Source: Vreelandella zhuhanensis (GTDB taxonomy: Bacteria > Pseudomonadota > Gammaproteobacteria > Pseudomonadales > Halomonadaceae). Taken from it: a stretch of 64,000 bases of DNA. Where the stretch lies: the NCBI RefSeq assembly GCF_009793355.1, contig NZ_WTKP01000001.1, positions 62,001 through 126,000 of the forward strand. The letters are read 5' to 3'. Numbering within the stretch: position 1 is the first letter of the stretch; each line of letters begins with the position of its first letter. The position numbers and the translations under genes were made by a program. The notes under the pieces were generated by a model. It did not search any database. It saw nothing but the letters and a program-made list of their open reading frames with translations, and was not told the origin of the DNA. Below are positions 1 to 64,000 of the stretch, in pieces.

Positions 1-249
1 CACGAGCAGAGTGCCGGGATGGGGACGGTCTCCCTCATTGAGCAGGCGTACCTTCAGCGATGTCTCCCGAGACAGCTCTTCCCACTGCAGGCTTGCGGCG
101 TCTGGTGACCACGGCTGAATCACGTAGGCGAAGGGCAGTGCCGGGTCCAGGTCACATATCAGCTCCGACAACGAATCCAGATCATCCGTCGATAGCCAGA
201 TACCCACCACGGCGAGCACCTCGTCGGCATGCTCGTGCTCTGAATGCAT
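1..249 (-). CDS. CheB methylesterase-like domain protein, N-terminal 83 residues (runs off left edge)
   Basis: A frame open from an ATG at 249 to the window edge on the minus strand encodes an acidic start (MHSEHEHADEV) and then a stretch laid out like a CheB receptor methylesterase domain. The segment VVGIWLSTDDLDSL stands where CheB has its Ser loop (GASxGG), and IQPWSPD where CheB has QHxxP; the end (RLLNEGDRPHPGTLLV) matches the next CheB block. The nucleophile Ser appears to be kept, but the Gly-Gly of the loop is Asp-Asp and the catalytic His is Pro, so methylesterase activity is doubtful. There is no receiver domain in front, as in CheB/CheR fusion proteins, so the missing part could be a CheR-type domain. 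The family call is from memory of CheB motifs; the rest of the gene is outside the window. Confidence 0.6.
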   Translation of the reverse strand, partial: MHSEHEHADEVLAVVGIWLSTDDLDSLSELICDLDPALPFAYVIQPWSPDAASLQWEELSRETSLKVRLLNEGDRPHPGTLLV

Positions 250-621
250 GGGGGTTTCCTCTGGCGGGTCAATGGATTCGGTGCACTATAATCTTGCCCA
301 GCATGACTCCCTCACACTTCGCGACTTGAGGACAGTTCATCGCTTCGCGCGAATAATACCATCTGCGGCCATTAATTAGGGCCTGTTGATGTTTGGTGGC
401 AGAGAGATTTGGCCGGATAGGAGCAAGGCTGCCCATGTAGACATCAACAGCCCCTAGCTTTTGCTTGAGAGAGGCAGTCAGCCATTGCCGGCAGTTGCAA
501 CCCATTTTGCCGCACTCAGCTCAGTATCTTATTGATTTCAAGAGATTACCTTATTATCGCCCAGCCGATACGGCCAATTCTCTCTATAAATATCAATTAG
601 TTATAAGGTAATTTTCAGCTG
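250..621. other. intergenic region without a convincing gene
   Basis: This stretch separates the CheB-like gene from the next short ORF. It holds one recognisable structure, the imperfect inverted repeat at 379-454 listed separately. Its right half is AT-rich, with promoter-like sequence (a TATAAA at about 584) before the short ORF at 622. Reading frames here are short and lack family resemblance. Confidence 0.5.
379..454. repeat. 76-bp element bounded by imperfect inverted repeats
   Basis: The ends read agggcctgttgatgt at 379-393 and acatcaacagcccct at 440-454. The reverse complement of the right end differs from the left by one base in 15. About 46 bp lie between. The size and terminal symmetry suit a MITE or the scar of an insertion sequence; a simple hairpin is also possible. 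I cannot see a target-site duplication. Confidence 0.35.
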
Positions 622-765
622 ATGATGAAGGCATTTTTCATTGCTGTGACCAGCGCTTTGATAGCCTCCATCCCCTTGGTCGAAGCACCCCCCTCCTCTT
701 TCAGCGCCGCTAAGCACATTGCAGGAGAAAGCAGGAAAAAAGCTTATCGAGATTGTTTTTGGTAA
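622..765 (+). pseudogene. 47-aa ORF with signal peptide, probable 5' fragment of an exported protein
   Basis: ATG-ATG at 622 opens a frame whose first 22 residues are a good Sec signal peptide (MMKAFFIAVTSALIASIPL, then VEA). The mature start APPSSFSAAKHIA recalls the first residues of secreted endonuclease I (EndA), which has a similar F-x-x-A-K-x-x-A stretch soon after its signal peptide. The frame stops after a few more residues, at 763-765, inside the 3' end of the convergent Crp-family gene. No Cys-rich or HNH part of EndA follows. The likeliest reading is a gene start cut off by rearrangement at about 740; a genuine small secreted peptide is possible. The EndA resemblance is weak. Confidence 0.35.
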
Positions 766-1463
766 TGCAGATAGATTGGGTCGAATTGAGAAAGCTGCTT
801 CAATCGCTCCCAATCGAGAATCGTCAAACGTTTCTTTTCCAGCGACACCAGGCCTTTCTGACGCAGCTTTTGAAGAGCCCGATTGGTATGTACCTCTGTC
901 AGCCCCATCGTCTCACCGAGTTCCGCCTGGCTCAGTGGAAATTCAAAACTTTCATTTTCAGCACAGCCAGCAATACGCGAACGTATCAGCATTTCACAAA
1001 AGACATGCGCCAGACGTGGCTCGGCCAGCCGAGTTCCCATATTGACCAGCCATTCCCGTAAAACGGCTTCATCTACCAGGGTGGACCAGAAAAGCGCTCG
1101 CGCCAGACGATGATGGTTTTCCATGATGTTGCGCATCTCATCCGCTGGAAACTTGCGTAGCGTCACTGGGGTAAGCGCACGGATCGAGTGATCCATCACC
1201 TCAAGGATGGTGATATGCACATCACACAGATCCCCCGGAATCAGGTAGGCCATGATGTGATTATCGCCATTTTCCAGAAGCTTGTAGCGACATGCCCATC
1301 CCTTTTCGATGAGATAGACGTGCTCGGGCCGCTCGTTTTCATTGATGATGATCTCCCCTTTTTCCATCTGAACGCTTCGAGTAGCCGCCTTCTCCAGCAC
1401 CTGCTTTTCTTCGCTGGAGAGAGTCATGTAGTAACTCAGCTTATTGACCAGTGCTTCAATCAC
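744..1463 (-). CDS. Crp/Fnr family transcriptional regulator
   Basis: This is a 239-aa protein with a cyclic-nucleotide-binding-like beta barrel (about residues 15-125, including KGEIIINENERPEHVYLIEKG), a long dimerisation helix (about 125-150) and a C-terminal winged helix with recognition region LSQAELGETMGLTEVHTNR (about 177-195). The Fnr cysteine cluster is absent, so it is not an oxygen-sensing Fnr, and the cAMP-contact residues of true Crp are not obvious. Its ligand is unknown. The start is GTG at 1463, preceded by an AGGAGAGAGG-type ribosome site; an ATG 12 codons in is an alternative. It stands alone with an AT-rich 260-bp upstream region that reaches the insertion sequence. Confidence 0.85.
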   Translation of the reverse strand: MIEALVNKLSYYMTLSSEEKQVLEKAATRSVQMEKGEIIINENERPEHVYLIEKGWACRYKLLENGDNHIMAYLIPGDLCDVHITILEVMDHSIRALTPVTLRKFPADEMRNIMENHHRLARALFWSTLVDEAVLREWLVNMGTRLAEPRLAHVFCEMLIRSRIAGCAENESFEFPLSQAELGETMGLTEVHTNRALQKLRQKGLVSLEKKRLTILDWERLKQLSQFDPIYLHYQKQSR

Positions 1464-1715
1464 TGCCTCTCTCCTCAGCCTAGTTTGGCTTATTTATAGA
1501 TATAGCTATCGCTCATATAGATGAAGGCAGTATGGCATAGAGAAAGAGATGCTTTTTCAACAAAAAACTAACTTAGGTTGTAGTGCTTAAATTGCCCAAA
1601 CATGGGTAAAAAGGCAATCTTCTAACCAAACATCTAGGGTATTCAGCTGTGAGGAGGCCGTGTAAATCGATCTGTCGCTGAGCGCGTCTATGGAAACGCC
1701 TGCCCTCACTACTGT
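1464..1715. other. upstream region of the Crp-family gene
   Basis: These 252 bp are AT-rich next to the regulator and contain several TATA-type hexamers on the minus strand (for example around 1493-1510), suitable for its promoter. The part next to the insertion sequence was originally continuous with the DUF1654 promoter region at 2770. No coding frame is supported. Confidence 0.4.
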
Positions 1716-1723
1716 ATAAATAC
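1716..1723. repeat. 8-bp target-site duplication, left copy (right copy 2770-2777)
   Basis: The sequence ataaatac directly abuts both outer ends of the insertion sequence, with no mismatch between the copies. Confidence 0.9.
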
Positions 1724-1747
1724 GGCTATGTTGGTATCTGTTGTTGG
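1724..1747. repeat. left terminal inverted repeat of the insertion sequence
   Basis: It begins ggctatgttggtatctg and ends gttgttgg. It overlaps the stop codon of the transposase gene (1726-1728). One base differs from the right end (t/a at the 14th position). Confidence 0.9.
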
Positions 1748-2688
1748 TCGGCGCCTATCGCCACGCGAAGCCATGCCTCCTCCGATGGCTTAGCGGTTTC
1801 AAACAACCGCCGCCATGCCAAGTAATTCGGTAAGTACGCTGTCCCCACCCCATGAAAGCGCCCCATCCAGCCCTTCAAGCGGCCGATATAGCCGTTGTCG
1901 TTCTGAATATGGTATTCCTTGCCGATCACTCGCTGGTTATCGAGTGTGATTAGTCGATGATGGGCAATGCCATGCTCAGCAGAGAAGGACTTATACCAGC
2001 TGTGCCCGTCCGAACATAAAATCGAATCGCGATCGATTATCGGCGCCAGAAAGTCGTGAACAGTGGACTTCTGAAGCGCCGGGTCCACCAGGTCACTGAC
2101 ATGGCCATGGCGATCACGCACGATAATGACCGGAATTTTATCTGCTTTTTTCTTCTTATTGCCTTGGCCACCGCGTTTCCGAGGCGCCCGGTGCGTGAGG
2201 TGACGCTTCCCCTTGCAGGACTCCACGAAGAAGGTTTCATCTACTTCGATAATGCCGGACAAGGCATTGCCGTTGGCACTGGCGCTCTCTTTCAGAAAAC
2301 GATGACGCCAGCGGAAGGCCGTCTTCAAATCGATCCCCACTCGGGCTGCCGAGACGCGTAATGTCAGGCTGTCGCGCATACAGCGCAAGTAATCGAACCA
2401 TTTGTCACGATGATGCAATTTAGCCAAGGGTGTCCCCGTGAGGGAATTGAACGTTTTGCGGCACGCGGGACTCCGGCACCGATACCGCGGCAAGCCACCG
2501 GCACGCCCCCATTTGACAGGATGTTCATGGCCGCAGTGGGGACATGGGGGGTAGGATTTTACCGTCGCGATCAGGGTGTCCGCTTGGGCGTTGATTTGCC
2601 CAAGCAGCTGATTGGATAAATATTTTTTGAGATCGACAGGGAGGCGAGCCAGTGTCTGCTCGAGAGCGTTGAGGTCTGAACGCTTCAT
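1726..2688 (-). CDS. IS1595-family transposase (DDE_Tnp_IS1595/ISXO2-like)
   Basis: The 320-aa protein has an N-terminal zinc ribbon (C49xxC52 and C71xxxxC76, in SYPPCPHCGH and CRSPACRKTF) followed by a helix-turn-helix-like part. The catalytic core has Asp150 in GIIEVDETFF, Asp227 in LCSDGHSW and, where other DDE enzymes have the last Glu, an Asn-rich motif (EYHIQNDNGYIGRLKGWM, about 258-275), as in several IS1595 subgroups. It cuts and joins the IS ends. The start is the ATG at 2688, preceded by GGAG seven bases upstream; an in-frame extension to 2781 would read through the inverted repeat and out of the element. No frameshift is present. Confidence 0.93.
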   Translation of the reverse strand: MKRSDLNALEQTLARLPVDLKKYLSNQLLGQINAQADTLIATVKSYPPCPHCGHEHPVKWGRAGGLPRYRCRSPACRKTFNSLTGTPLAKLHHRDKWFDYLRCMRDSLTLRVSAARVGIDLKTAFRWRHRFLKESASANGNALSGIIEVDETFFVESCKGKRHLTHRAPRKRGGQGNKKKKADKIPVIIVRDRHGHVSDLVDPALQKSTVHDFLAPIIDRDSILCSDGHSWYKSFSAEHGIAHHRLITLDNQRVIGKEYHIQNDNGYIGRLKGWMGRFHGVGTAYLPNYLAWRRLFETAKPSEEAWLRVAIGADQQQIPT

Positions 2689-2745
2689 GGTGTACTCCAG
2701 AGGAAACTGGATATACAGTAGTTTATACAGTGTTTTTAGAGTACG

Positions 2746-2769
2746 CCAACAACAGTTACCAACATAGCC
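2746..2769. repeat. right terminal inverted repeat of the insertion sequence
   Basis: It reads ccaacaacagttaccaa then catagcc and lies upstream of the transposase start, so the transposase promoter lies between it and 2688 (two ctgtata-type hexamers at about 2712-2730 on the minus strand). Confidence 0.9.
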
Positions 2770-2804
2770 ATAAATACACATATAACAACCAACCAGGATC
2801 TCCC

Positions 2805-3047
2805 ATGGCTAAACCGACTCAGCCTTCAAGCTACGAACGACTAGGCCAGCGCATCCAGCGCGCGATCAACTCTCCCAAGGCACAGTCACAGAAGTGCGCG
2901 GAGATCTCGCGCCAGCCCGAGGAGAGTATTGATGATTGGAACCGGCTGCTCGAGGAGCTGAGCACGCTCGGCCACGTGACGATGATCCCGCTTGATGATG
3001 AAGCGGGCACGATCCGTCTACGCTGGAATCCAGAAGAAGCGATGTAA
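2805..3047 (+). CDS. DUF1654 domain protein
   Basis: This 80-aa protein consists almost entirely of a DUF1654 domain: SYERLGQRIQRAINSPKAQ (about 10-28), a middle RQPEESIDDWNRLLEEL (about 38-54) and a final beta hairpin ending TIRLRWNP. The family is common in Pseudomonas and relatives, where several members are DNA-damage induced; its biochemical role is not established. The start is the ATG at 2805 with AGGA upstream. The IS right end is only 35 bp before this ATG, so the gene now depends on the short sequence left of it or on IS-internal transcription. Confidence 0.8.
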   Translation: MAKPTQPSSYERLGQRIQRAINSPKAQSQKCAEISRQPEESIDDWNRLLEELSTLGHVTMIPLDDEAGTIRLRWNPEEAM

Positions 3048-3159
3048 TGTGTACCCACCGGCGCGGTTGAATCTATCTCGCCAAGGTGGCCATCTCGGCA
3101 TTTGCAAATCGAGTACCATGCGTCATATAACATGGAAGCAGGTATTCAAAGGAGGCGTT

Positions 3160-3405
3160 ATGTCACGAAGGATAGCGGTCAAGGATAGTGAGGGTAATGA
3201 CGATTATGTCGTCGCTGAATGCGGCCCGGTGCGCCACTCGAAGCTTTCTGGCAAGAGCTCTGATCTGCCCGGCGTCATGAGCTTTTACCTATCCACTGGC
3301 GAAGCGCTGAACCTTGAGTCAGCTCAAAGGTTTGTAAATCCTATGACAGAGGAATCCTACTACGCAGTTAATGACGAGGACATTGAGTGGTTGCGCGGGC
3401 TGTAG
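3160..3405 (+). CDS. hypothetical protein, 81 aa
   Basis: I do not recognise the family. The ATG at 3160 has an excellent ribosome site (AAGGAGG, 3149-3155), which decides this start over the longer in-frame opening at 2992. The protein starts MSRRIAVKDSEGNDDYVVAE, has no signal peptide or membrane segment, and is acidic and beta-rich, with a C-terminal acidic tail (NDEDIEWLRGL). It follows the DUF1654 gene on the same strand after 112 bp; the pair may be one cargo block in the accessory stretch next to tRNA-Pro. Confidence 0.65.
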   Translation: MSRRIAVKDSEGNDDYVVAECGPVRHSKLSGKSSDLPGVMSFYLSTGEALNLESAQRFVNPMTEESYYAVNDEDIEWLRGL

Positions 3406-3691
3406 CGGTATTGGCAGCGCTGGTTATCGGCAAAGCCTAGGTGTTTGGTCCCGAAAAGTTGGCTGGCTGCGTTGCCTGCATTTCTGGTGACTACCTTTAA
3501 TCCACCAAGGAGGATGACGGTGCCGCGTTACAAAATCATCTAAACCGGGCTACCCTTCATCTTATCTGAGGTAGTTCTTCGGTTGCTGGTGGGGTTGCGG
3601 TGCGGTGAGAAAAGCGATCGGTTGTTGCCAGTTGTCCCCTCCTGCTTCCGATGCGTGCCACCTATTTGGAACCTAGAACGATGCCCAACGC
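3406..3691. other. intergenic region with gene debris
   Basis: No full gene is visible. A strong ribosome site (AAGGAGG at 3508-3514) is followed at once by ATG and only nine codons (MTVPRYKII) before a stop, at about 3514-3543, which looks like the surviving start of a lost gene. I see no copy of the tRNA 3' end here that would mark an attachment site. Confidence 0.4.
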
Positions 3692-3730
3692 AAAACGGCC
3701 ACCTCGCTAGTTAGCTAAGTGGCCGTTTTT
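3692..3730 (-). terminator. rho-independent terminator of tRNA-Pro
   Basis: The arms aaaacggccac (3692-3702) and gtggccgtttt (3719-3729) form an 11-bp stem with A and T runs on both sides, so it can stop transcription in either direction. It lies 12 bp past the 3' end of the minus-strand tRNA. Confidence 0.8.
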
Positions 3731-3741
3731 ACTTATGTTTC

Positions 3742-3818
3742 TGGTCGGAGCGACAGGATTCGAACCTGCGACCTTTGCAACCCCATTGCAACGCGCTACC
3801 AAGCTGCGCCACGCTCCG
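3742..3818 (-). tRNA. tRNA-Pro (anticodon GGG)
   Basis: Read on the minus strand, the 77-nt gene starts CGGAGCG and ends CGCTCCG plus encoded ACCA, giving a perfect 7-bp acceptor stem. The D arm contains GCGCAGCTTGGTAGCGC, the anticodon arm TTGCA-ATGGGGT-TGCAA has GGG at the anticodon, and the T arm has GCAGG-TTCGAAT-CCTGT. It decodes CCC proline codons. tRNA genes of this kind are frequent integration sites; here the accessory stretch lies on its 3' side. Confidence 0.96.
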
Positions 3819-3984
3819 AATGCCTTGTTTTTTAGCGCATCAATTGCGCCTCAAGACGGTGCGTATACTAGCGTTTTGAGCGCCAAATGCAAAGCCCTTT
3901 TTGCGCTTTCTTTTCAGCGTCTTGCCTTGACATCAACAGGCAGTGATACCATCGGCAGAATCAGCTTTACCAAAAGGAATCAGC

Positions 3985-5613
3985 ATGTATCGCCAGGAGG
4001 CATCGGGACTTTTCAAAGGAATGAATGCGCGAGTCACGATAATGGCTATGGTCATGATCGCCACCGCACTGGCTTACGGTGTCTTTTTTACCGAGCGTTT
4101 AGCGTTCGGTCTGGATGTGGCCCGCACATACTTGAATCCTTTTCTTGAGTGGTACTATGTGTTGCTGGTCACTGTTCTACTGTTTTTCATGGTATGGCTG
4201 GGCATGGGTCGCTACAAGAACGTACGCCTGGGCGGGGATTACGAGCAGCCCGAGTTCACTTATTTTTCATGGATTTCCATGTTATTTGCCGCCGGTACCG
4301 GGGTAGGCATCCTGTTTTGGGCAGTGGCCCAACCCATCCTGCAGTTTCAGGAAAATCCCTTCATTGATGAAGGCATGTCACCGGATGCCGCTCGGGTGGC
4401 CATGCGCCTGAGCTATTTTCATTGGGGGCTGAATGGCTGGGCGATCTTTTCGTTCGTCGCCATCGTGCTGGCCTACTTCGCCTATCGGCGGCAACTGCCG
4501 TTGACTATTCGCTCAGGGTTGGAGCCGGTACTCGGCAAACGCAACCATGGCTTTCTCGGCGATCTGGTGGATCTGCTGGCGGTATTCGGCACGGTATTCG
4601 GTATCGCCACCACCCTGGGGCTGGGCGTTCAGCAGATGAATGCGGGGCTGAATGCCGTGTTTGGCTTACCCACCTCCACCACATTACAGGTCATCATCAC
4701 TGCCATCATCATGAGCGTGGCCACCCTATCGGTTGTCTCAGGGGTCAAGCGTGGGGTACGGCTGCTTTCAGAAGCCAATTTCTGGTTAAGCATCACGGTA
4801 GTGCTTTTCCTGCTGGTGTTCGGCCCCACGCAATACCTGATCGCCATCACCATCGAATCCGCCGGTGACTACATCCAGAACCTGATGAGCATGACCTTTC
4901 ATACCAACGCCACCATAGACGATGACTGGCAGGCGGAATGGACGGTGTTCTTCTGGGGTTGGTGGCTGGCCTGGTCGCCTTTCGTCGGCATGTTCATCGC
5001 ACGGGTGTCGCGCGGGCGCACCTTCCGCGAATTCGTCATGGGGGTACTGCTGGTGCCTACCATCATTAACATCATCTGGATCGGGCTGTTTGGTGGCACC
5101 GCGCTTTACCATGAGCTGTTCGGTATCGGAGGCATCGTTCAAGCGGTGGACGAGGAAGTCGCCACGGCCCTGTTCGCGACCATCAACGCCATGGGTATGG
5201 GAATAGTCGGCACCGGGGTTTCCGCGGCCCTGGTCGTGTTGATCGCCACTTATCTGATCACCTCGGCCAATGCCGGCACCCTGGTCATCAATACGATTCT
5301 CTCGGGTGGCGACCCGGACCCCCCCACCGCTCACCGGATCATCTGGGGCGCGGTGCTGGGGTTGCTGACCGCCGTGCTGTTGCTTGCCGGAGGTCTGGAG
5401 ACGTTGCAGTCCGCCGTCATCATGGCTGCTTTGCCCTTTTCGGTTATCGTCATACTGATGATGGTGGGGTTGTTGAAAGCACTGAATCGCGAACGCTACG
5501 CAGCCCGTACCGGTGAACGTGCCGAAGCGCCGCGTGAGCCTTGGGCCGACCTGGGCGATGCGGGTACCGGCCCGACCCCGGTTTCCAGTGATGAACGCTA
5601 CAAGAACAATTGA
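3985..5613 (+). CDS. BCCT family betaine/carnitine/choline-type transporter
   Basis: The 542-aa protein has about 12 membrane segments. It carries the BCCT hallmark in segment 8, an aromatic-rich stretch FFWGWWLAWSPFVGMFIAR (about residues 316-334) followed by SRGRTFREF. The Gly-rich unwound segment reads AAGTGVGILFWAVAQP, where BetP has GMGIG. The family takes up quaternary ammonium compounds such as glycine betaine or choline, usually with sodium, for osmoprotection. The C-terminal tail is short, so the long osmosensing tail of BetP is absent. The ATG at 3985 is preferred because AAGGA precedes it; an in-frame ATG 14 codons earlier has no such site. The substrate cannot be told from sequence. 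Confidence 0.93.
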   Translation: MYRQEASGLFKGMNARVTIMAMVMIATALAYGVFFTERLAFGLDVARTYLNPFLEWYYVLLVTVLLFFMVWLGMGRYKNVRLGGDYEQPEFTYFSWISMLFAAGTGVGILFWAVAQPILQFQENPFIDEGMSPDAARVAMRLSYFHWGLNGWAIFSFVAIVLAYFAYRRQLPLTIRSGLEPVLGKRNHGFLGDLVDLLAVFGTVFGIATTLGLGVQQMNAGLNAVFGLPTSTTLQVIITAIIMSVATLSVVSGVKRGVRLLSEANFWLSITVVLFLLVFGPTQYLIAITIESAGDYIQNLMSMTFHTNATIDDDWQAEWTVFFWGWWLAWSPFVGMFIARVSRGRTFREFVMGVLLVPTIINIIWIGLFGGTALYHELFGIGGIVQAVDEEVATALFATINAMGMGIVGTGVSAALVVLIATYLITSANAGTLVINTILSGGDPDPPTAHRIIWGAVLGLLTAVLLLAGGLETLQSAVIMAALPFSVIVILMMVGLLKALNRERYAARTGERAEAPREPWADLGDAGTGPTPVSSDERYKNN

Positions 5614-5629
5614 CGCTGCAGGACCTTGC

Positions 5630-6448
5630 TCAAGCAGCATCGTCAGCCTCGCGCAGCAGTTGCTCAAGCGCCTGATGAATGCCGGGGGCGGTGACCAGCA
5701 GATGCTTGCTGTAAAGATCCGGCGGCATGTCTTCCGGGCAGGGGTAACGGTGTGAAACCGTGGCCCCCGCCTCCCGGGCGATCAGCCAGCCGGCGGCAGA
5801 ATCCCAGGGCGAGACGCTTTCGTAATAGGCGTCCAGGCGTCCACAGGCAACATCACACAGATCCAGCGCTGCCGAGCCGTTACGCCTTACGTCCTGGCAA
5901 TGATTCAGCGTTGCGGTCAATCGCTGGATCAATGCAGCGCGTTCACTGCGACGATGCGGGAACCCCGTGGCCACCAAGGCGCGAGAAAGCTCAGTGGCCT
6001 GGCTGGCGCGAATCGGCTGTTGATTGCAGAAAGCGCCCTGGCCGAGCATGCCGGCGAAGGTTTCATCCAGAAACGGCGCATGCACCACGCCGAGCTGGGT
6101 ATGCCCCTTCACGGCCCAGGCGATGGAGACCGCCACATGGCGTAACCCATGGGCAAAGTTCACGGTGCCGTCTATCGGGTCCACCACCCAAAGCGCCTCG
6201 GCTTCCGCCAGGCCATCCTGTTTTGGAGAAAGTTCTTCGCTCAGGATGGCATCATCGGGAAAAGCGGCATTCAGGCGCTGTTTGATAAAGGTATCCACTT
6301 GAACATCGATATCGGTGACCAGTTCGTCGCCCAACTTGTAGCGATGATCGAATCCTTGTTGCTCACGTGCGGTAACGATCATTCGGCCCGCCTCACGAGC
6401 AATAGCCACCGTTAATTCAAGACGTTCAGCCAGGGAAAGTGCCGACAT
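5630..6448 (-). CDS. inositol monophosphatase family protein
   Basis: This 272-aa protein has the metal-binding motifs of the family: Glu in ILSEE (about 69-73), WVVDPIDGTVNF (about 87-98) and the C-terminal WDSAAGWLIAREAGA. Members hydrolyse phosphomonoesters such as inositol-1-phosphate or 3'-phosphoadenosine phosphates using magnesium. It is similar in size to SuhB and CysQ, but the neighbours give no pathway and I do not assign either name. The gene is convergent with the BCCT gene with 16 bp between stops. Confidence 0.9.
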   Translation of the reverse strand: MSALSLAERLELTVAIAREAGRMIVTAREQQGFDHRYKLGDELVTDIDVQVDTFIKQRLNAAFPDDAILSEELSPKQDGLAEAEALWVVDPIDGTVNFAHGLRHVAVSIAWAVKGHTQLGVVHAPFLDETFAGMLGQGAFCNQQPIRASQATELSRALVATGFPHRRSERAALIQRLTATLNHCQDVRRNGSAALDLCDVACGRLDAYYESVSPWDSAAGWLIAREAGATVSHRYPCPEDMPPDLYSKHLLVTAPGIHQALEQLLREADDAA

Positions 6449-6621
6449 AGGGTATCCTTTTCACGGTAGAGCAAGTGGGTTTGGTCCTGTGGGTCAACTA
6501 ACTTTTAGCGGTCAGCCAGACAGGGCGTATTCACGTTAGCGCATTCTCGCTTGGCAACAAACTTCGATTCAGTCAGGAACTTAATGAGACGTCCCTTCTT
6601 TCACTACCCATCGACTACATC

Positions 6622-8445
6622 ATGACTATCATCAGACGTTTTTTCGGCGTATTTCGCTACAGTGGCCGTGCCCTTTCACTGGTATGGCAGACCTCCCGCG
6701 CCCTGACCATCGGCCTGGCGATATGTACCCTGGTCGCCGGGGTCTTGCCTGCGGTTGCCGCCTGGCTGGGGCAATTGATCGTCGATTCGGTAGTCGACGC
6801 CATGGCCTATCACCGTGAAACCGATGCCCCCGCCTCCTGGCAGACCCTGTGGCCGGTGATGCGTTATGTGCTGGCGGAGGCCGGGGTGATCGCCGGCATC
6901 GCCCTGGCTCAGCGCGGTCTTTCGGCGCAGCAGTCGCTGTTGCGCGCCCTGCTCGGCCAGAAGGTCAACGTGATGATTCTGGAAAAGGCCGGCACCCTAT
7001 CGCTGACCCAGTTCGAGGACTCGGAATTCTACGACAAGCTCACCCGTGCCCGGCGTGAAGCCTCGACACGCCCGCTGGGGCTGGTCAACAAGACATTTTC
7101 CTTGTTGCAGAATGCTATTTCGCTGGTGAGCTTCGGGGTGCTGCTGATCCAGTTTTCCCCCTGGGCACTGCTGGTGCTGCTGGTCGGCGCCCTGCCGGCC
7201 TTCTTCTCCGAAGCCAAGTTCTCCGGCGATGCCTTTCAACTGTTTCGCAGGCGCTCGCCGCATACCCGCATGCAGATGTATCTGGAAACCGTGCTGGCGC
7301 GTGAGGACAGCATCAAGGAGGTCAAGCTATTCGGCCTGGAGCCTTTGCTGCTGTCCCGATACCGCGATATTTTCCACACCCTGTACGGGGAAGATCGCAG
7401 GCTCACCTTACGCCGCGAAAGCTGGGGATTCGTGCTGGGCTTGCTCGGTACCCTGGCGCTCTACGGCGCCTACGCCTGGGTGGTCGTCGAAACCGTTGTC
7501 GGTCAATTGACCCTCGGCCAGATGACCATGTACCTGATGGTATTCAAGCAGGGCCAGAGCGCTCTTTCCGCCAGCCTGACCTCGATCAGCGGCATGTACG
7601 AGGACAATCTTTACCTGTCGAATCTCTATGAATACCTGGAACAGCCGGTGGCGTCGGAACAGGGCAGCTTGACCCAGGGCGCCCAGCCCGGTGACGGCAT
7701 ACGCTTCGAAAACGTGAGTTTCTTCTACCCCGGCGCCGAAACCCCTGCCCTTTCGGCGATTTCATTGCATGTACGTCCCGGGGAAAGTTTGGCCCTGGTG
7801 GGTCAGAATGGCTCGGGCAAGACCACCTTGATCAAGCTGCTCACCCGGCTTTACAGCCCCAGCGAAGGCCGCATCCTGCTCGATGGCAGCGACTTGCGAG
7901 ACTGGGATGTCGCCACCTTGCGCCGACGTATCGGGGTAATCTTTCAGGACTTCGTGCGTTACCAGCTCAAGGTCGGCGAGAACCTGGGGGCCGGAGACGT
8001 TGCGGCCTTCGATGAAGAAGCCCGCTGGCAGGAAGCCGCCCGGCGCGGCCTGGCCGATGAATTCATCAATGAGATGCCGGGGGGGTATCACACCCAGCTG
8101 GGGCGTTGGTTCAAGGGCGGGCAAGAGCTTTCCGGCGGCCAATGGCAGAAAATCGCCCTTTCCCGAGCCTACATGCGTGAAAGTGCCGACATTGTGGTAC
8201 TCGATGAACCCACCGCCGCCATGGACGCCGCGGCGGAAGCCGCCGTCTACGCCGATTTTCGCGAGCATCGCCGCGACAAGATGACCATACTGATTTCACA
8301 CCGCTTCTCGACGGTACGCGCAGCGGACCACATCCTGGTCATGCAGAACGGGCGTATCATCGAGCAAGGCAGCCATGACGCCCTGCTTGCTGACGATGGC
8401 CGCTATGCAAGCCTGTTCAGGCTACAGGCCGAAGGATATCGTTAG
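6622..8445 (+). CDS. ABC exporter, fused membrane and ATPase domains
   Basis: The 607-aa half-transporter has an N-terminal membrane domain (about residues 25-330, six segments) and a C-terminal nucleotide-binding domain. Visible motifs are Walker A GQNGSGKTT (about 393-401), signature LSGGQWQKIALSRAYM, Walker B DIVVLDEPTAAMD and the switch His in LISHRFSTVRAAD. It should work as a homodimer exporting lipid, peptide or drug; the substrate is unknown. The cytoplasmic-loop sequence with AREDSIKEVKLFGLE is typical of peptide/antibiotic-export types. The small lipoprotein gene 64 bp downstream may be co-transcribed. Confidence 0.92.
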   Translation: MTIIRRFFGVFRYSGRALSLVWQTSRALTIGLAICTLVAGVLPAVAAWLGQLIVDSVVDAMAYHRETDAPASWQTLWPVMRYVLAEAGVIAGIALAQRGLSAQQSLLRALLGQKVNVMILEKAGTLSLTQFEDSEFYDKLTRARREASTRPLGLVNKTFSLLQNAISLVSFGVLLIQFSPWALLVLLVGALPAFFSEAKFSGDAFQLFRRRSPHTRMQMYLETVLAREDSIKEVKLFGLEPLLLSRYRDIFHTLYGEDRRLTLRRESWGFVLGLLGTLALYGAYAWVVVETVVGQLTLGQMTMYLMVFKQGQSALSASLTSISGMYEDNLYLSNLYEYLEQPVASEQGSLTQGAQPGDGIRFENVSFFYPGAETPALSAISLHVRPGESLALVGQNGSGKTTLIKLLTRLYSPSEGRILLDGSDLRDWDVATLRRRIGVIFQDFVRYQLKVGENLGAGDVAAFDEEARWQEAARRGLADEFINEMPGGYHTQLGRWFKGGQELSGGQWQKIALSRAYMRESADIVVLDEPTAAMDAAAEAAVYADFREHRRDKMTILISHRFSTVRAADHILVMQNGRIIEQGSHDALLADDGRYASLFRLQAEGYR

Positions 8446-8509
8446 GCGCTTTCCGGCGCTGTCAGCCGTTTTACTTTACTGTCTATTTTTCGCTTTCTGG
8501 AGATTCATA

Positions 8510-8728
8510 ATGCCCAAGTTTCCTGTTTCCAAGTTCCCTGTGTTACTTCTCGTCCTGCTGATCGGCGGCCTTGGCGGCTGCACCACTTATACTTGGCCGG
8601 ATGGTTCTCAGGAAACCGTACTCGGCGTTCCCGCAGAAGAGGAAAATCGCCGCTACGAAGAAGAGCGGCAACCCGAAGGCGTACGTTATCGCATCCCCGG
8701 GGAAGTGCCGGAACCCAACGCCGACTAA
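8510..8728 (+). CDS. small lipoprotein, 72 aa
   Basis: The ATG at 8510 has GGAG upstream and opens a protein with a short basic start, a hydrophobic stretch (FPVLLLVLLIGGLGGC) and a lipobox whose Cys is at about residue 25. The mature part is short, charged and Pro/Glu-rich (PAEEENRRYEEERQPEG), starting CTTYTWPDGSQ. I know no function for this type; it resembles the many small outer-membrane lipoproteins of gammaproteobacteria. Confidence 0.8.
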   Translation: MPKFPVSKFPVLLLVLLIGGLGGCTTYTWPDGSQETVLGVPAEEENRRYEEERQPEGVRYRIPGEVPEPNAD

Positions 8729-8775
8729 TGCCATCGCGCTTTTCTGTCTTTCACATTAACGCTTGGAGGTAAGGG

Positions 8776-11520
8776 ATGACCGAACAACGGTCGAGTGGTG
8801 AACGAAGTCCTGAAGGCGTCGCCTGGCATAGCCTATCCTGCGATGACGCCCTGACTCGGCAGCAAAGTACCCAGAGCGGACTTTCGAGTAACGAAGCCCA
8901 AACACGCCTCGATAAATACGGCCCCAACAAGTTGCGCAGAGAACAGGCGCGCCCCTGGTACAGGCGCCTGCTGGATCAGTTCAACAATATCCTGATGCTG
9001 ATCCTGCTGGTGGCGGCGGCGGCAAGCCTGTTGCTCGGCCACAGCCTGGATGCCGGGGCCATTGTCGCGGTAGTGCTCATCATCGCGCTGATTGGTTTCT
9101 TTCAGGAGGGCAAGGCGGAACAGGCACTGGAAGGCATTCGCAATATGTTGTCCCCCCAGGCCAATGTATTGCGCGATGGCAAGCGCGCCACCATTGCTGC
9201 AAAAGCCGTGGTACCCGGCGATATAGTGCAGGTGGAAAGCGGTAACCGGGTGCCCGCCGACCTGCGCCTTATCGAAGCACGCCGCTTTCGTACCGATGAA
9301 GCGCCGCTGACCGGTGAGTCCGAGCCGGTGGACAAGACCACCCAGGCCGTGCAGGAAGATGCCGAGCTTGCCGAGCGAGGCTCCATGGCCTACGCCGGTA
9401 CCATCGTGGTCCAAGGCACCGCCAAGGGGCTGGTGGTGGAGACCGGCAGCCGTACTGAAATCGGCAAGATTTCCGAAATGCTGCGCAGTGTGGAGCAACT
9501 CAAGACCCCGCTTCTGGAACAACTCGACCGCGCCGGGCGAGTGCTGGCGATATTCATCCTGGGCGCCGCCGCCATCACTGCGGTACTTGGCGCGCTGATT
9601 CACGACCAACCGCTGGGTGAGATGTTCATGGCTGCGGTGGGCCTGGCGGTCGCCGCCATCCCCGAAGGCTTGCCTGCCATCGTGACGATCAGCCTGGCCT
9701 TGGGCGTTCAGAGCATGGCCAAGCGCAATGCGATTATCCGCCGCCTGCCGGCAGTGGAAACGCTCGGCTCGATCTCCACGATCTTTTCCGACAAGACCGG
9801 TACCTTGACGCGCAACCAGATGACCGCCCAGGCCATCTGGCTGGGCAATCAGCAATACCGGATCGATGGGGTGGGCTTTACGCCCGAAGGCAAGTTTCGC
9901 CTGGCGCAGGATGGCGAATCAGGCCAGGCAATCGATATCGACAAGCACCCCGAGCTTGAATATTTTCTCAAGGTGGGGGTGCTGTGCAACGATGCCGAAC
10001 TCGCCAGAGACAAGCAAAATGATCGCTATCATATCCTCGGCGACCCCACCGAAGGGGCGCTGGTGGTAGCCGCCGCCAAAGCCGGTATCGACCCCCATGC
10101 CCTGCGCAGGACATATGAGCGTCTGGATGCGATTCCCTTCGAATCCGAGCACAAGTACATGGCTATCGTTACTTATATGGATGACCAGCGCCGTTTACTG
10201 TTCAAGGGAGCCCCGGACCGGTTGCTGGAAATGTGCCGCTACGTCCGTACCCCTGAAGGCATTGTCGATCTGGATGTTGAAAAGTGGGAAACCCGCATTC
10301 ATGAGTTGTCTTCGCGGGGCTTGCGCGTGCTGGCGATCGCCGAAAAATCCGCCGAGGGAATCGATACCCTGGAGCACGACCACGTTCAGGAAGGCAGCAC
10401 CCTGCTGGGTATCGTCGGCCTGCTCGACCCACCCCGGGACGAAGCCATCGAGGCGGTAAAAGTATGTCGTCAGGCAGGGATTCGTCCGGTGATGATCACC
10501 GGCGACCATGCCACCACAGCGCTTGCCATCGCCAAGCAACTGGGCTTTTCTCACACCGAGAAAGCGTTGACCGGGCGGGAGATCGAGGTCATGTCCGACG
10601 CCGAGCTCGAAGACGTCATCCTGGAGGTCGATGTCTATGCACGCGCCTCGCCGGAGCACAAGTTACGCCTGGTCAAAGCCATGCAGGCTCGTGGCGGGGT
10701 CTGCTCGATGACCGGCGACGGCGTCAACGACGGCCCGGCGCTCAAGCGTGCCGATGTCGGCGTGGCGATGGGCATCCAGGGCACCGAGGCGGCCAAGGAC
10801 GCCTCGGAAATGGTGCTTGCCGATGACAATTTCGCGAGTATCGTCAATGCCATCCGGGAAGGCCGCAAGGTCTACGACAATATCCGCAAGACGGTCACCT
10901 TCATTCTGCCGACCAACGGCGCCCAGGGCTTGGCGATCATGCTCGCCGTCCTGGCCGGCTCCGTTCTGCCGATCACCCCGCTGCAGGCGCTCTGGGTCAA
11001 CATGGTGGTTGCCGTGACACTCGGCCTGGCACTGGCCTTCGAAGAAGGCGAAAAGGACCTGATGCAGCGTCAGCCACGCGACCCCGACGCGCCCTTGCTG
11101 AACATGTTTCTGCTCTGGCGGGTGATCTTCGTTTCCATGCTGCTGCTGGCGGGGGTGTTCGGCATGTTCAGCTGGATCCTGGCCCAGGGGGGCAGTGAAG
11201 CCCTGGCCCGGGCAGGCGCGGTGAACATGCTGGTTACCGGCAGCGCGGCTTACCTGATCAACAGCCGTTTTCTGGTCAACAGTACCCTTTCCCTGGAAGG
11301 CATTTTCGGTAGCCGCCCAGTATGGATTTCCATCGGGCTGATAATGCTGTTGCAACTGGCGTTTACTTACCTACCCTTCATGCAACTGATCTTCGGCAGC
11401 GCAGCATTGGGGCTGGGGCACTGGCTGGTCATCGGTGTTGTCAGCATTGTCATCTACTTGCTGATCGAACTGGAAAAAGCAGTCTGGCGCAGGCGCAAGG
11501 CCGCACCCATCAGGCATTAA
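8776..11520 (+). CDS. P-type cation-transporting ATPase (P2 type), copy 1
   Basis: The 914-aa pump has the N-terminal cation-ATPase domain, actuator loop with LTGESEPVDK (about 178-187), membrane-4 motif AAIPEGLPAIV (Glu297), phosphorylation site DKTGTLT (Asp339), hinge MTGDGVNDGPALK and about ten membrane segments. PEGLP with its Glu is the calcium-binding motif of SERCA/PacL-type pumps, but segment 6 (WVNMVVAVTLGLALAFEEGE) lacks the Asp of SERCA's NxxTDG, so the ion is uncertain (calcium, or another cation). It has a GGAGG ribosome site and is followed after 80 bp by a close paralogue in the same orientation. Confidence 0.93.
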   Translation: MTEQRSSGERSPEGVAWHSLSCDDALTRQQSTQSGLSSNEAQTRLDKYGPNKLRREQARPWYRRLLDQFNNILMLILLVAAAASLLLGHSLDAGAIVAVVLIIALIGFFQEGKAEQALEGIRNMLSPQANVLRDGKRATIAAKAVVPGDIVQVESGNRVPADLRLIEARRFRTDEAPLTGESEPVDKTTQAVQEDAELAERGSMAYAGTIVVQGTAKGLVVETGSRTEIGKISEMLRSVEQLKTPLLEQLDRAGRVLAIFILGAAAITAVLGALIHDQPLGEMFMAAVGLAVAAIPEGLPAIVTISLALGVQSMAKRNAIIRRLPAVETLGSISTIFSDKTGTLTRNQMTAQAIWLGNQQYRIDGVGFTPEGKFRLAQDGESGQAIDIDKHPELEYFLKVGVLCNDAELARDKQNDRYHILGDPTEGALVVAAAKAGIDPHALRRTYERLDAIPFESEHKYMAIVTYMDDQRRLLFKGAPDRLLEMCRYVRTPEGIVDLDVEKWETRIHELSSRGLRVLAIAEKSAEGIDTLEHDHVQEGSTLLGIVGLLDPPRDEAIEAVKVCRQAGIRPVMITGDHATTALAIAKQLGFSHTEKALTGREIEVMSDAELEDVILEVDVYARASPEHKLRLVKAMQARGGVCSMTGDGVNDGPALKRADVGVAMGIQGTEAAKDASEMVLADDNFASIVNAIREGRKVYDNIRKTVTFILPTNGAQGLAIMLAVLAGSVLPITPLQALWVNMVVAVTLGLALAFEEGEKDLMQRQPRDPDAPLLNMFLLWRVIFVSMLLLAGVFGMFSWILAQGGSEALARAGAVNMLVTGSAAYLINSRFLVNSTLSLEGIFGSRPVWISIGLIMLLQLAFTYLPFMQLIFGSAALGLGHWLVIGVVSIVIYLLIELEKAVWRRRKAAPIRH

Positions 11521-11600
11521 AAACGCCGCCCCTCTACGTGTGGAAAAACAAATGTGTGCTATTGGTTAAACGTCATGTTTGCTTGAATTGGAGGTAACGG

Positions 11601-14468
11601 ATGGCCGACCAAAATAACCAGGACGCACCCCATGATATCGCTTGGCACAGCCTTGCCGGCGATGACGCCCTGGATAAATTGGAAAGCAATGAGCAAGGAC
11701 TCTCGCAAAGCGAAGCAAAAGCCCGGCTAGACAAACATGGCCCCAACAAGCTGGAGAGACAGCAAGGTCGTCCTTGGTACAAGCGGTTGCTCGACCAGTT
11801 CAACAACGTTCTGATGCTGATTCTGATTGTCGCCGCGATAGCCAGCCAATTTCTCGGCCATACGCTGGATGCCGCGGTCATTCTGGCGGTGGTGATCATC
11901 ATCGCCCTGATCGGCTTCTTTCAGGAGGGCAAGGCCGAGCGGGCACTGGATAGCATTCGTACCATGCTCTCGCCCAAGGCGAAGGTACTGCGCGATGGCC
12001 GGCGTGACACCATTGATGCCGAGGCGCTGGTACCCGGGGATATCGTGCAGCTCGAAAGCGGTGACCGCATCCCCGCCGACCTTCGTCTTATCAAGACACA
12101 GCGTTTTCGCAGCCAGGAAGCCCCCTTGACCGGTGAATCCGAACCGGTCGACAAGGGCACCGACCCCGTTGACGAAGACACCCCTCTCGCGGAACGTAGC
12201 GCCATGGCGTATGCCGGCACCCTGGTCGTGCAAGGTACGGCCAGGGGGCTGGTGGTGGAAACCGGCCGGCATAGCGAAATCGGCAAGATTTCCGAAATGC
12301 TGCGTGGCGTGGAAAAGCTCAAGACCCCCCTGCTTGCGCAACTCGATCGGGCCGGCAATGTCCTGGCCATCTTCATCGTCAGTGCCGCCACCATCTCGGC
12401 CTTTCTGGGCGTATTTATACACGACCAACCGCCCAGTGAGATGTTCATGGCCGCGGTGGCATTGGCGGTGGCCGCGATTCCGCAAGGTCTGCCCGCTATC
12501 GTGACGATCGGCCTGGCCTTGGGTGTTCAGGCCATGGCCAAGCGCAATGCCATCGTGCGCCGCCTACCCGCAGTGGAAACCCTGGGGTCGATCTCGACCA
12601 TCTTTTCCGACAAGACCGGTACCTTGACGCGTAACGAGATGACTGCCCAGGCCATCTGGCTCACCGAAAAGGAAGTCCGGCTGTCAGGGGTGGGCTTCTC
12701 GCCCGAAGGCAAGCTGCACGAGGCACCCCAAGACCCCGAAAGTGACGAGCCGGGCGAGGAACTTTCGTTGGAAGATAATCCGGCGCTAAAACACTTTCTG
12801 CTCACCGGGGTATTGTGCAACGAAGCCGAGCTTGAACAGCAAGAGCGCAACGCAAAGCAACAAGATGGCGACAAGCAAGACGACCAGAACCAGGAACAGG
12901 AGCAGGAACAGGAAAAGCAGCGCTGGGCCATTCATGGCGACCCGACCGAAGGCGCCCTGGTGGTTGCTGCGGCAAAAGCCGGTATGCAGATTGCCGAGCT
13001 GCGCGATGAGTACCCGCGCCGAGACAGTATTCCCTTTGAATCCGAAAATCGCTACATGGCGACGCTCAACGAGATCGACGGCAGCGATTATATTCTGGTC
13101 AAGGGAGCGCCGGATCGGCTGTTGGAAATGTGCGACCGGATGCGCAGCGGTGACGACGACGTGGAATTGGATCGCGATGAATGGGAACAACGCATCCAGA
13201 CCCTGTCCGCCCGCGGCTTGCGCGTGCTGGCGGTAGCCGAGAAAAAAGCCGATCAAGACCTCGATGAACTCAGCCCCGAGGCCGTCGAGAACGGCCTGGT
13301 ACTGCTGGGCATGGTGGGCCTGCTCGACCCGCCCCGAGAGACGGCTGTCGAGGCGGTAAAGCATTGCCTGAGAGCCGGGGTTCGCCCGGTGATGGTCACG
13401 GGGGATCACCCCGTGACGGCGCGGGCCATTGCCGAACAGCTGGGCTTCGCCCATACCGATAAGGCCTTCACCGGCCGCGACGTGGAAGACATGTCGGATG
13501 CGGAGCTGGAAGACAATATCAATAAAGTGGATGTCTATGCCCGCGCCGCGCCGGAGCACAAGCTACGCCTGGTGAAGGCCATGCAGGCCAAGGGCGGCAT
13601 CTGCGCCATGACCGGCGACGGTGTCAACGACGGCCCGGCCCTTAAACGCGCCGATGTCGGCGTGGCCATGGGAATTCAGGGCACCGAGGCGGCCAAGGAG
13701 GCTGCGGAAATGGTATTGGCCGACGATAATTTCGCCACGATCGTCAATGCCATCGAGGAAGGCCGCAAGGTCTACGACAATATTCGCAAGACCATCACTT
13801 TCCTGCTCCCGACCAATGGGGCGGAAAGCCTCGGTGTGCTGATTTCCATGCTCGGGGGGCTGATGCTGCCGATAACCGGGCTCCAGATCCTGTGGGTCAA
13901 CATGGTCACCGCCGTCACCTTGGGCATGGCCCTGGTATTCGAGGCAGCCGAAGCCAATGTGATGCGCCGTGAGCCGCGCAACCCGGATGCCCCCTTGCTT
14001 AATCTTTTCATGCTATGGCGGGTGATCTTTGTCTCCTTGCTGCTGGTGGCTGCGGTCTTCGGCATGTTCTTCTGGCTTTATCATGGCCAGGGCAACAGTG
14101 TTGAATTGGCGCGTTCCGGGGCGGTGAACATGCTGGTAGTCGGGGAAATCGTCTACCTGCTCAACAGCCGCTTCCTAATCAATAATTCCCTGAGCATCGC
14201 CGGACTCTTCGGTAGCCGCCCGGTGTGGATCGCCATCGGGTTGGTGGTGGCCATCCAGCTTGGCTGGACCTATCTGCCCTTCATGCAGGTGATTTTCGAA
14301 AGCGAGGCCATCAGCCTTTTCCATTGGGCGATCATCGTTGCTGCCGGCCTGGCGCTTTTCCTGATTGTCGAGTTTGAGAAATGGGTGCTGCGCCACTGGA
14401 ATCTGGTCGGCAGCGAGTCTTCACCCAGGCAGCAGCACGATGAAACTACCGCTCATGAAAGCTCATGA
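11601..14468 (+). CDS. P-type cation-transporting ATPase (P2 type), copy 2
   Basis: This 955-aa protein is plainly a tandem duplicate of the preceding pump, with near-identical domain order and long identical blocks. Two differences stand out. The membrane-4 motif reads AAIPQGLPAIV: the ion-binding Glu is Gln295 (codon caa). The nucleotide-binding domain carries a 30-residue Gln/Glu/Asp-rich insert (about 412-441, including QEQEQEQEKQ). The phosphorylation site DKTGTLT (Asp337) and hinge MTGDGVNDGP are intact, so it should still be an ATPase, perhaps with a different ion or stoichiometry. Its stop overlaps that of the convergent hrpB by 6 bp. Confidence 0.92.
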   Translation: MADQNNQDAPHDIAWHSLAGDDALDKLESNEQGLSQSEAKARLDKHGPNKLERQQGRPWYKRLLDQFNNVLMLILIVAAIASQFLGHTLDAAVILAVVIIIALIGFFQEGKAERALDSIRTMLSPKAKVLRDGRRDTIDAEALVPGDIVQLESGDRIPADLRLIKTQRFRSQEAPLTGESEPVDKGTDPVDEDTPLAERSAMAYAGTLVVQGTARGLVVETGRHSEIGKISEMLRGVEKLKTPLLAQLDRAGNVLAIFIVSAATISAFLGVFIHDQPPSEMFMAAVALAVAAIPQGLPAIVTIGLALGVQAMAKRNAIVRRLPAVETLGSISTIFSDKTGTLTRNEMTAQAIWLTEKEVRLSGVGFSPEGKLHEAPQDPESDEPGEELSLEDNPALKHFLLTGVLCNEAELEQQERNAKQQDGDKQDDQNQEQEQEQEKQRWAIHGDPTEGALVVAAAKAGMQIAELRDEYPRRDSIPFESENRYMATLNEIDGSDYILVKGAPDRLLEMCDRMRSGDDDVELDRDEWEQRIQTLSARGLRVLAVAEKKADQDLDELSPEAVENGLVLLGMVGLLDPPRETAVEAVKHCLRAGVRPVMVTGDHPVTARAIAEQLGFAHTDKAFTGRDVEDMSDAELEDNINKVDVYARAAPEHKLRLVKAMQAKGGICAMTGDGVNDGPALKRADVGVAMGIQGTEAAKEAAEMVLADDNFATIVNAIEEGRKVYDNIRKTITFLLPTNGAESLGVLISMLGGLMLPITGLQILWVNMVTAVTLGMALVFEAAEANVMRREPRNPDAPLLNLFMLWRVIFVSLLLVAAVFGMFFWLYHGQGNSVELARSGAVNMLVVGEIVYLLNSRFLINNSLSIAGLFGSRPVWIAIGLVVAIQLGWTYLPFMQVIFESEAISLFHWAIIVAAGLALFLIVEFEKWVLRHWNLVGSESSPRQQHDETTAHESS

Positions 14469-16931
14469 ACGGCGCTTGGTCCGGGCACTGGCCGGAGCGT
14501 TGAGCGGATCTGCCGGCCAGGGATGCTTGGGGTAGCGGCCGCGCATTTCCTTGCGCACTTCCACGTAGCCATTGGACCAGAAGCTGGCCAAATCCCGAGT
14601 CACTTGCAGCGGTCGCCGGGCGGGGGATAACAGGTGCAACACCACCCCCACCCGGCCCTGCACCACGCAAGGCGATGACTGCCAGCCGAACACCTCCTGC
14701 AGCTTGACCGCCAACACCGGATCATTGCCTTCCGAACAAGCTGTGTAATCGAGGCGAACCTGGGAGCCGCTGGGCACCGCCAAACGGTCGGGAACCAGCT
14801 CCTCCATCCGGGTGCGAAGCGACCAGGGCAAGCTTTCCAGAAGAAAGGTTGCCAATGGCAGCCGGTCCACAGCGTCCAGCCGGCTGATGCCGTCAAGCCT
14901 CGGGCTCAGCCAGTCTTCCAGCGTTTCAAGCAGCGCCGCCTGCGACCAGTCCGGCCATTGGTCGCCCTGCTCGCGGCGCAACAGCGCCATACGGCCCAGC
15001 AGCTGCTGGCTCCTTTCATCCAGCACCAGGGTGCCACGCCGCCGCAGTGCTTCGAGCAATGCACTGCGTATCGCCTCCGCAGGCAGCTTGCTTAGCGGCC
15101 GACGCGCCAGGATCACCGCCCCCAAGGCCTGAACTTCCTCGCCGAGCAAACGCCCCTGGGTAGCTGACCATTCCAGCCGGGTTTGCCAGTGGCGCGCTTC
15201 GGGATACAACGCTTCCAGGCGTTGCTGCTCAAGCGCTGCAGCCTTGAAGATACGGGCCTGGCTGGGGTCGCCGTCCAGCTCCACCGCCACCAGAAAAGCG
15301 GCATGCGCCAGCGGATGCTCCACCGCCAAGCTCGCCAAGCCGCCACCGGCCAGGCGAAAACGCCCCGGCTCGAGGCGCTGGGCGATGCGCTCGGGGTAGG
15401 CCAGTGCCAACAGCGCCCCCATCGCCGTGACATTCGTCACTTCAAGCGCACAGCCTGCCAGCCTGGCCAGGCGCTTGGCGTCACGCTGCCATTGGCGATA
15501 GTCACTTTGCCATTGATAGTCCCGCAGCTCGTTCAGGCGTTGTTGCACTGCCTTCGCCAGATCGGGTTCGCGCTGCCGGTCACCGCCTTCCAGCAAGGCA
15601 GCCAGGGCGCAGGCCAGGGGTTGGGCATCGAACTGCCCTGCCCGCTCCAGCATTACCGCCAGCCGCGGATGCACCGGCCAGCGGGCGCACCGGCGACCCA
15701 ATTGGGTAAGCTGATGCTTGTCATCGAGCACTCCCAGGCGCTTGAGCAAGTCGCGCCCGGCCTCCAACACCCCCTTGGCGGGCGGCGTTACCCAACTGAG
15801 CTGCTCGGGCTGCGCAACGCCCCAGCGCGCCAGCTCGAATGCCAGCGGGGCAAGATCGCTCTGGCGCATTTCCGGCTCGGCGTGGGCCACCAAGGGCTGC
15901 TCTTCCGCCCACAGCCGAAAGCACCACCCCGAGCCCTGGCGACCGGCACGCCCTCGGCGCTGGTCGGCACTGGCGCGATTGACCCGGCGCGTTTCCAGGC
16001 GTGTAAGCCCGCTACGCGCCTGGAATACCGGCACTCGTTCAAGGCCCGCATCGACCACCGCTTTCACCCCGTTTACCGTCACGCTGGACTCGGCAATCGC
16101 CGTGGCCAGCACCACCCGTTGCCCAACCACCGGCATCAGGGCGTCTCGCTGTTCACTCAAGGGCAAACGCCCGTGCAGCGGCTTGAGTGGCACCTCAGGC
16201 TGGCGGCGCTGAAGTTCACGCTCCAGACGATGGATTTCCGCAACGCCCGGCAGAATCACCAGCACATCACCCCCGCTGGTGGCCAGGGCTTCCTCCACCA
16301 CTTCCGCTTGTTGGGCGGCTAGCTCCTTGCGCTGATTCAGCGGGCGGTAATGCGTGCTCACCGGGTACTGGCGCCCCGGGCAGTCGATCAGTGGGGTATC
16401 CGCCCCCAGCACCTGGCGGAGCGCCTCGACATCCAGGGTCGCCGACATCACCAGCAGGCGCAGATCCTCGCGCAGGCCTTGCTGCACATCGAGCGTCAAC
16501 GCCAGGCCCAGGTCCGCGTCCAGGCTGCGCTCGTGGAACTCATCGAACAGGATACCCGCCACACCTTCGAGCATGGGATCGTCCTGCAGCACGCGCGTCA
16601 GCACGCCCTGGGTGACCACCTCCAGGCGGGTGTTCGGCCCCACCCGGCTTTCCCCGCGCATGCGATAGCCCACGGTTTCGCCGAGCGTTTCCCCGAGCAT
16701 GTCGGCCATGAAGCCTGCGGCCAGGCGCGCGGCCACCCGGCGTGGTTCCAGCAGCAGGAGCTTGCTACCCTGGCACCAGGGTTGCTGCAATAGCGCCAGC
16801 GGCACTCGGGTGGTCTTGCCCGCGCCGGGTTGCGCCACCAGCAAGGCACGGTTGTGCCGGGCCAGGGCGTCACAGACGGCCTCAAGGCGCGACTCGATAG
16901 GTAGCTCGGTGGCTGGCAATTCATCGATCAT
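14463..16931 (-). CDS. hrpB: ATP-dependent helicase HrpB
   Basis: The 822-aa protein is a DExH RNA-helicase-like enzyme. Motif I is AQPGAGKTTRVP (about 33-44), motif II DEFHERSLDADL (the DEFH variant of DEAH, typical of HrpB), motif III VMSATLD and motif VI QRRGRAGRQGSGWCFRLW. The helicase core is followed by a winged-helix/ratchet region and the HrpB C-terminal domain ending near HPWPADPLNA. The size fits HrpB (about 820 aa). Its physiological role is poorly defined. The last residues are basic (SARTKRRS). Confidence 0.95.
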   Translation of the reverse strand: MIDELPATELPIESRLEAVCDALARHNRALLVAQPGAGKTTRVPLALLQQPWCQGSKLLLLEPRRVAARLAAGFMADMLGETLGETVGYRMRGESRVGPNTRLEVVTQGVLTRVLQDDPMLEGVAGILFDEFHERSLDADLGLALTLDVQQGLREDLRLLVMSATLDVEALRQVLGADTPLIDCPGRQYPVSTHYRPLNQRKELAAQQAEVVEEALATSGGDVLVILPGVAEIHRLERELQRRQPEVPLKPLHGRLPLSEQRDALMPVVGQRVVLATAIAESSVTVNGVKAVVDAGLERVPVFQARSGLTRLETRRVNRASADQRRGRAGRQGSGWCFRLWAEEQPLVAHAEPEMRQSDLAPLAFELARWGVAQPEQLSWVTPPAKGVLEAGRDLLKRLGVLDDKHQLTQLGRRCARWPVHPRLAVMLERAGQFDAQPLACALAALLEGGDRQREPDLAKAVQQRLNELRDYQWQSDYRQWQRDAKRLARLAGCALEVTNVTAMGALLALAYPERIAQRLEPGRFRLAGGGLASLAVEHPLAHAAFLVAVELDGDPSQARIFKAAALEQQRLEALYPEARHWQTRLEWSATQGRLLGEEVQALGAVILARRPLSKLPAEAIRSALLEALRRRGTLVLDERSQQLLGRMALLRREQGDQWPDWSQAALLETLEDWLSPRLDGISRLDAVDRLPLATFLLESLPWSLRTRMEELVPDRLAVPSGSQVRLDYTACSEGNDPVLAVKLQEVFGWQSSPCVVQGRVGVVLHLLSPARRPLQVTRDLASFWSNGYVEVRKEMRGRYPKHPWPADPLNAPASARTKRRS

Positions 16932-17013
16932 GAAGCTGTCATCATAATGTCACCTCTACACATATACGCTATACCATATATAGTTTCATCATCCCGACGA
17001 CAAGGAGCCAGGC
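16932..17013 (+). promoter_or_regulatory. promoter/operator region of the arsenate-resistance pair
   Basis: This 82-bp divergent gap contains an AT-rich run (cacatatacgctataccat then atatag, about 16959-16983) with a small inverted repeat, tata-cgc-tata, suited to a -10 region and to an ArsR-type operator. The ribosome site aaggag lies at 17000-17005. No arsR gene is next to it in this window, so the regulator would be elsewhere. The operator call is an inference. Confidence 0.35.
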
Positions 17014-18027
17014 ATGGCAATCAATATCGGTATCAATGGTTTTGGGCGCATTGGGCGGCTGGTGCTTCGCGCCGGCTGGAACCACCCGGATATCGACTTC
17101 GTTCAGATCAACGATCCCGGTGGCGATGCCGCGACCTTCGCCCATCTGCTGCAGTTCGACTCGGTACACGGCCACTGGACCGGCGGCGGCGATGATATCA
17201 CGGCAAGCGAAAGCGCCCTGAACGTGGCCGGCAAGCGCATTGCCTTCAGCGGCAACCGCGAGATTGCCGAGACCGACTGGTCGCGGTGCGATGTGGTAAT
17301 CGAAGCCTCCGGCAAGATGAAGACCACCGACAAGCTGCAAGCCTACCTGAATCAAGGGGTAAAACGGGTGGTGGTCAGCGCGCCGGTGAAGGAAGCCAAC
17401 GTGCTCAATGTGGTGATGGGGGTGAACGATCATCTATTCGACCCCCAGCAGCACCCTATTGTCACCGCCGCCAGCTGCACCACCAACTGCCTGGCGCCGG
17501 TGGTCAAGGTGATCCACGAAAAACTCGGCATTCGCCACGGCTCCATGACCACCATTCATGACATCACCAATACCCAGACCATCCTCGATGCGCCGCACAA
17601 GGACTTGCGCCGTGCCCGGGCCTGCGGCATGAGCCTGATTCCCACCACCACCGGGTCGGCCAAGGCGATCACCGCCATCTTCCCCGAGCTTGAAGGCAAG
17701 CTCAACGGGCATGCCGTGCGCGTCCCTCTGGCCAATGCCTCACTGACCGATATGGTATTTGAAGTCAAACGCGAAACCAGCGCAGAGGAAGTCAATGCAC
17801 TGCTCAAAGAGGCCGCCGAGGGTGAGCTTCGCGGCATTCTGGGTTATGAAGAGCGCCCGCTGGTCTCGATCGATTACCGCTCCGATGCACGCAGCTCGAT
17901 CATCGATGCTCTCTCGACCATGGTGGTGGCCGGCACCCAGGTCAAGCTTTACGCCTGGTATGACAACGAATACGGCTACGCCTGTCGCACCATGGAACTG
18001 GCGGTCAAGGTGGGCCTGAGCGGATGA
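17014..18027 (+). CDS. gap: glyceraldehyde-3-phosphate dehydrogenase, ArsJ-linked
   Basis: The 337-aa enzyme has the NAD-binding start [18 protein letters not shown], the catalytic Cys in [11 protein letters not shown] (about 153-163), His in the HDITNTQ region and the C-terminal [11 protein letters not shown]. In arsenate-resistance clusters such a GAPDH uses arsenate in place of phosphate to make 1-arseno-3-phosphoglycerate, which ArsJ exports. The next gene is arsJ, overlapping by 4 bp (ATGA), so the pathway reading is strong. Housekeeping glycolysis/gluconeogenesis could be a second role. Confidence 0.93.
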
Positions 18028-19262
18028 AGGGACCGATCAGCGCACGTCTCGCCGACCTGCCCGCGGAAGTCCGCCAATACCTGGTGGTCACCGGCAATTA
18101 CTGGGCCTTCACGCTCACCGATGGCGCCCTGCGCATGCTGGTGGTGCTGTATTTCTACGGCTTGGGCTATTCGGCGCTGGAAGTGGCGCTGCTGTTTGTG
18201 TTCTACGAGTTTTTCGGGGTGGTGACCAACCTGGTGGGCGGTTGGCTGGGCGCGCGGCTGGGGCTCAACCGCACCATGAACCTGGGGCTGGGCATGCAGA
18301 TCCTGGCCCTGGCCATGCTGCTGGTACCGGCAGCCTGGCTCACGGTGGCCTGGGTAATGGCCGCCCAGGCGCTTTCGGGGATCGCCAAGGATCTCAACAA
18401 GATGAGTGCCAAGAGCGCGATCAAGACCTTGGTGCCGCAAGGCGAAGGGGGCCATCAGGCGCTGTATCGCTGGATTGCCGTGCTCACCGGTTCGAAGAAC
18501 GCCCTGAAAGGCGTGGGCTTCTTCATGGGGGGCTTGCTGCTCACCCTGGTGGGGTTTCAAGGCGCGATTGCGCTCATGGCGGCCATGCTCGTCCTGGTGC
18601 TCGGGCTTTCCCTGAGCAAGCTCAAGGGCGATCTGGGGCGTGCCAAGGCCAAGCCGAAATTTCGCGAGATACTTTCCAAGAGCCGTGCCATCAACATTCT
18701 TTCTGCCGCGCGGATGTTTCTGTTCGGCGCCCGGGATGTGTGGTTCGTGGTCGCCCTGCCGGTGTTTCTGGCCACGCAGTTCGGCTGGGAGCACTGGCAG
18801 GTGGGCGGCTTTCTGGCGCTCTGGGTCATCGGTTACGGGGCGGTGCAAGCCCTGGCCCCGCGTATTACCGGCCGATATGCCGGGCGCGGCGCGGCGATAG
18901 GCTGGGTCGCGGCACTTGCGCTGATTCCGGCGCTGATCGCGCTGGGCCTTGAGTGGCAACCCCGGCCGGTGCTGCTGGGCGGGCTGCTGCTGTTCGGGGC
19001 GCTGTTTGCGGTCAATTCCAGCCTGCATAGCTTTCTGATCGTCAAACTGGCGCGCAGCGACGGCGTCTCGCTGGATGTCGGCTTTTATTACATGGCCAAC
19101 GCCATGGGCCGCCTGATGGGTACCCTGCTCTCCGGCTGGCTCTACATGAGCGCCGGGCTTGGCGCCACGCTCTGGGTGTCCAGCGCCATGCTCGTGGCCA
19201 CGCTGCTGATCAGCCTGGCCTTGCCGAAGGCGTCTCCAAGGCCTGACCAGACGGCGGCGTGA
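18024..19262 (+). CDS. arsJ: organoarsenical efflux MFS transporter ArsJ
   Basis: The 412-aa protein is a 12-segment major-facilitator permease of the ArsJ type, recognised by its start ([20 protein letters not shown]), [20 protein letters not shown] and the loop [15 protein letters not shown]. ArsJ exports 1-arseno-3-phosphoglycerate, which then breaks down to arsenate outside, so with the upstream GAPDH it gives arsenate resistance without reduction. Start codon and gap stop are fused (ATGA), implying coupled translation. Its last 53 bp are shared with the 3' end of the convergent TetR gene. Confidence 0.92.
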
Positions 19263-19884
19263 TCCCGCAGCCCTTGAGAATCACCTGGACCAGAAAGCCG
19301 GTGATCTCGTCGATATCCTGCTGGGATAGCGCGCGGCGACCGGTGATCCCCAGCACTTGAGCGCTGTAATCGGTGTAGTGCTGAGTGGCCGACCAGATCA
19401 GGAAAATCAGCCAGCGCGGCTCCACCGCATCCATCTTGCCGCGCTCGGCCCACTGGCGAATGATGGCGGCGCGGGTCTCCACCCAGTCTCTCAGCTCGCC
19501 GCTCAGGTAGTCTTGTAGAAAGGGCGCGCCGCCGAGAATTTCCGCGGCAAACAGTTTCGAGCCTTCCGGGTAACGCTGCCCGAGCACCATCTTGGTGCGA
19601 ATGAAGTGGCTCAACACCTCGCCGGGGTCACTTTCCGGGGTGATATCCTCAAGCACCGCGTTCCAGCGCTTCATCATGCGATTCAACAGCCGCACATATA
19701 AGGCCTGCTTGCTGCCCATGTAATACAGCACATTGGCCTTGGGTAGCCCAACGGCATCGGCGATAGCCTGAAGGCTGGCGCCCCGGTAACCGTGGCGCGC
19801 GAATACCCGTTCGGCAGACGCCAGAATACGCTGCTCGAGTCGTTCACGGTTGTTGCTTTCCAGCGCGGGGGGTGATGCTGACAT
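19210..19884 (-). CDS. TetR family transcriptional regulator, RutR-like
   Basis: The 224-aa protein has a TetR helix-turn-helix (ILASAERVFARHGYRGASL to LYYMGSKQALY, about 20-65) and a C-terminal domain closely patterned on RutR/YcdC: YPEGSKLFAAEILGGAPFL and WLIFLIWSATQHYTDYSAQV. RutR binds uracil and controls pyrimidine use; whether this one does is unknown. I chose the ATG at 19884 because the longer frame to 19989 would run through the two palindromes upstream. It is divergent from the hydrolase gene, the most likely target besides itself. Confidence 0.88.
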   Translation of the reverse strand: MSASPPALESNNRERLEQRILASAERVFARHGYRGASLQAIADAVGLPKANVLYYMGSKQALYVRLLNRMMKRWNAVLEDITPESDPGEVLSHFIRTKMVLGQRYPEGSKLFAAEILGGAPFLQDYLSGELRDWVETRAAIIRQWAERGKMDAVEPRWLIFLIWSATQHYTDYSAQVLGITGRRALSQQDIDEITGFLVQVILKGCGITPPSGQALETPSARPG

Positions 19885-19925
19885 CGCAGATTCCGTGGCA
19901 AAAAACCCAAGCTTGCCCCACGCCG

Positions 19926-19955
19926 GTGCCCCTTGCAAATACTTGCAAGGGGCAC
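19926..19955. promoter_or_regulatory. perfect 13-bp palindrome, candidate TetR operator 1
   Basis: The arms gtgccccttgcaa (19926-19938) and ttgcaaggggcac (19943-19955) are exact reverse complements around the 4-bp spacer atac. It lies 42 bp before the tetR ATG, in the divergent gap between tetR and the hydrolase gene. A transcription terminator reading is less natural because no gene ends here. Confidence 0.6.
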
Positions 19956-19965
19956 TTTTCTGTCC

Positions 19966-19983
19966 CAATCTCAAATGAGATTG
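19966..19983. promoter_or_regulatory. 7-bp palindrome, candidate TetR operator 2
   Basis: The arms caatctc (19966-19972) and gagattg (19977-19983) surround a 4-bp spacer aaat, the same geometry as the palindrome at 19926-19955. The two centres are 34 bp apart, about three helical turns, so bound dimers would lie on nearly the same face. The arm sequences differ, so two different proteins remain possible. Confidence 0.4.
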
Positions 19984-20052
19984 ACCCATCGGGCGGCTCG
20001 CGCCGTAAATACAAGCGGATTTGGTGAATTAGCCCTACTTCTGGAGATACTC

Positions 20053-20829
20053 ATGAACAGCACACGTCTACTCTTCACGCCTCTCGCCGCCGCGATCTTG
20101 CTGGCAGGCACCGCCCAGGCATATGAACTGATCCGAGAAGACACCACTTATAGCGTCGAGGATGAGACGTTCGCCGGCTATTTCGCCCCGGCGGACGGTG
20201 ATTCCCGCGGCACTGTGCTGATCATTCACGACTGGGACGGGCTCGACGATTACGAGCGCCTGCGTGCCGACATGCTTGCCGAACATGGCTTTGATGCCTT
20301 TGCGCTGGATCTTTTCGGCCAGGGCAACCGCCCCGAAGCCCTGGAAGACAAGCAGGCAGCCACCAACCGCCTGTACGAGGACCGCGAGCGCATGCGCCAG
20401 CTGATCCTCGCCGGGCTTGAAGAGGCCCGTGCCCAGGGTGCAAGTGAAGAAACGGTGGTGATCGGCTATTGCTTTGGCGGCGCCGCCGCGCTGGAATTTG
20501 CCCGCTGGGGGGAAGCCGAGGACATTCAGGGCTACGCCAGTTTTCACGGCGGGCTGGATACCCCAGAAGGCCAGCAATACGCCAGCGACACCCCGCCAAT
20601 CCTGATTGCGCATGGCGGCGCCGACAGCATGATAAGCATGCAGGACGTGGCACAGCTGGCCAATGAACTGGAAGCGGCGGAGGTGACCTACGAGATCGGC
20701 GTCTACTCAGGGGCGCCGCACGCCTTCAGCGTCTTCGGCAGCGACGCCTATCACGAACGCGCCGACCATCGCTCCTGGGACGCCTTCATGGTATTTCTGG
20801 ACGACTTCCTGGCAGAAGGAGTCCGATAG
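20053..20829 (+). CDS. exported dienelactone hydrolase family protein
   Basis: The 258-aa protein starts with a signal peptide (MNSTRLLFTPLAAAILLAGT, cleavage near AQA|YE) and is then an alpha/beta hydrolase of the dienelactone-hydrolase type: strand TVLIIHDWDGL, nucleophile Cys in GYCFGGAAAL (about 140), and His in GAPHAFSVFG (about 225). The acid is likely the Asp in AHGGADSMIS. Cys as nucleophile is normal in this family. The natural substrate is unknown; export to the periplasm argues against the classical chloroaromatic pathway. The ATG at 20053 has GGAG upstream. Confidence 0.87.
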   Translation: MNSTRLLFTPLAAAILLAGTAQAYELIREDTTYSVEDETFAGYFAPADGDSRGTVLIIHDWDGLDDYERLRADMLAEHGFDAFALDLFGQGNRPEALEDKQAATNRLYEDRERMRQLILAGLEEARAQGASEETVVIGYCFGGAAALEFARWGEAEDIQGYASFHGGLDTPEGQQYASDTPPILIAHGGADSMISMQDVAQLANELEAAEVTYEIGVYSGAPHAFSVFGSDAYHERADHRSWDAFMVFLDDFLAEGVR

Positions 20830-20863
20830 TTCTTCTTGAATAGCTCCGTTTGAGAGTCTCGTT

Positions 20864-21358
20864 TCAGCGCAAGACGTTGGCGAGAATATCCACCACCACC
20901 CGCGTCGCGGCATCGATCAGGATCACATCGGTGCCGACGCGCTCCCATTCGTAGCCGGGATACTGCGGCAACTCTTCCGCTACCCTGCCATCAAAGCGCT
21001 TGGCGATACCCGGAGGCAGCGGCTTGCCACGTTCGAGATTCTTGCGAATCCCCGGGGGCAAGCTGTCCATACGGTGAATATCGTGGCGCTGCAACACACG
21101 GCGCACTTGGCGTTCATCGATATAGGGGAGGCTTTGTTCAATTGAATAGCGGGGCTCGGAGTAATAGCGCTCGGAAGAACGCGATTCAGACTGGCCTTTT
21201 TCATAACGATCATGACGATCATGACGTGAATCAGCCTTGCCCTTGTCACGCGCCCCGTTAGCCTGGGCGTGTTCCGGCGGCTGAGCAGTGACGGCGGCAC
21301 TCAGCACCAGGGCGCAAAACACTAATCCACTCATCCAGACGGTTTTAATTTTCATCAC
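20864..21358 (-). CDS. CigR/RcnB-family periplasmic protein
   Basis: The 164-aa protein has a signal peptide (MMKIKTVWMSGLVFCALVLS, cleavage near VTA|QP), a charged, His/Arg/Ser-rich low-complexity stretch (about 30-75, RHDRHDRYEKGQSESRSS) and a C-terminal domain with PPGIRKNLERGKPLPPGIAK followed by YEWERVGTDVILID. That pattern is shared by the CigR anti-virulence regulator family and by RcnB-like proteins. Function here is unknown. AAGGAGCC precedes the start. It is separated from pilA, on the same strand, by a terminator. Confidence 0.75.
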   Translation of the reverse strand: MMKIKTVWMSGLVFCALVLSAAVTAQPPEHAQANGARDKGKADSRHDRHDRYEKGQSESRSSERYYSEPRYSIEQSLPYIDERQVRRVLQRHDIHRMDSLPPGIRKNLERGKPLPPGIAKRFDGRVAEELPQYPGYEWERVGTDVILIDAATRVVVDILANVLR

Positions 21359-21421
21359 GGGCTCCTTGAGCGTTGCTAGAGCATTGAGTGTAAGCCGCTA
21401 TTGTGCAGGGAGTAAGGAAAT

Positions 21422-21446
21422 AAAAAAGGACCCGTAGGCCCTTTTA
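21422..21446 (-). terminator. rho-independent terminator after pilA
   Basis: The arms aaaaggacc and ggccctttt pair with one mismatch around cgta and end in an A/T run on either side (21422-21446). It stands 34 bp past the pilA stop, before the CigR-like gene. Confidence 0.65.
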
Positions 21447-21479
21447 TTATTCCAGCTAACCATACAACAAGGCTATTTA

Positions 21480-21965
21480 TTATGGAGCTGTGTTTTCACA
21501 ACTTCTTACAGCTGCATCTGGGTTTACCGCTGACACGCATTCCCAGCCACCATCTACGGTATAATTATAAGTCGCAGTGCCAACTACAACAGTATCTAAA
21601 GTCTCGCCAGATTTTTCAACACCATCATCACCAAAGGTGTAAATCATGGAAGCTGAAGGGGCAGTTCCATCAGTAGGATAGGTAATTATCGCAGGATCAG
21701 TTGCTATTGACCCATATTCACCCGTGACTCTGAGATCATCAGCGTCAAGATCTCGTCCGCTATAAAGAGCCTCTTCTACAGCCACTTTTGCACCACCCAT
21801 CAATGAATGGGCTTCAGAAAACTGTGCTCTTGCTATGTAATTCTGATACTGCGGAATGGCGATGGACGCCAGCACACCGATAATCGCAATCACGACCATC
21901 AGCTCGATCAGGGTGAAACCGCCCTGGCGGCTGTTTTGAATTTTTCTGGTTTGGGTGTTGCGCAT
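21480..21965 (-). CDS. pilA: type IV pilin, major subunit
   Basis: The 161-aa prepilin has a 16-residue leader ending RQGG, the PilD cut before Phe, then the invariant pilin helix [19 protein letters not shown] with Glu5. [18 protein letters not shown] is the usual continuation, and two Cys near the C-terminus (about residues 142 and 155) can form the disulfide-bounded D region. The ATG at 21965 has AGGAG upstream and gives a leader of normal length; the in-frame ATG at 21998 would give an unusual 27-residue leader. It is divergent from pilBCD, which process and polymerise it. Base composition is slightly AT-richer than the pilBCD genes, as is usual for variable pilins. Confidence 0.95.
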
Positions 21966-22036
21966 GGCAAAGCTCCTGGAGCGAGGGAAATAAATCAAGG
22001 CTGCATGGGCTATGCAACGTTAGATCGGTGATAATT

Positions 22037-22065
22037 ACAATAGCTTACGCTTAGTTAATTCTCAA
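22037..22065 (-). promoter_or_regulatory. sigma-70-type promoter of pilA
   Basis: On the minus strand TTGAGA (22065-22060) and TATTGT (22042-22037) are separated by exactly 17 bp, about 70 bp before the pilA ATG. I looked for the GG-N10-GC sigma-54 pattern that drives pilA in Pseudomonas and did not find it in this gap. Confidence 0.5.
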
Positions 22066-22209
22066 GCAATTTTCTTACGCCTAACTTCAAGTTATCGACT
22101 GACGCTGCCCAGCCTTTGCAAGGCCAGGAAACCACGCATGCCGTGTCGATAGGATCAGGAGTATGGTACAAGGTGCCTACAAAAACGCTTAAGTGTTTCA
22201 AGGTGCCGA

Positions 22210-23967
22210 ATGAGCCATCCTACCTACGAATCCACTCTCAGCCATGCCGCGGCGCGCGGTGGGTTGCGCGGCATTGCCCAGCGCCTGGTCAAGCATGAGC
22301 TGCTCACCGATGCCCAGGCCGCGACAGCCGAAGCCACTGCCCTTGCGCAGGATATTTCCCTGCTGCAGTACCTGATCGAAAGTGGAAAAGTAGACCCTGC
22401 GGCGGCGGCGGTGGCGGCAGGCTGGGAGTACGGCCTGCCGGTCATCGACCTGAATGCCCTGCGCCTGGATGCCCTGCCCCCCGCGGCGGATTATCCCACC
22501 AAGGTACTGCAGCACCTGAATGCGTTGCCGCTGGCGCGCCATGGGCACCGCCTGACCGTGGCGGTGCCCTACCCGGCCACCCTGACCCACCTGGATGAAC
22601 TGCAGTTCGCCACCGGCCTGAGTGTGGAAGGCGTGCTGGCGCCGGTGGACCAGTTGGCCACGGTCCTGGAAAGCTACCTGGCGCAGAATGAACGCAACAT
22701 GTTCAACGACCTGGAAGGCGTGGACGACGCCATCGGCGCGTTGGACGTGGTACAGGATGCCCTGGACAATGAAGTGCCCCTGGAAGACGCCCAGCAGGAC
22801 AACGATGACGCCCCCATCGTCAAGTTCGTCAACAAGGTTCTGCTGGACGCCATCCGCCGGGGTGCCTCGGACATTCATTTCGAGCCCTACGAGACCTATT
22901 GCCGGGTGCGCTTTCGGGTAGACGGCATATTGCTCGAAGTCGCCCGGCCGCCGTTCGGCATGCGCAACCGGATTGCGGCACGCCTGAAGATCATGGCGCG
23001 GCTGGATATTTCCGAACGCCGCCTGCCCCAGGATGGCGCGATCAAGCTCAAGCTTTCGCGCACCCGCTCGCTGGACTTTCGCGTCAATTCGCTGCCCACG
23101 GTGTATGGCGAAAAGCTGGTACTGCGGATTCTCGACCCCGCTGCCGCTCAGCTGGGTATCGAGCAACTGGGGTTTAGCGATGCCCAGCGCGGCTATTACG
23201 AAACCGCGCTCAAACAACCCCAGGGCATGATTCTGGTCACCGGCCCCACGGGGAGCGGCAAGACCGTTTCGCTGTATACCGGCATCAATATTCTCAACCA
23301 GATAGAACGCAACATCTGTACCGCGGAAGACCCGGTGGAAATCAAGGTGACCGGGGTCAACCAGGTCAATGTGCTGCCCAAGATCGGGCTGGATTTCGCC
23401 AGCGCCCTGCGCGCCTTTCTACGCCAGGACCCGGACGTGGTCATGGTGGGGGAAATTCGCGATCTCGAGACCGCCGAAATCGCGGTCAAGGCGGCCCAGA
23501 CCGGCCATTTGGTACTTTCCACCGTCCACACCAATTCGGCCGCGGAAACCCTGACCCGCCTGGCCAACATGGGGGTTTCCTCCTTCAATATCGCCAGCGC
23601 CGTGAGCCTGATCATCGCCCAGCGCCTGGCTCGCAAGCTGTGCAAGCACTGCAAGGAGGCGGTTGAAATCCCCCATGAAGCCTTGGAAAAACAGGGCTTT
23701 ACCCCGGAAGAAATCACCAGTGCCACCATCTACAAGCCGGTGGGCTGCAAGCACTGCACCCAAGGCTACAAGGGCCGCGTGGGGATTTACGAAGTCGTGC
23801 CGATCACCGACAGCATGCGCCAACTGGTCATGCGCGATGCCAATTCCTTTGAGATCGACGTCCAGGCGCGCCAGGAAGGCTACCCCAGCCTGCACCGCAG
23901 CGGGCTGTTGAAGGTCATGCAGGGCATCACCAGCCTGGAAGAAGTCAACCGGGTCAGCAAGGAGTAA
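22210..23967 (+). CDS. pilB: type IV pilus assembly ATPase PilB
   Basis: The 585-aa GspE/PilB-type ATPase powers pilus extension. It has an N-terminal MshEN-like domain (about 1-160), then Walker A GPTGSGKTVSLY (about 345-356), the Asp box, Walker B DPDVVMVGEIRDLETAEIA, the His box TGHLVLSTVHTNSAAET and a tetracysteine zinc site (CKHCKEAV ... GCKHCTQGY). The ATG at 22210 has AAGGTG five bases before it. It is the first gene of pilBCD-coaE-yacG and lies 245 bp divergent from pilA. Confidence 0.96.
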   Translation: MSHPTYESTLSHAAARGGLRGIAQRLVKHELLTDAQAATAEATALAQDISLLQYLIESGKVDPAAAAVAAGWEYGLPVIDLNALRLDALPPAADYPTKVLQHLNALPLARHGHRLTVAVPYPATLTHLDELQFATGLSVEGVLAPVDQLATVLESYLAQNERNMFNDLEGVDDAIGALDVVQDALDNEVPLEDAQQDNDDAPIVKFVNKVLLDAIRRGASDIHFEPYETYCRVRFRVDGILLEVARPPFGMRNRIAARLKIMARLDISERRLPQDGAIKLKLSRTRSLDFRVNSLPTVYGEKLVLRILDPAAAQLGIEQLGFSDAQRGYYETALKQPQGMILVTGPTGSGKTVSLYTGINILNQIERNICTAEDPVEIKVTGVNQVNVLPKIGLDFASALRAFLRQDPDVVMVGEIRDLETAEIAVKAAQTGHLVLSTVHTNSAAETLTRLANMGVSSFNIASAVSLIIAQRLARKLCKHCKEAVEIPHEALEKQGFTPEEITSATIYKPVGCKHCTQGYKGRVGIYEVVPITDSMRQLVMRDANSFEIDVQARQEGYPSLHRSGLLKVMQGITSLEEVNRVSKE

Positions 23968-23972
23968 CCCAC

Positions 23973-25196
23973 ATGGCCAAACGCAAACGCACGGCACCCA
24001 TCAAGCTGTATCGTTGGAAGTGGTCGGGCATGGGGCCGACCAATCGCACTATCAGCGGCGAAATGGTCGGGCGCAGCAAGGCGGAAGTCAGTGCCGAACT
24101 CAAGAGCCAGCACATCGCGGTACGCAAGCTACGCAAGAAAGGTAGCCTGGGAGGGGGTGGGAGCATCAATCCCAAGGATGTGATGGTGTTCGCCCGCCAG
24201 ATGGCCACCATGATTCGGTCGGGTATTCCGTTGCTGCAGGCCTTTGAAGTGGTGGCGCAGAGCTTGAAAAAGCCCGCCATGGCCTCCTTGGTGCAGCAGA
24301 TGATGAGCGAGGTTTCCGGCGGGTCGAGTTTTTCGGATGCCTTGCGCCGTCATCCGAAACAGTTCGACCGCTTGTTCGTCAACCTGGTCGAGGCCGGCGA
24401 ACAAGCCGGCGCCCTGGACAAGATGCTCGACCGGGTGGCCATCTACAAGGAAAAGGTCGAGTCGCTCAAGGCCAGGGTCAAGAAAGCGCTCTGGTACCCC
24501 GCGGCCGTGATGTGCGTTGGCATGGGCGTGACCCTGCTGCTGTTGATCAAGGTGGTGCCGCAATTCGAAAGCATGTTCAACAGTTTCGGGGCGGAGTTGC
24601 CGGCCTTGACGCAAATGACGGTCAACCTGTCCGAGATGGCCCAAGCCTATTGGCTGCATGCCTTCGGCGCGCTGTTCGCCTTTATCATGCTGCTGCGCGA
24701 AGGGGTCAAACGCTCCCCCAGGCTGGCGTACCAAATGGACGCGCTGTTGCTGCACCTGCCGGTGGTCGGCGATATACTGGACAAGTCGGCGGTTGCGCGC
24801 TTTTCGCGTACCCTGGCGACCACCTTTGCCGCCGGTGTGCCCTTGGTGGAAGGCCTGGATACCTCGGCAGGGGCGACCGGCAACAAGGTGTATGAGCGGG
24901 CGGTTCAGCAGATACGCAGTGACGTGGCGACCGGCCAGCAACTGCATTTTTCCATGCGCATGACCAATCAATTCCCTGCGCTGGCAGTACAGATGGTGAG
25001 TATCGGCGAAGAAGCCGGTTCGCTGGACGCGATGCTCAACCGGGTGGCGGATTACTACGAAGAAGAAGTCGACAACAAGGTCGATGCCCTGACTTCCTTG
25101 ATGGAACCCATCATCATCGTGGTGCTGGGCGTATTGGTGGGTGGCGTCGTGGTGGCGATGTACCTGCCGATCTTCGAGATGGGCTCGGTGATGTAA
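23973..25196 (+). CDS. pilC: type IV pilus inner-membrane platform protein PilC
   Basis: The 407-aa protein is of the GspF/PilC family with two repeated T2SF domains (FARQMATMIRSGIPLLQAFE near 75-95 and FSRTLATTFAAGVPLVEGL near 275-295) and three membrane segments, the last near the C-terminus (IIIVVLGVLVGGVVVAMYLP). It couples PilB to pilin insertion. It starts 5 bp after the pilB stop, with a GGAG ribosome site inside the pilB end. Confidence 0.96.
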   Translation: MAKRKRTAPIKLYRWKWSGMGPTNRTISGEMVGRSKAEVSAELKSQHIAVRKLRKKGSLGGGGSINPKDVMVFARQMATMIRSGIPLLQAFEVVAQSLKKPAMASLVQQMMSEVSGGSSFSDALRRHPKQFDRLFVNLVEAGEQAGALDKMLDRVAIYKEKVESLKARVKKALWYPAAVMCVGMGVTLLLLIKVVPQFESMFNSFGAELPALTQMTVNLSEMAQAYWLHAFGALFAFIMLLREGVKRSPRLAYQMDALLLHLPVVGDILDKSAVARFSRTLATTFAAGVPLVEGLDTSAGATGNKVYERAVQQIRSDVATGQQLHFSMRMTNQFPALAVQMVSIGEEAGSLDAMLNRVADYYEEEVDNKVDALTSLMEPIIIVVLGVLVGGVVVAMYLPIFEMGSVM

Positions 25197-25232
25197 GCGT
25201 CACTATTGAATTTTTTCATAAAAGGCATATGG

Positions 25233-26078
25233 ATGGATTACCCTTCGCTTATCTTGTGGCCCCTGGTGGGCGTACTGGGGCTGTGTTTCGGCAGCTTTCT
25301 GAATGTGGTGATAACCCGCCTGCCGGTCATGCTGATGCAAGCCTGGCGCGCCGAGGCGCGTGACGCCCTGGCCCTGGAGGAGGAGCCCCAGGCCACCTTC
25401 AACCTGGCGACGCCGGCATCCATGTGCCCGGGCTGTGAAGCCCCCATCGCCTGGCACGACAATATCCCCCTGCTGGGCTGGCTGAAACGCCGCGGGCGCT
25501 GTGCCCACTGCGACACCCCCATCAGCATCCAGTATCCGCTGGTCGAGCTGGCCGGCACCATCCTGGCGATTGCCGTGGTGGCGCTGCACGGCGTGACGCT
25601 TGAAAGCGGGTTTATCTATGCCGCCTGCATGACGCTGCTGGTGCTGGCCGTCATCGATTTTCGCACTCAGCTGCTGCCGGATATTCTCACCCTGCCCCTG
25701 CTCTGGGCCGGGTTCATCTACCAGTTAAGCTTTCAGCCTTTCATGCTGACCTCGGCGGTGATCGGTGCCATGGCGGGCTATCTAGCGCTGTGGAGCTTCT
25801 TCTGGCTGTTCAAGCTGGCGACCGGCAAGGAAGGGATGGGCTATGGCGACTTCAAATTACTCGCGGCACTGGGGGCCTGGCTGGGCTGGTCCTACCTGCC
25901 GCTGATTCTGGTGCTCTCGGCGGGCCTGGGCGCTATCATTGGCATCATCGTCCAGCTGGCCTTGCCGCGCTTGCGCGGTGCACCCATGCCCTTCGGCCCC
26001 TACCTGGCATTGTCCGGCTGGGTGGCCTTGCTGGTCGGTGAAGAGTTGATGGCCGTTTATGCAGGGGTACTGTATTGA
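25233..26078 (+). CDS. pilD: prepilin peptidase/N-methyltransferase PilD
   Basis: This 281-aa aspartic membrane protease cuts and methylates prepilins. It has the N-terminal GSFLNVVITRLP, a zinc-binding pair of CxxC motifs (MCPGCEAP and RCAHCDTP), an Asp in VIDFRTQLLPD and the second Asp in GMGYGDFKLLAALG. I chose the ATG at 25233, with AAAAGG upstream; the in-frame ATG at 25206 would add nine residues. PilA should be its main substrate. Confidence 0.95.
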   Translation: MDYPSLILWPLVGVLGLCFGSFLNVVITRLPVMLMQAWRAEARDALALEEEPQATFNLATPASMCPGCEAPIAWHDNIPLLGWLKRRGRCAHCDTPISIQYPLVELAGTILAIAVVALHGVTLESGFIYAACMTLLVLAVIDFRTQLLPDILTLPLLWAGFIYQLSFQPFMLTSAVIGAMAGYLALWSFFWLFKLATGKEGMGYGDFKLLAALGAWLGWSYLPLILVLSAGLGAIIGIIVQLALPRLRGAPMPFGPYLALSGWVALLVGEELMAVYAGVLY

Positions 26079-26110
26079 AAACTGCTGATAAGAACCGACA
26101 GGAGCGCTCG

Positions 26111-26713
26111 ATGATTATCGGTCTGACCGGCGGTATCGCCTCGGGAAAGTCCACCGTGGTGCGCGCCTTTGAATCGCTGGGCGTCCCCTGGGTGGATGCC
26201 GATGACGTCGCCCGAGAAGTGGTTCAACCGGGAGAGCCGGCCCTCGAAGCAATTGCCGAACGTTTCGGGACTTCCGTGCTCCAAGAGAATGGCAGCCTCG
26301 ATCGGCGTAAACTACGCGACATCATCTTCAACGACCCCGAGCAGCGTCTGTGGCTCGAGTCGGTCACCCATCCCCGGGTACGCGAGCGCTTGCTTGAGCA
26401 CCTGGCGAGGCTTCAAGCCTCCCAGCCAGCCTACGTGATGCTGGTCTCGCCCTTGTTGTTCGAATCCGGCCAGGATGCCCTGGTGGATCGCTGCGTGGTG
26501 GTCGATGTCCCCGAGGCGCTACAGCTTCAACGCACCCAGGCGCGCGATGATGTCAGTGAATCTCAGGTCCGGGCGATTCTTGCCGTACAACTATCTCGCC
26601 AGGAACGTCTTTCCAGAGCCGACGATGTGATCGACAATAGTCGCAGTGAGGCTGAAATGCGTGAGCAGGTCGCTCAGCTCGACCGACGCTACCGAGAGCT
26701 GTCCCAGCCCTGA
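26111..26713 (+). CDS. coaE: dephospho-CoA kinase
   Basis: The 200-aa enzyme catalyses the last step of coenzyme A synthesis. Its P-loop is GLTGGIASGKSTV (residues 4-16), followed by DADDVAREVV and SPLLFESG, all typical of CoaE. The ATG at 26111 has GGAG upstream and gives the normal family length; a TTG at 26075 overlapping the pilD stop is possible but less likely. The place after pilD is conserved in gammaproteobacteria. Confidence 0.95.
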   Translation: MIIGLTGGIASGKSTVVRAFESLGVPWVDADDVAREVVQPGEPALEAIAERFGTSVLQENGSLDRRKLRDIIFNDPEQRLWLESVTHPRVRERLLEHLARLQASQPAYVMLVSPLLFESGQDALVDRCVVVDVPEALQLQRTQARDDVSESQVRAILAVQLSRQERLSRADDVIDNSRSEAEMREQVAQLDRRYRELSQP

Positions 26714-26748
26714 ATTATTTCACTTGCCTGTTTTTCACCGGAGTCTAG

Positions 26749-26982
26749 ATGTCCATTCCCGCCAACGACACACCCTTTGAAGTCGCCTGTCCCCAATGTG
26801 GTAACAAGGTTGCCTGGCAGGCGCAAAGTCTCTACCGGCCCTTTTGCAGCAAGCGTTGCCAGCTGCTGGATCTGGGTGCCTGGGCAGAAGAGTCTCACCG
26901 CATCCATGGCGAATCGGCCATGGATGAAGCGGATATCGAGACACTGCTGGCTCAGGCTGACCGCGATGCCCCCCTGTCCTGA
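26749..26982 (+). CDS. yacG: DNA gyrase inhibitor YacG
   Basis: The 77-aa protein has a zinc-binding CPQCG and CSKRCQ pair (about residues 15-37) and the WAEESHRI helix. In E. coli YacG binds GyrB and blocks gyrase. Position after coaE is the usual one. The acidic C-terminal half is variable in the family. Confidence 0.93.
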
Positions 26983-27045
26983 ATCGACCCCTAGAATCCG
27001 GATACCCGCTCCCTGAGCCTACTGACCGATCGAGACGCCGCGACC

Positions 27046-27930
27046 ATGCCCGAGATGCCTCCCGCCAGCTACCGCCTTCTGGCCGAATTGGAAGCGGCGT
27101 TTGATACGTTACTCGCGCAGCTGGAACAGGTGGTAATCACCTTCGAGCGCAGTGACTGCCCCGCCTGGGCCTTTGCCGAACCCGTCGCGGATGCCGCCTG
27201 GCTCAGGCAGGCATTGATGGACATGTGGCATGAAGAAGGCCAGGATGGCAGGGAGACGCGCAATTACATTGGCTTGATTGCTGCCGATGCGCCATTGATC
27301 GAGGAAGTCGTCAAGGCCAACCAGGCCAAGGCCAGAATCAGCGACCTCTTGCAGCGCATCAAACAAACCACACCGCACGCCTTGAGTGAAGCGAAGGCAC
27401 TGTTACCCCAGCGCCATCCGCAGGTTAATAGCCTGCTGCGTCGCGGTGGGCTTGCCAAGCTGCATCTCAAGCAATGCTGGAGACAGTTGCCGGTGGCTCA
27501 GGCGCCGGTCGCCCGCGTAAGGCTCGCCTGGTATTCCAGCGGACGCTCGATCAAGCGCTTGAGCGTTCAAGAGGCAGAGGCAAAGCTGCTTCAGCTGGAC
27601 ACGCAAGCCGCTCATGTGCAGATCCAGTTGCGTAAGCTTGCAGGATTACCCAGCCAGGAAATACTCGCCCAGGTACAGGCCCAGGCACCCTTGATGCGGG
27701 CCAACCTGTTCTATGTGGAGCCTCTGGAAGACGGTCATACCCGCCGGGCACTCAATGTCGCACTTCCCTTGTTTGTGCCTGCACCGGAACAACGCCTGCC
27801 GGATTACAACATTCCTCCGGCCCACCCACCCAGCCAGCGCACCCGCGCCCGTCGTCGTGACGAAAAACTCGAAGACGATGCCTTCCTTCCCAGCCTACGT
27901 GCTTATCGTTACCGGCAACCAAGCATTTAG
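27046..27930 (+). CDS. tus: replication-terminus site-binding (Tus)-like protein
   Basis: The 294-aa basic protein follows the layout of Tus: an N-terminal helical part (LLAELEAAFDTLLAQLEQ), a central region whose segment VRLAWYSSGRSIKRLSVQEA matches the core DNA-binding strands of Tus (LRFGWANKHIIKNL...), and the C-terminal NLFYVEP ... ALNVALPLFVP with a basic tail (RTRARRRDEK). Tus binds Ter sites and stops replication forks in one direction. I recognise it by pattern only, and sequence similarity to E. coli Tus is low. No Ter consensus is obvious in the upstream 63 bp, so the autoregulation known in E. coli is not evident. Confidence 0.65.
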   Translation: MPEMPPASYRLLAELEAAFDTLLAQLEQVVITFERSDCPAWAFAEPVADAAWLRQALMDMWHEEGQDGRETRNYIGLIAADAPLIEEVVKANQAKARISDLLQRIKQTTPHALSEAKALLPQRHPQVNSLLRRGGLAKLHLKQCWRQLPVAQAPVARVRLAWYSSGRSIKRLSVQEAEAKLLQLDTQAAHVQIQLRKLAGLPSQEILAQVQAQAPLMRANLFYVEPLEDGHTRRALNVALPLFVPAPEQRLPDYNIPPAHPPSQRTRARRRDEKLEDDAFLPSLRAYRYRQPSI

Positions 27931-27934
27931 CCCT

Positions 27935-28255
27935 TCATTTGCATAGGCCGAAACGCAGCAGCGTATCAAGCAACTGCTTGACGCTTTCTCCGGACTGTTG
28001 ATATTCGCTCATCAAGGCCTCCAGGCGCTGCTGAAACTGCTCTTCGCGTTGCGCTTGGCGCTTCTCGACCTCTAGCTCTTTATCGTCATCCTCCAACGTC
28101 TGGAGCGATCTCACTGGGGGGCCGGTCGGGATATTAAACGAATTATTGGGGTCGTCGAGCTGGCGCAGCGCTTCTCCGAACGCATCATCGAGTTCGCGAA
28201 ACCGGCGCAGCTTGTCGCGCTCATCCAACACTTTGTGGGCTTTTTGATATTTCAT
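27935..28255 (-). CDS. MvaT-like oligomerisation-segment protein, no DNA-binding domain
   Basis: The 106-aa charged protein has a C-terminal stretch, EEQFQQRLEALMSEYQQSGE and on to VKQLLDTL, that matches the MvaT helix encoded nearby (ELEFKERLEALMDEFEKSAA then DVIALLD). It stops there and has no AT-hook-like domain. Its N-terminal half is a helical, charged region (KYQKAHKVLDERDKLRRFRE) unlike MvaT. MvaT and H-NS work as oligomers through this segment, so such a protein could poison or tune MvaT filaments as H-NST does for H-NS; that is inference. Start ATG at 28255 has only a weak GGA ribosome site. It is convergent with the Tus-like gene, 4 bp apart. Confidence 0.65.
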   Translation of the reverse strand: MKYQKAHKVLDERDKLRRFRELDDAFGEALRQLDDPNNSFNIPTGPPVRSLQTLEDDDKELEVEKRQAQREEQFQQRLEALMSEYQQSGESVKQLLDTLLRFGLCK

Positions 28256-28581
28256 TGACGTCCAATTAACACCCTATCGTAAGACCATTAAAACAAAACT
28301 GTGCCCAAACGCTTATACAGCCTAATTAAACTTGCCTTCATGCTTTATTATCAGCATAAAGGCAGCATCTTTTTTTGCTTGAAGTAGGAAACCGTTTTTT
28401 TTAACCGCTTGCAAGCAGGTTCACAACAAAAACGCTACATGAATTGACGAAAAATACGCCGAGCTCATCTACCGCATCATTGGATGAGACCTAGCTACGC
28501 AATTGCATCAATGGCACCGGGAAGGTGCCTGCAGGCTTGTGCCACACCTCGCCTGCATAACTCAGCACAGAAGGCTAGATA
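28256..28581. other. AT-rich intergenic region between the MvaT-like and AraC genes
   Basis: The 326-bp divergent gap is clearly AT-richer than the surrounding genes, with A/T runs at 28370-28405. It holds the hairpin at 28333-28364 listed separately and must contain the promoters of both flanking genes. Such AT-rich regulatory DNA is a natural target of MvaT. Confidence 0.45.
28333..28364 (+). other. 12-bp stem-loop followed by a T run
   Basis: The arms tgccttcatgct (28333-28344) and agcataaaggca (28353-28364) pair over 11 of 12 positions around an 8-base loop, and ttttttt begins six bases later at 28370. It could terminate a small plus-strand transcript or be a regulator site. The gap between stem and T run is longer than in a standard terminator. 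Confidence 0.4.
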
Positions 28582-29484
28582 ATGTTCAATGCCATGGTAA
28601 GAGCTGAAATCTGGCTGCAAGAGAACCTGGATAAGCCACTGGGGATTGAAGCCTTGGCGGAACATCTAGGGTATTCTCCCTCACAGGTACGCCGTCAATT
28701 TCGGCAATGCTTTCATACATCACCTAATGCCTATCGGGAAAAACGCCGTCTTGAACGTGCTACCGTTCTGCTGGCCTTTACCCTGAAAAATATAGCGCAG
28801 ATTGCACATTATTGCGGCTACTCCAATCATTCTTCCTTTTCCCGGGCATTTCAGCGCCAGCATGGCGTAAGTCCTCGCAATTTCCGCCATGCTCTACGAC
28901 GCAACTTGAGCCAGGAGCTTTACGCCCCCGCCACGTCGATCGGCTACACACCTCCGGTCGATTGTATCACTTCAATTGAAAAGTCCGCGGCAAGGCAAAC
29001 GGTCATGATGCGTCTCTATCAACCCCTGGAGCAAATAGAAGGGCTCGGCAATAGCGCCCGACATGCGGACAATCTGGAGAGCCTCACCTCTCGCCTGGCC
29101 TCTGCCACACCGATTGTGGCGCTACCGGATGCACTGGCCGCCAAGGTTGGCGAACTGGAAGGTTTAATGGGTAATGCTTACCCTACCCCCGCTGCACGTA
29201 CAGATGTCGGGCTGTACTTGAACAGCGACCAAACAGCTTCCGATATGGCCTTGCCCATACCTTATCGACGTCTTGACCTGGGTTCACATTACTACGCAAA
29301 AACGGTTTATCAGAAGACAGAGCATTTTCATCATGTTCTTAATCAAGTGCTTTACCAGTTAGTGCTGGGCAAGGTGACTCCTCTTCAAATCAGCGGGGAG
29401 CCACCTCAGATTCTTTGGTATCCGGACCACCTTGAGTTAAGAATCCCCCTGGTGGAAGAACACAAATTAGAAGGCATTGACTGA
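28582..29484 (+). CDS. AraC family regulator with GyrI-like ligand domain
   Basis: The 300-aa protein starts with two AraC helix-turn-helix motifs (LGIEALAEHLGYSPSQVRRQ and IAQIAHYCGYSNHSSFSRAF, within residues 1-105), then a GyrI/effector-binding-like domain (about 125-295, ending ILWYPDHLELRIPL). This order is that of Rob and related multidrug or stress regulators. The ligand is unknown. The gene is AT-richer than its neighbours, suggesting horizontal origin. The ATG at 28582 has AAGG upstream. Confidence 0.88.
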   Translation: MFNAMVRAEIWLQENLDKPLGIEALAEHLGYSPSQVRRQFRQCFHTSPNAYREKRRLERATVLLAFTLKNIAQIAHYCGYSNHSSFSRAFQRQHGVSPRNFRHALRRNLSQELYAPATSIGYTPPVDCITSIEKSAARQTVMMRLYQPLEQIEGLGNSARHADNLESLTSRLASATPIVALPDALAAKVGELEGLMGNAYPTPAARTDVGLYLNSDQTASDMALPIPYRRLDLGSHYYAKTVYQKTEHFHHVLNQVLYQLVLGKVTPLQISGEPPQILWYPDHLELRIPLVEEHKLEGID

Positions 29485-29592
29485 ATGCGCCAAAGTGCCT
29501 GAACCTCTAAACATGAATCTACAATACGGATTTTTCAAACAAGCCACTGTGCCGACACCCTTACTGGCAAGGGTGTTCGATTAGAGCAGCTA

Positions 29593-29970
29593 TCAGTCTT
29601 CCATACGGACCAACCAGGATTCCACGGTCTCATCACCGTATTGATCCTTCCAGCTGCGCAGCCCCTTGTGATTTCCACCGCGAGTTTCAATTATCTCACC
29701 GGTATGAGGATTCTTGTAAATCTTCAGACGACGCTTACGCCGACCAGTGGCTGGAGCGCCAGTCGCTTTGGTAGCGGCACGATCAGTGCTGGGGTCCAGC
29801 AACGCAATAACGTCAGCGGCACTTTTCTCGAATTCGTCCATTAGCGCTTCGAGACGCTCTTTAAATTCGAGCTCGCCTTTCAGACGTTGATCGCCTTCCA
29901 GGCGCTGAAGCTCTTCCTGCAACTGCTTTAGTTGCTGTTCTTTTTGGATATATTCATTGAGAAGTGACAT
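29593..29970 (-). CDS. mvaT: H-NS-like xenogeneic silencer MvaT
   Basis: The 125-aa protein matches MvaT along its length: start MSLLNEYIQKEQQLKQLQEE, oligomerisation helix ELEFKERLEALMDEF (about 34-48), linker with ALLDPSTD, and C-terminal DNA-binding domain KIYKNPHTGEIIETRGGNHK (about 85-104) followed by SWKDQYG. MvaT coats AT-rich DNA and silences acquired genes in Pseudomonas. The start has AAGGAA upstream. The AT-rich gap behind it (29971-30317) fits autoregulation. Confidence 0.94.
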   Translation of the reverse strand: MSLLNEYIQKEQQLKQLQEELQRLEGDQRLKGELEFKERLEALMDEFEKSAADVIALLDPSTDRAATKATGAPATGRRKRRLKIYKNPHTGEIIETRGGNHKGLRSWKDQYGDETVESWLVRMED

Positions 29971-30317
29971 GGAATGTTCCTTAGTTGGATAAAAATAGGG
30001 CAGGGCTTATAAGTCAGCAGCTAGTGGCCGGAAGATAGAAATGGCGGCCATCTACCCGCCAAGAAACTCAGAAACACGCTTTAGCTCGGAGAATACGGTG
30101 TTATTATTCCTGCAATTGCTTCAATAGACAACAGGCTAGTTAATTTTTTATGAACTTTTAAGATTAAAAATCGTTAAAAGCTTTTCTCTTACTTGACGAT
30201 AGATTATTTAAATACAATGGAAGGATGCAGAGATCAGAACACGTTTCTTCGTTAAATTTAGATATCTTGCTGCTAATCCAGAAAAAATCCATAAGAATCC
30301 AGTTAAAAGACCCCATC
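29971..30317. other. AT-rich upstream region of mvaT
   Basis: About 350 bp without a supported gene separate mvaT from the rpsA terminator. The part from 30120 to 30310 is very AT-rich. It should contain the mvaT promoter (TATA-type hexamers at about 30008-30013 on the minus strand) and possibly MvaT binding sites. A 60-codon frame at 30225 has no ribosome site and is not called. Confidence 0.4.
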
Positions 30318-30347
30318 AAAAAAGCGCCGCCTTTTCAGGCGGCGCTT
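30318..30347 (-). terminator. rho-independent terminator of rpsA
   Basis: A perfect 10-bp GC-rich stem (aagcgccgcc at 30322-30331 with ggcggcgctt at 30338-30347, loop ttttca) is followed on the minus strand by six T. It lies 35 bp past the rpsA stop. Confidence 0.93.
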
Positions 30348-30381
30348 CTACAGCACGTGACTCAGCGGCGAATCAAACCAA

Positions 30382-32061
30382 TCAGTCTTGGCCCATCTGC
30401 TGCTTGATCAACTCACCGATGGTGGTCGGACCACCACCCGTTTCCGGCTCTTGATCGCGAACCTTCTTCAGATTCTGTCGCGTGTCATCCTGCTCTTTGG
30501 CCTTGATAGACAGATTGATCTGACGGTTCTTGCGATCCACTCCGACAATGCGAGCTTCAACGCTGTCGCCTTCGTTCAGGACATTACGCGCGTCTTCGAC
30601 ACGGTCTGCGCTGATTTCAGACGCCTTGAGTACCGCCACGACATCAGTCGCCAGCTCCACTTGCGCTTCCTTGGCATCAACTTCAATGATACGGCCAGTC
30701 ACGAGACTGCCTTTATCATTGACTGCCAGGAATTCGGCAACCGGGTCTGTGTCCATCTGCTTGATACCCAGGGAGATACGCTCACGCTCCGGGTCGATAG
30801 ACAGGATAACCGCTTCAGCTTCGTCGCCCTTCTTGAAGTGGCGCACGGCTTCTTCACCGGTTTCCGTCCAAGAGATGTCGGACAGGTGAACCAAACCGTC
30901 GATGCCGCCTTCCAGACCGATGAAGATACCGAAGTCAGTGATCGACTTGATGGTACCGGAAACACGGTCGCCCTTGTTGTACTCGGTGTTGAAGGTTTCC
31001 CAAGGATTAGCGGTGCACTGCTTGATGCCCAGGGAGATACGACGACGCTCTTCGTCGATATCCAGCACCATGACGTCGACGTCATCGCCCACTTGAACGA
31101 CTTTCGACGGATGGATGTTCTTGTTGGTCCAGTCCATTTCAGAGACGTGAACCAGGCCTTCGACACCTTCTTCCAGCTCGGCAAAGCAGCCGTAGTCGGT
31201 AAGATTGGTGACCTTGGCGTGCACCTTGGTGCTTTCCGGATAACGTGCCTTGATGTTGACCCACGGATCTTCGCCCAGTTGCTTCAAGCCCAGTGATACG
31301 CGATTGCGTTCACGATCGAACTTGAGCACCTTGACATTGATCTCGTCGCCGACAGCCACGATTTCGGACGGATGCTTGATGCGCTTCCAGGCCATATCGG
31401 TGATGTGCAGCAGGCCGTCGACGCCACCCAGATCCACGAACGCGCCGTAGTCGGTGAGGTTCTTGACGATACCCTTGATCTGCTGACCTTCCTGAAGCGT
31501 CGCCAGCAGCGCTTCGCGTTCTGCACTGTTCTCGGCTTCGAGAACGGCGCGACGCGAAACCACCACGTTATTACGCTTGGGATCGAGCTTGATGACCTTG
31601 AAATCGAGCTCTTTGTTTTCCAGGTGGGCCGTGTCGCGCACCGGACGCACATCGACCAGAGAGCCCGGCAGGAAAGCACGAATAGAGTCGACCTCGACAG
31701 TAAAGCCACCTTTGACTTTGCCGTTGATCACGCCCTTGATGATTTCGTCTTTCTCGAAGGCTGCTTCCAGGATCTTCCACGCTTCGGCGCGCTTGGCCTT
31801 TTCGCGTGACAAACGCGTTTCGCCGAAGCCATCTTCCACGGCTTCCAGCGCAACGTGCACTTCGTCACCGATGGCAATGTTCAGCTCGCCATTTTCATCG
31901 CGGAATTGTGAAGCGGGGATCTGGCCTTCGGATTTCAGACCGGCATTGACAGTAACCCAATCGCCGTCAATGTCCACAACCTGGGCCAAAACGATGGCGC
32001 CCGGCTCCATGTTGATGTCGTTAAGAGACTGTTCAAACAGTTCAGCAAAGCTTTCGCTCAT
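30382..32061 (-). CDS. rpsA: 30S ribosomal protein S1
   Basis: The 559-aa protein has six S1/OB-fold repeats; those in the middle and C-terminal half carry the typical [38 protein letters not shown] and related motifs. S1 unwinds and delivers mRNA to the ribosome. The length equals that of other gammaproteobacterial S1 proteins. It is the last gene of the gyrA-to-rpsA minus-strand run, after a 185-bp gap that probably carries its own promoter. Confidence 0.97.
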
Positions 32062-32246
32062 GGTGTTCCTACGTGATCAACGTTGTTGAGGCATTAATGC
32101 CTTCTCCGCACCACCAGCAAGTGCGGGCCTATGTGCTCTGCCTTCGGGGATGTTAACGCTGGTTCGACCTGACCGGGCTCACGGATGATGTGATAGTAGT
32201 GCCCTGCCACGTCATGACATCTCACCAAAGGCGCCGCAAGGGAGAA

Positions 32247-32936
32247 TCAGGTGCCTTGTACCATGCCACGCTGGGCCAGCAGTTCGGTCAGCCGTTCTAC
32301 CACTTCCGGTATACTCAGGCGCGTGGTATCAAGCGTAATGGCATCGTCTGCCGGCTTGAGAGGTGCCACGCTGCGCTGCATGTCGCGTGCATCGCGCGCC
32401 TGAATCTCCTTTAAAAGACTCGAAAGACTAGCATCCACTCCAGCTTTTTGCAACTGAAGATGTCGCCGCCGGGCACGCTCTTGCGCACTGGCGGTAAGAA
32501 ATATTTTCAAGGGGGCCTCGGGAAACACCACCGTTCCCATATCGCGACCATCCGCCACCAGGCCGGGGGCTTTCCGAAAATCTCGCTGACGCTGTAACAA
32601 CGCTTGCCGGACCTCGGGCAGCGCCGCTATTTGAGAGGCGCGCTCCCCGACCGTTTCCCGGCGAATCACCCGGGTGACGTCCTCGCCTTCCAGAAGCACC
32701 AGGGGGCGCCCTTCTTCTACCGGAAATGCCACATCAAGTTCAGCTGCCAGGCGTGCAAGCTGGGGTTCGTCATCCAGCGCCACACCATGCTTGGCCGCCG
32801 CCTGGGCGGTGAGACGATACAAGGCGCCGCTATCCAGCAGATGCCAACCCAGCCGCTCGGCGACCAGGCCGCTTATGGTGCCTTTGCCGGCACCCCCGGG
32901 GCCATCGACAGTCAGCACGGGCACGGCGTCACTCAT
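32247..32936 (-). CDS. cmk: cytidylate kinase
   Basis: The 229-aa enzyme phosphorylates CMP and dCMP. The P-loop is [12 protein letters not shown] (about 9-20) and the nucleotide-binding [11 protein letters not shown] motif is present near residue 130. The ATG at 32936 overlaps the aroA stop by 8 bp (ATGAGTGA), with GGAGG upstream; a TTG two codons earlier is not needed. The cmk-rpsA order is conserved in gammaproteobacteria. Confidence 0.96.
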
Positions 32937-35241
32937 GGCCAACCTCCCCGGCTTTCTCCGTCGTCCTCTCTTCCGTCACCCTCTCTTCTGTCACGTTCAG
33001 GCCTATCCGGCCTGCCAGCGTGATGAAATCGGGAAATGACGTGGCGACATTGGCACAGTCATCGATCACGATATCCTCACTGGCGCGCAGCGCCGCAATC
33101 GCAAAGGCCATCGCAATACGGTGATCACCCAGACTGTCGACACGTCCGCCGCCATAGCTGGGGCCCGAGGCCCCGTTGCCGACAATATCAATGCCGTCTT
33201 TCACCACGCTGTGTTCAACGCCCAGCACCGCCAAGCCATCGGCCATGGCCTGAATTCGATCCGATTCCTTGACGCGCAACTCTTCGGCACCGCGCAGACG
33301 CGTCCTGCCTGCGGCATTGGCAGCGGCGATGAACAAGGCGGGAAATTCGTCGATCGCCAGCGGCACCTGCTCCACCGGAATATCGATACCCTTGAGCGGT
33401 GCATAGCGAATACGGATCTCGGCGACCGGCTCCCCCCCCACTTCACGGCTATTCTCCAGGGTCAGGTCGGCACCCATCAGCTTGAGAATATTGATCACGC
33501 CGATACGTGTCGGGTTGATGCCCACGTGTTCCAGAAGGAGATCCGAGCCCGGCGTAATCGCCGCGGCGACCAGGAAAAAGGTGGCCGAGGAAATGTCCGA
33601 AGGCACATCGATCGGCCCGGCAACCAGTTTATTGCCGCCTTCAAGCCAGCAGGTGTCACCTTGGCGCAAAACGGGGTAACCGAAGCCATTGAGCATGCGT
33701 TCGGTGTGATCCCGGGTGGGCGCCGGTTCGCGCACTCGGGTCTCGCCCTCAGCGTAAAGCCCCGCCAGCAGCAGACAGGATTTCACCTGGGCACTGGCCA
33801 TGGGCATAGCGTATTCAATGCCTTCAAGCTTGGTGCCACCACTGATCTTGAGCGGCGGACGCCCACCCTCGGCGGTTTCGATCCGGGCGCCCATCAGACG
33901 CAAAGGATCGGCCACACGGTTCATGGGCCGCTTGGTCAGGGAGTCGTCACCGGTGAGCTCGCTATCGAATGCCTGGCCTGCCAACAAGCCGGAAAACAAG
34001 CGCATGGCGGTACCCGAGTTACCTACATACAAGGGGCCGGCAGGCGCTTTCAAACCGTGCATGCCCACCCCATGGATAGTCACACGGCCTTGGTGCGGCC
34101 CTTCGATGGCCACGCCCATCTCACGAAATGCCTGAAGCGTTGCCAGGCTGTCCTCCCCTTCGAGAAACCCTTTTACCTCTGTCACACCTTCGGCCAGAGC
34201 GCCGAGCATGATCGAGCGGTGTGAAATGGACTTGTCGCCGGGCACGCGCAAACGCCCCTGGGCATTCCCGCCGGGGCTTACCCGATAGGTCAGCTTGCCT
34301 TGTGGTTGCATGTGGTATTCCGCCTGATAACTGGTCTTGTTCAAAAGCGATTCAAAATAATGCCGGGCGTGGCTGGCCCGGTCGAACGTCGCCAGCATGG
34401 CGTCGCTATCCGAGCTCTCTACCGCCTGGCGCAGCCGTGCCAGCCCTGCTTCGAAATCGTCCAGCGAGGCCAGTACCGCCTCGCGGTTGGCGACGAAAAT
34501 GTCGCGCCACATTACCGGGTCACTGCCGGCGATACGGGTAAAGTCTCGAAAACCACCCGCCGCGTAACGAAAGATCTCCAGGCGCTCGTCCTGGCGCGCC
34601 AGACTATCCACCAGCGAGAACGCCAGCAAATGCGGCAAATGACTGGTGCGTGCCAGCACCTGATCGTGACGCTCTACGGCCATTTCCAGAACCTCGGCGC
34701 CACAGGCTTCCCACAGGCGACGCACCCGCGCCACGGCATCGGGCCGCGTGGTCTCGGCGGGCGTCAAGATGACCTTGTGGTTTTGGTAAAGCCGGGGATT
34801 GGAGGCGGCCACGCCGCTTTTCTCCGAACCGGCAATCGGATGGCCCAGCACCAGATTGCTCGGCAGGCCGCCGAAAGCACGCTCGGCGGCCTGCCGGATC
34901 GCCGCCTTGGTGCTGCCCACGTCGGTAATCACCACGTCAGCCGCGGCCTTGTCCAGGTACTCGGCCAGTTCGCGCATCACGCCTTCCATGGCCAATACCG
35001 GGACTGCCAACAGGATCATGGAGGCATCCTTGACCATGGGGCCGAGCCGGGTATCGCCTGAATCGATCAAGCCCATGGCCACACCGCGGGCAATTTCCTC
35101 GGCATCCGGGTCGCAGGCCACGATTTCACCGCGAGCGCCCTCGCGGCCGAAACCCGCTTCACGCAAGGCGGCAGCCAAGGAGCCGCCGATCAAGCCCAAG
35201 CCGACAATCAACAACCTTGGTTCGGTTACCTTCAGGCTCAC
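32929..35241 (-). CDS. tyrA-aroA: fused prephenate dehydrogenase / EPSP synthase
   Basis: The 770-aa protein joins two enzymes. Residues 1-300 are prephenate dehydrogenase (NAD-binding [20 protein letters not shown], then DVGSTKAAI and [10 protein letters not shown]), for tyrosine. Residues from about 325 are EPSP synthase: [33 protein letters not shown], and LRVKESDRI near the C-terminus, for chorismate. Such fusions are known in Pseudomonas and Halomonadaceae. The start is GTG at 35241, fused to the pheA stop as GTGA. A repeated charged tail ([16 protein letters not shown]) ends the protein. Confidence 0.95.
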
Positions 35242-36347
35242 AGCACACCCTGAGGGTAGGAACCCAGCACCTTGACCTCGGCCGCCCGCAGCCTGACTTC
35301 CTCGAGCATGGCCGCCACCTGCGGATCTTCATGATGCCCCTTGAAGTCGATGAAGAAGACGTAATTCCAGACACCGCTGCGCGACGGCCGCGTTTCCAGG
35401 CGCGTCAGGTCGATCTGATGGCGATGGAAGGGCTCAAGGAGGTCATGCAGGGCACCGGGCTGGTTGCGCATGGCGACGACCAGGGAGGTCTTGTCGTCAC
35501 CCGAGCGGGGCACATCCTGATTACCGATGATCAAGAAACGCGTGGAATTATCCGGGCGGTCTTCGATCTTTTCCGTCAACAGGGTCAGGCCGTAAAGCTT
35601 GGCGGCCATGTCGCCGGCAATCGCGGCACTGTGCCATTCGGTCTTGACCAGTTTGGCGGCTTCGGCATTGGAGGCAACCGGCACGCGCTCGGCATGCGGA
35701 AAGTGGGCATCCAACCATTTGCGACATTGGGCAAACGACTGCGGGTGCGAGTAGATACGTGACACTTTATCGCGACGCGTGGTGTCCGCCACCAGCAGAT
35801 GATGATGGATACGCAGCACGACTTCGCCGCAGATACGAATCGAGGAATCCATGAACGAATCCAGGGTGTGATTGACCACCCCTTCCGTGGAATTCTCGAC
35901 CGGCACGACGCCATAATTGACCGCACCGGCTTCCACTTCGCGAAACACTTCATCGATTGCCGCCATGGGCAGGCTGATCGCACTCTCACCGAAATGCTTG
36001 AGCGCCGCCTGCTGGGTAAAAGTGCCTTCAGGGCCTAGATAAGACACCTTGATCGGCTGCTCGAGCGCCAGACAGGCAGACATGATTTCACGAAACAGTC
36101 GCGCCATTTCCTCACTGTCCAGCGGCCCCGGATTCAGCGCCATGATCCGCCTGAGCACCTGTGCCTCACGTTCCGGGCGATAGAATACCGTGCCCTTGTC
36201 GCGACTCAGCTTCACATTGGCCACATGTTGGGCACAGGCCGCTCGCTCACTGATCAGGCGCAGAATGTCCGTATCCAGCTGGTCGATCGTCTCGCGCAAC
36301 TCGTCCAGATTGTTGGAGGAGTCAGTGTTGCTGGGGGAGTCAGACAT
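35238..36347 (-). CDS. pheA: chorismate mutase / prephenate dehydratase (P-protein)
   Basis: The 369-aa bifunctional enzyme makes phenylpyruvate. Residues 10-95 are an AroQ chorismate mutase helix bundle (LRETIDQLDTDILRLISERA), followed by prephenate dehydratase (SYLGPEGTFTQQAALKHFG; NSTRFLIIG motif, here DNSTRFLIIGNQ) and a C-terminal ACT domain for feedback by phenylalanine (ALHDLLEPFHRHQIDLTRLE). The gene sits 5 bp after serC and overlaps tyrA-aroA by 4 bp. The hisC-type aminotransferase found here in Pseudomonas is absent. Confidence 0.96.
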   Translation of the reverse strand: MSDSPSNTDSSNNLDELRETIDQLDTDILRLISERAACAQHVANVKLSRDKGTVFYRPEREAQVLRRIMALNPGPLDSEEMARLFREIMSACLALEQPIKVSYLGPEGTFTQQAALKHFGESAISLPMAAIDEVFREVEAGAVNYGVVPVENSTEGVVNHTLDSFMDSSIRICGEVVLRIHHHLLVADTTRRDKVSRIYSHPQSFAQCRKWLDAHFPHAERVPVASNAEAAKLVKTEWHSAAIAGDMAAKLYGLTLLTEKIEDRPDNSTRFLIIGNQDVPRSGDDKTSLVVAMRNQPGALHDLLEPFHRHQIDLTRLETRPSRSGVWNYVFFIDFKGHHEDPQVAAMLEEVRLRAAEVKVLGSYPQGVL

Positions 36348-36352
36348 GGTGA

Positions 36353-37456
36353 TTAGCCCCTTCTTTGTTCGAAATCCGCCATGAAGGCGATCAACGTATC
36401 CACGGCGTCTTCAGGCACGGCATTGTACAAGCTGGCCCGCATCCCCCCCACGCTGCGGTGGCCTTTGAGGTTCAGCAACCCGGCGACATTCGCTTCGCTC
36501 AGAAAGTCCGCGTCCAGACGGCTATCCGCCAGCACGAACGGAACATTCATGCGTGAGCGGTTGGCCGCCACTATGGGGTTGGAATAAAGGCCGCTGGTAT
36601 CGATCGCGGCATACAGCTTGGCGGCTTTACGAGCATTGATAGCCCCCATGGCATCCAGCCCGCCGATATCGGCTTTCAGCCATTGGAACACCAGCCCGGC
36701 AAGGTACCAGGCATAAGTAGGTGGCGTATTGACCATTGAGCCGCCCTCCGCCATCGCCTTGTAATCGAACAAGGAAGGAATGGCCTTACAGGCTTGATCG
36801 AGCAGATCATCGCGCACGATTACCAGCGTCAATCCCGCCGGGCCGATATTCTTCTGTGCACCGGCGTAGATGATGCCGAATTTCGACACATCCAGAGGAG
36901 CGGCAAGAATACTCGACGACATGTCACAGACCAGCGGCACCTCGACACCGTCCGGGCGAACAGCCTCTGGAGTGTAATCGAATTCGAGCCCGCCGATGGT
37001 TTCATTGGCGGTGTAATGCAGATAAGCCGCCTGGTCGCTTAATTTTAGCGCCGAGGGCCGAGGTACGGCTGTCTGGCCATTGGCCTCACTGCTGGCGGCC
37101 ACATAGTAATCAAACCCGAGATGCCTCGCCTCGGCGATCGCCTTCTTGCCCCAGATGCCGGTATGGATGAAATTGGCACTGCCCCCATTACCCAAGAGGT
37201 TCATCGGCAACATGGCAAACTGCAGGCTGGCACCCCCCTGCAGGAACAGAACGCGATAGTTATCAGGCAGCTGCAACAATTCCCGCAGGTCCGCCTCGGC
37301 CTTTTCGGCAATGGCGACGAACTCATCACTGCGATGGCTCATTTCCATTATCGAAAGCCCATGCCCCTGGTAATCGAGCAACTCGCGCTGGGCGCGTTCG
37401 AGTACCGCCTGAGGTAGCGCCGCCGGTCCGGCGCAGAAATTATAGTGACGTGTCAT
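36353..37456 (-). CDS. serC: phosphoserine aminotransferase
   Basis: The 367-aa PLP enzyme makes phosphoserine for serine and also serves pyridoxal synthesis. It has the SerC start [18 protein letters not shown], the [10 protein letters not shown] phosphate-binding loop, and the PLP lysine in [11 protein letters not shown] (about residue 203). The ATG at 37456 lies within gyrA, overlapping by 17 bp. Confidence 0.96.
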
Positions 37457-40193
37457 CAGACTGCCCTTCCCCTGAATCGTCCTGTAAATCGCTGTTCGGC
37501 TCTGCGCTCAGCGGCGCTTCTTGCGCCTGCGCTTCCCCCGACAGCGGTGCTTCCAGGGCCTCGTCTGTTTCCAGCGGCGCGTCTTCCAGCTCATCGATGC
37601 GCACGGTCTTGACCAGCTTTTCGTTTACACCCAGACGAATCAGCATGACGCCCTGGGTGTTACGCGATGTGGACGAGACCTCTTCCACACGGGTACGCAC
37701 CAGGGTGCCACGATCGGTAATCAGCATCATTTCATCGCTGGGATAGACCTGCATGGCCGCTACCAGTGAGCCGTTGCGCTCGCTGGTCTGCATCGCGATA
37801 ACGCCTTGGCCACCGCGCCCGCGCAGCGGGAATTCTTCCAGACGGGTACGTTTGCCATAGCCATTTTCGCTGGCGGTCAAGATGTAGATCTGTCCTGCAT
37901 TGCTGCTTTCGCCTGCGGATTCAACGGCTGCTTCGTTTTCAGCCTCTTCTTCCACATCGATCTTCTGGCTCTGGGGAATGATCAGGCTAATCACCTCGGC
38001 GCCCTTGGCCAGGCGCATACCGCGCACGCCACGCGCCGTGCGCCCCATGGCGCGAACGTTGCCTTCCTCGAAACGAATCGCCTTGCCATTGGAAGACAGC
38101 ATCATGGCATGATCGACACCGGAGGTAATCGCCGCGCCCACCAGGCGGTCGTCTTCTTCCAGGTCGATGGCGATCAGGCCCACGCTACGCGGCCGGGAAA
38201 ACTGCTCCAGGCTGGTACGCTTGACGGTACCCTTGGCGGTGGCGAAGAAAATGTAATGTTCGGGGTCGTAGCCGCGCACTGGCAGGATGGTGCTGATCAC
38301 CTCGCCTTCGTCCAGCGGCAGCAAATTGACCAATGGCTTGCCGCGTGACCCGCGGCTGGCATTGGGCATCTCGTAGACCTTGAGCCAATAGACCTTGCCA
38401 CGGTTCGAAAACAGCAGGATGGTGTCATGCGTCGAGGCCACCAGCAGGTGCTCGATGACGTCCTCGTCTTTCATGGCGGTAGCGGATTTTCCGCGCCCAC
38501 CACGGCGCTGCGCCTGATAGTCGGAAAGCGGCTGCGTCTTGGCGTAACCCGAGCGTGACACCGTGACCACCATGTCTTCCTCGGCAATCAGGTCTTCCAT
38601 GCTCAAGTCCAGATGGCTGAACTGAATCTCGCTGCGCCGATCATTGCCGAACTGGTCGCGTACCGCGTGCAACTCTTCGCGAATCACTTCCATCAAGCGA
38701 TCGGCCGAGGCCAGAATCCGCGTCAATTCGGCGATTTTTTCGAGGATGGAGAGGTATTCATCCAGCAGCTTTTCGGTTTCCAGCCCGGTCAAACGATGCA
38801 GGCGTAACTCCAGGATCGCCTGGGCCTGGGCTTGAGACAACCGATACTGCGTCGCGGAAGGATTGAGACCGTAACCCTCTTCGAGTTCTTCGGGCTTGCA
38901 CGAGGTAGCCCCGGCACGCTCCAGCATGCCGGTGACCTGTCCCGGCTGCCAGTTCTTGGCCAGCAGCTTTTCGCGGGCTTCAGCGGCGTTGGGCGATGCC
39001 TTGATCAGCTCGATAACCTGATCGATATTGGAAATCGCTACCGCCAAACCTTCCAGGATATGGCCGCGCTCACGGGCTTTCTTGAGCTCGAACAGCGTAC
39101 GCCGGGTCACTACCTCGCGGCGGTGACGGATAAAGGCTTCCAGCATTTGCTTGAGGTTCAGCGTGCGCGGCTGGCCGTTTTCCAACGCCACCATATTGAT
39201 ACCGAACACGTTTTGCAGCTGGGTCTGGGCAAAGAGGTTATTGACCACGACCTCGCCCGACTCGCCGCGCTTGACCTCGATCACGACGCGCAAGCCATCC
39301 TTGTCGGATTCGTCGCGCAATTCAGCAATGCCTTCGATTTTCTTGTCTTTCACCAGCTCGGCGATCTTTTCGATCAACCGCGCCTTGTTCACCTGATAAG
39401 GCAGTTCGCTGATGATGATATGGTCGCGGCCGGATTTATCGTCGTGCTCGATGGTGTGACAGGCCCGCACATAAATGCGTCCACGCCCGGTGTGATAGGC
39501 ATCGATGATGCCCGCACGGCCATTGATGATGGCGCCGGTGGGGAAATCCGGGCCAGGGATGTAATGCATCAAATCATCGATCGACAAAGTGTAGTCATCG
39601 ATCAATGCCAGGCAGCCATCGATGACTTCGCGCATATTGTGCGGGGGAATATTGGTCGCCATGCCTACGGCGATCCCCGAAGAGCCGTTAATCAATAGAT
39701 TGGGCACTTTGGTCGGCATAACGTCGGGAATACGCTCGGTACCGTCGTAGTTGTCGACCCAATCGACGGTATCCTTTTCCAGGTCGGCGAGAAGCTCATG
39801 CGCCAGCTTGGACATGCGCACTTCGGTGTAACGCATGGCAGCGGCACTATCGCCGTCTATCGAACCGAAGTTCCCTTGGCCATCAACCAGAACGTGGCGC
39901 ATCGAGAAATGCTGGGCCATGCGGACGATGGTGTCATAAACGGCACTGTCACCATGGGGGTGATATTTACCGATGACATCGCCGACCACACGCGCCGATT
40001 TCTTATACGGTTTGTTCCAGTCATTACTCAGTTCATGCATGGCAAACAACACACGCCGATGAACCGGCTTGAGGCCGTCGCGCACGTCGGGAAGAGCGCG
40101 ACCGATAATGACACTCATCGCGTAGTCGAGATACGACTGTTTAAGCTCGTCTTCGATATTGACGGGCAGGATTTCTCTGGCGATGTCACCCAT
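37440..40193 (-). CDS. gyrA: DNA gyrase subunit A
   Basis: The 917-aa subunit carries the breakage-reunion domain with catalytic Tyr in AMRYTEVRM (about 121-129), the quinolone-resistance region [18 protein letters not shown] with Ser and Asp at the positions equal to E. coli Ser83 and Asp87 (so no classical resistance change), and a C-terminal beta-pinwheel with the GyrA box QRRGGRGK. An acidic tail rich in Glu and Ser follows. ATG at 40193 ([12 protein letters not shown]) has AAGGAT upstream and matches known starts; the frame extends further upstream without support. Confidence 0.97.
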
Positions 40194-40279
40194 GAAAGTC
40201 AGATCCTTTGCACTGCATTTGCATTGCGAGAGTTGAAAGCGCAACAAGATGCCGGGGCACGGCGCGCAATTACCTGGAC

Positions 40280-40288
40280 ATCATACCA
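40280..40288 (-). promoter_or_regulatory. extended -10 promoter candidate for gyrA
   Basis: On the minus strand TGGTATGAT forms a TGn-extended -10 (hexamer TATGAT, 40285-40280), about 90 bp before the gyrA ATG. No good -35 is spaced 17 bp upstream, which suits an extended -10 and the usual relaxation-sensitive gyrA promoter. Confidence 0.4.
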
Positions 40289-40518
40289 CTGCACAGGCGG
40301 CAAGGGCAGCCGCAGCACACCCACACAAATACAGCTAAAAACGCTCTGAGCGGCTCAGAAGGGCGTTAACGCCGATTCGGCTATCATCAATGCCGTCAGC
40401 ACTGCCCCCATATTTGACCCTTCACCGCACAGGCTTTAATACCTGATCCGGTTCGCAGCACTGGTACGTATCGCCAGCTTTCGACATAATGAGCAGCCCT
40501 TTGCACAGGATATGCTCC

Positions 40519-41454
40519 ATGTGGTTCAAGCACTTGCACCTTTATCGCTTGCACGGCGCCCCGGAGATGCCGCCAGAGGCGCTGGAACAAGCCCTTGCCG
40601 ACCAGGCCAGCCAGCCATTAGGTGGCACACAAGCACGCCGATTAGGCTGGTGTGCTCCGGCGGGACGACTGGGAAGCGGCCATTACCTGCATGAACTTCA
40701 AGGCCACCGATTGCTCAGTGCCTTGCGCCAGGAGCGCTTGCTGCCTGCGTCGGTGGTGCGCGAAGAAGTCGAGGAACAGGTCAGCGACATCGAATCACGC
40801 GAAGGTCGCAAGCTTACGCGCAAGGAAAAGACCGCCATCAAGGAGCAGGTAACCGAAACACTATTACCGCAGGCTTTCATACGCAGTCAGAAAATCGATT
40901 TATGGTGGGACACAAGGCGCAACTTGATCGGCATCAACGCCAGCAGCCGTACGCGGGCCGAAGATGTGCTCGACCTGCTGCGTGAAACGCTGGGGAGTCT
41001 CAAGGTCACGCCTCTTGCCACTCAGGCATTGCCGATTCGCGCCATGACCACTTGGCTCGGCGACCCGGAAAGCCGCCCCAGCGACCTGGAACTCGGTGAT
41101 CAGGTCGAGCTCAAGGCCAAGGGCGATGATGGTGTGCTGCGTGCCCGCCAGGTGGATCTGGACAGCGATGAAATTCAGCAGCTACTGGCAAGCGGCCGCC
41201 AAGCCAGTAAACTGGCGGTAAATCTGGCGGGTCGGCTTCGATTCATTCTGCATGACGACCTGGCGCTCAAGTCGCTGCGCTTCAGCGATGCCTTGATCGA
41301 GGAAGCCGATCATGCTGAAGACGGTGACGACGCCCTGGTACGCCTGGAAACGGATTTCATCCTGATGGCACAGGCGTTATCGGATGACATCACCCGATTG
41401 ATCGAATGGCTCGGCGGCGAAGCCGAGACAGGACGCGACAGCTTTCCTGCGTGA
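40519..41454 (+). CDS. rdgC: recombination-associated protein RdgC
   Basis: The 311-aa protein has the RdgC layout: start MWFKHLHLYRL, a central PLPxxA-type region, REEVEEQVSDIESREGRKLT and basic KEKTAIKEQV, then QKIDLWWDTRRNLIGINASS. RdgC forms a ring round double-stranded DNA and restrains RecA loading. The ATG at 40519 has AGGA upstream. It is divergent from gyrA across 325 bp. Confidence 0.94.
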   Translation: MWFKHLHLYRLHGAPEMPPEALEQALADQASQPLGGTQARRLGWCAPAGRLGSGHYLHELQGHRLLSALRQERLLPASVVREEVEEQVSDIESREGRKLTRKEKTAIKEQVTETLLPQAFIRSQKIDLWWDTRRNLIGINASSRTRAEDVLDLLRETLGSLKVTPLATQALPIRAMTTWLGDPESRPSDLELGDQVELKAKGDDGVLRARQVDLDSDEIQQLLASGRQASKLAVNLAGRLRFILHDDLALKSLRFSDALIEEADHAEDGDDALVRLETDFILMAQALSDDITRLIEWLGGEAETGRDSFPA

Positions 41455-41555
41455 CTGGCTTCTTGCATGAATCGTTTCCTGCACAGGCCTTTTTTACTGA
41501 CATGCTTGCACGCCCTTTTCGCTAACTCTTATTTTGGCACCAGCCTACGGATCGC

Positions 41556-42737
41556 ATGACTCATACCCCTGATGCCCTTTCTGCCGATGCCACACAAGAC
41601 CCATGGGCCGACGTCCGACCTTACATGGATCACGAGGTGGCTGATGTCCTCACGCGCCTGTCACACGATGCCGAACTGCTCGATGCGTTGACGCAATTTC
41701 GCTTGCCTCGCCTGGCACGTTGGGCACCGCCCTTGGCCCGCACCTTGGCAAGCGTTGCTATACGCCGTGAGGTCAGGGGCGTGACCACGGTGCGTGATTT
41801 TCAAATGCGTATCGCGCACTACATGGACCGCATGATTCGCACCACTACCGATGCCTTTCAGGTCGAAGGACTGGAAAAGCTCGACGCTGACAGTGCTTAT
41901 CTGTTCATCGGTAATCACCGCGATATTGCCCTCGACCCCGCATTCGTCAACTATGCGCTGTATCAGGCCGACCGCGATACGGTACGTATTGCCATCGGTG
42001 ATAACCTCTTGAAAAAGCCCTACGTTACCGACCTGATGCGCTTGAACAAGAGCTTCATCGTGCCGCGTAGCGCAAGGGGCAAGCGCGCCATGCTGGCGGC
42101 TTATCAGACGCTTTCGTCTTATATCCGTCACTCGATTCTTGAAGACAATCACTCGATATGGATGGCCCAGCGCGAAGGCCGCGCCAAAAACGGCATTGAC
42201 CGCACTGACCCGGCCATCATCAAGATGCTGACCATGGCCAGGCGCACCGCTGAGCGTAACGTTGATTTCGGCGAAGCCGTCAAGGAACTCAAGCTGGTAC
42301 CGATCTCGATCAGCTACGAATACGATCCCTGCGATATGCAGAAGGCGCAGGAGTTACACGCCATTCATACCCAGGGTGAGTATGCCAAGAGCGAATTCGA
42401 GGACATCAGCTCGATTGTGACCGGGATTACCGGCGCGAAAGGTCGCGTGCAGCTGCGTTTCGGTAGCCCCATCGGCTCCGACATCGCCACTCCGGATGAA
42501 GCCGCAGCGGAAATCGATCGTCAGGTGATCGGCGGCTATCGTTTGTTTCCCAGCCACTACTTGGCACTCGAAGCGCTGGGAGATGCGCCCGAACTGGTGG
42601 CGCGCAACGTCATCACCCCCGCCGACCGTGAACGCTTCAATCAACGGCTAGCCGAGGTGCCGGAGGAATTACGCCCCTGGTGGCTGGCGCAATACGCCAA
42701 CCCGGTAAAACATAAAGCAGGACGCCTAACCCCCTAA
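41556..42737 (+). CDS. 1-acyl-glycerol-3-phosphate acyltransferase family protein
   Basis: The 393-aa protein contains a PlsC/glycerophosphate acyltransferase domain with the catalytic HxxxxD motif in GNHRDIALDPAF (about residues 127-138), a FIVPRSARGKRA block and the later WMAQREGRAKNG. It is larger than PlsC and has no clear membrane anchor, as in the large acyltransferases found in marine gammaproteobacteria. It should transfer an acyl chain to a glycerophospholipid precursor; the exact substrate is unknown. Confidence 0.82.
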   Translation: MTHTPDALSADATQDPWADVRPYMDHEVADVLTRLSHDAELLDALTQFRLPRLARWAPPLARTLASVAIRREVRGVTTVRDFQMRIAHYMDRMIRTTTDAFQVEGLEKLDADSAYLFIGNHRDIALDPAFVNYALYQADRDTVRIAIGDNLLKKPYVTDLMRLNKSFIVPRSARGKRAMLAAYQTLSSYIRHSILEDNHSIWMAQREGRAKNGIDRTDPAIIKMLTMARRTAERNVDFGEAVKELKLVPISISYEYDPCDMQKAQELHAIHTQGEYAKSEFEDISSIVTGITGAKGRVQLRFGSPIGSDIATPDEAAAEIDRQVIGGYRLFPSHYLALEALGDAPELVARNVITPADRERFNQRLAEVPEELRPWWLAQYANPVKHKAGRLTP

Positions 42738-42857
42738 GCAGCAAATGGCGGACAAGGCGCAACCTCGCCATGCCGGCCAACAGAAAAAATGCTATGGTCA
42801 GCAAATTGACCGGCACTGCCTTGTCTCACCGCCGGCTGCGACTACAAGGAGATTGTC

Positions 42858-43142
42858 ATGTCCGCATCTGAAATTCAAAAAACCCGCATTATCAATGAGC
42901 TGCGCGATTTTGTACGCAAACTACTGCAAGATCCTAAAATCCTGGATCAGTCGCTCGACATCGCTCGCAAGCATTTAGCGGAAGAAGGCAGCAGCGCCGA
43001 CGTCATGGCGCGTATCGCCAATGATATTTCCGATACCACCAGCGTGCATATTCCTGAAGACCCGGCCGAGCATTCCGAAGCGGATAAGCTTTATCTCGAA
43101 TTGCTGAAAGAAGTGGTCCAGGAAGAGCAAGGCTTGTACTGA
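42858..43142 (+). CDS. conserved hypothetical protein, 94 aa
   Basis: I do not recognise a named family. The ATG at 42858 has AAGGAG upstream. The protein is mostly helical and acidic (MSASEIQKTRIINELRDFVR to LELLKEVVQEEQGLY), with no signal peptide, Cys or membrane segment. A terminator hairpin follows 36 bp after its stop, so it is probably a monocistronic unit between the acyltransferase and metG. Confidence 0.7.
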   Translation: MSASEIQKTRIINELRDFVRKLLQDPKILDQSLDIARKHLAEEGSSADVMARIANDISDTTSVHIPEDPAEHSEADKLYLELLKEVVQEEQGLY

Positions 43143-43177
43143 CCCGACCCGGGGTTTGAGGGGCTGAATGCAACCAC

Positions 43178-43213
43178 GGGCGAAGATCGCTACAATCTTC
43201 GCCCCCTTTTTTG
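43178..43213 (+). terminator. terminator upstream of metG, overlapping a promoter-like -10
   Basis: The arms gggcgaagat (43178-43187) and atcttcgccc (43195-43204) form a perfect 10-bp stem with loop cgctaca, followed by cctttttt. The loop and right arm also read gctacaat, a fair -10 hexamer (TACAAT), about 55 bp before the metG ATG, so one element may end the 94-aa gene and start metG. Confidence 0.8.
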
Positions 43214-43247
43214 TTACCGTCTGATGCCAACGGAAGTGTCAATCACC

Positions 43248-45284
43248 ATGTCGAATACCGCCACGCGCAAGATACTGGTCACCAGCGCCCTGCCCTATGC
43301 CAACGGCGCCATCCACCTCGGCCATTTGCTGGAATACATCCAGACCGATATCTGGGTGCGTTTCCAGAAAAGCCGCGGCCAGCAATGCCATTATGTATGC
43401 GCCGACGACGCCCACGGCACCGCCATCATGCTGCGTGCGGAACAGGAAGGCATTACCTCACAGGCCTTGATCGAGCGCGTCTCGCGGGACCATCAGGAAG
43501 ATTTCGCCCGCTTCGGGGTGGCATTCGATAACTACCATTCCACGCATTCAGACGAAAATCGTTATTTTAGTGAGTTGATCTACACGCGTCTGCGCGACAA
43601 GGGCCATATCGCCATTCGCGACATCGAGCAGATGTATGATCCCCAGAAAGGCCTGTTCCTGGCGGACCGTTTCATCAAGGGCACCTGCCCCAAATGCCGT
43701 GCCGAGGATCAATACGGCGACAATTGCGAAGCTTGCGGCGCGACTTACACCCCGGCTGAATTGATCAATCCAGTCTCGGCCATTTCCGGCGCCACGCCGG
43801 AAATCAGACGCTCGAGCCACTATTTCTTCAAGCTACCGGACTTCGTCGAGTTCCTGCAGCGCTGGATCGACGCCGGCCATGTTCAGCCCCAGATTCGCAA
43901 CAAGCTGATGGAATGGTTCGAGTCCGGCTTTAACGAATGGGACATTTCCCGCGATGCCCCTTACTTCGGCTTTGAAATTCCCGATGCACCGGGCAAGTAC
44001 TTTTATGTGTGGCTGGACGCTCCGATCGGTTACCTGGCCAGCTTCAAGAACCTCTGTGACCGCGAAGGCATCGATTTCGACAGTTATTGGGCGCCTGGCT
44101 CCGATGCCGAAATCTATCATTTCATCGGCAAGGACATCGTGTATTTTCATGCGCTGTTCTGGCCGGCCATGCTGCATGGTGCCGATTTCCGCACCCCCAC
44201 GGCGGTCAACTGCCATGGTTTCGTGACCGTGGACGGCGCCAAGATGTCCAAGTCCCGCGGGACGTTCATCAAGGCGGCCACCTATGCCGACCACTTGAAT
44301 CCGGAATACCTGCGCTATTATTTTGCCGCCAAATTGACGTCGGGTGTTGATGACCTCGACTTGAATCTCAGCGACTTTGCCGCCCGGGTAAATTCGGACC
44401 TGGTGGGCAAGGTAGTCAACATCGCCAGCCGCTGCGCAGGCTTCGTCAAGAAGCTCGGTGATAACACGCTTTCGGCGCATTGCACCCAGCCGGAAACGCT
44501 GGCACGTTTCATTGCCGCCGGTGACGACATTGCCGAGGATTTCGAAGCGCGTGATTTTGGGCGCGCCATGCGTAAAGTGATGGAGCTCGCCGATGAAGCC
44601 AATACCTACATTGCCGAAAAGGAACCCTGGGTGCTGGCCAAACAGCCGGGCCATGAGCAGGAGGTGCTGGAAATCTGTTCGGTAGGCATCAACCTTTTCC
44701 GCCAATTAATGGTCTACCTGGCACCGGTAGTGCCGGCCATGGTCGAACAGGCACGTGAATTTCTGAACCTGGAAACCCTTGACTGGCATAGCCGGCATGA
44801 CGTCTTGCTGGCCCATGAAATCAAGAAGTTCAAGCCGCTGATGACGCGGGTAGAACGGGACAGGATTGACGCCATGATCGAAGCTTCAAAGGAGGATCTG
44901 GTGGTGGAGCAAAAGCTAAAGGAAACCCCCAAGGGACCGCTGACTGAAGAGCCAATTGCTCCCGAGATAGGTTTTGAAGATTTCAGCAAGGTTGACCTGC
45001 GTATCGTGCGGATCGCCAAGGCTGACTACGTCGAAGGTGCCGACAAGCTGCTTAAACTGACACTCGACCTTGGCGGCGAGACCCGCACGGTGTTCTCGGG
45101 CATTCGCTCCGCCTACGCTCCGGAAGCCTTGGAAGGACGCCTGACAGTCATGGTGGCCAACCTGGCACCTCGCAAGATGCGTTTCGGCATTTCCGAAGGC
45201 ATGGTACTGGCCGCTGGCAACGAAGCGGGCATTTACCTGCTCTCGCCGGACGCAGGCGCCGAACCAGGGCAACGTGTCATCTGA
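43248..45284 (+). CDS. metG: methionyl-tRNA synthetase
   Basis: The 678-aa class I synthetase has the HIGH-type motif ([16 protein letters not shown], with HLGH), a zinc knuckle [19 protein letters not shown], the KMSKSRGTF signature (about 335-343) and a C-terminal EMAP-like tRNA-binding domain ([20 protein letters not shown] onward, from about 575). The start at 43248 ([19 protein letters not shown]) gives the length and opening of E. coli MetG (677 aa); an in-frame ATG eight codons earlier is unlikely. Confidence 0.96.
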
Positions 45285-45306
45285 ACATCCTGTCATGCTA
45301 ACAACT

Positions 45307-45340
45307 AGGGTAGGCACAGTTACCTACCCTCATTTATTTT
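45307..45340 (+). terminator. rho-independent terminator of metG
   Basis: The arms agggtagg (45307-45314) and cctaccct (45323-45330) pair perfectly round an 8-base loop and are followed by catttatttttaat. It lies 22 bp past the metG stop. Confidence 0.8.
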
Positions 45341-45403
45341 TAATGCTTTTTTATTAGTACGCATTCTGCTTAGCTGACAAGATTAATTAAAATTTGCCGC
45401 CGG

Positions 45404-47017
45404 ATGCTACCCATGTTTTCACCCTTCATTGCGTCTCTACGCACGCGTTTTTTTCTGGCATTAGGCGGGGTGTTGCTAGGGGCGCTATTTGCGCTGGTCA
45501 TGATGGGAAAATGGATCATCCTTCCTGCCCTTTTGGAAGAAGAACGCAGCTTGGCTTCCCAAGAGCTTGACCAGCTCGAACGCAGCCTGAATTTGAATCA
45601 AAAACAATTACTGGCCCAGGTGCGGGATTGGGCGACGTGGGATGATACCTACGACTTCGTGCAGGGAAACAACCCTCGCTACGCCCAAGTCAATTTTAGC
45701 CAAAACATGTTCGAGGAGATGGGTTACCAGTTGATGGTCTTCTTCAATGCTGACCAGGAAGTTTACTGGGTAGCGGGTCTCGACCCGCAGAGTGGCGATT
45801 ACACCAGCTGCAGCACGGCCAGTGACGCCTGCGCATGGGCCGCGCCTTTTCTACAGCCGATGCAGGCGTCACTGGCCAGCATTCCTGAGCAAGGCCTAAG
45901 CAGTGTATATACCCAGCCCGGCCTTGCCCTCGTCGCCACCAATTCTATCTTGCATACGGATGAAAGTGGTCCGACACAAGGCTGGCTGTTCAAAGTGCAA
46001 AAGATGGACTCAGAATTCAAGGCGAGAATGCAATCACATACCGGTCTTGAAATAACGCTGGACACTGTGGCTGCCGATGTCAAGGATCACGCCTTGCATA
46101 GCATTGAGGGAAGCAGCATGCATGCACGGCGCCTTCTGCCTACTGCTCAGGAAGGCATCATGCTCGCCTTGGGTACCCGCCTTCACCGCGACCATTATCG
46201 TGCCAGCTTTACCACCTTTGTGTATGCCCTTCTCTGGACGGGCGCCTTGATGTTACTGGTGATTGTTACCGTATTGCTGCTGTTGGAATGCATGGTGCTC
46301 AAGCCTCTTCGCACCCTCACGAAATTTACCCATCGCTTGCAGTTTTGTGAACAGCCACCAAGACTCACCCAACGATTAAAAGCCCGCAATGACGAAATCG
46401 GGATGCTGGCCCGCGGCTTCGAAGCACAGCTGCAACGCCAACAGCATCTCACCGATGAACTTCGCGAACTTTCCACTCGTGATGCCCTTACCGGCCTCCC
46501 CAATCGCCGGTTCTTCGACGCCAAACTTGCCGACGCCGTCAGCAATGCTCACGACACTCACACCCCTTTAGGGGTAATGATGTTGGATATTGACCATTTC
46601 AAGCTGTTCAACGACCAACATGGCCACCCAGAGGGAGATAAGTGTTTGGTAATCATCGCCGATTGCATGCAACAGTTCGCCACGCTTAACGACGTTTTGA
46701 TCGCCCGCACGGGAGGCGAGGAGTTCAGCGCGATATTACCCAACCACAGCGAACAAGCGCTTGTTGAGATTGCGCAAAAATTGCGTGATACCGTCTGCAG
46801 CCTGGCTTATCCTCATGCGTTTTCCCCCGTAGCGCCATATATTACCGTGAGCGTCGGTATCGCTTCATACGAACCGAATAATCGATCCAATTCTTCTTCA
46901 TTGATGCGCGCTGCGGATCAAGCGCTTTACCAGGCAAAGCACGCAGGGCGCAATCGTGTGAAACTCTTCAACACGCCATCAACCAATAACGCCGCTGCTG
47001 CCTCTTCTGATGAATGA
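45404..47017 (+). CDS. diguanylate cyclase with CHASE4 sensor
   Basis: The 537-aa membrane protein has a first membrane segment (about 13-38), a periplasmic CHASE4 domain with the typical [16 protein letters not shown] (about 75-90), a second membrane segment (about 275-300), a HAMP-like linker and a C-terminal GGDEF domain (about 370-520) with active-site GGEEF in [12 protein letters not shown] and the start [13 protein letters not shown]. It should make cyclic-di-GMP in response to a periplasmic cue. No RxxD inhibitory site precedes GGEEF at the usual spacing. Its last 8 bp overlap the start of rsxA. Confidence 0.92.
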
Positions 47018-47591
47018 ACTGTTACTGATTCTGATCGGCACGGCGCTGGTCAACAATTTCGTCCTGGTCCAGTTTCTAGGGCTATGCCCCTTCATGGGAG
47101 TTTCCAGCAAACTGGAACCCGCCATGGGCATGTCGCTAGCGACCACCTTTGTTTTAACCCTGGCTTCGGCGGCAAGCTACGTGGTGTATCACGCGCTATT
47201 GGTACCCTTGGGCGTCGAATACCTGCGCACTATTGCCTTTATCGTGGTGATTGCCGCCGTGGTGCAATTCACCGAGGTCATGGTGCGCAAGCTGAGCCCC
47301 ATGCTGCATCAGGTACTGGGAATTTTTCTGCCGTTGATCACCACCAATTGTGCGGTGCTAGGCGTGGCGCTTTTATCGCTCAATCGTCAGTTGAGTTTCT
47401 TGCACACCACCCTTTACGGCCTGGGCGCAGCCATGGGATTTTCCCTGGTACTGGTGCTGTTCGCCGCCATGCGCGAACGTCTGGCCGATGCCGATATACC
47501 CAGGCCGTTTCGCGGAGCGGCAATCGCCATGGTGACCGCCAGCCTGATGTCGCTGGCATTTCTGGGCTTTTCCGGGCTGGCACAAGGCTGA
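47010..47591 (+). CDS. rsxA: electron transport complex subunit RsxA/RnfA
   Basis: The 193-aa six-segment membrane protein matches Rnf[21 protein letters not shown] near the start and [16 protein letters not shown] in the middle, each with one of the Cys that ligate the membrane [2Fe-2S] cluster shared with RsxE. It begins inside the preceding cyclase gene (ATGAATGA). First gene of rsxABCDGE, an ion-pumping ferredoxin:NAD oxidoreductase that in some gammaproteobacteria also reduces SoxR. Confidence 0.96.
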
Positions 47592-47598
47592 AAACGTC

Positions 47599-48177
47599 AT
47601 GATCCAATGGTTGACTGATAATACCCTTATCAGCGCGATTGTCGTATTAGTCGGCATGGCGGTGGTTTTCGGCGCCGTGCTGGGCTTTGTCGGTGAGCGC
47701 TTCAAGGTACAGGGCGACCCGGTCGTCGAGAAGATCGATTCCTTGCTCCCTCAGACGCAGTGTGGCCAATGCGGCTATCCGGGCTGTCGTCCTTACGCCG
47801 AAGCGATCAGCGCCGGCGATGACATCAACAAGTGCCCGCCCGGTGGCGAGGACACCATCCAGGCCTTGGCTGATTTATTGGGGCGTGAGCCTACACCCTT
47901 GGACGGTGTCGCCCAGGATACTCCCAAGGTGGCTTTTATCCGCGAAGAGGAATGCATCGGCTGCACCAAATGCATTCAGGCGTGCCCGGTGGATGCCATT
48001 CTGGGTGCCTCTAAACAAATGCATACGGTCATTGCGGCTGAATGCACCGGTTGCGATCTGTGTATCGACCCCTGCCCGGTGGACTGTATCGATATGCTTC
48101 CCCGGCTGGATGCCTGGCAACCGGTAACCTTATTACCGCTGGAGCAAGAAGGAGCCAACCATGGCGCGCGCCTTTGA
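47599..48177 (+). CDS. rsxB: electron transport complex subunit RsxB/RnfB
   Basis: The 192-aa protein has an N-terminal membrane anchor, a 4Fe-4S cluster domain with [16 protein letters not shown] and, further on, CPPGG, and two ferredoxin motifs [16 protein letters not shown] and [16 protein letters not shown]. It takes electrons from ferredoxin into the complex. Its end overlaps rsxC by 17 bp. Confidence 0.96.
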
Positions 48178-49834
48178 ATTTCCCGGCGGCATTCATCCCC
48201 CTGAGCGCAAGACATCGTCCACCTCGGTACCGTTGAGTGCTGCTTCGCTTCCGTCACGGGTGGTATTGCCGCTGAAACAGCACAGTGGCAATGCCGCCCT
48301 TGCCTGTGTCGAGCCTGGCCAATACGTGCGTACTGGTGAATGCATCGCCCGGCGTGACGGCATGATTTCCGCCGACGTGCATGCCAGCATCAGCGGCCAT
48401 GTATCTGAGCTCACGGACACACAAATAACCATAGAGGGTGACGGCTGTGATGAATGGCTGCTCATGCCCGTCCTTGACTGGCGCACTACCGACTCACGAA
48501 TACTGCGCGAACGGCTGGATGAAAGCGGCGTGGTGGGATTGGGTGGCGCGGGCTTTCCCACTCACATCAAGGCTCGAGTACGTGAGCGTCATGCGCTGGA
48601 TACCTTGATCGTCAATGCCGCGGAGTGTGAACCTTACATCACCGCCGACGACATGACGTTGCGTACCTTTGCGCTGGATGTTCTGGAGGGTGCCCAGCTG
48701 ATGGCGCATCTGGCAGGCGCCAAACGCATCCTGATCGGTATCGAAGACAACAAGCCTGAGGCCATCGCCATCTTGAGCCAGGCGCTAAGCCATAGCATAC
48801 CCCTGCCGGTGGAACTCAAGGTCATCGCCACCCGCTACCCCAGCGGCGGTGAGCGCCAGTTGATCAAGAAACTCCTCGACAGAGAAGTGCCCAGCGGCGG
48901 ATTACCGGCGGATGTGGGCGTGCTTTGCCATAATCCGGGCACCTTGCTGGCCGCCTTGCAGGCGGTACGCGATGGCACACCCCTGGTGTCGCGTATCCTG
49001 ACCTTGACCGGAGAGGCGCTTGCGCGACCGGCTAATGTGATCGCCCGACTGGGCACCTCGATTGGGGCATTGCTCCAGACCGCCGGGCTGGAGGAAAAAC
49101 GCCTGTTTCGACTGATTCAGGGTGGCCCGATGATGGGGGCAATCCTGGAAAGCCTTGAACTGCCGGTCACCAAGGCCACCAACTGCCTGATTGCCGCCAC
49201 TCAAGAAGAACTTCCGCCATCGCCGCCCGAGCAGCCCTGCATCCGCTGCGGTGCCTGTGAAGAGGTCTGCCCGGCAGCGCTGCTTCCTCAGCAGCTGCAT
49301 TGGTACGCTCGAGCCGAACAGGACGAACGCCTGTCCCGCTACCATCTATTCGACTGCATTGAATGTGGCGCCTGCAGCTACGTCTGCCCCAGCCACATTC
49401 CGCTGGTCGAAGACTACCGCAACGCCAAGCAACGCATCCGCTATCAGCGACTCGAAACGGCCAAGGCAGAACATGCGCGCCACCGCTTCGAATTCCGCCA
49501 GGCGCGGCTAGCCCGCGAGGAAGCCGAAAAGCAGGCCCGGCGTGAAGCGCGCCGCAACGCCGGCCGCCGCGCCACCCCTGCGTCTTCGCCGGCTGCGGGG
49601 CAAGCCGACTTGCAGGGCTTGCGTATTGCCCAGGTGGCCGCCAAGGCAGCAGTGAAGAAAGCCGAAAAGGCCCTGGCGCGCACCGCACAGCAGGACCCTC
49701 ATCAGGATCTCAGCGACCTGGAAACCCAAGTGGCCACCGCCCGTGAAAACCTTGAAGCCGCCGAGGCTCGCCTGGCGTCGGCACGCGCCGAAACCGCTTC
49801 TGATACTCCCCAGACCGACAAGGGCGCCTCATGA
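48161..49834 (+). CDS. rsxC: electron transport complex subunit RsxC/RnfC
   Basis: The 557-aa soluble subunit has a Gly-rich NADH/FMN-binding core ([18 protein letters not shown]), an SLBB-type segment, two ferredoxin motifs [17 protein letters not shown] and [18 protein letters not shown], and a long Ala/Lys/Arg-rich coiled-coil tail (about 440-557) as in enterobacterial RsxC, though shorter than in E. coli. It passes electrons to NAD. AAGGAG precedes the ATG at 48161. Confidence 0.95.
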
Positions 49835-50901
49835 GCATGATGCATGCCTCATCTCACGCCGACACCGGCCTTGCCAGCCGTACCACACCGCCTGATACCG
49901 CCCGGCTGATGCGCTGGGTGCTGCTGGCGATGCTGCCCGGCATTGGCGTCATGACCTGGCATTTCGGTATCGGCGTGCTGACCAATATAATTTTTTCCGG
50001 CTTGCTGGGCATGGGGCTTGAAGCTTTGATGCTACGCCTGAGAAAGCGCAGCATCCGCCCGGTCTTGAGCGATCATAGCGCCCTGCTGAGCGGCGTTCTG
50101 CTGGGCGTTTCCTTGCCTCCCGCCAGCCCCTGGTGGTTGATTGGCGTAGGCATGATCGCGGCCGTTGTGATTGCCAAGCATCTTTACGGCGGCCTGGGCC
50201 ATAACCCCTTCAACCCGGCAATGGTCGGCTACGCCCTGCTGCTGGTATCTTTTCCCACTCAAATGACCTTATGGTCGCCTCCCACCGGCATGGGGGAAGA
50301 TGTTTTTGCTACCTTGCGTCAATTCATGGGGATGATGTCGGCCACTGAGCTGGATGCATTAAGCGGGGCGACACCCTTGGATGCCTTCAAGCACAAGGGT
50401 GAAGCCCTCATGGCCAGTGAATTCTGGGCGGCTAATCCGTTGCCACCGGGTACGCTGCTTGCCTGGCAGCACGTCGCCCTGGCCTGGTTGGCGGGAGGCA
50501 TTCTGCTACTCTACAAGCGCATCATCAGCTGGCACATTCCGCTGGCCATGCTCGGCAGCATGCTGGCGCTTGCCACCTTGTTATATGCGGGCGATCCCAG
50601 CCATCATGGCTCACCTGCGTTTCATCTTTTCACCAGCGGCGCCATGCTCGGGGCGTTCTTTATCGCGACAGATCCGGTTTCAGCCGCCACCAGCCGCAAG
50701 GGCAAGCTGATATACGGCGCGGCCATCGGGCTATTGGTAATCTTGCTACGTACTTACGGCGCCTACCCGGACGCCGTGGCATTTTCCGTTCTGTTGATGA
50801 ACCTGGCGGCCCCCTTGCTGGATTACTACAGCGACCCTCGCCCCCTGGGTCACTCGGCACCAACACGCGGTTATCAACTGCCGCCGGAGGACCGTTCATG
50901 A
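49831..50901 (+). CDS. rsxD: electron transport complex subunit RsxD/RnfD
   Basis: The 356-aa membrane subunit has the covalent FMN attachment motif SGATPLDAFK (about 176-185, Thr), GGLGHNPFNPAMVGYALLLV and about nine membrane segments, as in NqrB and RnfD. It overlaps rsxC and rsxG by 4 bp each (ATGA), so the operon is translationally coupled. Confidence 0.95.
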   Translation: MSMMHASSHADTGLASRTTPPDTARLMRWVLLAMLPGIGVMTWHFGIGVLTNIIFSGLLGMGLEALMLRLRKRSIRPVLSDHSALLSGVLLGVSLPPASPWWLIGVGMIAAVVIAKHLYGGLGHNPFNPAMVGYALLLVSFPTQMTLWSPPTGMGEDVFATLRQFMGMMSATELDALSGATPLDAFKHKGEALMASEFWAANPLPPGTLLAWQHVALAWLAGGILLLYKRIISWHIPLAMLGSMLALATLLYAGDPSHHGSPAFHLFTSGAMLGAFFIATDPVSAATSRKGKLIYGAAIGLLVILLRTYGAYPDAVAFSVLLMNLAAPLLDYYSDPRPLGHSAPTRGYQLPPEDRS

Positions 50902-51539
50902 CAATCGCTCAAGCGATGCTCAGAGGCGCTTTGGCACTCGGCTGCTTTGCCTTGATTACCGCCGGGAGTGTCGGCCTCACCCGGGCCCTCACCGCTGAAC
51001 GTATCGAGACCAACCAGCTTGCGTTCCAGCATCGACAGCTACGTGAGGTGCTGCCTGACCCCTTGGATCAGCTTGAAGGACATACCCTCCTCGATGGTGC
51101 TTTTCGGCTGCCGGAGGCTAGCTCCCTGGGCCATAAGGAGGCCGAGACCGTAGAAGGCTGGCGAGTCCATGAAGGCAACCACCAAGCGCTGATCTTGCCG
51201 GTAGTGAGCCGGCAAGGCTACAGCGGAGCAATTCATCTGCTGGTGGGACTCGATCAAAACGCTCGTATCAGCGGGGTGCGGGTGACATATCATCAGGAAA
51301 CGCCCGGCCTGGGTGACAAGATAGAGCGACGCAAGAGCGCCTGGATTACCCGCTTCGATGGATTGTCTCTGGAAAGCCTGACGCCTTCCGACTGGGCGGT
51401 GGACAAGGACGGTGGCGCTTTCGACAGTTTCAGTGGCGCCACCATCACACCGCGTGCAGTGGTGTCGGCGGTGCATCAAGCCCTGCTCCATGTCGAGGAA
51501 CATCAGTTGCTGGATACATTTGAGGAGAGCTCGCCATGA
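50898..51539 (+). CDS. rsxG: electron transport complex subunit RsxG/RnfG
   Basis: The 213-aa periplasm-facing subunit has one N-terminal membrane segment and an FMN-binding domain with the flavinylation motif [15 protein letters not shown] (about 174-188). The Thr of SGAT carries FMN, attached by ApbE in the periplasm. It overlaps both neighbours by 4 bp. Confidence 0.95.
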
Positions 51540-52234
51540 GCCAGTTCAATGACTTGGCCCGCAATGGCTTGTGGTCAAACAACCCGGCGCTGGTGCAACT
51601 GCTGGGGTTGTGCCCGTTGCTGGCGGTCACCAATAGCGTGGTCAATGCCTTGGGGCTGGGGTTGGCCACGCTTCTGGTGCTGGTGGGCGCCAGCACCGCG
51701 GTCTCCCTGATTCGCCACCAGGTCCCCGCCTCGGTGCGCCTGCCGGCATTCGTGATGATCATCGCCGCCTTCGTGACCTGCGCCGAATTGCTGATGGCGG
51801 CTTACACCTACGCGCTTTACCAGATACTGGGCATCTTTATTCCGCTAATCGTGACCAACTGCGCGATTCTCGGGCGTGCCGATGCGTTCGCCTCGCGTAA
51901 CCCGGTACTGCCCGCAGCCACCGACGGTCTGATGATGGGACTGGGGTTCGCTGCGGTACTGCTAGTGCTCGGTGCCTTACGCGAAGTGCTCGGCCAGGGC
52001 ACCCTGTTCAGCGGCATGCCGTTACTGTTCGGCCCCATGGCCACCGGTTGGGAGCTCATCCTGATCGCCGATTATCAGTTCCTGTTTTTCGTCTTGCCGC
52101 CCGGGGCCTTCTTCGTCACAGGCCTTTTGATTGCCGGGAAGAACCTTCTGGATGAGCGTGGCCAAAAGCGACGCCAAGCCGTGCCCAGCGAACGGCCGGA
52201 GCGTCGCGTGCGGGTCACCGGCACGATCAAATAG
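51536..52234 (+). CDS. rsxE: electron transport complex subunit RsxE/RnfE
   Basis: The 232-aa membrane subunit is the partner of RsxA, with [20 protein letters not shown] and [20 protein letters not shown] supplying the other Cys ligands. Length is normal, so the mobile element that follows did not truncate it. Its last codons and the next about 20 bp form the presumed guide segment of the downstream omega RNA. Confidence 0.95.
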
Positions 52235-52237
52235 AGC

Positions 52238-52535
52238 CAGCAGAGAGTCAGCCGTCAACTACCTCGCCCTAAAGGACGAGGCTTGTGACAGCAAGCCCGG
52301 TTGACCAGGGAAAGCGGTAGCCAACCCGCTACGTTTGCAATAGGTCGTCAAGACCCACCGCCGAATGCTTCGCTCAGTTCGGCGCTCTGGAAGATCAGGA
52401 TCATGCTGGCGAAAGGTAAAGCGCCGAAGGTTCTGATCGCTACCGCAAGGTAGGAGCCGGTTGCAGACATTCCCGAGGGGAGACAGGTTGGAAGACCTGC
52501 GTCACCAGGCCCGTAAGGGTTCTATTTAAGAAGGA
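52238..52535 (+). ncRNA. IscB omega RNA (HEARO-type), with 5' guide from the rsxE flank
   Basis: About 280 bp between rsxE and iscB hold no gene but a dense set of hairpins: cctcg/cgagg with inner TAAA loop (52262-52281), gtagc/gctac (about 52317-52332), cgccgaa/ttcggcg (about 52360-52385), gatcag/ctgatc, ctacc-gcaa-ggtag (about 52440-52453) and caggt/acctg near 52485. Known IscB genes are preceded by such a scaffold, with the guide at its 5' end. The scaffold seems to start at gtcaactacc (52254), so the guide would be the roughly 16-20 bases before it, next to the rsxE stop. Exact ends need transcript data. Confidence 0.82.
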
Positions 52536-52541
52536 GATCGC

Positions 52542-53912
52542 ATGGCGGTGTTCGTATTGGGAAAGAACAAGCAGCCGTTGATGCCGTGTAGCGAAAAACG
52601 CGCACGGCTATTGCTGGAGCGTGGTCGGGCGGCGGTGGTGAACCTGACCCCTTTTGTGATCCGCCTGCGTGATCGGTGCCTGAGTGACTGCGCCTTGCAG
52701 CCGACGTTGCTGGGCATTGATCCGGGCAGCAAGGAAACCGGGCTGGCGCTGATGCGTCTGGAAGAAAACGCGACGGACGAGCAAGCCCCGGCAACCCGCC
52801 ATGTGCTTTGCCTGTTTCAGTTGGTGCATCGGGGCTTCCAGATTCGCCAAGCCTTGGAGCAACGTGCCGGTTTTCGGCGTCGGCGTCGCAGCAAGAATCT
52901 GCGTTATCGTCAGCCGCGTTTTGATAACCGCACGCGCAAGAAGGGCTGGCTACCACCCAGCCTGCAACACCGAGTCGATACGACCATTGCCTGGGTGAAC
53001 AAGCTTTGCCGTTGGGCACCCGTGACTCACCTGAGCATGGAGCTGGTGCGCTTCGATTTACAGAAGATGGAAAACCCGGAGATTTCCGGGGTCGAGTACC
53101 AGCAAGGCACCTTGCTTGGCTATGAGGTGCGTGAATACCTGCTGGAAAAATGGGGTAGAGAGTGCGCCTACTGCGGTACCGGTGATACGCCCCTGGAGAT
53201 CGAGCATGTGGTAGCGAAATCTCGGAACGGCTCTAGCCGGGTGGCCAACCTGACCATCGCCTGTCACGACTGCAACCAGACCAAGGACAGCCAGTGGCTT
53301 GCTGATTTCTTTGCCACCAACAAGGGACTCAAGAAACGCCTCAAAGCCAATGGCTTGTCGGCGGAAGTCCGCCTTGAGCGCGTCCAGCGCCAGCTCAAAT
53401 TACCGCTGCGGGATGCCACTGCCGTCAACGCCACCCGTTGGGCGCTGTTCGGAGCCATGAAAACTACCGGCCTGCCGGTCGCCGTGGGCAGTGGCGGTCG
53501 CACCAAGTACAACCGTCAGCGGCTGGGCATTCCCAAGACCCACGCCCTGGATGCGGCCTGTGTCGGCAAGTTCGATACCCTGAAAGGCTGGCGGGTACCC
53601 ACCCAGGTCATCAAGGCCATGGGGCGCGGCAGTTATCAGCGCACGCGCCTCGACAAGTACGGCTTCCCACGGGGCTATTTGATGCGGCAGAAGCAAGTGC
53701 AGGGCTTTCAGACCGGCGATAGGGTCAGGGCGGTGGTGCCCAGCGGCAAGAAGGCCGGAACACACACAGGTCGCGTGGCCATCCGCAAGACCGGCAGTTT
53801 CAATATTCAGACCGAACAGGGCGCGGTCCAGGGTATCTCCTGGCGCCACTGCACCCTGCTGCAACGCGGTGATGGCTACGGCTACCACCCACTACCCACC
53901 ATTCAACACTAA
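52542..53912 (+). CDS. iscB: RNA-guided HNH/RuvC endonuclease IscB
   Basis: The 456-aa protein has the complete IscB plan: N-terminal PLMP domain (FVLGKNKQPLMPCSEKRARL, 4-23), RuvC-I LLGIDPGSKETGLAL with Asp60, Arg-rich bridge helix (FRRRRRSKNLRYRQPRFDNR, 111-130), RuvC-II THLSMELVRFDL with Glu167, HNH domain with zinc pairs C208xxC211 and C241xxC244 and catalytic His222 in LEIEHVVAKSRNG, RuvC-III THALDAACVG with His334/Asp337, and a C-terminal domain. All catalytic residues are kept, so it should be active. IscB is the ancestor of Cas9 and cuts DNA guided by the omega RNA just upstream. AAGGAG precedes the ATG. Confidence 0.95.
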   Translation: MAVFVLGKNKQPLMPCSEKRARLLLERGRAAVVNLTPFVIRLRDRCLSDCALQPTLLGIDPGSKETGLALMRLEENATDEQAPATRHVLCLFQLVHRGFQIRQALEQRAGFRRRRRSKNLRYRQPRFDNRTRKKGWLPPSLQHRVDTTIAWVNKLCRWAPVTHLSMELVRFDLQKMENPEISGVEYQQGTLLGYEVREYLLEKWGRECAYCGTGDTPLEIEHVVAKSRNGSSRVANLTIACHDCNQTKDSQWLADFFATNKGLKKRLKANGLSAEVRLERVQRQLKLPLRDATAVNATRWALFGAMKTTGLPVAVGSGGRTKYNRQRLGIPKTHALDAACVGKFDTLKGWRVPTQVIKAMGRGSYQRTRLDKYGFPRGYLMRQKQVQGFQTGDRVRAVVPSGKKAGTHTGRVAIRKTGSFNIQTEQGAVQGISWRHCTLLQRGDGYGYHPLPTIQH

Positions 53913-53937
53913 AGGAGGCGCGGACAGGGAGCCCCGA

Positions 53938-53996
53938 GTCGTGCTGCGCACGACGCGCTATCCCTCCCGGCGCTAAAGTAACCGGGTTTCCCGCGC
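53938..53996 (+). repeat. right-end hairpins of the IscB element
   Basis: A perfect stem gtcgtgc-tgc-gcacgac (53938-53954) is followed by a second stem cccgg/ccggg (53966-53970 and 53982-53986). The second ends 16 bp before the nth ATG. IS200/IS605-type elements have such subterminal hairpins at their right ends. The first could also stop transcription, but no T run follows. Confidence 0.55.
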
Positions 53997-54002
53997 AAAA
54001 CG

Positions 54003-54641
54003 ATGAATGCCGAGAAACGTTACGAGATTTTCGCGCGCCTGAAAGCGGAAAACCCCAACCCCACCACCGAATTGAAATGGAAAAGCCCGTTCGAATTGCT
54101 GGTCGCCGTATTGCTTTCCGCACAGGCCACGGATGTGGGGGTCAACAAAGCCATGGACAGATTGTTTCCCGTGGCCAATACCCCCCAGGACATTGTTGAT
54201 CTGGGCCTCGACGGCCTGAAAGAGCACATCAAGACCATCGGCCTTTACAACACCAAGGCCAACAACCTGATGAAAACCTGCCGTCTTCTGCTCGAAAAAC
54301 ACGATGGCGAAGTGCCCCGGCGCCGGGAGGATCTCGAAGCCCTGCCCGGCGTAGGGCGCAAGACAGCCAATGTGATTCTCAATACCGCTTTCGGCGAACC
54401 CACCATTGCAGTGGATACGCATATCTTTCGTGTCGCCAACCGTACCGGCATCGCCAAGGGCAAGAATGTGACGGAAGTGGAGCAGAAACTGTTGCGTCAT
54501 GTACCCAAGAAATTTCTCCACGATGCCCACCATTGGCTGATTCTTCACGGCCGTTATACCTGCGTTGCACGCAAGCCACGCTGCGGCAGCTGCATCATCG
54601 AAGATCTCTGCGAGTACCCGGACAAGACCGAGCTGACTTGA
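54003..54641 (+). CDS. nth: endonuclease III
   Basis: The 212-aa DNA glycosylase/AP lyase repairs oxidised pyrimidines. It has the helix-hairpin-helix LPGVGRKTANVILN with catalytic Lys (about 115-128), the catalytic Asp in IAVDTHIFRVANR and the C-terminal iron-sulfur loop CVARKPRCGSCIIEDLC (C-x6-C-x2-C-x5-C). The start MNAEKRYEIF matches other Nth proteins. No ribosome site is seen before the ATG: the preceding bases belong to the IscB element end. Nth normally follows the rsx genes in gammaproteobacteria. Confidence 0.96.
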   Translation: MNAEKRYEIFARLKAENPNPTTELKWKSPFELLVAVLLSAQATDVGVNKAMDRLFPVANTPQDIVDLGLDGLKEHIKTIGLYNTKANNLMKTCRLLLEKHDGEVPRRREDLEALPGVGRKTANVILNTAFGEPTIAVDTHIFRVANRTGIAKGKNVTEVEQKLLRHVPKKFLHDAHHWLILHGRYTCVARKPRCGSCIIEDLCEYPDKTELT

Positions 54642-54767
54642 TTGAAAATTTACGCTTAAAACCTGAAAACCCACTTTTATAGCCAGTTTAGCCCGAAGGT
54701 CGTAGAGCCTCGCCCCTGTCCAAGGCGCTAGTCTGCTGGGGATTAATGATTCATTTTCGAGGTTTTC

Positions 54768-55046
54768 ATGCAAGATATCTGGCTTCCCCTTTTATTAGCT
54801 ACGTCTTTCGGTGCCTTTACCGGTTCTCTGTTCCGCCTGACTCGGCGACCCGGCTACCAGCGCCCCTTTCTGTTTCCCGTCCTCGGGTTGCTGGGGGGTA
54901 TCGCCGCATTCATGATCCACTATGTTCTGGCCTCGGTAACCGGGGCACCGGCCTGGTTGCTGCCGGTATTGGTGGTCTTGCAGGTGTGGTTATGGCTGGG
55001 ACCGCTGGGACCCAAGTTGCGACCGGCCAAACAACCCGAGCCCTGA
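54768..55046 (+). CDS. small membrane protein, 92 aa
   Basis: Unrecognised. The ATG at 54768 has GAGG upstream. Three hydrophobic stretches (about 5-20, 35-57 and 62-80) with a basic loop between the first two (RLTRRPGYQR) suggest an inner-membrane protein with two or three segments. It ends with a short polar tail (GPKLRPAKQPEP). It precedes the response regulator by 107 bp on the same strand. Confidence 0.65.
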   Translation: MQDIWLPLLLATSFGAFTGSLFRLTRRPGYQRPFLFPVLGLLGGIAAFMIHYVLASVTGAPAWLLPVLVVLQVWLWLGPLGPKLRPAKQPEP

Positions 55047-55153
55047 AGCGGTGCGTCCATTCGGCCAAGGTCGTCTTGGCCGGTATTCCCGCACCCTCTA
55101 GACTCCTTGAATAACGCCACATACTAATAATGAACAACACCGGGAGAACCTCA

Positions 55154-55528
55154 ATGGCCAGAGTGCTAGTGGTCGACGATGAACCCAACATCGTACTCTC
55201 GCTGGAATTTCTGATGGAACAGGCTGGGTTTGATGTAGTCACTGCCGAAGATGGGGAAAGTGCCCTGGCATGCGTCAAGGACACAGTACCGGATTTGATT
55301 CTGCTCGATATCAGCTTGCCCGGGATCAGCGGCTTCGATGTCCTCGAGCAGCTTCGTGCTGACAGCGACAAGGCGCATTTGCCCATCATCATGCTTACCG
55401 CCCACGGCCGCGAGGTCGAACGTGAAAAAGGCATGGCATTGGGTGCCGATGATTACATCACCAAGCCATTTTCCACTCAGGCGCTGGTCAGCAAGGTCAA
55501 GGCGCTACTCGCCGAGACGGATAAATGA
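55154..55528 (+). CDS. response regulator, receiver domain only
   Basis: The 124-aa protein is one receiver domain: acidic pair VLVVDDEPNIV (about 5-15), phosphorylated Asp in LILLDISLPGISGFD (about 55), Thr in IIMLTAHGRE and Lys in DYITKPFST. There is no output domain, so it would act through a partner, as CheY-like proteins do. The ATG at 55154 is chosen because the domain starts at once; an in-frame ATG eight codons upstream is possible. It overlaps the next gene by 4 bp, tying it to the exonuclease-fusion and the symporter kinase. Confidence 0.92.
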   Translation: MARVLVVDDEPNIVLSLEFLMEQAGFDVVTAEDGESALACVKDTVPDLILLDISLPGISGFDVLEQLRADSDKAHLPIIMLTAHGREVEREKGMALGADDYITKPFSTQALVSKVKALLAETDK

Positions 55529-57585
55529 CCTCACGCGGCCTGCCCAAACGTCAGAAGCTGATCGGCCTGTGGCTGGCTCTCAGCGGAGTCAGTATTTTTG
55601 GCGGTGCCGTTTTCGCCATGTGGCTCGACGCCCAGCTACAACCCGAAGGCATCACCCGCCTCGCGTTATGGCTAGGCAGTTTTTCCGGTGGCGGAACGAT
55701 TTTTCTGGTGGGTTTGTTGCTCGAACGCATGCTGTTCACTCCCCTGCGTCACCTACAGGTGCAACTGGCCCGGCTGGTGGCCAACCCGGATGCCCGGGAT
55801 GAATATCCCCCGGAAGGCTGGCTGAAAAGCCTGGGTCCCGATTTACGTCGCGTCAGAGAAAGCTGGCGTGCGGATCGTAGCCGTTTAGCCACGGCCCATA
55901 CCGAAGGCGCCCGGAGCGCCGCCCGGATTCGTCAGGAACTGGAAACCTTGCTGCAAGTATTGGACACGCCGTTATTGCTGTGCGACCAACATCGCCGCTT
56001 GATGCTCTTCAACCAGGCTGCGGAAGATTTTTTCGATGGCAATACCAGTCTGGGGTTAGGCAAGCGCCTTGAAGCCCTTCTTCCGGTAGCCAGCCTACAG
56101 GAGGTGCTCAGCCAACTGCCCGCTGACGGTTCTCCACGCGAATTGTTGACTCCCTGTGAAGAACGTTGGCTGAGAGTGGTGCTGCGCCGGGTTCCCGGCA
56201 GTGATGGCGAAACCCTCCTGACCTTCAACGACGCCACCGCCGCCTGGTCGCGTGAAATGGGAATACGCGCCGAACTTGCCGAAATGCTGCCTACCCTGCG
56301 CCGCCACAGCGCCAGTTTGACCAGCGCCGCCGATGCCTTGATCCAGCTACGCGAACAGGGAACACAAAGCATAACGCTGCGTCAGCGTCTGGAAAGTGTC
56401 ATCGATGAAGAAAGCCAGACCCTGGGCGAGAACGTTGCCCGGATGGGCGCACTGCTCGAGGCAATGCACCAGCAGGGCGAACGCCTTACACCCATGTGGT
56501 CCAATGATTTCTGGCAGGCACTCGATGAGCGCCTCGACCCGGAGCATCGCTTGATCACCCCGATCGGCATGCCGTCCTGGTTTCGCGGTGACGCCCCGGC
56601 CTTGATCGCGCTGCTGGATTCCCTGGTGCAGTATCTGAGCGCCTATCTGCCGGACAACGGGTTCGAGGGCGAGGTCTGTCTTGGCAACAAGCGGGTGTAC
56701 CTGGATCTTATATGGCGTGGCAAGCCGATTCCCGAGCGTGAATTAGCCAACTGGTGCCAGCAAGACTTACCATCGCTTCCGCTCAACCCCAAGGTCAGCG
56801 ACGTGCTGCGCCAGCATGCCAGCGATATCTGGAGCCTGGCCGACCCGGGTGGCGAATACGCCCGGCTGCGCCTGCCCTTGCCGGCTACCGAGCGCGTTGG
56901 TGCACCCCGGGGACAAACCCAACCCCGCCCGGAATTTCACGATTTCGGTATTGCTGATCTGCCGCCTCCCGATGAAGCCTTGGCCAGCCGCAGCCTGCGC
57001 AGCCTGGAAGTCGTCGCCTTCGATACCGAAACCACCGGGCTGGAGTTACGCCGGGGTGATAGCGTGATTAGTCTGGGCGCCTGCCGGGTGGTCAACGCCC
57101 GTTTGCTGGCAAGCGAGGTATTCGATCAGAAAGTCGATCCTAAACGTCCCATCCCGCCAGCCAGCACCGCAATTCACGGGCTCACCGATGCCGATGTCGC
57201 CGGGGCACCCCCGCTGGACATCGTCCTGGCACGCTTTCGCGATTACGTGGGCGAGGCCGTTCTGCTGGCGCATAATGCGGCCTTCGATATGCTTGCCATC
57301 AGCCAGAAGGGGGTCGATTTCGATATTCCTGTCCTGGATACCCTGCTGATTTCGCGAGCGCTCGACGAGGCTATCGATGGACACGACCTGGACAGCCTGG
57401 CCCAGCGTTACGACCTGGAATTTCCGCCCGGCACGCGCCACACTGCCTTGGGCGATGCGCGAGTTACCGCTGAGCTTTGGCTGGCCTTGCTACCCCGTCT
57501 GGAAGCGCGTGGCATCGACACCCTGGAGCAATTGCTTGCGCTTCAGTCCAATGCCTTCGACAAGCAGGACGCCAGCGCCTCATGA
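55525..57585 (+). CDS. membrane protein: degenerate kinase-like region fused to DnaQ-type 3'-5' exonuclease
   Basis: The 686-aa protein has two membrane segments (about 12-34 and 47-68), a HAMP-like and helical linker, a PAS-like part (about 140-240) and a region about 245-450 laid out like a histidine kinase core but without a recognisable phospho-His motif, N box or G boxes. Residues 493-680 are a DEDDh exonuclease: FDTETTGLE (Asp500, Glu502), HNAAFDMLA (Asp588) and HTALGDARVTAE (His639, Asp644), all intact. Exonuclease genes of this sort are known next to CbrA/CrbS-type sensors. It overlaps genes on both sides by 4 bp (ATGA). Confidence 0.85.
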   Translation: MTSRGLPKRQKLIGLWLALSGVSIFGGAVFAMWLDAQLQPEGITRLALWLGSFSGGGTIFLVGLLLERMLFTPLRHLQVQLARLVANPDARDEYPPEGWLKSLGPDLRRVRESWRADRSRLATAHTEGARSAARIRQELETLLQVLDTPLLLCDQHRRLMLFNQAAEDFFDGNTSLGLGKRLEALLPVASLQEVLSQLPADGSPRELLTPCEERWLRVVLRRVPGSDGETLLTFNDATAAWSREMGIRAELAEMLPTLRRHSASLTSAADALIQLREQGTQSITLRQRLESVIDEESQTLGENVARMGALLEAMHQQGERLTPMWSNDFWQALDERLDPEHRLITPIGMPSWFRGDAPALIALLDSLVQYLSAYLPDNGFEGEVCLGNKRVYLDLIWRGKPIPERELANWCQQDLPSLPLNPKVSDVLRQHASDIWSLADPGGEYARLRLPLPATERVGAPRGQTQPRPEFHDFGIADLPPPDEALASRSLRSLEVVAFDTETTGLELRRGDSVISLGACRVVNARLLASEVFDQKVDPKRPIPPASTAIHGLTDADVAGAPPLDIVLARFRDYVGEAVLLAHNAAFDMLAISQKGVDFDIPVLDTLLISRALDEAIDGHDLDSLAQRYDLEFPPGTRHTALGDARVTAELWLALLPRLEARGIDTLEQLLALQSNAFDKQDASAS

Positions 57586-57797
57586 GTATCACACCTCAAC
57601 ATCGGCCGCGTCGCGTTCAGGAGCGTCTTGTCGCGCTGATCATCGTCGCTTTGCTGCTGTTCTGCCCGCCGTTGCTGTTGGTGATAGTCGCCCTGCCCGC
57701 CGCAGGATTGTCCTGGTTGCCACTGTATATTTTCATCGCCTGGGCCACGCTTATCGGCTTGACCGCCTGGTTGATGGAAGACGGTTCAAAGCACTGA
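57582..57797 (+). CDS. small membrane protein, 71 aa, partner of the symporter kinase
   Basis: The ATG at 57582 overlaps the exonuclease-fusion stop (ATGA). The protein has a basic start (MSITPQHRPRRVQERL) and two membrane segments (about 18-38 and 42-62) with WLMEDGSKH at the end. Its size and place, one base before a sodium:solute symporter-type gene, resemble the short helper subunits such as DUF4212 or DUF485 proteins encoded with acetate-type symporters. I cannot assign it to one of them. Confidence 0.75.
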   Translation: MSITPQHRPRRVQERLVALIIVALLLFCPPLLLVIVALPAAGLSWLPLYIFIAWATLIGLTAWLMEDGSKH

Positions 57798-57798
57798 A

Positions 57799-60588
57799 AT
57801 GCGTACTGATCCGGTCATCTTAAGCGTTGCCTTCGGCTACCTGGCATTGCTGTTCGTGGTGGCGGCCTGGGGAGACCGGCGCGCCGAACAGGGTCGCTCG
57901 TTAATCGGCTCCCCCACCGTTTACGCCCTTTCGATCGCGGTTTACTGCACTGCCTGGACGTTTTACGGCAGTGTCGGCCGCGCCGCCGAGCACGGCCCCA
58001 GCTTCCTGTTGATTTACCTCGGCCCGACACTCGCCATGCTGATGGCGCCACTGCTAATACGCAAGATGGTGCGCATCGCCGCTCGCCAACGCATTACCTC
58101 GATCGCCGATTTCATCAGTGCGCGTTATGGCAAAAGCTCAAGCCTGGGTGCCCTGGTCGCCTTGTTCGCCCTGGTCACCATCACGCCCTATATCGCCTTG
58201 CAGCTGAAAGCCATCACCGTCAGTCATGCGGTTCTGGTCAATTATCCCGTTTCTGCCGATACCAGCCTGATCGATGAAGCCTTCTGGATGGACAAGTCCT
58301 TTTGGGTAGCCTTGGTGCTGGCGGTGTTCATCATCCTGTTCGGAACTCGGCACCTGGATGCCAGCGAGCGTCATGAAGGCATGGTTGCGGCCATTGCCCT
58401 GGAATCCTTGGTCAAACTCATCGCCTTTCTGGCGGTGGGCATCTTCGTGGTATTCGTCATGTTCGAAGGCCCTGGCGAGCTGTTCGGTCAGGTTGCCGCC
58501 ACGCCGGAACTGGCCCAGGCCATGAGCCTTGAATCGGTTCCCGGTGGCGCCACCGGCTGGGTCGGGATGTTACTGCTAGCGTTTCTGGCATTTTTCACCC
58601 TGCCACGCCAATTCCAGGTGCTGGTGGTGGAGAATGTCGATGAACAGCATTTGAAGCGTGCCAGTTGGCTGTTTCCGCTTTATCTGCTGGCAATCAATCT
58701 GTTCGTGATCCCCATCGCCATGGCGGGTCTGTTGCTTGGCGGCCTCAGCGGTGACCCGGACAGTTTCGTGCTCACCCTGCCGCTTTCCACCGGTTCGGAA
58801 GGCTTGCCTTTGCTGGTATTTATCGGCGGGCTCTCGGCGGCTACCGGTATGGTGATCGTCGAGACCATTGCGCTTTCGACCATGGTCAGCAACCAGCTGA
58901 TCATGCCGTTGTTGCTGCGCTCAAAACGACTTCATTTAGGCACCAAAGGAGAGCTGGCCGGATGGCTGCTGGGCATACGCCGGGTGGCGATCGTATTGAT
59001 CTTGCTGCTGGGGTATCTGTATCACGCCCTGATCGGTGATGCCTATAGCCTGGTGACGATTGGATTGGTTTCATTCGCCGGCGTGGCGCAATTCGCTCCG
59101 GCGCTGCTTATCGGTCTTTATTGGCGTGGCGCCACCCATCAGGGAGCGACACTCGGACTTATCGCCGGCTTCATGGTATGGGCCTATACCCTGTTGATAC
59201 CCGGCTTCGTTCAATCCGGCTGGTTGGATGCCGGCTTGATCAACCAGGGCCCCTGGGGCATTGGCTGGTTGCGGCCCTATGCCTTGTTCGGTCTGGAAGG
59301 CTGGGATATTTACACCCATTCCCTGCTCTGGAGTCTGTTGGCCAACGTCGGTCTGCTCGCCGGCGTCTCATTGTTCACTCGCCAGACGCCTCTGGAACAG
59401 ACCCAGGCGGCGCTGTTCACAGAGGCGATGAATCCCAACCTTCAGGCTACCTCTCTGTGGCATGGCAAGACCACTCAGGGCGAGTTACGTGAGCTGCTGA
59501 GCCGTTATCTGGGCATACCCGCCACCCGGCGTGTGTTTGCCGTTTCAACCCACCAGGCCACGACATCGCTTTCCCCTACCTTGGACGACAATGAGCAACC
59601 GGCTTCCACCGAGCTTATCACGCGCGCCGAGCAGGCCTTGGCCGGCTCTTTGGGCAGTGCTTCGGCCCGTGTGCTGATCAATTCAGTGGTGCGCGGTGAA
59701 GCTCTCGACCTGGAATCGATTCTCAGCATTCTCGACACTACCTCGCAAACGCTCGAGTATAATCGTCGCCTGGAGCAAAAATCCCAGGAGCTGGCGCGTA
59801 TCGGCGAGGAATTGCGCGGCGCCAACGAGCGACTGCGGGAACTCGACCGTTTGAAGGATGAGTTTGTGGCCATGGTCAGCCATGAGTTGCGCACACCACT
59901 GACCTCGATACGCGCCTTTGCCGAAATCCTGCGTGACGGCGAGAACCTTCCCGACGAGAAGAGACGTCATTTTCTAGGCGTTATCGTGCATGAAAGCCAG
60001 CGCCTGTCGCGGTTGATAGAAGAGATTCTCGATCTGGCGCGACTGGAAAGTGGACGCCTGACCTTGAACCCCCAACCGCTGGATCTGGCGCACCTGGCAC
60101 GCCACAGCGTGGATGCCATCGCGCGGCTGCAGGAAAATCGTGGGGTCAGGTTGAGAATGCAATTGGAGGCGGAACCAGCACCGATCATCGGCGATCCAGA
60201 TCGCCTCGAACAGGTCATCATCAATCTACTCGACAATGCCGGCAAGTTTGCCGATGACACAGCCCCTGAAGTGTTGCTGAGGGTTTACCGCCACAAGAAA
60301 CACTATCGTCTGAGCGTGGAAGACAACGGCCCCGGCATCAGTGAAGACGAACGCGAACGCGTGTTCGAAAAGTTTCACCAGATTCAGCAGCACGAAGAGG
60401 AAAAAACTCGTGGAAGACCCAAAGGCAGCGGTCTGGGCTTGCCGATCAGCCGAGGTATCGTGGCACAACTCGGAGGGCGTCTCTGGGTGGAAGATGGCGC
60501 TTCCCTAGGCGGCGCCAGCTTGATCATGGAGCTACCCGAAGCACCGCCGAAAGAGCCTGCGTCTTCGGAAAAGCCAACCGTCACCTAA
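57799..60588 (+). CDS. CbrA/CrbS-like sodium:solute symporter-histidine kinase
   Basis: The 929-aa sensor joins a 12-13-segment SLC5-type symporter domain (about 1-510, with YCTAWTFYGSVGRAAEHGP and RQRITSIADFISARYGKSS) to a linker and a kinase core: phospho-His in VAMVSHELRTPLTSIRAF, N box IINLLDNAGKFA, and ATP lid DNGPGISEDERERVFEKF with GSGLGLPISR. No receiver domain follows. CbrA in Pseudomonas senses histidine and carbon-nitrogen balance, and CrbS senses acetate in Vibrio; the ligand here is unknown. The receiver-only regulator at 55154 is the most likely partner in this cluster. Confidence 0.92.
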   Translation: MRTDPVILSVAFGYLALLFVVAAWGDRRAEQGRSLIGSPTVYALSIAVYCTAWTFYGSVGRAAEHGPSFLLIYLGPTLAMLMAPLLIRKMVRIAARQRITSIADFISARYGKSSSLGALVALFALVTITPYIALQLKAITVSHAVLVNYPVSADTSLIDEAFWMDKSFWVALVLAVFIILFGTRHLDASERHEGMVAAIALESLVKLIAFLAVGIFVVFVMFEGPGELFGQVAATPELAQAMSLESVPGGATGWVGMLLLAFLAFFTLPRQFQVLVVENVDEQHLKRASWLFPLYLLAINLFVIPIAMAGLLLGGLSGDPDSFVLTLPLSTGSEGLPLLVFIGGLSAATGMVIVETIALSTMVSNQLIMPLLLRSKRLHLGTKGELAGWLLGIRRVAIVLILLLGYLYHALIGDAYSLVTIGLVSFAGVAQFAPALLIGLYWRGATHQGATLGLIAGFMVWAYTLLIPGFVQSGWLDAGLINQGPWGIGWLRPYALFGLEGWDIYTHSLLWSLLANVGLLAGVSLFTRQTPLEQTQAALFTEAMNPNLQATSLWHGKTTQGELRELLSRYLGIPATRRVFAVSTHQATTSLSPTLDDNEQPASTELITRAEQALAGSLGSASARVLINSVVRGEALDLESILSILDTTSQTLEYNRRLEQKSQELARIGEELRGANERLRELDRLKDEFVAMVSHELRTPLTSIRAFAEILRDGENLPDEKRRHFLGVIVHESQRLSRLIEEILDLARLESGRLTLNPQPLDLAHLARHSVDAIARLQENRGVRLRMQLEAEPAPIIGDPDRLEQVIINLLDNAGKFADDTAPEVLLRVYRHKKHYRLSVEDNGPGISEDERERVFEKFHQIQQHEEEKTRGRPKGSGLGLPISRGIVAQLGGRLWVEDGASLGGASLIMELPEAPPKEPASSEKPTVT

Positions 60589-61727
60589 CGACGATGCGCC
60601 TGTTCCTGAGCGATACTCACCAGCCGCTTGATCTGCTGAAGATCGAACTTGAGCATATGCCGTTGATCGTCCCGCAGCCGTGCCATATCCACCCAGCCAT
60701 CCGCCATCTGCCCCAGCGTAAGGTTGCGACGTTGCTGGTCGAGAAGCAGTTGTTGCAAGCGCTCGAATCCCGCCCGCAAAGTGCTCGCCTGCGAGGTCGA
60801 AAGCGCATCGCACTGGCTACCCAGCACTATCAAGCGCTTGTGGGTGGATATCTCTCGACAGCCATACACCAGAGCCAGTAAACGCACCGCACTGACCAGT
60901 GGCATCAAGCCTTGGCGCTTGAGATTCAGGGCATTTTCATGCGGTGCCTGAGCATCGTGAATCGCATTGATTCGCCCCAACCTATCCAGTGCCACAGGCA
61001 GTTCATTGAGCAGCGCCGCCATTTCATCCAGGAACAACTTGGCCACAGGCAATAGCGTCATCACACTGTCGCCTAGCCGGGTTGCCAGGCCTTGCTCGCC
61101 ATATACCGGAAAAAAGTCCAGCAGGATATTGGTCTGCTGCACCCTTTTGACACGCCTATCATCGCTCCACAAGGCAAGCTGCTCGTGCCATTCATGCGCA
61201 CGCTTACGCCACATTGGCCAACGCGCCATCACATGCCCATGACACAGGGGAATTCCTGCCTCATCCAGCCGTTGAGTAAAACGTTCACCCAGCGCCTGAA
61301 AGTAGCCATCAATTTCAAGGTGGCGTGAGTCAGGATAATCCTCGATGATCATGGCATTGTCTTGATCCGGCCCCAGCAGGCTTTCGTGACGCGCAGCCGA
61401 GCCCAGGGTCAAGACACAGAACGACACCGGGGGCAAACCCCAGCCCTGTCCTTGCATTTCATTGAGAGAAAGTGAAATGGCTTCGCGGTAGAGCCAGTCG
61501 TTATGGTCACTGATGACTTGGCTGATCCGCCAGGCAGGCAACTCATAACGCACCAGAACATCCACCAGGTGAGGTTGCCAGGCGTAAGCATCGGCAAGCT
61601 CCCTGACGTCCAACAAGGATTGTGTGGAAAAGAGGCTTGCCAGCGGCCCCATGAAAGCCTGCCGGTTGAGTTGGCCATGCTCCGAAAAAAGCGCCCGCCA
61701 AGGGGAAGCCCGATGCATGAGACGCAT
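60585..61727 (-). CDS. DUF294-type putative nucleotidyltransferase
   Basis: The 380-aa protein has a nucleotidyltransferase-like core with VLTLGSAARHESLLGPDQDN (about 106-125), the GlnD-like GS...R.E...DQDN motif of DUF294, and a C-terminal substrate-binding-like helical domain (DUF294_C). The cyclic-nucleotide-binding and CBS domains often found in front of this pair are missing. Such genes commonly stand beside CbrA/CrbS or acetate-symporter clusters, as here, suggesting a link to the sensor's pathway. It is convergent with the symporter kinase, stops overlapping by 4 bp. Confidence 0.8.
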   Translation of the reverse strand: MRLMHRASPWRALFSEHGQLNRQAFMGPLASLFSTQSLLDVRELADAYAWQPHLVDVLVRYELPAWRISQVISDHNDWLYREAISLSLNEMQGQGWGLPPVSFCVLTLGSAARHESLLGPDQDNAMIIEDYPDSRHLEIDGYFQALGERFTQRLDEAGIPLCHGHVMARWPMWRKRAHEWHEQLALWSDDRRVKRVQQTNILLDFFPVYGEQGLATRLGDSVMTLLPVAKLFLDEMAALLNELPVALDRLGRINAIHDAQAPHENALNLKRQGLMPLVSAVRLLALVYGCREISTHKRLIVLGSQCDALSTSQASTLRAGFERLQQLLLDQQRRNLTLGQMADGWVDMARLRDDQRHMLKFDLQQIKRLVSIAQEQAHRR

Positions 61728-61749
61728 GCGCTACTCCTTCGCGGACGTT

Positions 61750-62094
61750 TTAGTTGCCTTCGGGGGAGCTTGCTTGAGGGGATGAGCCTTGCTGACGGGG
61801 ATCGAGCTCGAACATCCCATCGCCGACTTCATCGATATAACGCTGCGCCTTGCTCACCATCAAGGCATCGCAGGCTTCGCGTCCGGGAAGGCTGTCGGAA
61901 CGTTCAAATCGATGTTCGAGCGTATGCCCCTCTGTCTGCGGATATTGGATCCAGCCACTGACCCGAAACTGCCCACCTTGCTCTTCAGGCTGCGAGATGA
62001 TCAGGTAGCCCTTGTAGGCCACCGGCTCGGCCGCTTCGGGGCTTTGTGCATTGCTTTCGGCGTTGAACAAGCCGGAAAAAAGTTTTTTCAGCAT
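61750..62094 (-). CDS. HlyU family protein
   Basis: The 114-aa protein fits the PF10115 HlyU family: start MLKKLFSGLF, core PVAYKGYLIISQPEEQGGQF and on to RVSGWIQ, then EHRFERSD and SKAQRYIDEVGDGMF. Despite the name this family is not the ArsR-type HlyU of Vibrio, and its function is unclear. The ATG at 62094 has GGAGG upstream, preferred over the longer in-frame opening at 62136. It lies 22 bp upstream of the DUF294 gene on the same strand. Confidence 0.78.
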   Translation of the reverse strand: MLKKLFSGLFNAESNAQSPEAAEPVAYKGYLIISQPEEQGGQFRVSGWIQYPQTEGHTLEHRFERSDSLPGREACDALMVSKAQRYIDEVGDGMFELDPRQQGSSPQASSPEGN

Positions 62095-62114
62095 CCTACC
62101 CTCCATGTCGCCGG

Positions 62115-62144
62115 CTGCATCGGCGGGCAACCCCACCGATGCAG
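62115..62144 (-). other. strong hairpin between argG and the HlyU gene
   Basis: The arms ctgcatcgg (62115-62123) and ccgatgcag (62136-62144) pair perfectly over 9 bp, with an inner ggg/ccc. There is no T run, so it is more likely an RNA-processing or attenuating hairpin than an intrinsic terminator. Confidence 0.45.
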
Positions 62145-62162
62145 AGGCATCAAGGCAACGGA

Positions 62163-63383
<1,221 letters not shown>

Positions 63384-63451
63384 TCTCTGCTCCTTCGTTC
63401 ACCGGAAACCGACACCCTGATAGCGGTGTCAGGACATTGGGATAAACCCCA

Positions 63452-63457
63452 AGTATA
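63452..63457 (-). promoter_or_regulatory. -10 candidate for argG
   Basis: The minus-strand hexamer TATACT lies about 70 bp before the argG ATG. A TTCGCT 15 bp upstream is a poor -35, so confidence is low. Confidence 0.3.
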
Positions 63458-63588
63458 GCGCTCTGAATGCTCAGCGAATACCGCCGACGACGATCCTGCA
63501 TCAAAGCTGCTAGAATCGATTACCGAGGCGCGGATTCGCGCCACTCATCATCCGCCGACTCGTTACCCCGCCTCACAAGGAGAGCTGC

Positions 63589-64000
63589 ATGAGCGAGGCA
63601 ATCGCCCGCGACTTAATGGCCCAACGTTTTCGCAGTTATTTGCCGGTCGTGATCGACCTGGAAACCGGCGGTTTCAATGCCCAAGGGGATGCAATTCTTG
63701 AGATTGCCGCGGTCACGCTGACCATGGACCCGGAAGGCAATCTGCTACCCGACGCCACCTATTCCTACCACACCCACCCCTTCGAGGGGGCCAATGTGGA
63801 GCAGTCGGCGCTCGATTTTACCGGGATAAACCTGGATGATCCCTTGCGGAGTCAAGTCGCGCTGACCGAAGCTCAGGCCCTGGGAGAGATCTTTCGCCCG
63901 GTACGCAAGGCACTCAAGGCGCATGGCTGCACAAGGGCGGTGTTGGTTGGCCATAACGCCGCCTTTGACCATGGTTTCCTGAATGCGGCGGTGAATCGCT
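63589..64000 (+). CDS. rnt: ribonuclease T, N-terminal 137 residues (runs off right edge)
   Basis: The fragment matches RNase T, a DEDDh 3'-5' exoribonuclease that trims tRNA and other stable RNAs. The start MSEAIARDLMAQRFRSYLPV is followed by catalytic VVIDLETGGFN (Asp and Glu, about 20-30), IFRPVRKALKAHGC and LVGHNAAFDHGFLNAAVNR with the next catalytic Asp. The final His/Asp motif is beyond the window. AAGGAGAG precedes the ATG at 63589. Confidence 0.94.
   Translation, partial: MSEAIARDLMAQRFRSYLPVVIDLETGGFNAQGDAILEIAAVTLTMDPEGNLLPDATYSYHTHPFEGANVEQSALDFTGINLDDPLRSQVALTEAQALGEIFRPVRKALKAHGCTRAVLVGHNAAFDHGFLNAAVNR

Follow-up and report, generated by a model that had tools for sequence, protein, structure and literature searches.

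The locus between rsxE and nth in this genome raises the question of whether a complete RNA-guided nuclease system has been inserted there, and how such a system would be expressed and kept. The window, that is, the whole 64-kb stretch of DNA that was analysed, belongs to a member of Vreelandella (Halomonadaceae), which fits the halophile-like host suggested by the first-pass annotation. The reading favoured here, to which we give a probability of about 0.88, is that the locus carries an intact mobile element made of iscB and its omega RNA (HEARO), placed directly before nth, which would cut the un-inserted allele and so be retained or home. The features concerned are the following.

51536-52234, plus strand: rsxE, the upstream host gene on the same strand (TIGR01948, 263.8 bits, cut-off 213.4)
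52238-52253, plus strand: predicted guide, 16 nt of host sequence that adjoin the scaffold on its 5' side (copy comparison and V. rituensis allele)
52254-52488, plus strand: omega RNA scaffold, HEARO (Rfam RF02033 and RNA fold)
52542-53912, plus strand: iscB, a predicted RNA-guided endonuclease of 456 aa (NF040563, PF14239, PF01844, expected catalytic positions, dN/dS)
53911-53918, plus strand: Shine-Dalgarno-like AAAGGAGG in the element right end (AGGAG or GGAGG in related ends; a putative function)
53918-53996, plus strand: predicted right-end hairpins, the outer stem pairing 53918-53923 with 53991-53996 (RNA fold)
54003-54006, plus strand: ATGA, at once the predicted TAM (NATGA), the insertion target and the first codon of nth (genus junctions and empty allele)
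54003-54641, plus strand: nth, endonuclease III, the downstream host gene (TIGR01083, 283 bits, cut-off 211.7)

The 456-aa ORF matches the NCBIfam model guided_IscB (NF040563) over residues 3-342 with 430.9 bits (cut-off 175), and Pfam places RRXRR (PF14239, 242.3 bits) and HNH (PF01844, 36.2 bits) on it, with the PLMP start at residue 12. Solved IscBs, including OgeuIscB (7xht), align with it in phmmer; OgeuIscB has 496 aa against 456 here. The residues that we take to be catalytic, from motif alignment and recall, are RuvC-I D60, RuvC-II E167, HNH E221/H222, N236 and N245, and RuvC-III H334 and D337. These eight expected positions are unvarying in 35/35 genus copies, which are those of the 57 genus HEARO rows that give a full-length frame, the window copy included. 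The description in the first-pass annotation, a 456-aa IscB with PLMP, RuvC-I/II/III and HNH and with every catalytic residue in place, thus agrees with the profile matches, as does its position between rsxE and nth. The sole Cas9 match is to Cas9d, at 32 bits over residues 196-250 and below the cut-off of 375, which leaves the protein outside Cas9.

The omega RNA was proposed to lie upstream of iscB, and RF02033 covers 52254-52488 with its full length (model positions 1-211 of 211) at 112.4 bits, with a gathering cut-off of 83 and an E-value of 2.2e-22. The covariance-model and IscB HMM checks that had been suggested, the first of which could have spoken against the system by giving no hit, both score above their cut-offs. 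This HEARO and one tRNA, a tRNA-Pro (GGG) at 3742-3818 on the minus strand, are the only Rfam matches above threshold in the 64-kb window. The omega RNA folds at -91.7 kcal/mol (z -2.54), and 4/200 shuffles are equally stable.

The locus shares with the known IscB/HEARO OMEGA systems (NF040563, RF02033, OgeuIscB) the RRXRR/PLMP start, the split RuvC and the HNH domain, as well as the structured omega RNA on the 5' side, a 5' guide that would be taken from the host flank and a TAM predicted at the other, 3' junction. Unlike those systems, its right end has a Shine-Dalgarno-like motif and a junction on an ATGA start codon. Relatives are also found on plasmids of Allochromatium, Cupriavidus, Pseudomonas and other hosts, where the 15 listed of 80 records align with 98-100% of the query and are 52-62% identical to it, and 11/15 of those listed are already annotated iscB. 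The window protein is a further ordinary member of an already known family, so that the first-pass proposal of a new IscB ortholog holds in the sense of a known kind of protein with a presumed function. What appears to go beyond an "IscB ortholog" is its setting, as one of four copies of a mobile element whose guide can be defined and for which there are a predicted TAM and an empty allele.

In the host genome (3.25 Mb in 23 contigs, 99.5% complete) there are four HEAROs, and the four IscB frames, all open, have 100, 93, 90 and 77% identity to the query. When the four copies are aligned, the left end is sharp at 52254 and the right end lies immediately before ATGA, and the same ends, with two exceptions, are seen in the wider set of genus copies whose right end was recognised. 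The element is thus read from the alignments as 52254 to about 54002, directly abutting the nth start codon. The first-pass annotation had set the system at 52238-53996; the location stands and the ends do not, since 52238-52253 is predicted to be host flank and guide, outside the element.

An un-inserted allele is found in V. rituensis, whose genome is the closest when nth identities are compared. Its plus-strand locus (L175) reads flank-T-ATGAATGCC, which places the element after the flank and before the start codon of nth. Because the site is empty there, the insertion at nth, or a loss in V. rituensis, is later than the split of the two. The site on contig C22 is filled in V. rituensis also, and that insertion is therefore older than the split, or shared. 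A third site, on contig C17 (G000), was dropped as a clean empty-site proof: it is empty in V. rituensis, yet its flank is not alignable base for base.

The 16 nt before the scaffold vary among the non-orthologous copies listed, and the scaffold start is constant. The guide length adopted here follows PMC9640706, which gives IscB guides of about 16 nt with the TAM on the 3' side. The predicted TAM, NATGA, differs from the NNRR of OgeuIscB (PMC9640706) and from the NTAAA of OrufIscB (PMC13180657). Counted from the TAM, the V. rituensis flank mismatches the window guide at two positions, 11 and 14. Mismatches at positions 1-14 abolish cleavage by OgeuIscB (PMC9640706), and given that tolerance the V. 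rituensis allele may escape cutting; the proper target would be an un-inserted allele in the host species itself. The guide's own locus should also escape, because it is without ATGA. In the own genome, 12 guide bases followed by NATGA have no match with fewer than two mismatches; up to three mismatches give 21 places, against 11 for a reversed control pattern.

The favoured reading would work as follows. The element (52254-54002) separates rsxE from the start codon of nth, and in a transcript that crosses its left junction the omega RNA would begin with the host-derived 52238-52253. Loaded with that RNA, IscB would cut double-stranded DNA in which the 52238-52253 sequence is followed by NATGA; in the host species this is the rsxE-nth allele that has no insertion. 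Such a break would promote copying of the element from a filled allele, as retention or homing. For TnpB, a gene-drive role on plasmids has been demonstrated (PMC11870625). A single scan of the plus strand over 47000-55000 gave no sigma-70-like promoter; transcription of the omega RNA therefore rests on an unseen promoter further upstream, a point against the favoured reading.

How such an RNA would be made leads to an extension of the favoured reading that we put forward tentatively: ATGA-type IscB elements may land in sense orientation before the ATG of a gene. The host operon would then transcribe the omega RNA together with its guide, and the outward Shine-Dalgarno (53911-53918) with the hairpins would restore translation of the host gene; in other lineages iscB would end on the TGA of ATGA, with overlapping stop and start. 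Insertion of HEARO at ATGA or GTGA was reportedly noted in a 2009 study. In word searches of the literature we recognised no report of IscB insertion at start codons or of an outward RBS in such elements.

At least 57 HEARO matches at E 1e-5 are present in the genus, in 11/82 genomes. Nineteen of these 57 rows were left out (16 whose right end was not recognised, two whose junction differs and one at a duplicate site), and the 41 genus right ends accordingly comprise 38 scored sites with ATGA, two with another junction and one duplicate site, also with ATGA; the scored sites have ATGA at the junction by selection. At 29/38 of them a frame of 100 codons or more opens, compared with 646/2295 background ATGA (Fisher P 1e-9, treating as independent sites and copies that are not wholly so, a point that counts against the extension). 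A frame of this length with a Shine-Dalgarno-like motif just upstream is found at 21/38 sites compared with 155/2295. The background is the ATGA in 400 kb of one genome (G226), its starts are not annotated ones, and the scored sites are pooled from few genomes. By crude gene calls, background ATGA comprise 92 gene starts, 1898 within genes and 424 elsewhere; because 92/516 of those outside called genes are gene starts, mere avoidance of genes would yield about 18% starts. Against the extension, 9/38 genus sites have no long frame.

Other genera gave 15 ends, from 14 loci (seven from the family, six from Marinobacter, one from Thiopseudomonas and one from Thioalkalivibrio), and 13/15 open at least 100 codons; these ends were located with the genus end sequence, so that only similar ends are visible. 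The locus from Marinobacter bryozoorum (L060) has two right ends within 6.8 kb, with ATGA at 1961 and 3935, and perhaps holds two IscB elements side by side. As a control, 30 TnpB loci yielded five ATGA-type ends, where the adjoining frames have 202, 237, 13, 2 and 12 codons; only 2/5 of these ends thus adjoin a frame of at least 100 codons, which speaks against the extension but in too small a number to be decisive.

More distant IscBs suggest a second solution. Twelve of 49 non-Vreelandella loci have an IscB that continues for 20 codons or more past the end of the alignment, although in L110, L113, L115 and L118 the alignment ends near residue 342 and the overrun includes the usual C-terminus. 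Ten of the twelve stop on the TGA of ATGA, which agrees with the extension, L065 stops on TGATGA and L115 on an unrelated TAA. Among the 11 distant loci that stop on ATGA, a second frame of 75 codons or more begins there in six; the other five open only 5-52 codons, which weighs against it. In six other distant loci the iscB stop overlaps GTGA or TTGA, and the frames there have 4 to 27 codons. In our reading of these sequences, the target in distant lineages would supply the iscB stop codon and often also the start of the next gene.

The Shine-Dalgarno-like motif is the other argument for the extension. AGGAG or GGAGG lies at -89 to -100 from ATGA in 40/41 genus right ends listed, the one end without it (G242a) having another element inserted there, and it is also present in 15/15 ends found in other genera and in 5/5 ATGA-type TnpB ends. 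By the same criterion it occurs in only 3/20 stretches after tnpA and, in our reading, in none at the matching place: one of the three lies inside a hairpin and two beyond the element end. The motif is kept in three short elements of V. rituensis (L151, L152, L209), which have the omega RNA and the right end without a full iscB and are non-autonomous versions of the element. Element right ends are also seen as an inverted pair, with 11 bp between them, in a genome that gave no HEARO match (L206:2198-2262, G219).

The hairpins may place the motif beside the nth AUG. The predicted fold of 53910-54002 (-39.7 kcal/mol, z -1.80, 12/200 shuffles equally stable) is compact and is immediately flanked by the motif on one strand and by AAAACG-AUG on the other. 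In related ends, an outer stem of at least 4 pairs appears in 23/28 MFE folds against a mean of 45% when the 12 nt 3' of the motif are shuffled; the 28 folds are from 33 ends, with two that gave no match and three near-duplicates excluded. The motif is free together with the outer stem in 11/28 folds, and the alignment consensus favours a different stem, which may be a DNA hairpin of transposition. The predicted bridging is thus the weak side of the extension, support for an outer stem that joins the motif to the AUG being moderate only, and the motif could instead be a DNA feature read by TnpA, a fair rival explanation for it.

Taken over the whole group, the start-codon bias of IscB in the genus and its relatives is well supported, and the mechanism behind it is offered as a hypothesis. 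It is possible, though somewhat doubtful, that ATGA-targeting IscB elements, together with some TnpB elements that have the same end, are start-codon-capture elements. Their TAM would in effect be "start codon plus A", and landing there would align the guide-RNA unit with the host operon. A host promoter would make the guide RNA, and either the element's own RBS or the TGA-of-ATGA stop would keep the interrupted gene translated.

The favoured reading of a mobile element also has to account for how it moves. No Y1 transposase (PF01797) is found in the whole host genome at E 0.01, a search that is positive in 6/14 control genomes. The element is thus not an autonomous IS200/IS605 member with its own Y1 tnpA, and its present mobility is doubtful because the genome has no TnpA. 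Five TnpB relatives are present in the same genome, on contigs C4, C5, C18, C19 and C23, despite the lack of a Y1 TnpA match. TnpA is associated with few HEARO nucleases only, according to PMC9755519.

By eye, several ends point to a relationship with the Vreelandella IS200/IS605 TnpA/TnpB elements. The IscB right end read backwards resembles the left end of a TnpB element in G226 (L207), as its reverse complement, and also stretches after tnpA in G217 and G261; the tnpA-side ends with this likeness are those of L225 and L232. The first omega RNA hairpin read backwards resembles the right end of the L207 TnpB element. The window element differs in having no tnpA inside and in its target, ATGA against their ATAA. 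We infer that it is mobilised in trans by an IS200/IS605-type TnpA absent from this genome.

G226, a single contig, has seven full-length copies at different sites, with 97.7-99.7% identity, besides an eighth copy that carries a deletion and others that are more diverged. No IS200-type TnpA was found in G226, where the sole PF01797 match scores 29.5 bits and belongs to a frame that is presumably of the REP-associated type. In the family search, at least 21/275 genomes have an IscB relative at E 1e-20. V. rituensis (G231) also has a second HEARO subfamily (L139, L140 and L141, 128-131 bits); by eye, one copy has an iscB-like frame, another is shorter and seemingly HNH-less, and after the third comes a Y1 transposase fragment. 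In G242, a composite iscB-tnpB element with shared ends was considered and dropped, as the sequence better fits a TnpB element inserted in an IscB right end; at L137:66-1568 such an element apparently lies inside the right end, its gene convergent with iscB.

A different reading, that the element is a degenerate relic, immobile and unexpressed, is unlikely. It draws on the lack of a Y1 transposase in the genome and on the 73-90% DNA likeness among the four copies, which makes them old. Against it, the frames are open in 4/4 copies, and dN/dS (Nei-Gojobori) of the window copy to the other three is 0.10, 0.10 and 0.15, with 0.11 for one further pair among the four copies (four pairs computed). 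Across 15 genus pairs of 16 chosen, dN/dS ranges from 0.10 to 0.50, the highest values, 0.39 and 0.50, being those of recent G226 copy pairs with few changes; purifying selection on iscB appears clear only across longer times. The empty nth site in V. rituensis, which dates the insertion, or a loss there, after the split, also counts against a fossil.

Purifying selection and the location within an apparent operon would also suit an IscB domesticated for a host role at nth or rsx, for example as a fixed regulator, a reading made highly improbable by the empty V. rituensis nth site, the different genes that the copies adjoin and the retention of the expected nuclease residues in 35/35.

As a mobile element that would cut the un-inserted allele, the locus supplies a compact IscB (456 aa) from a genus that tolerates salt; its short predicted TAM (NATGA) and its natural target make it useful for tests of TAM diversity. 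If the capture of start codons proves true, it would account for the expression, by IscB elements that lack their own transposase, of a guide RNA that begins beyond the element, and for the persistence of such elements within operons. It would also make the question of who transcribes the IscB guide directly testable.
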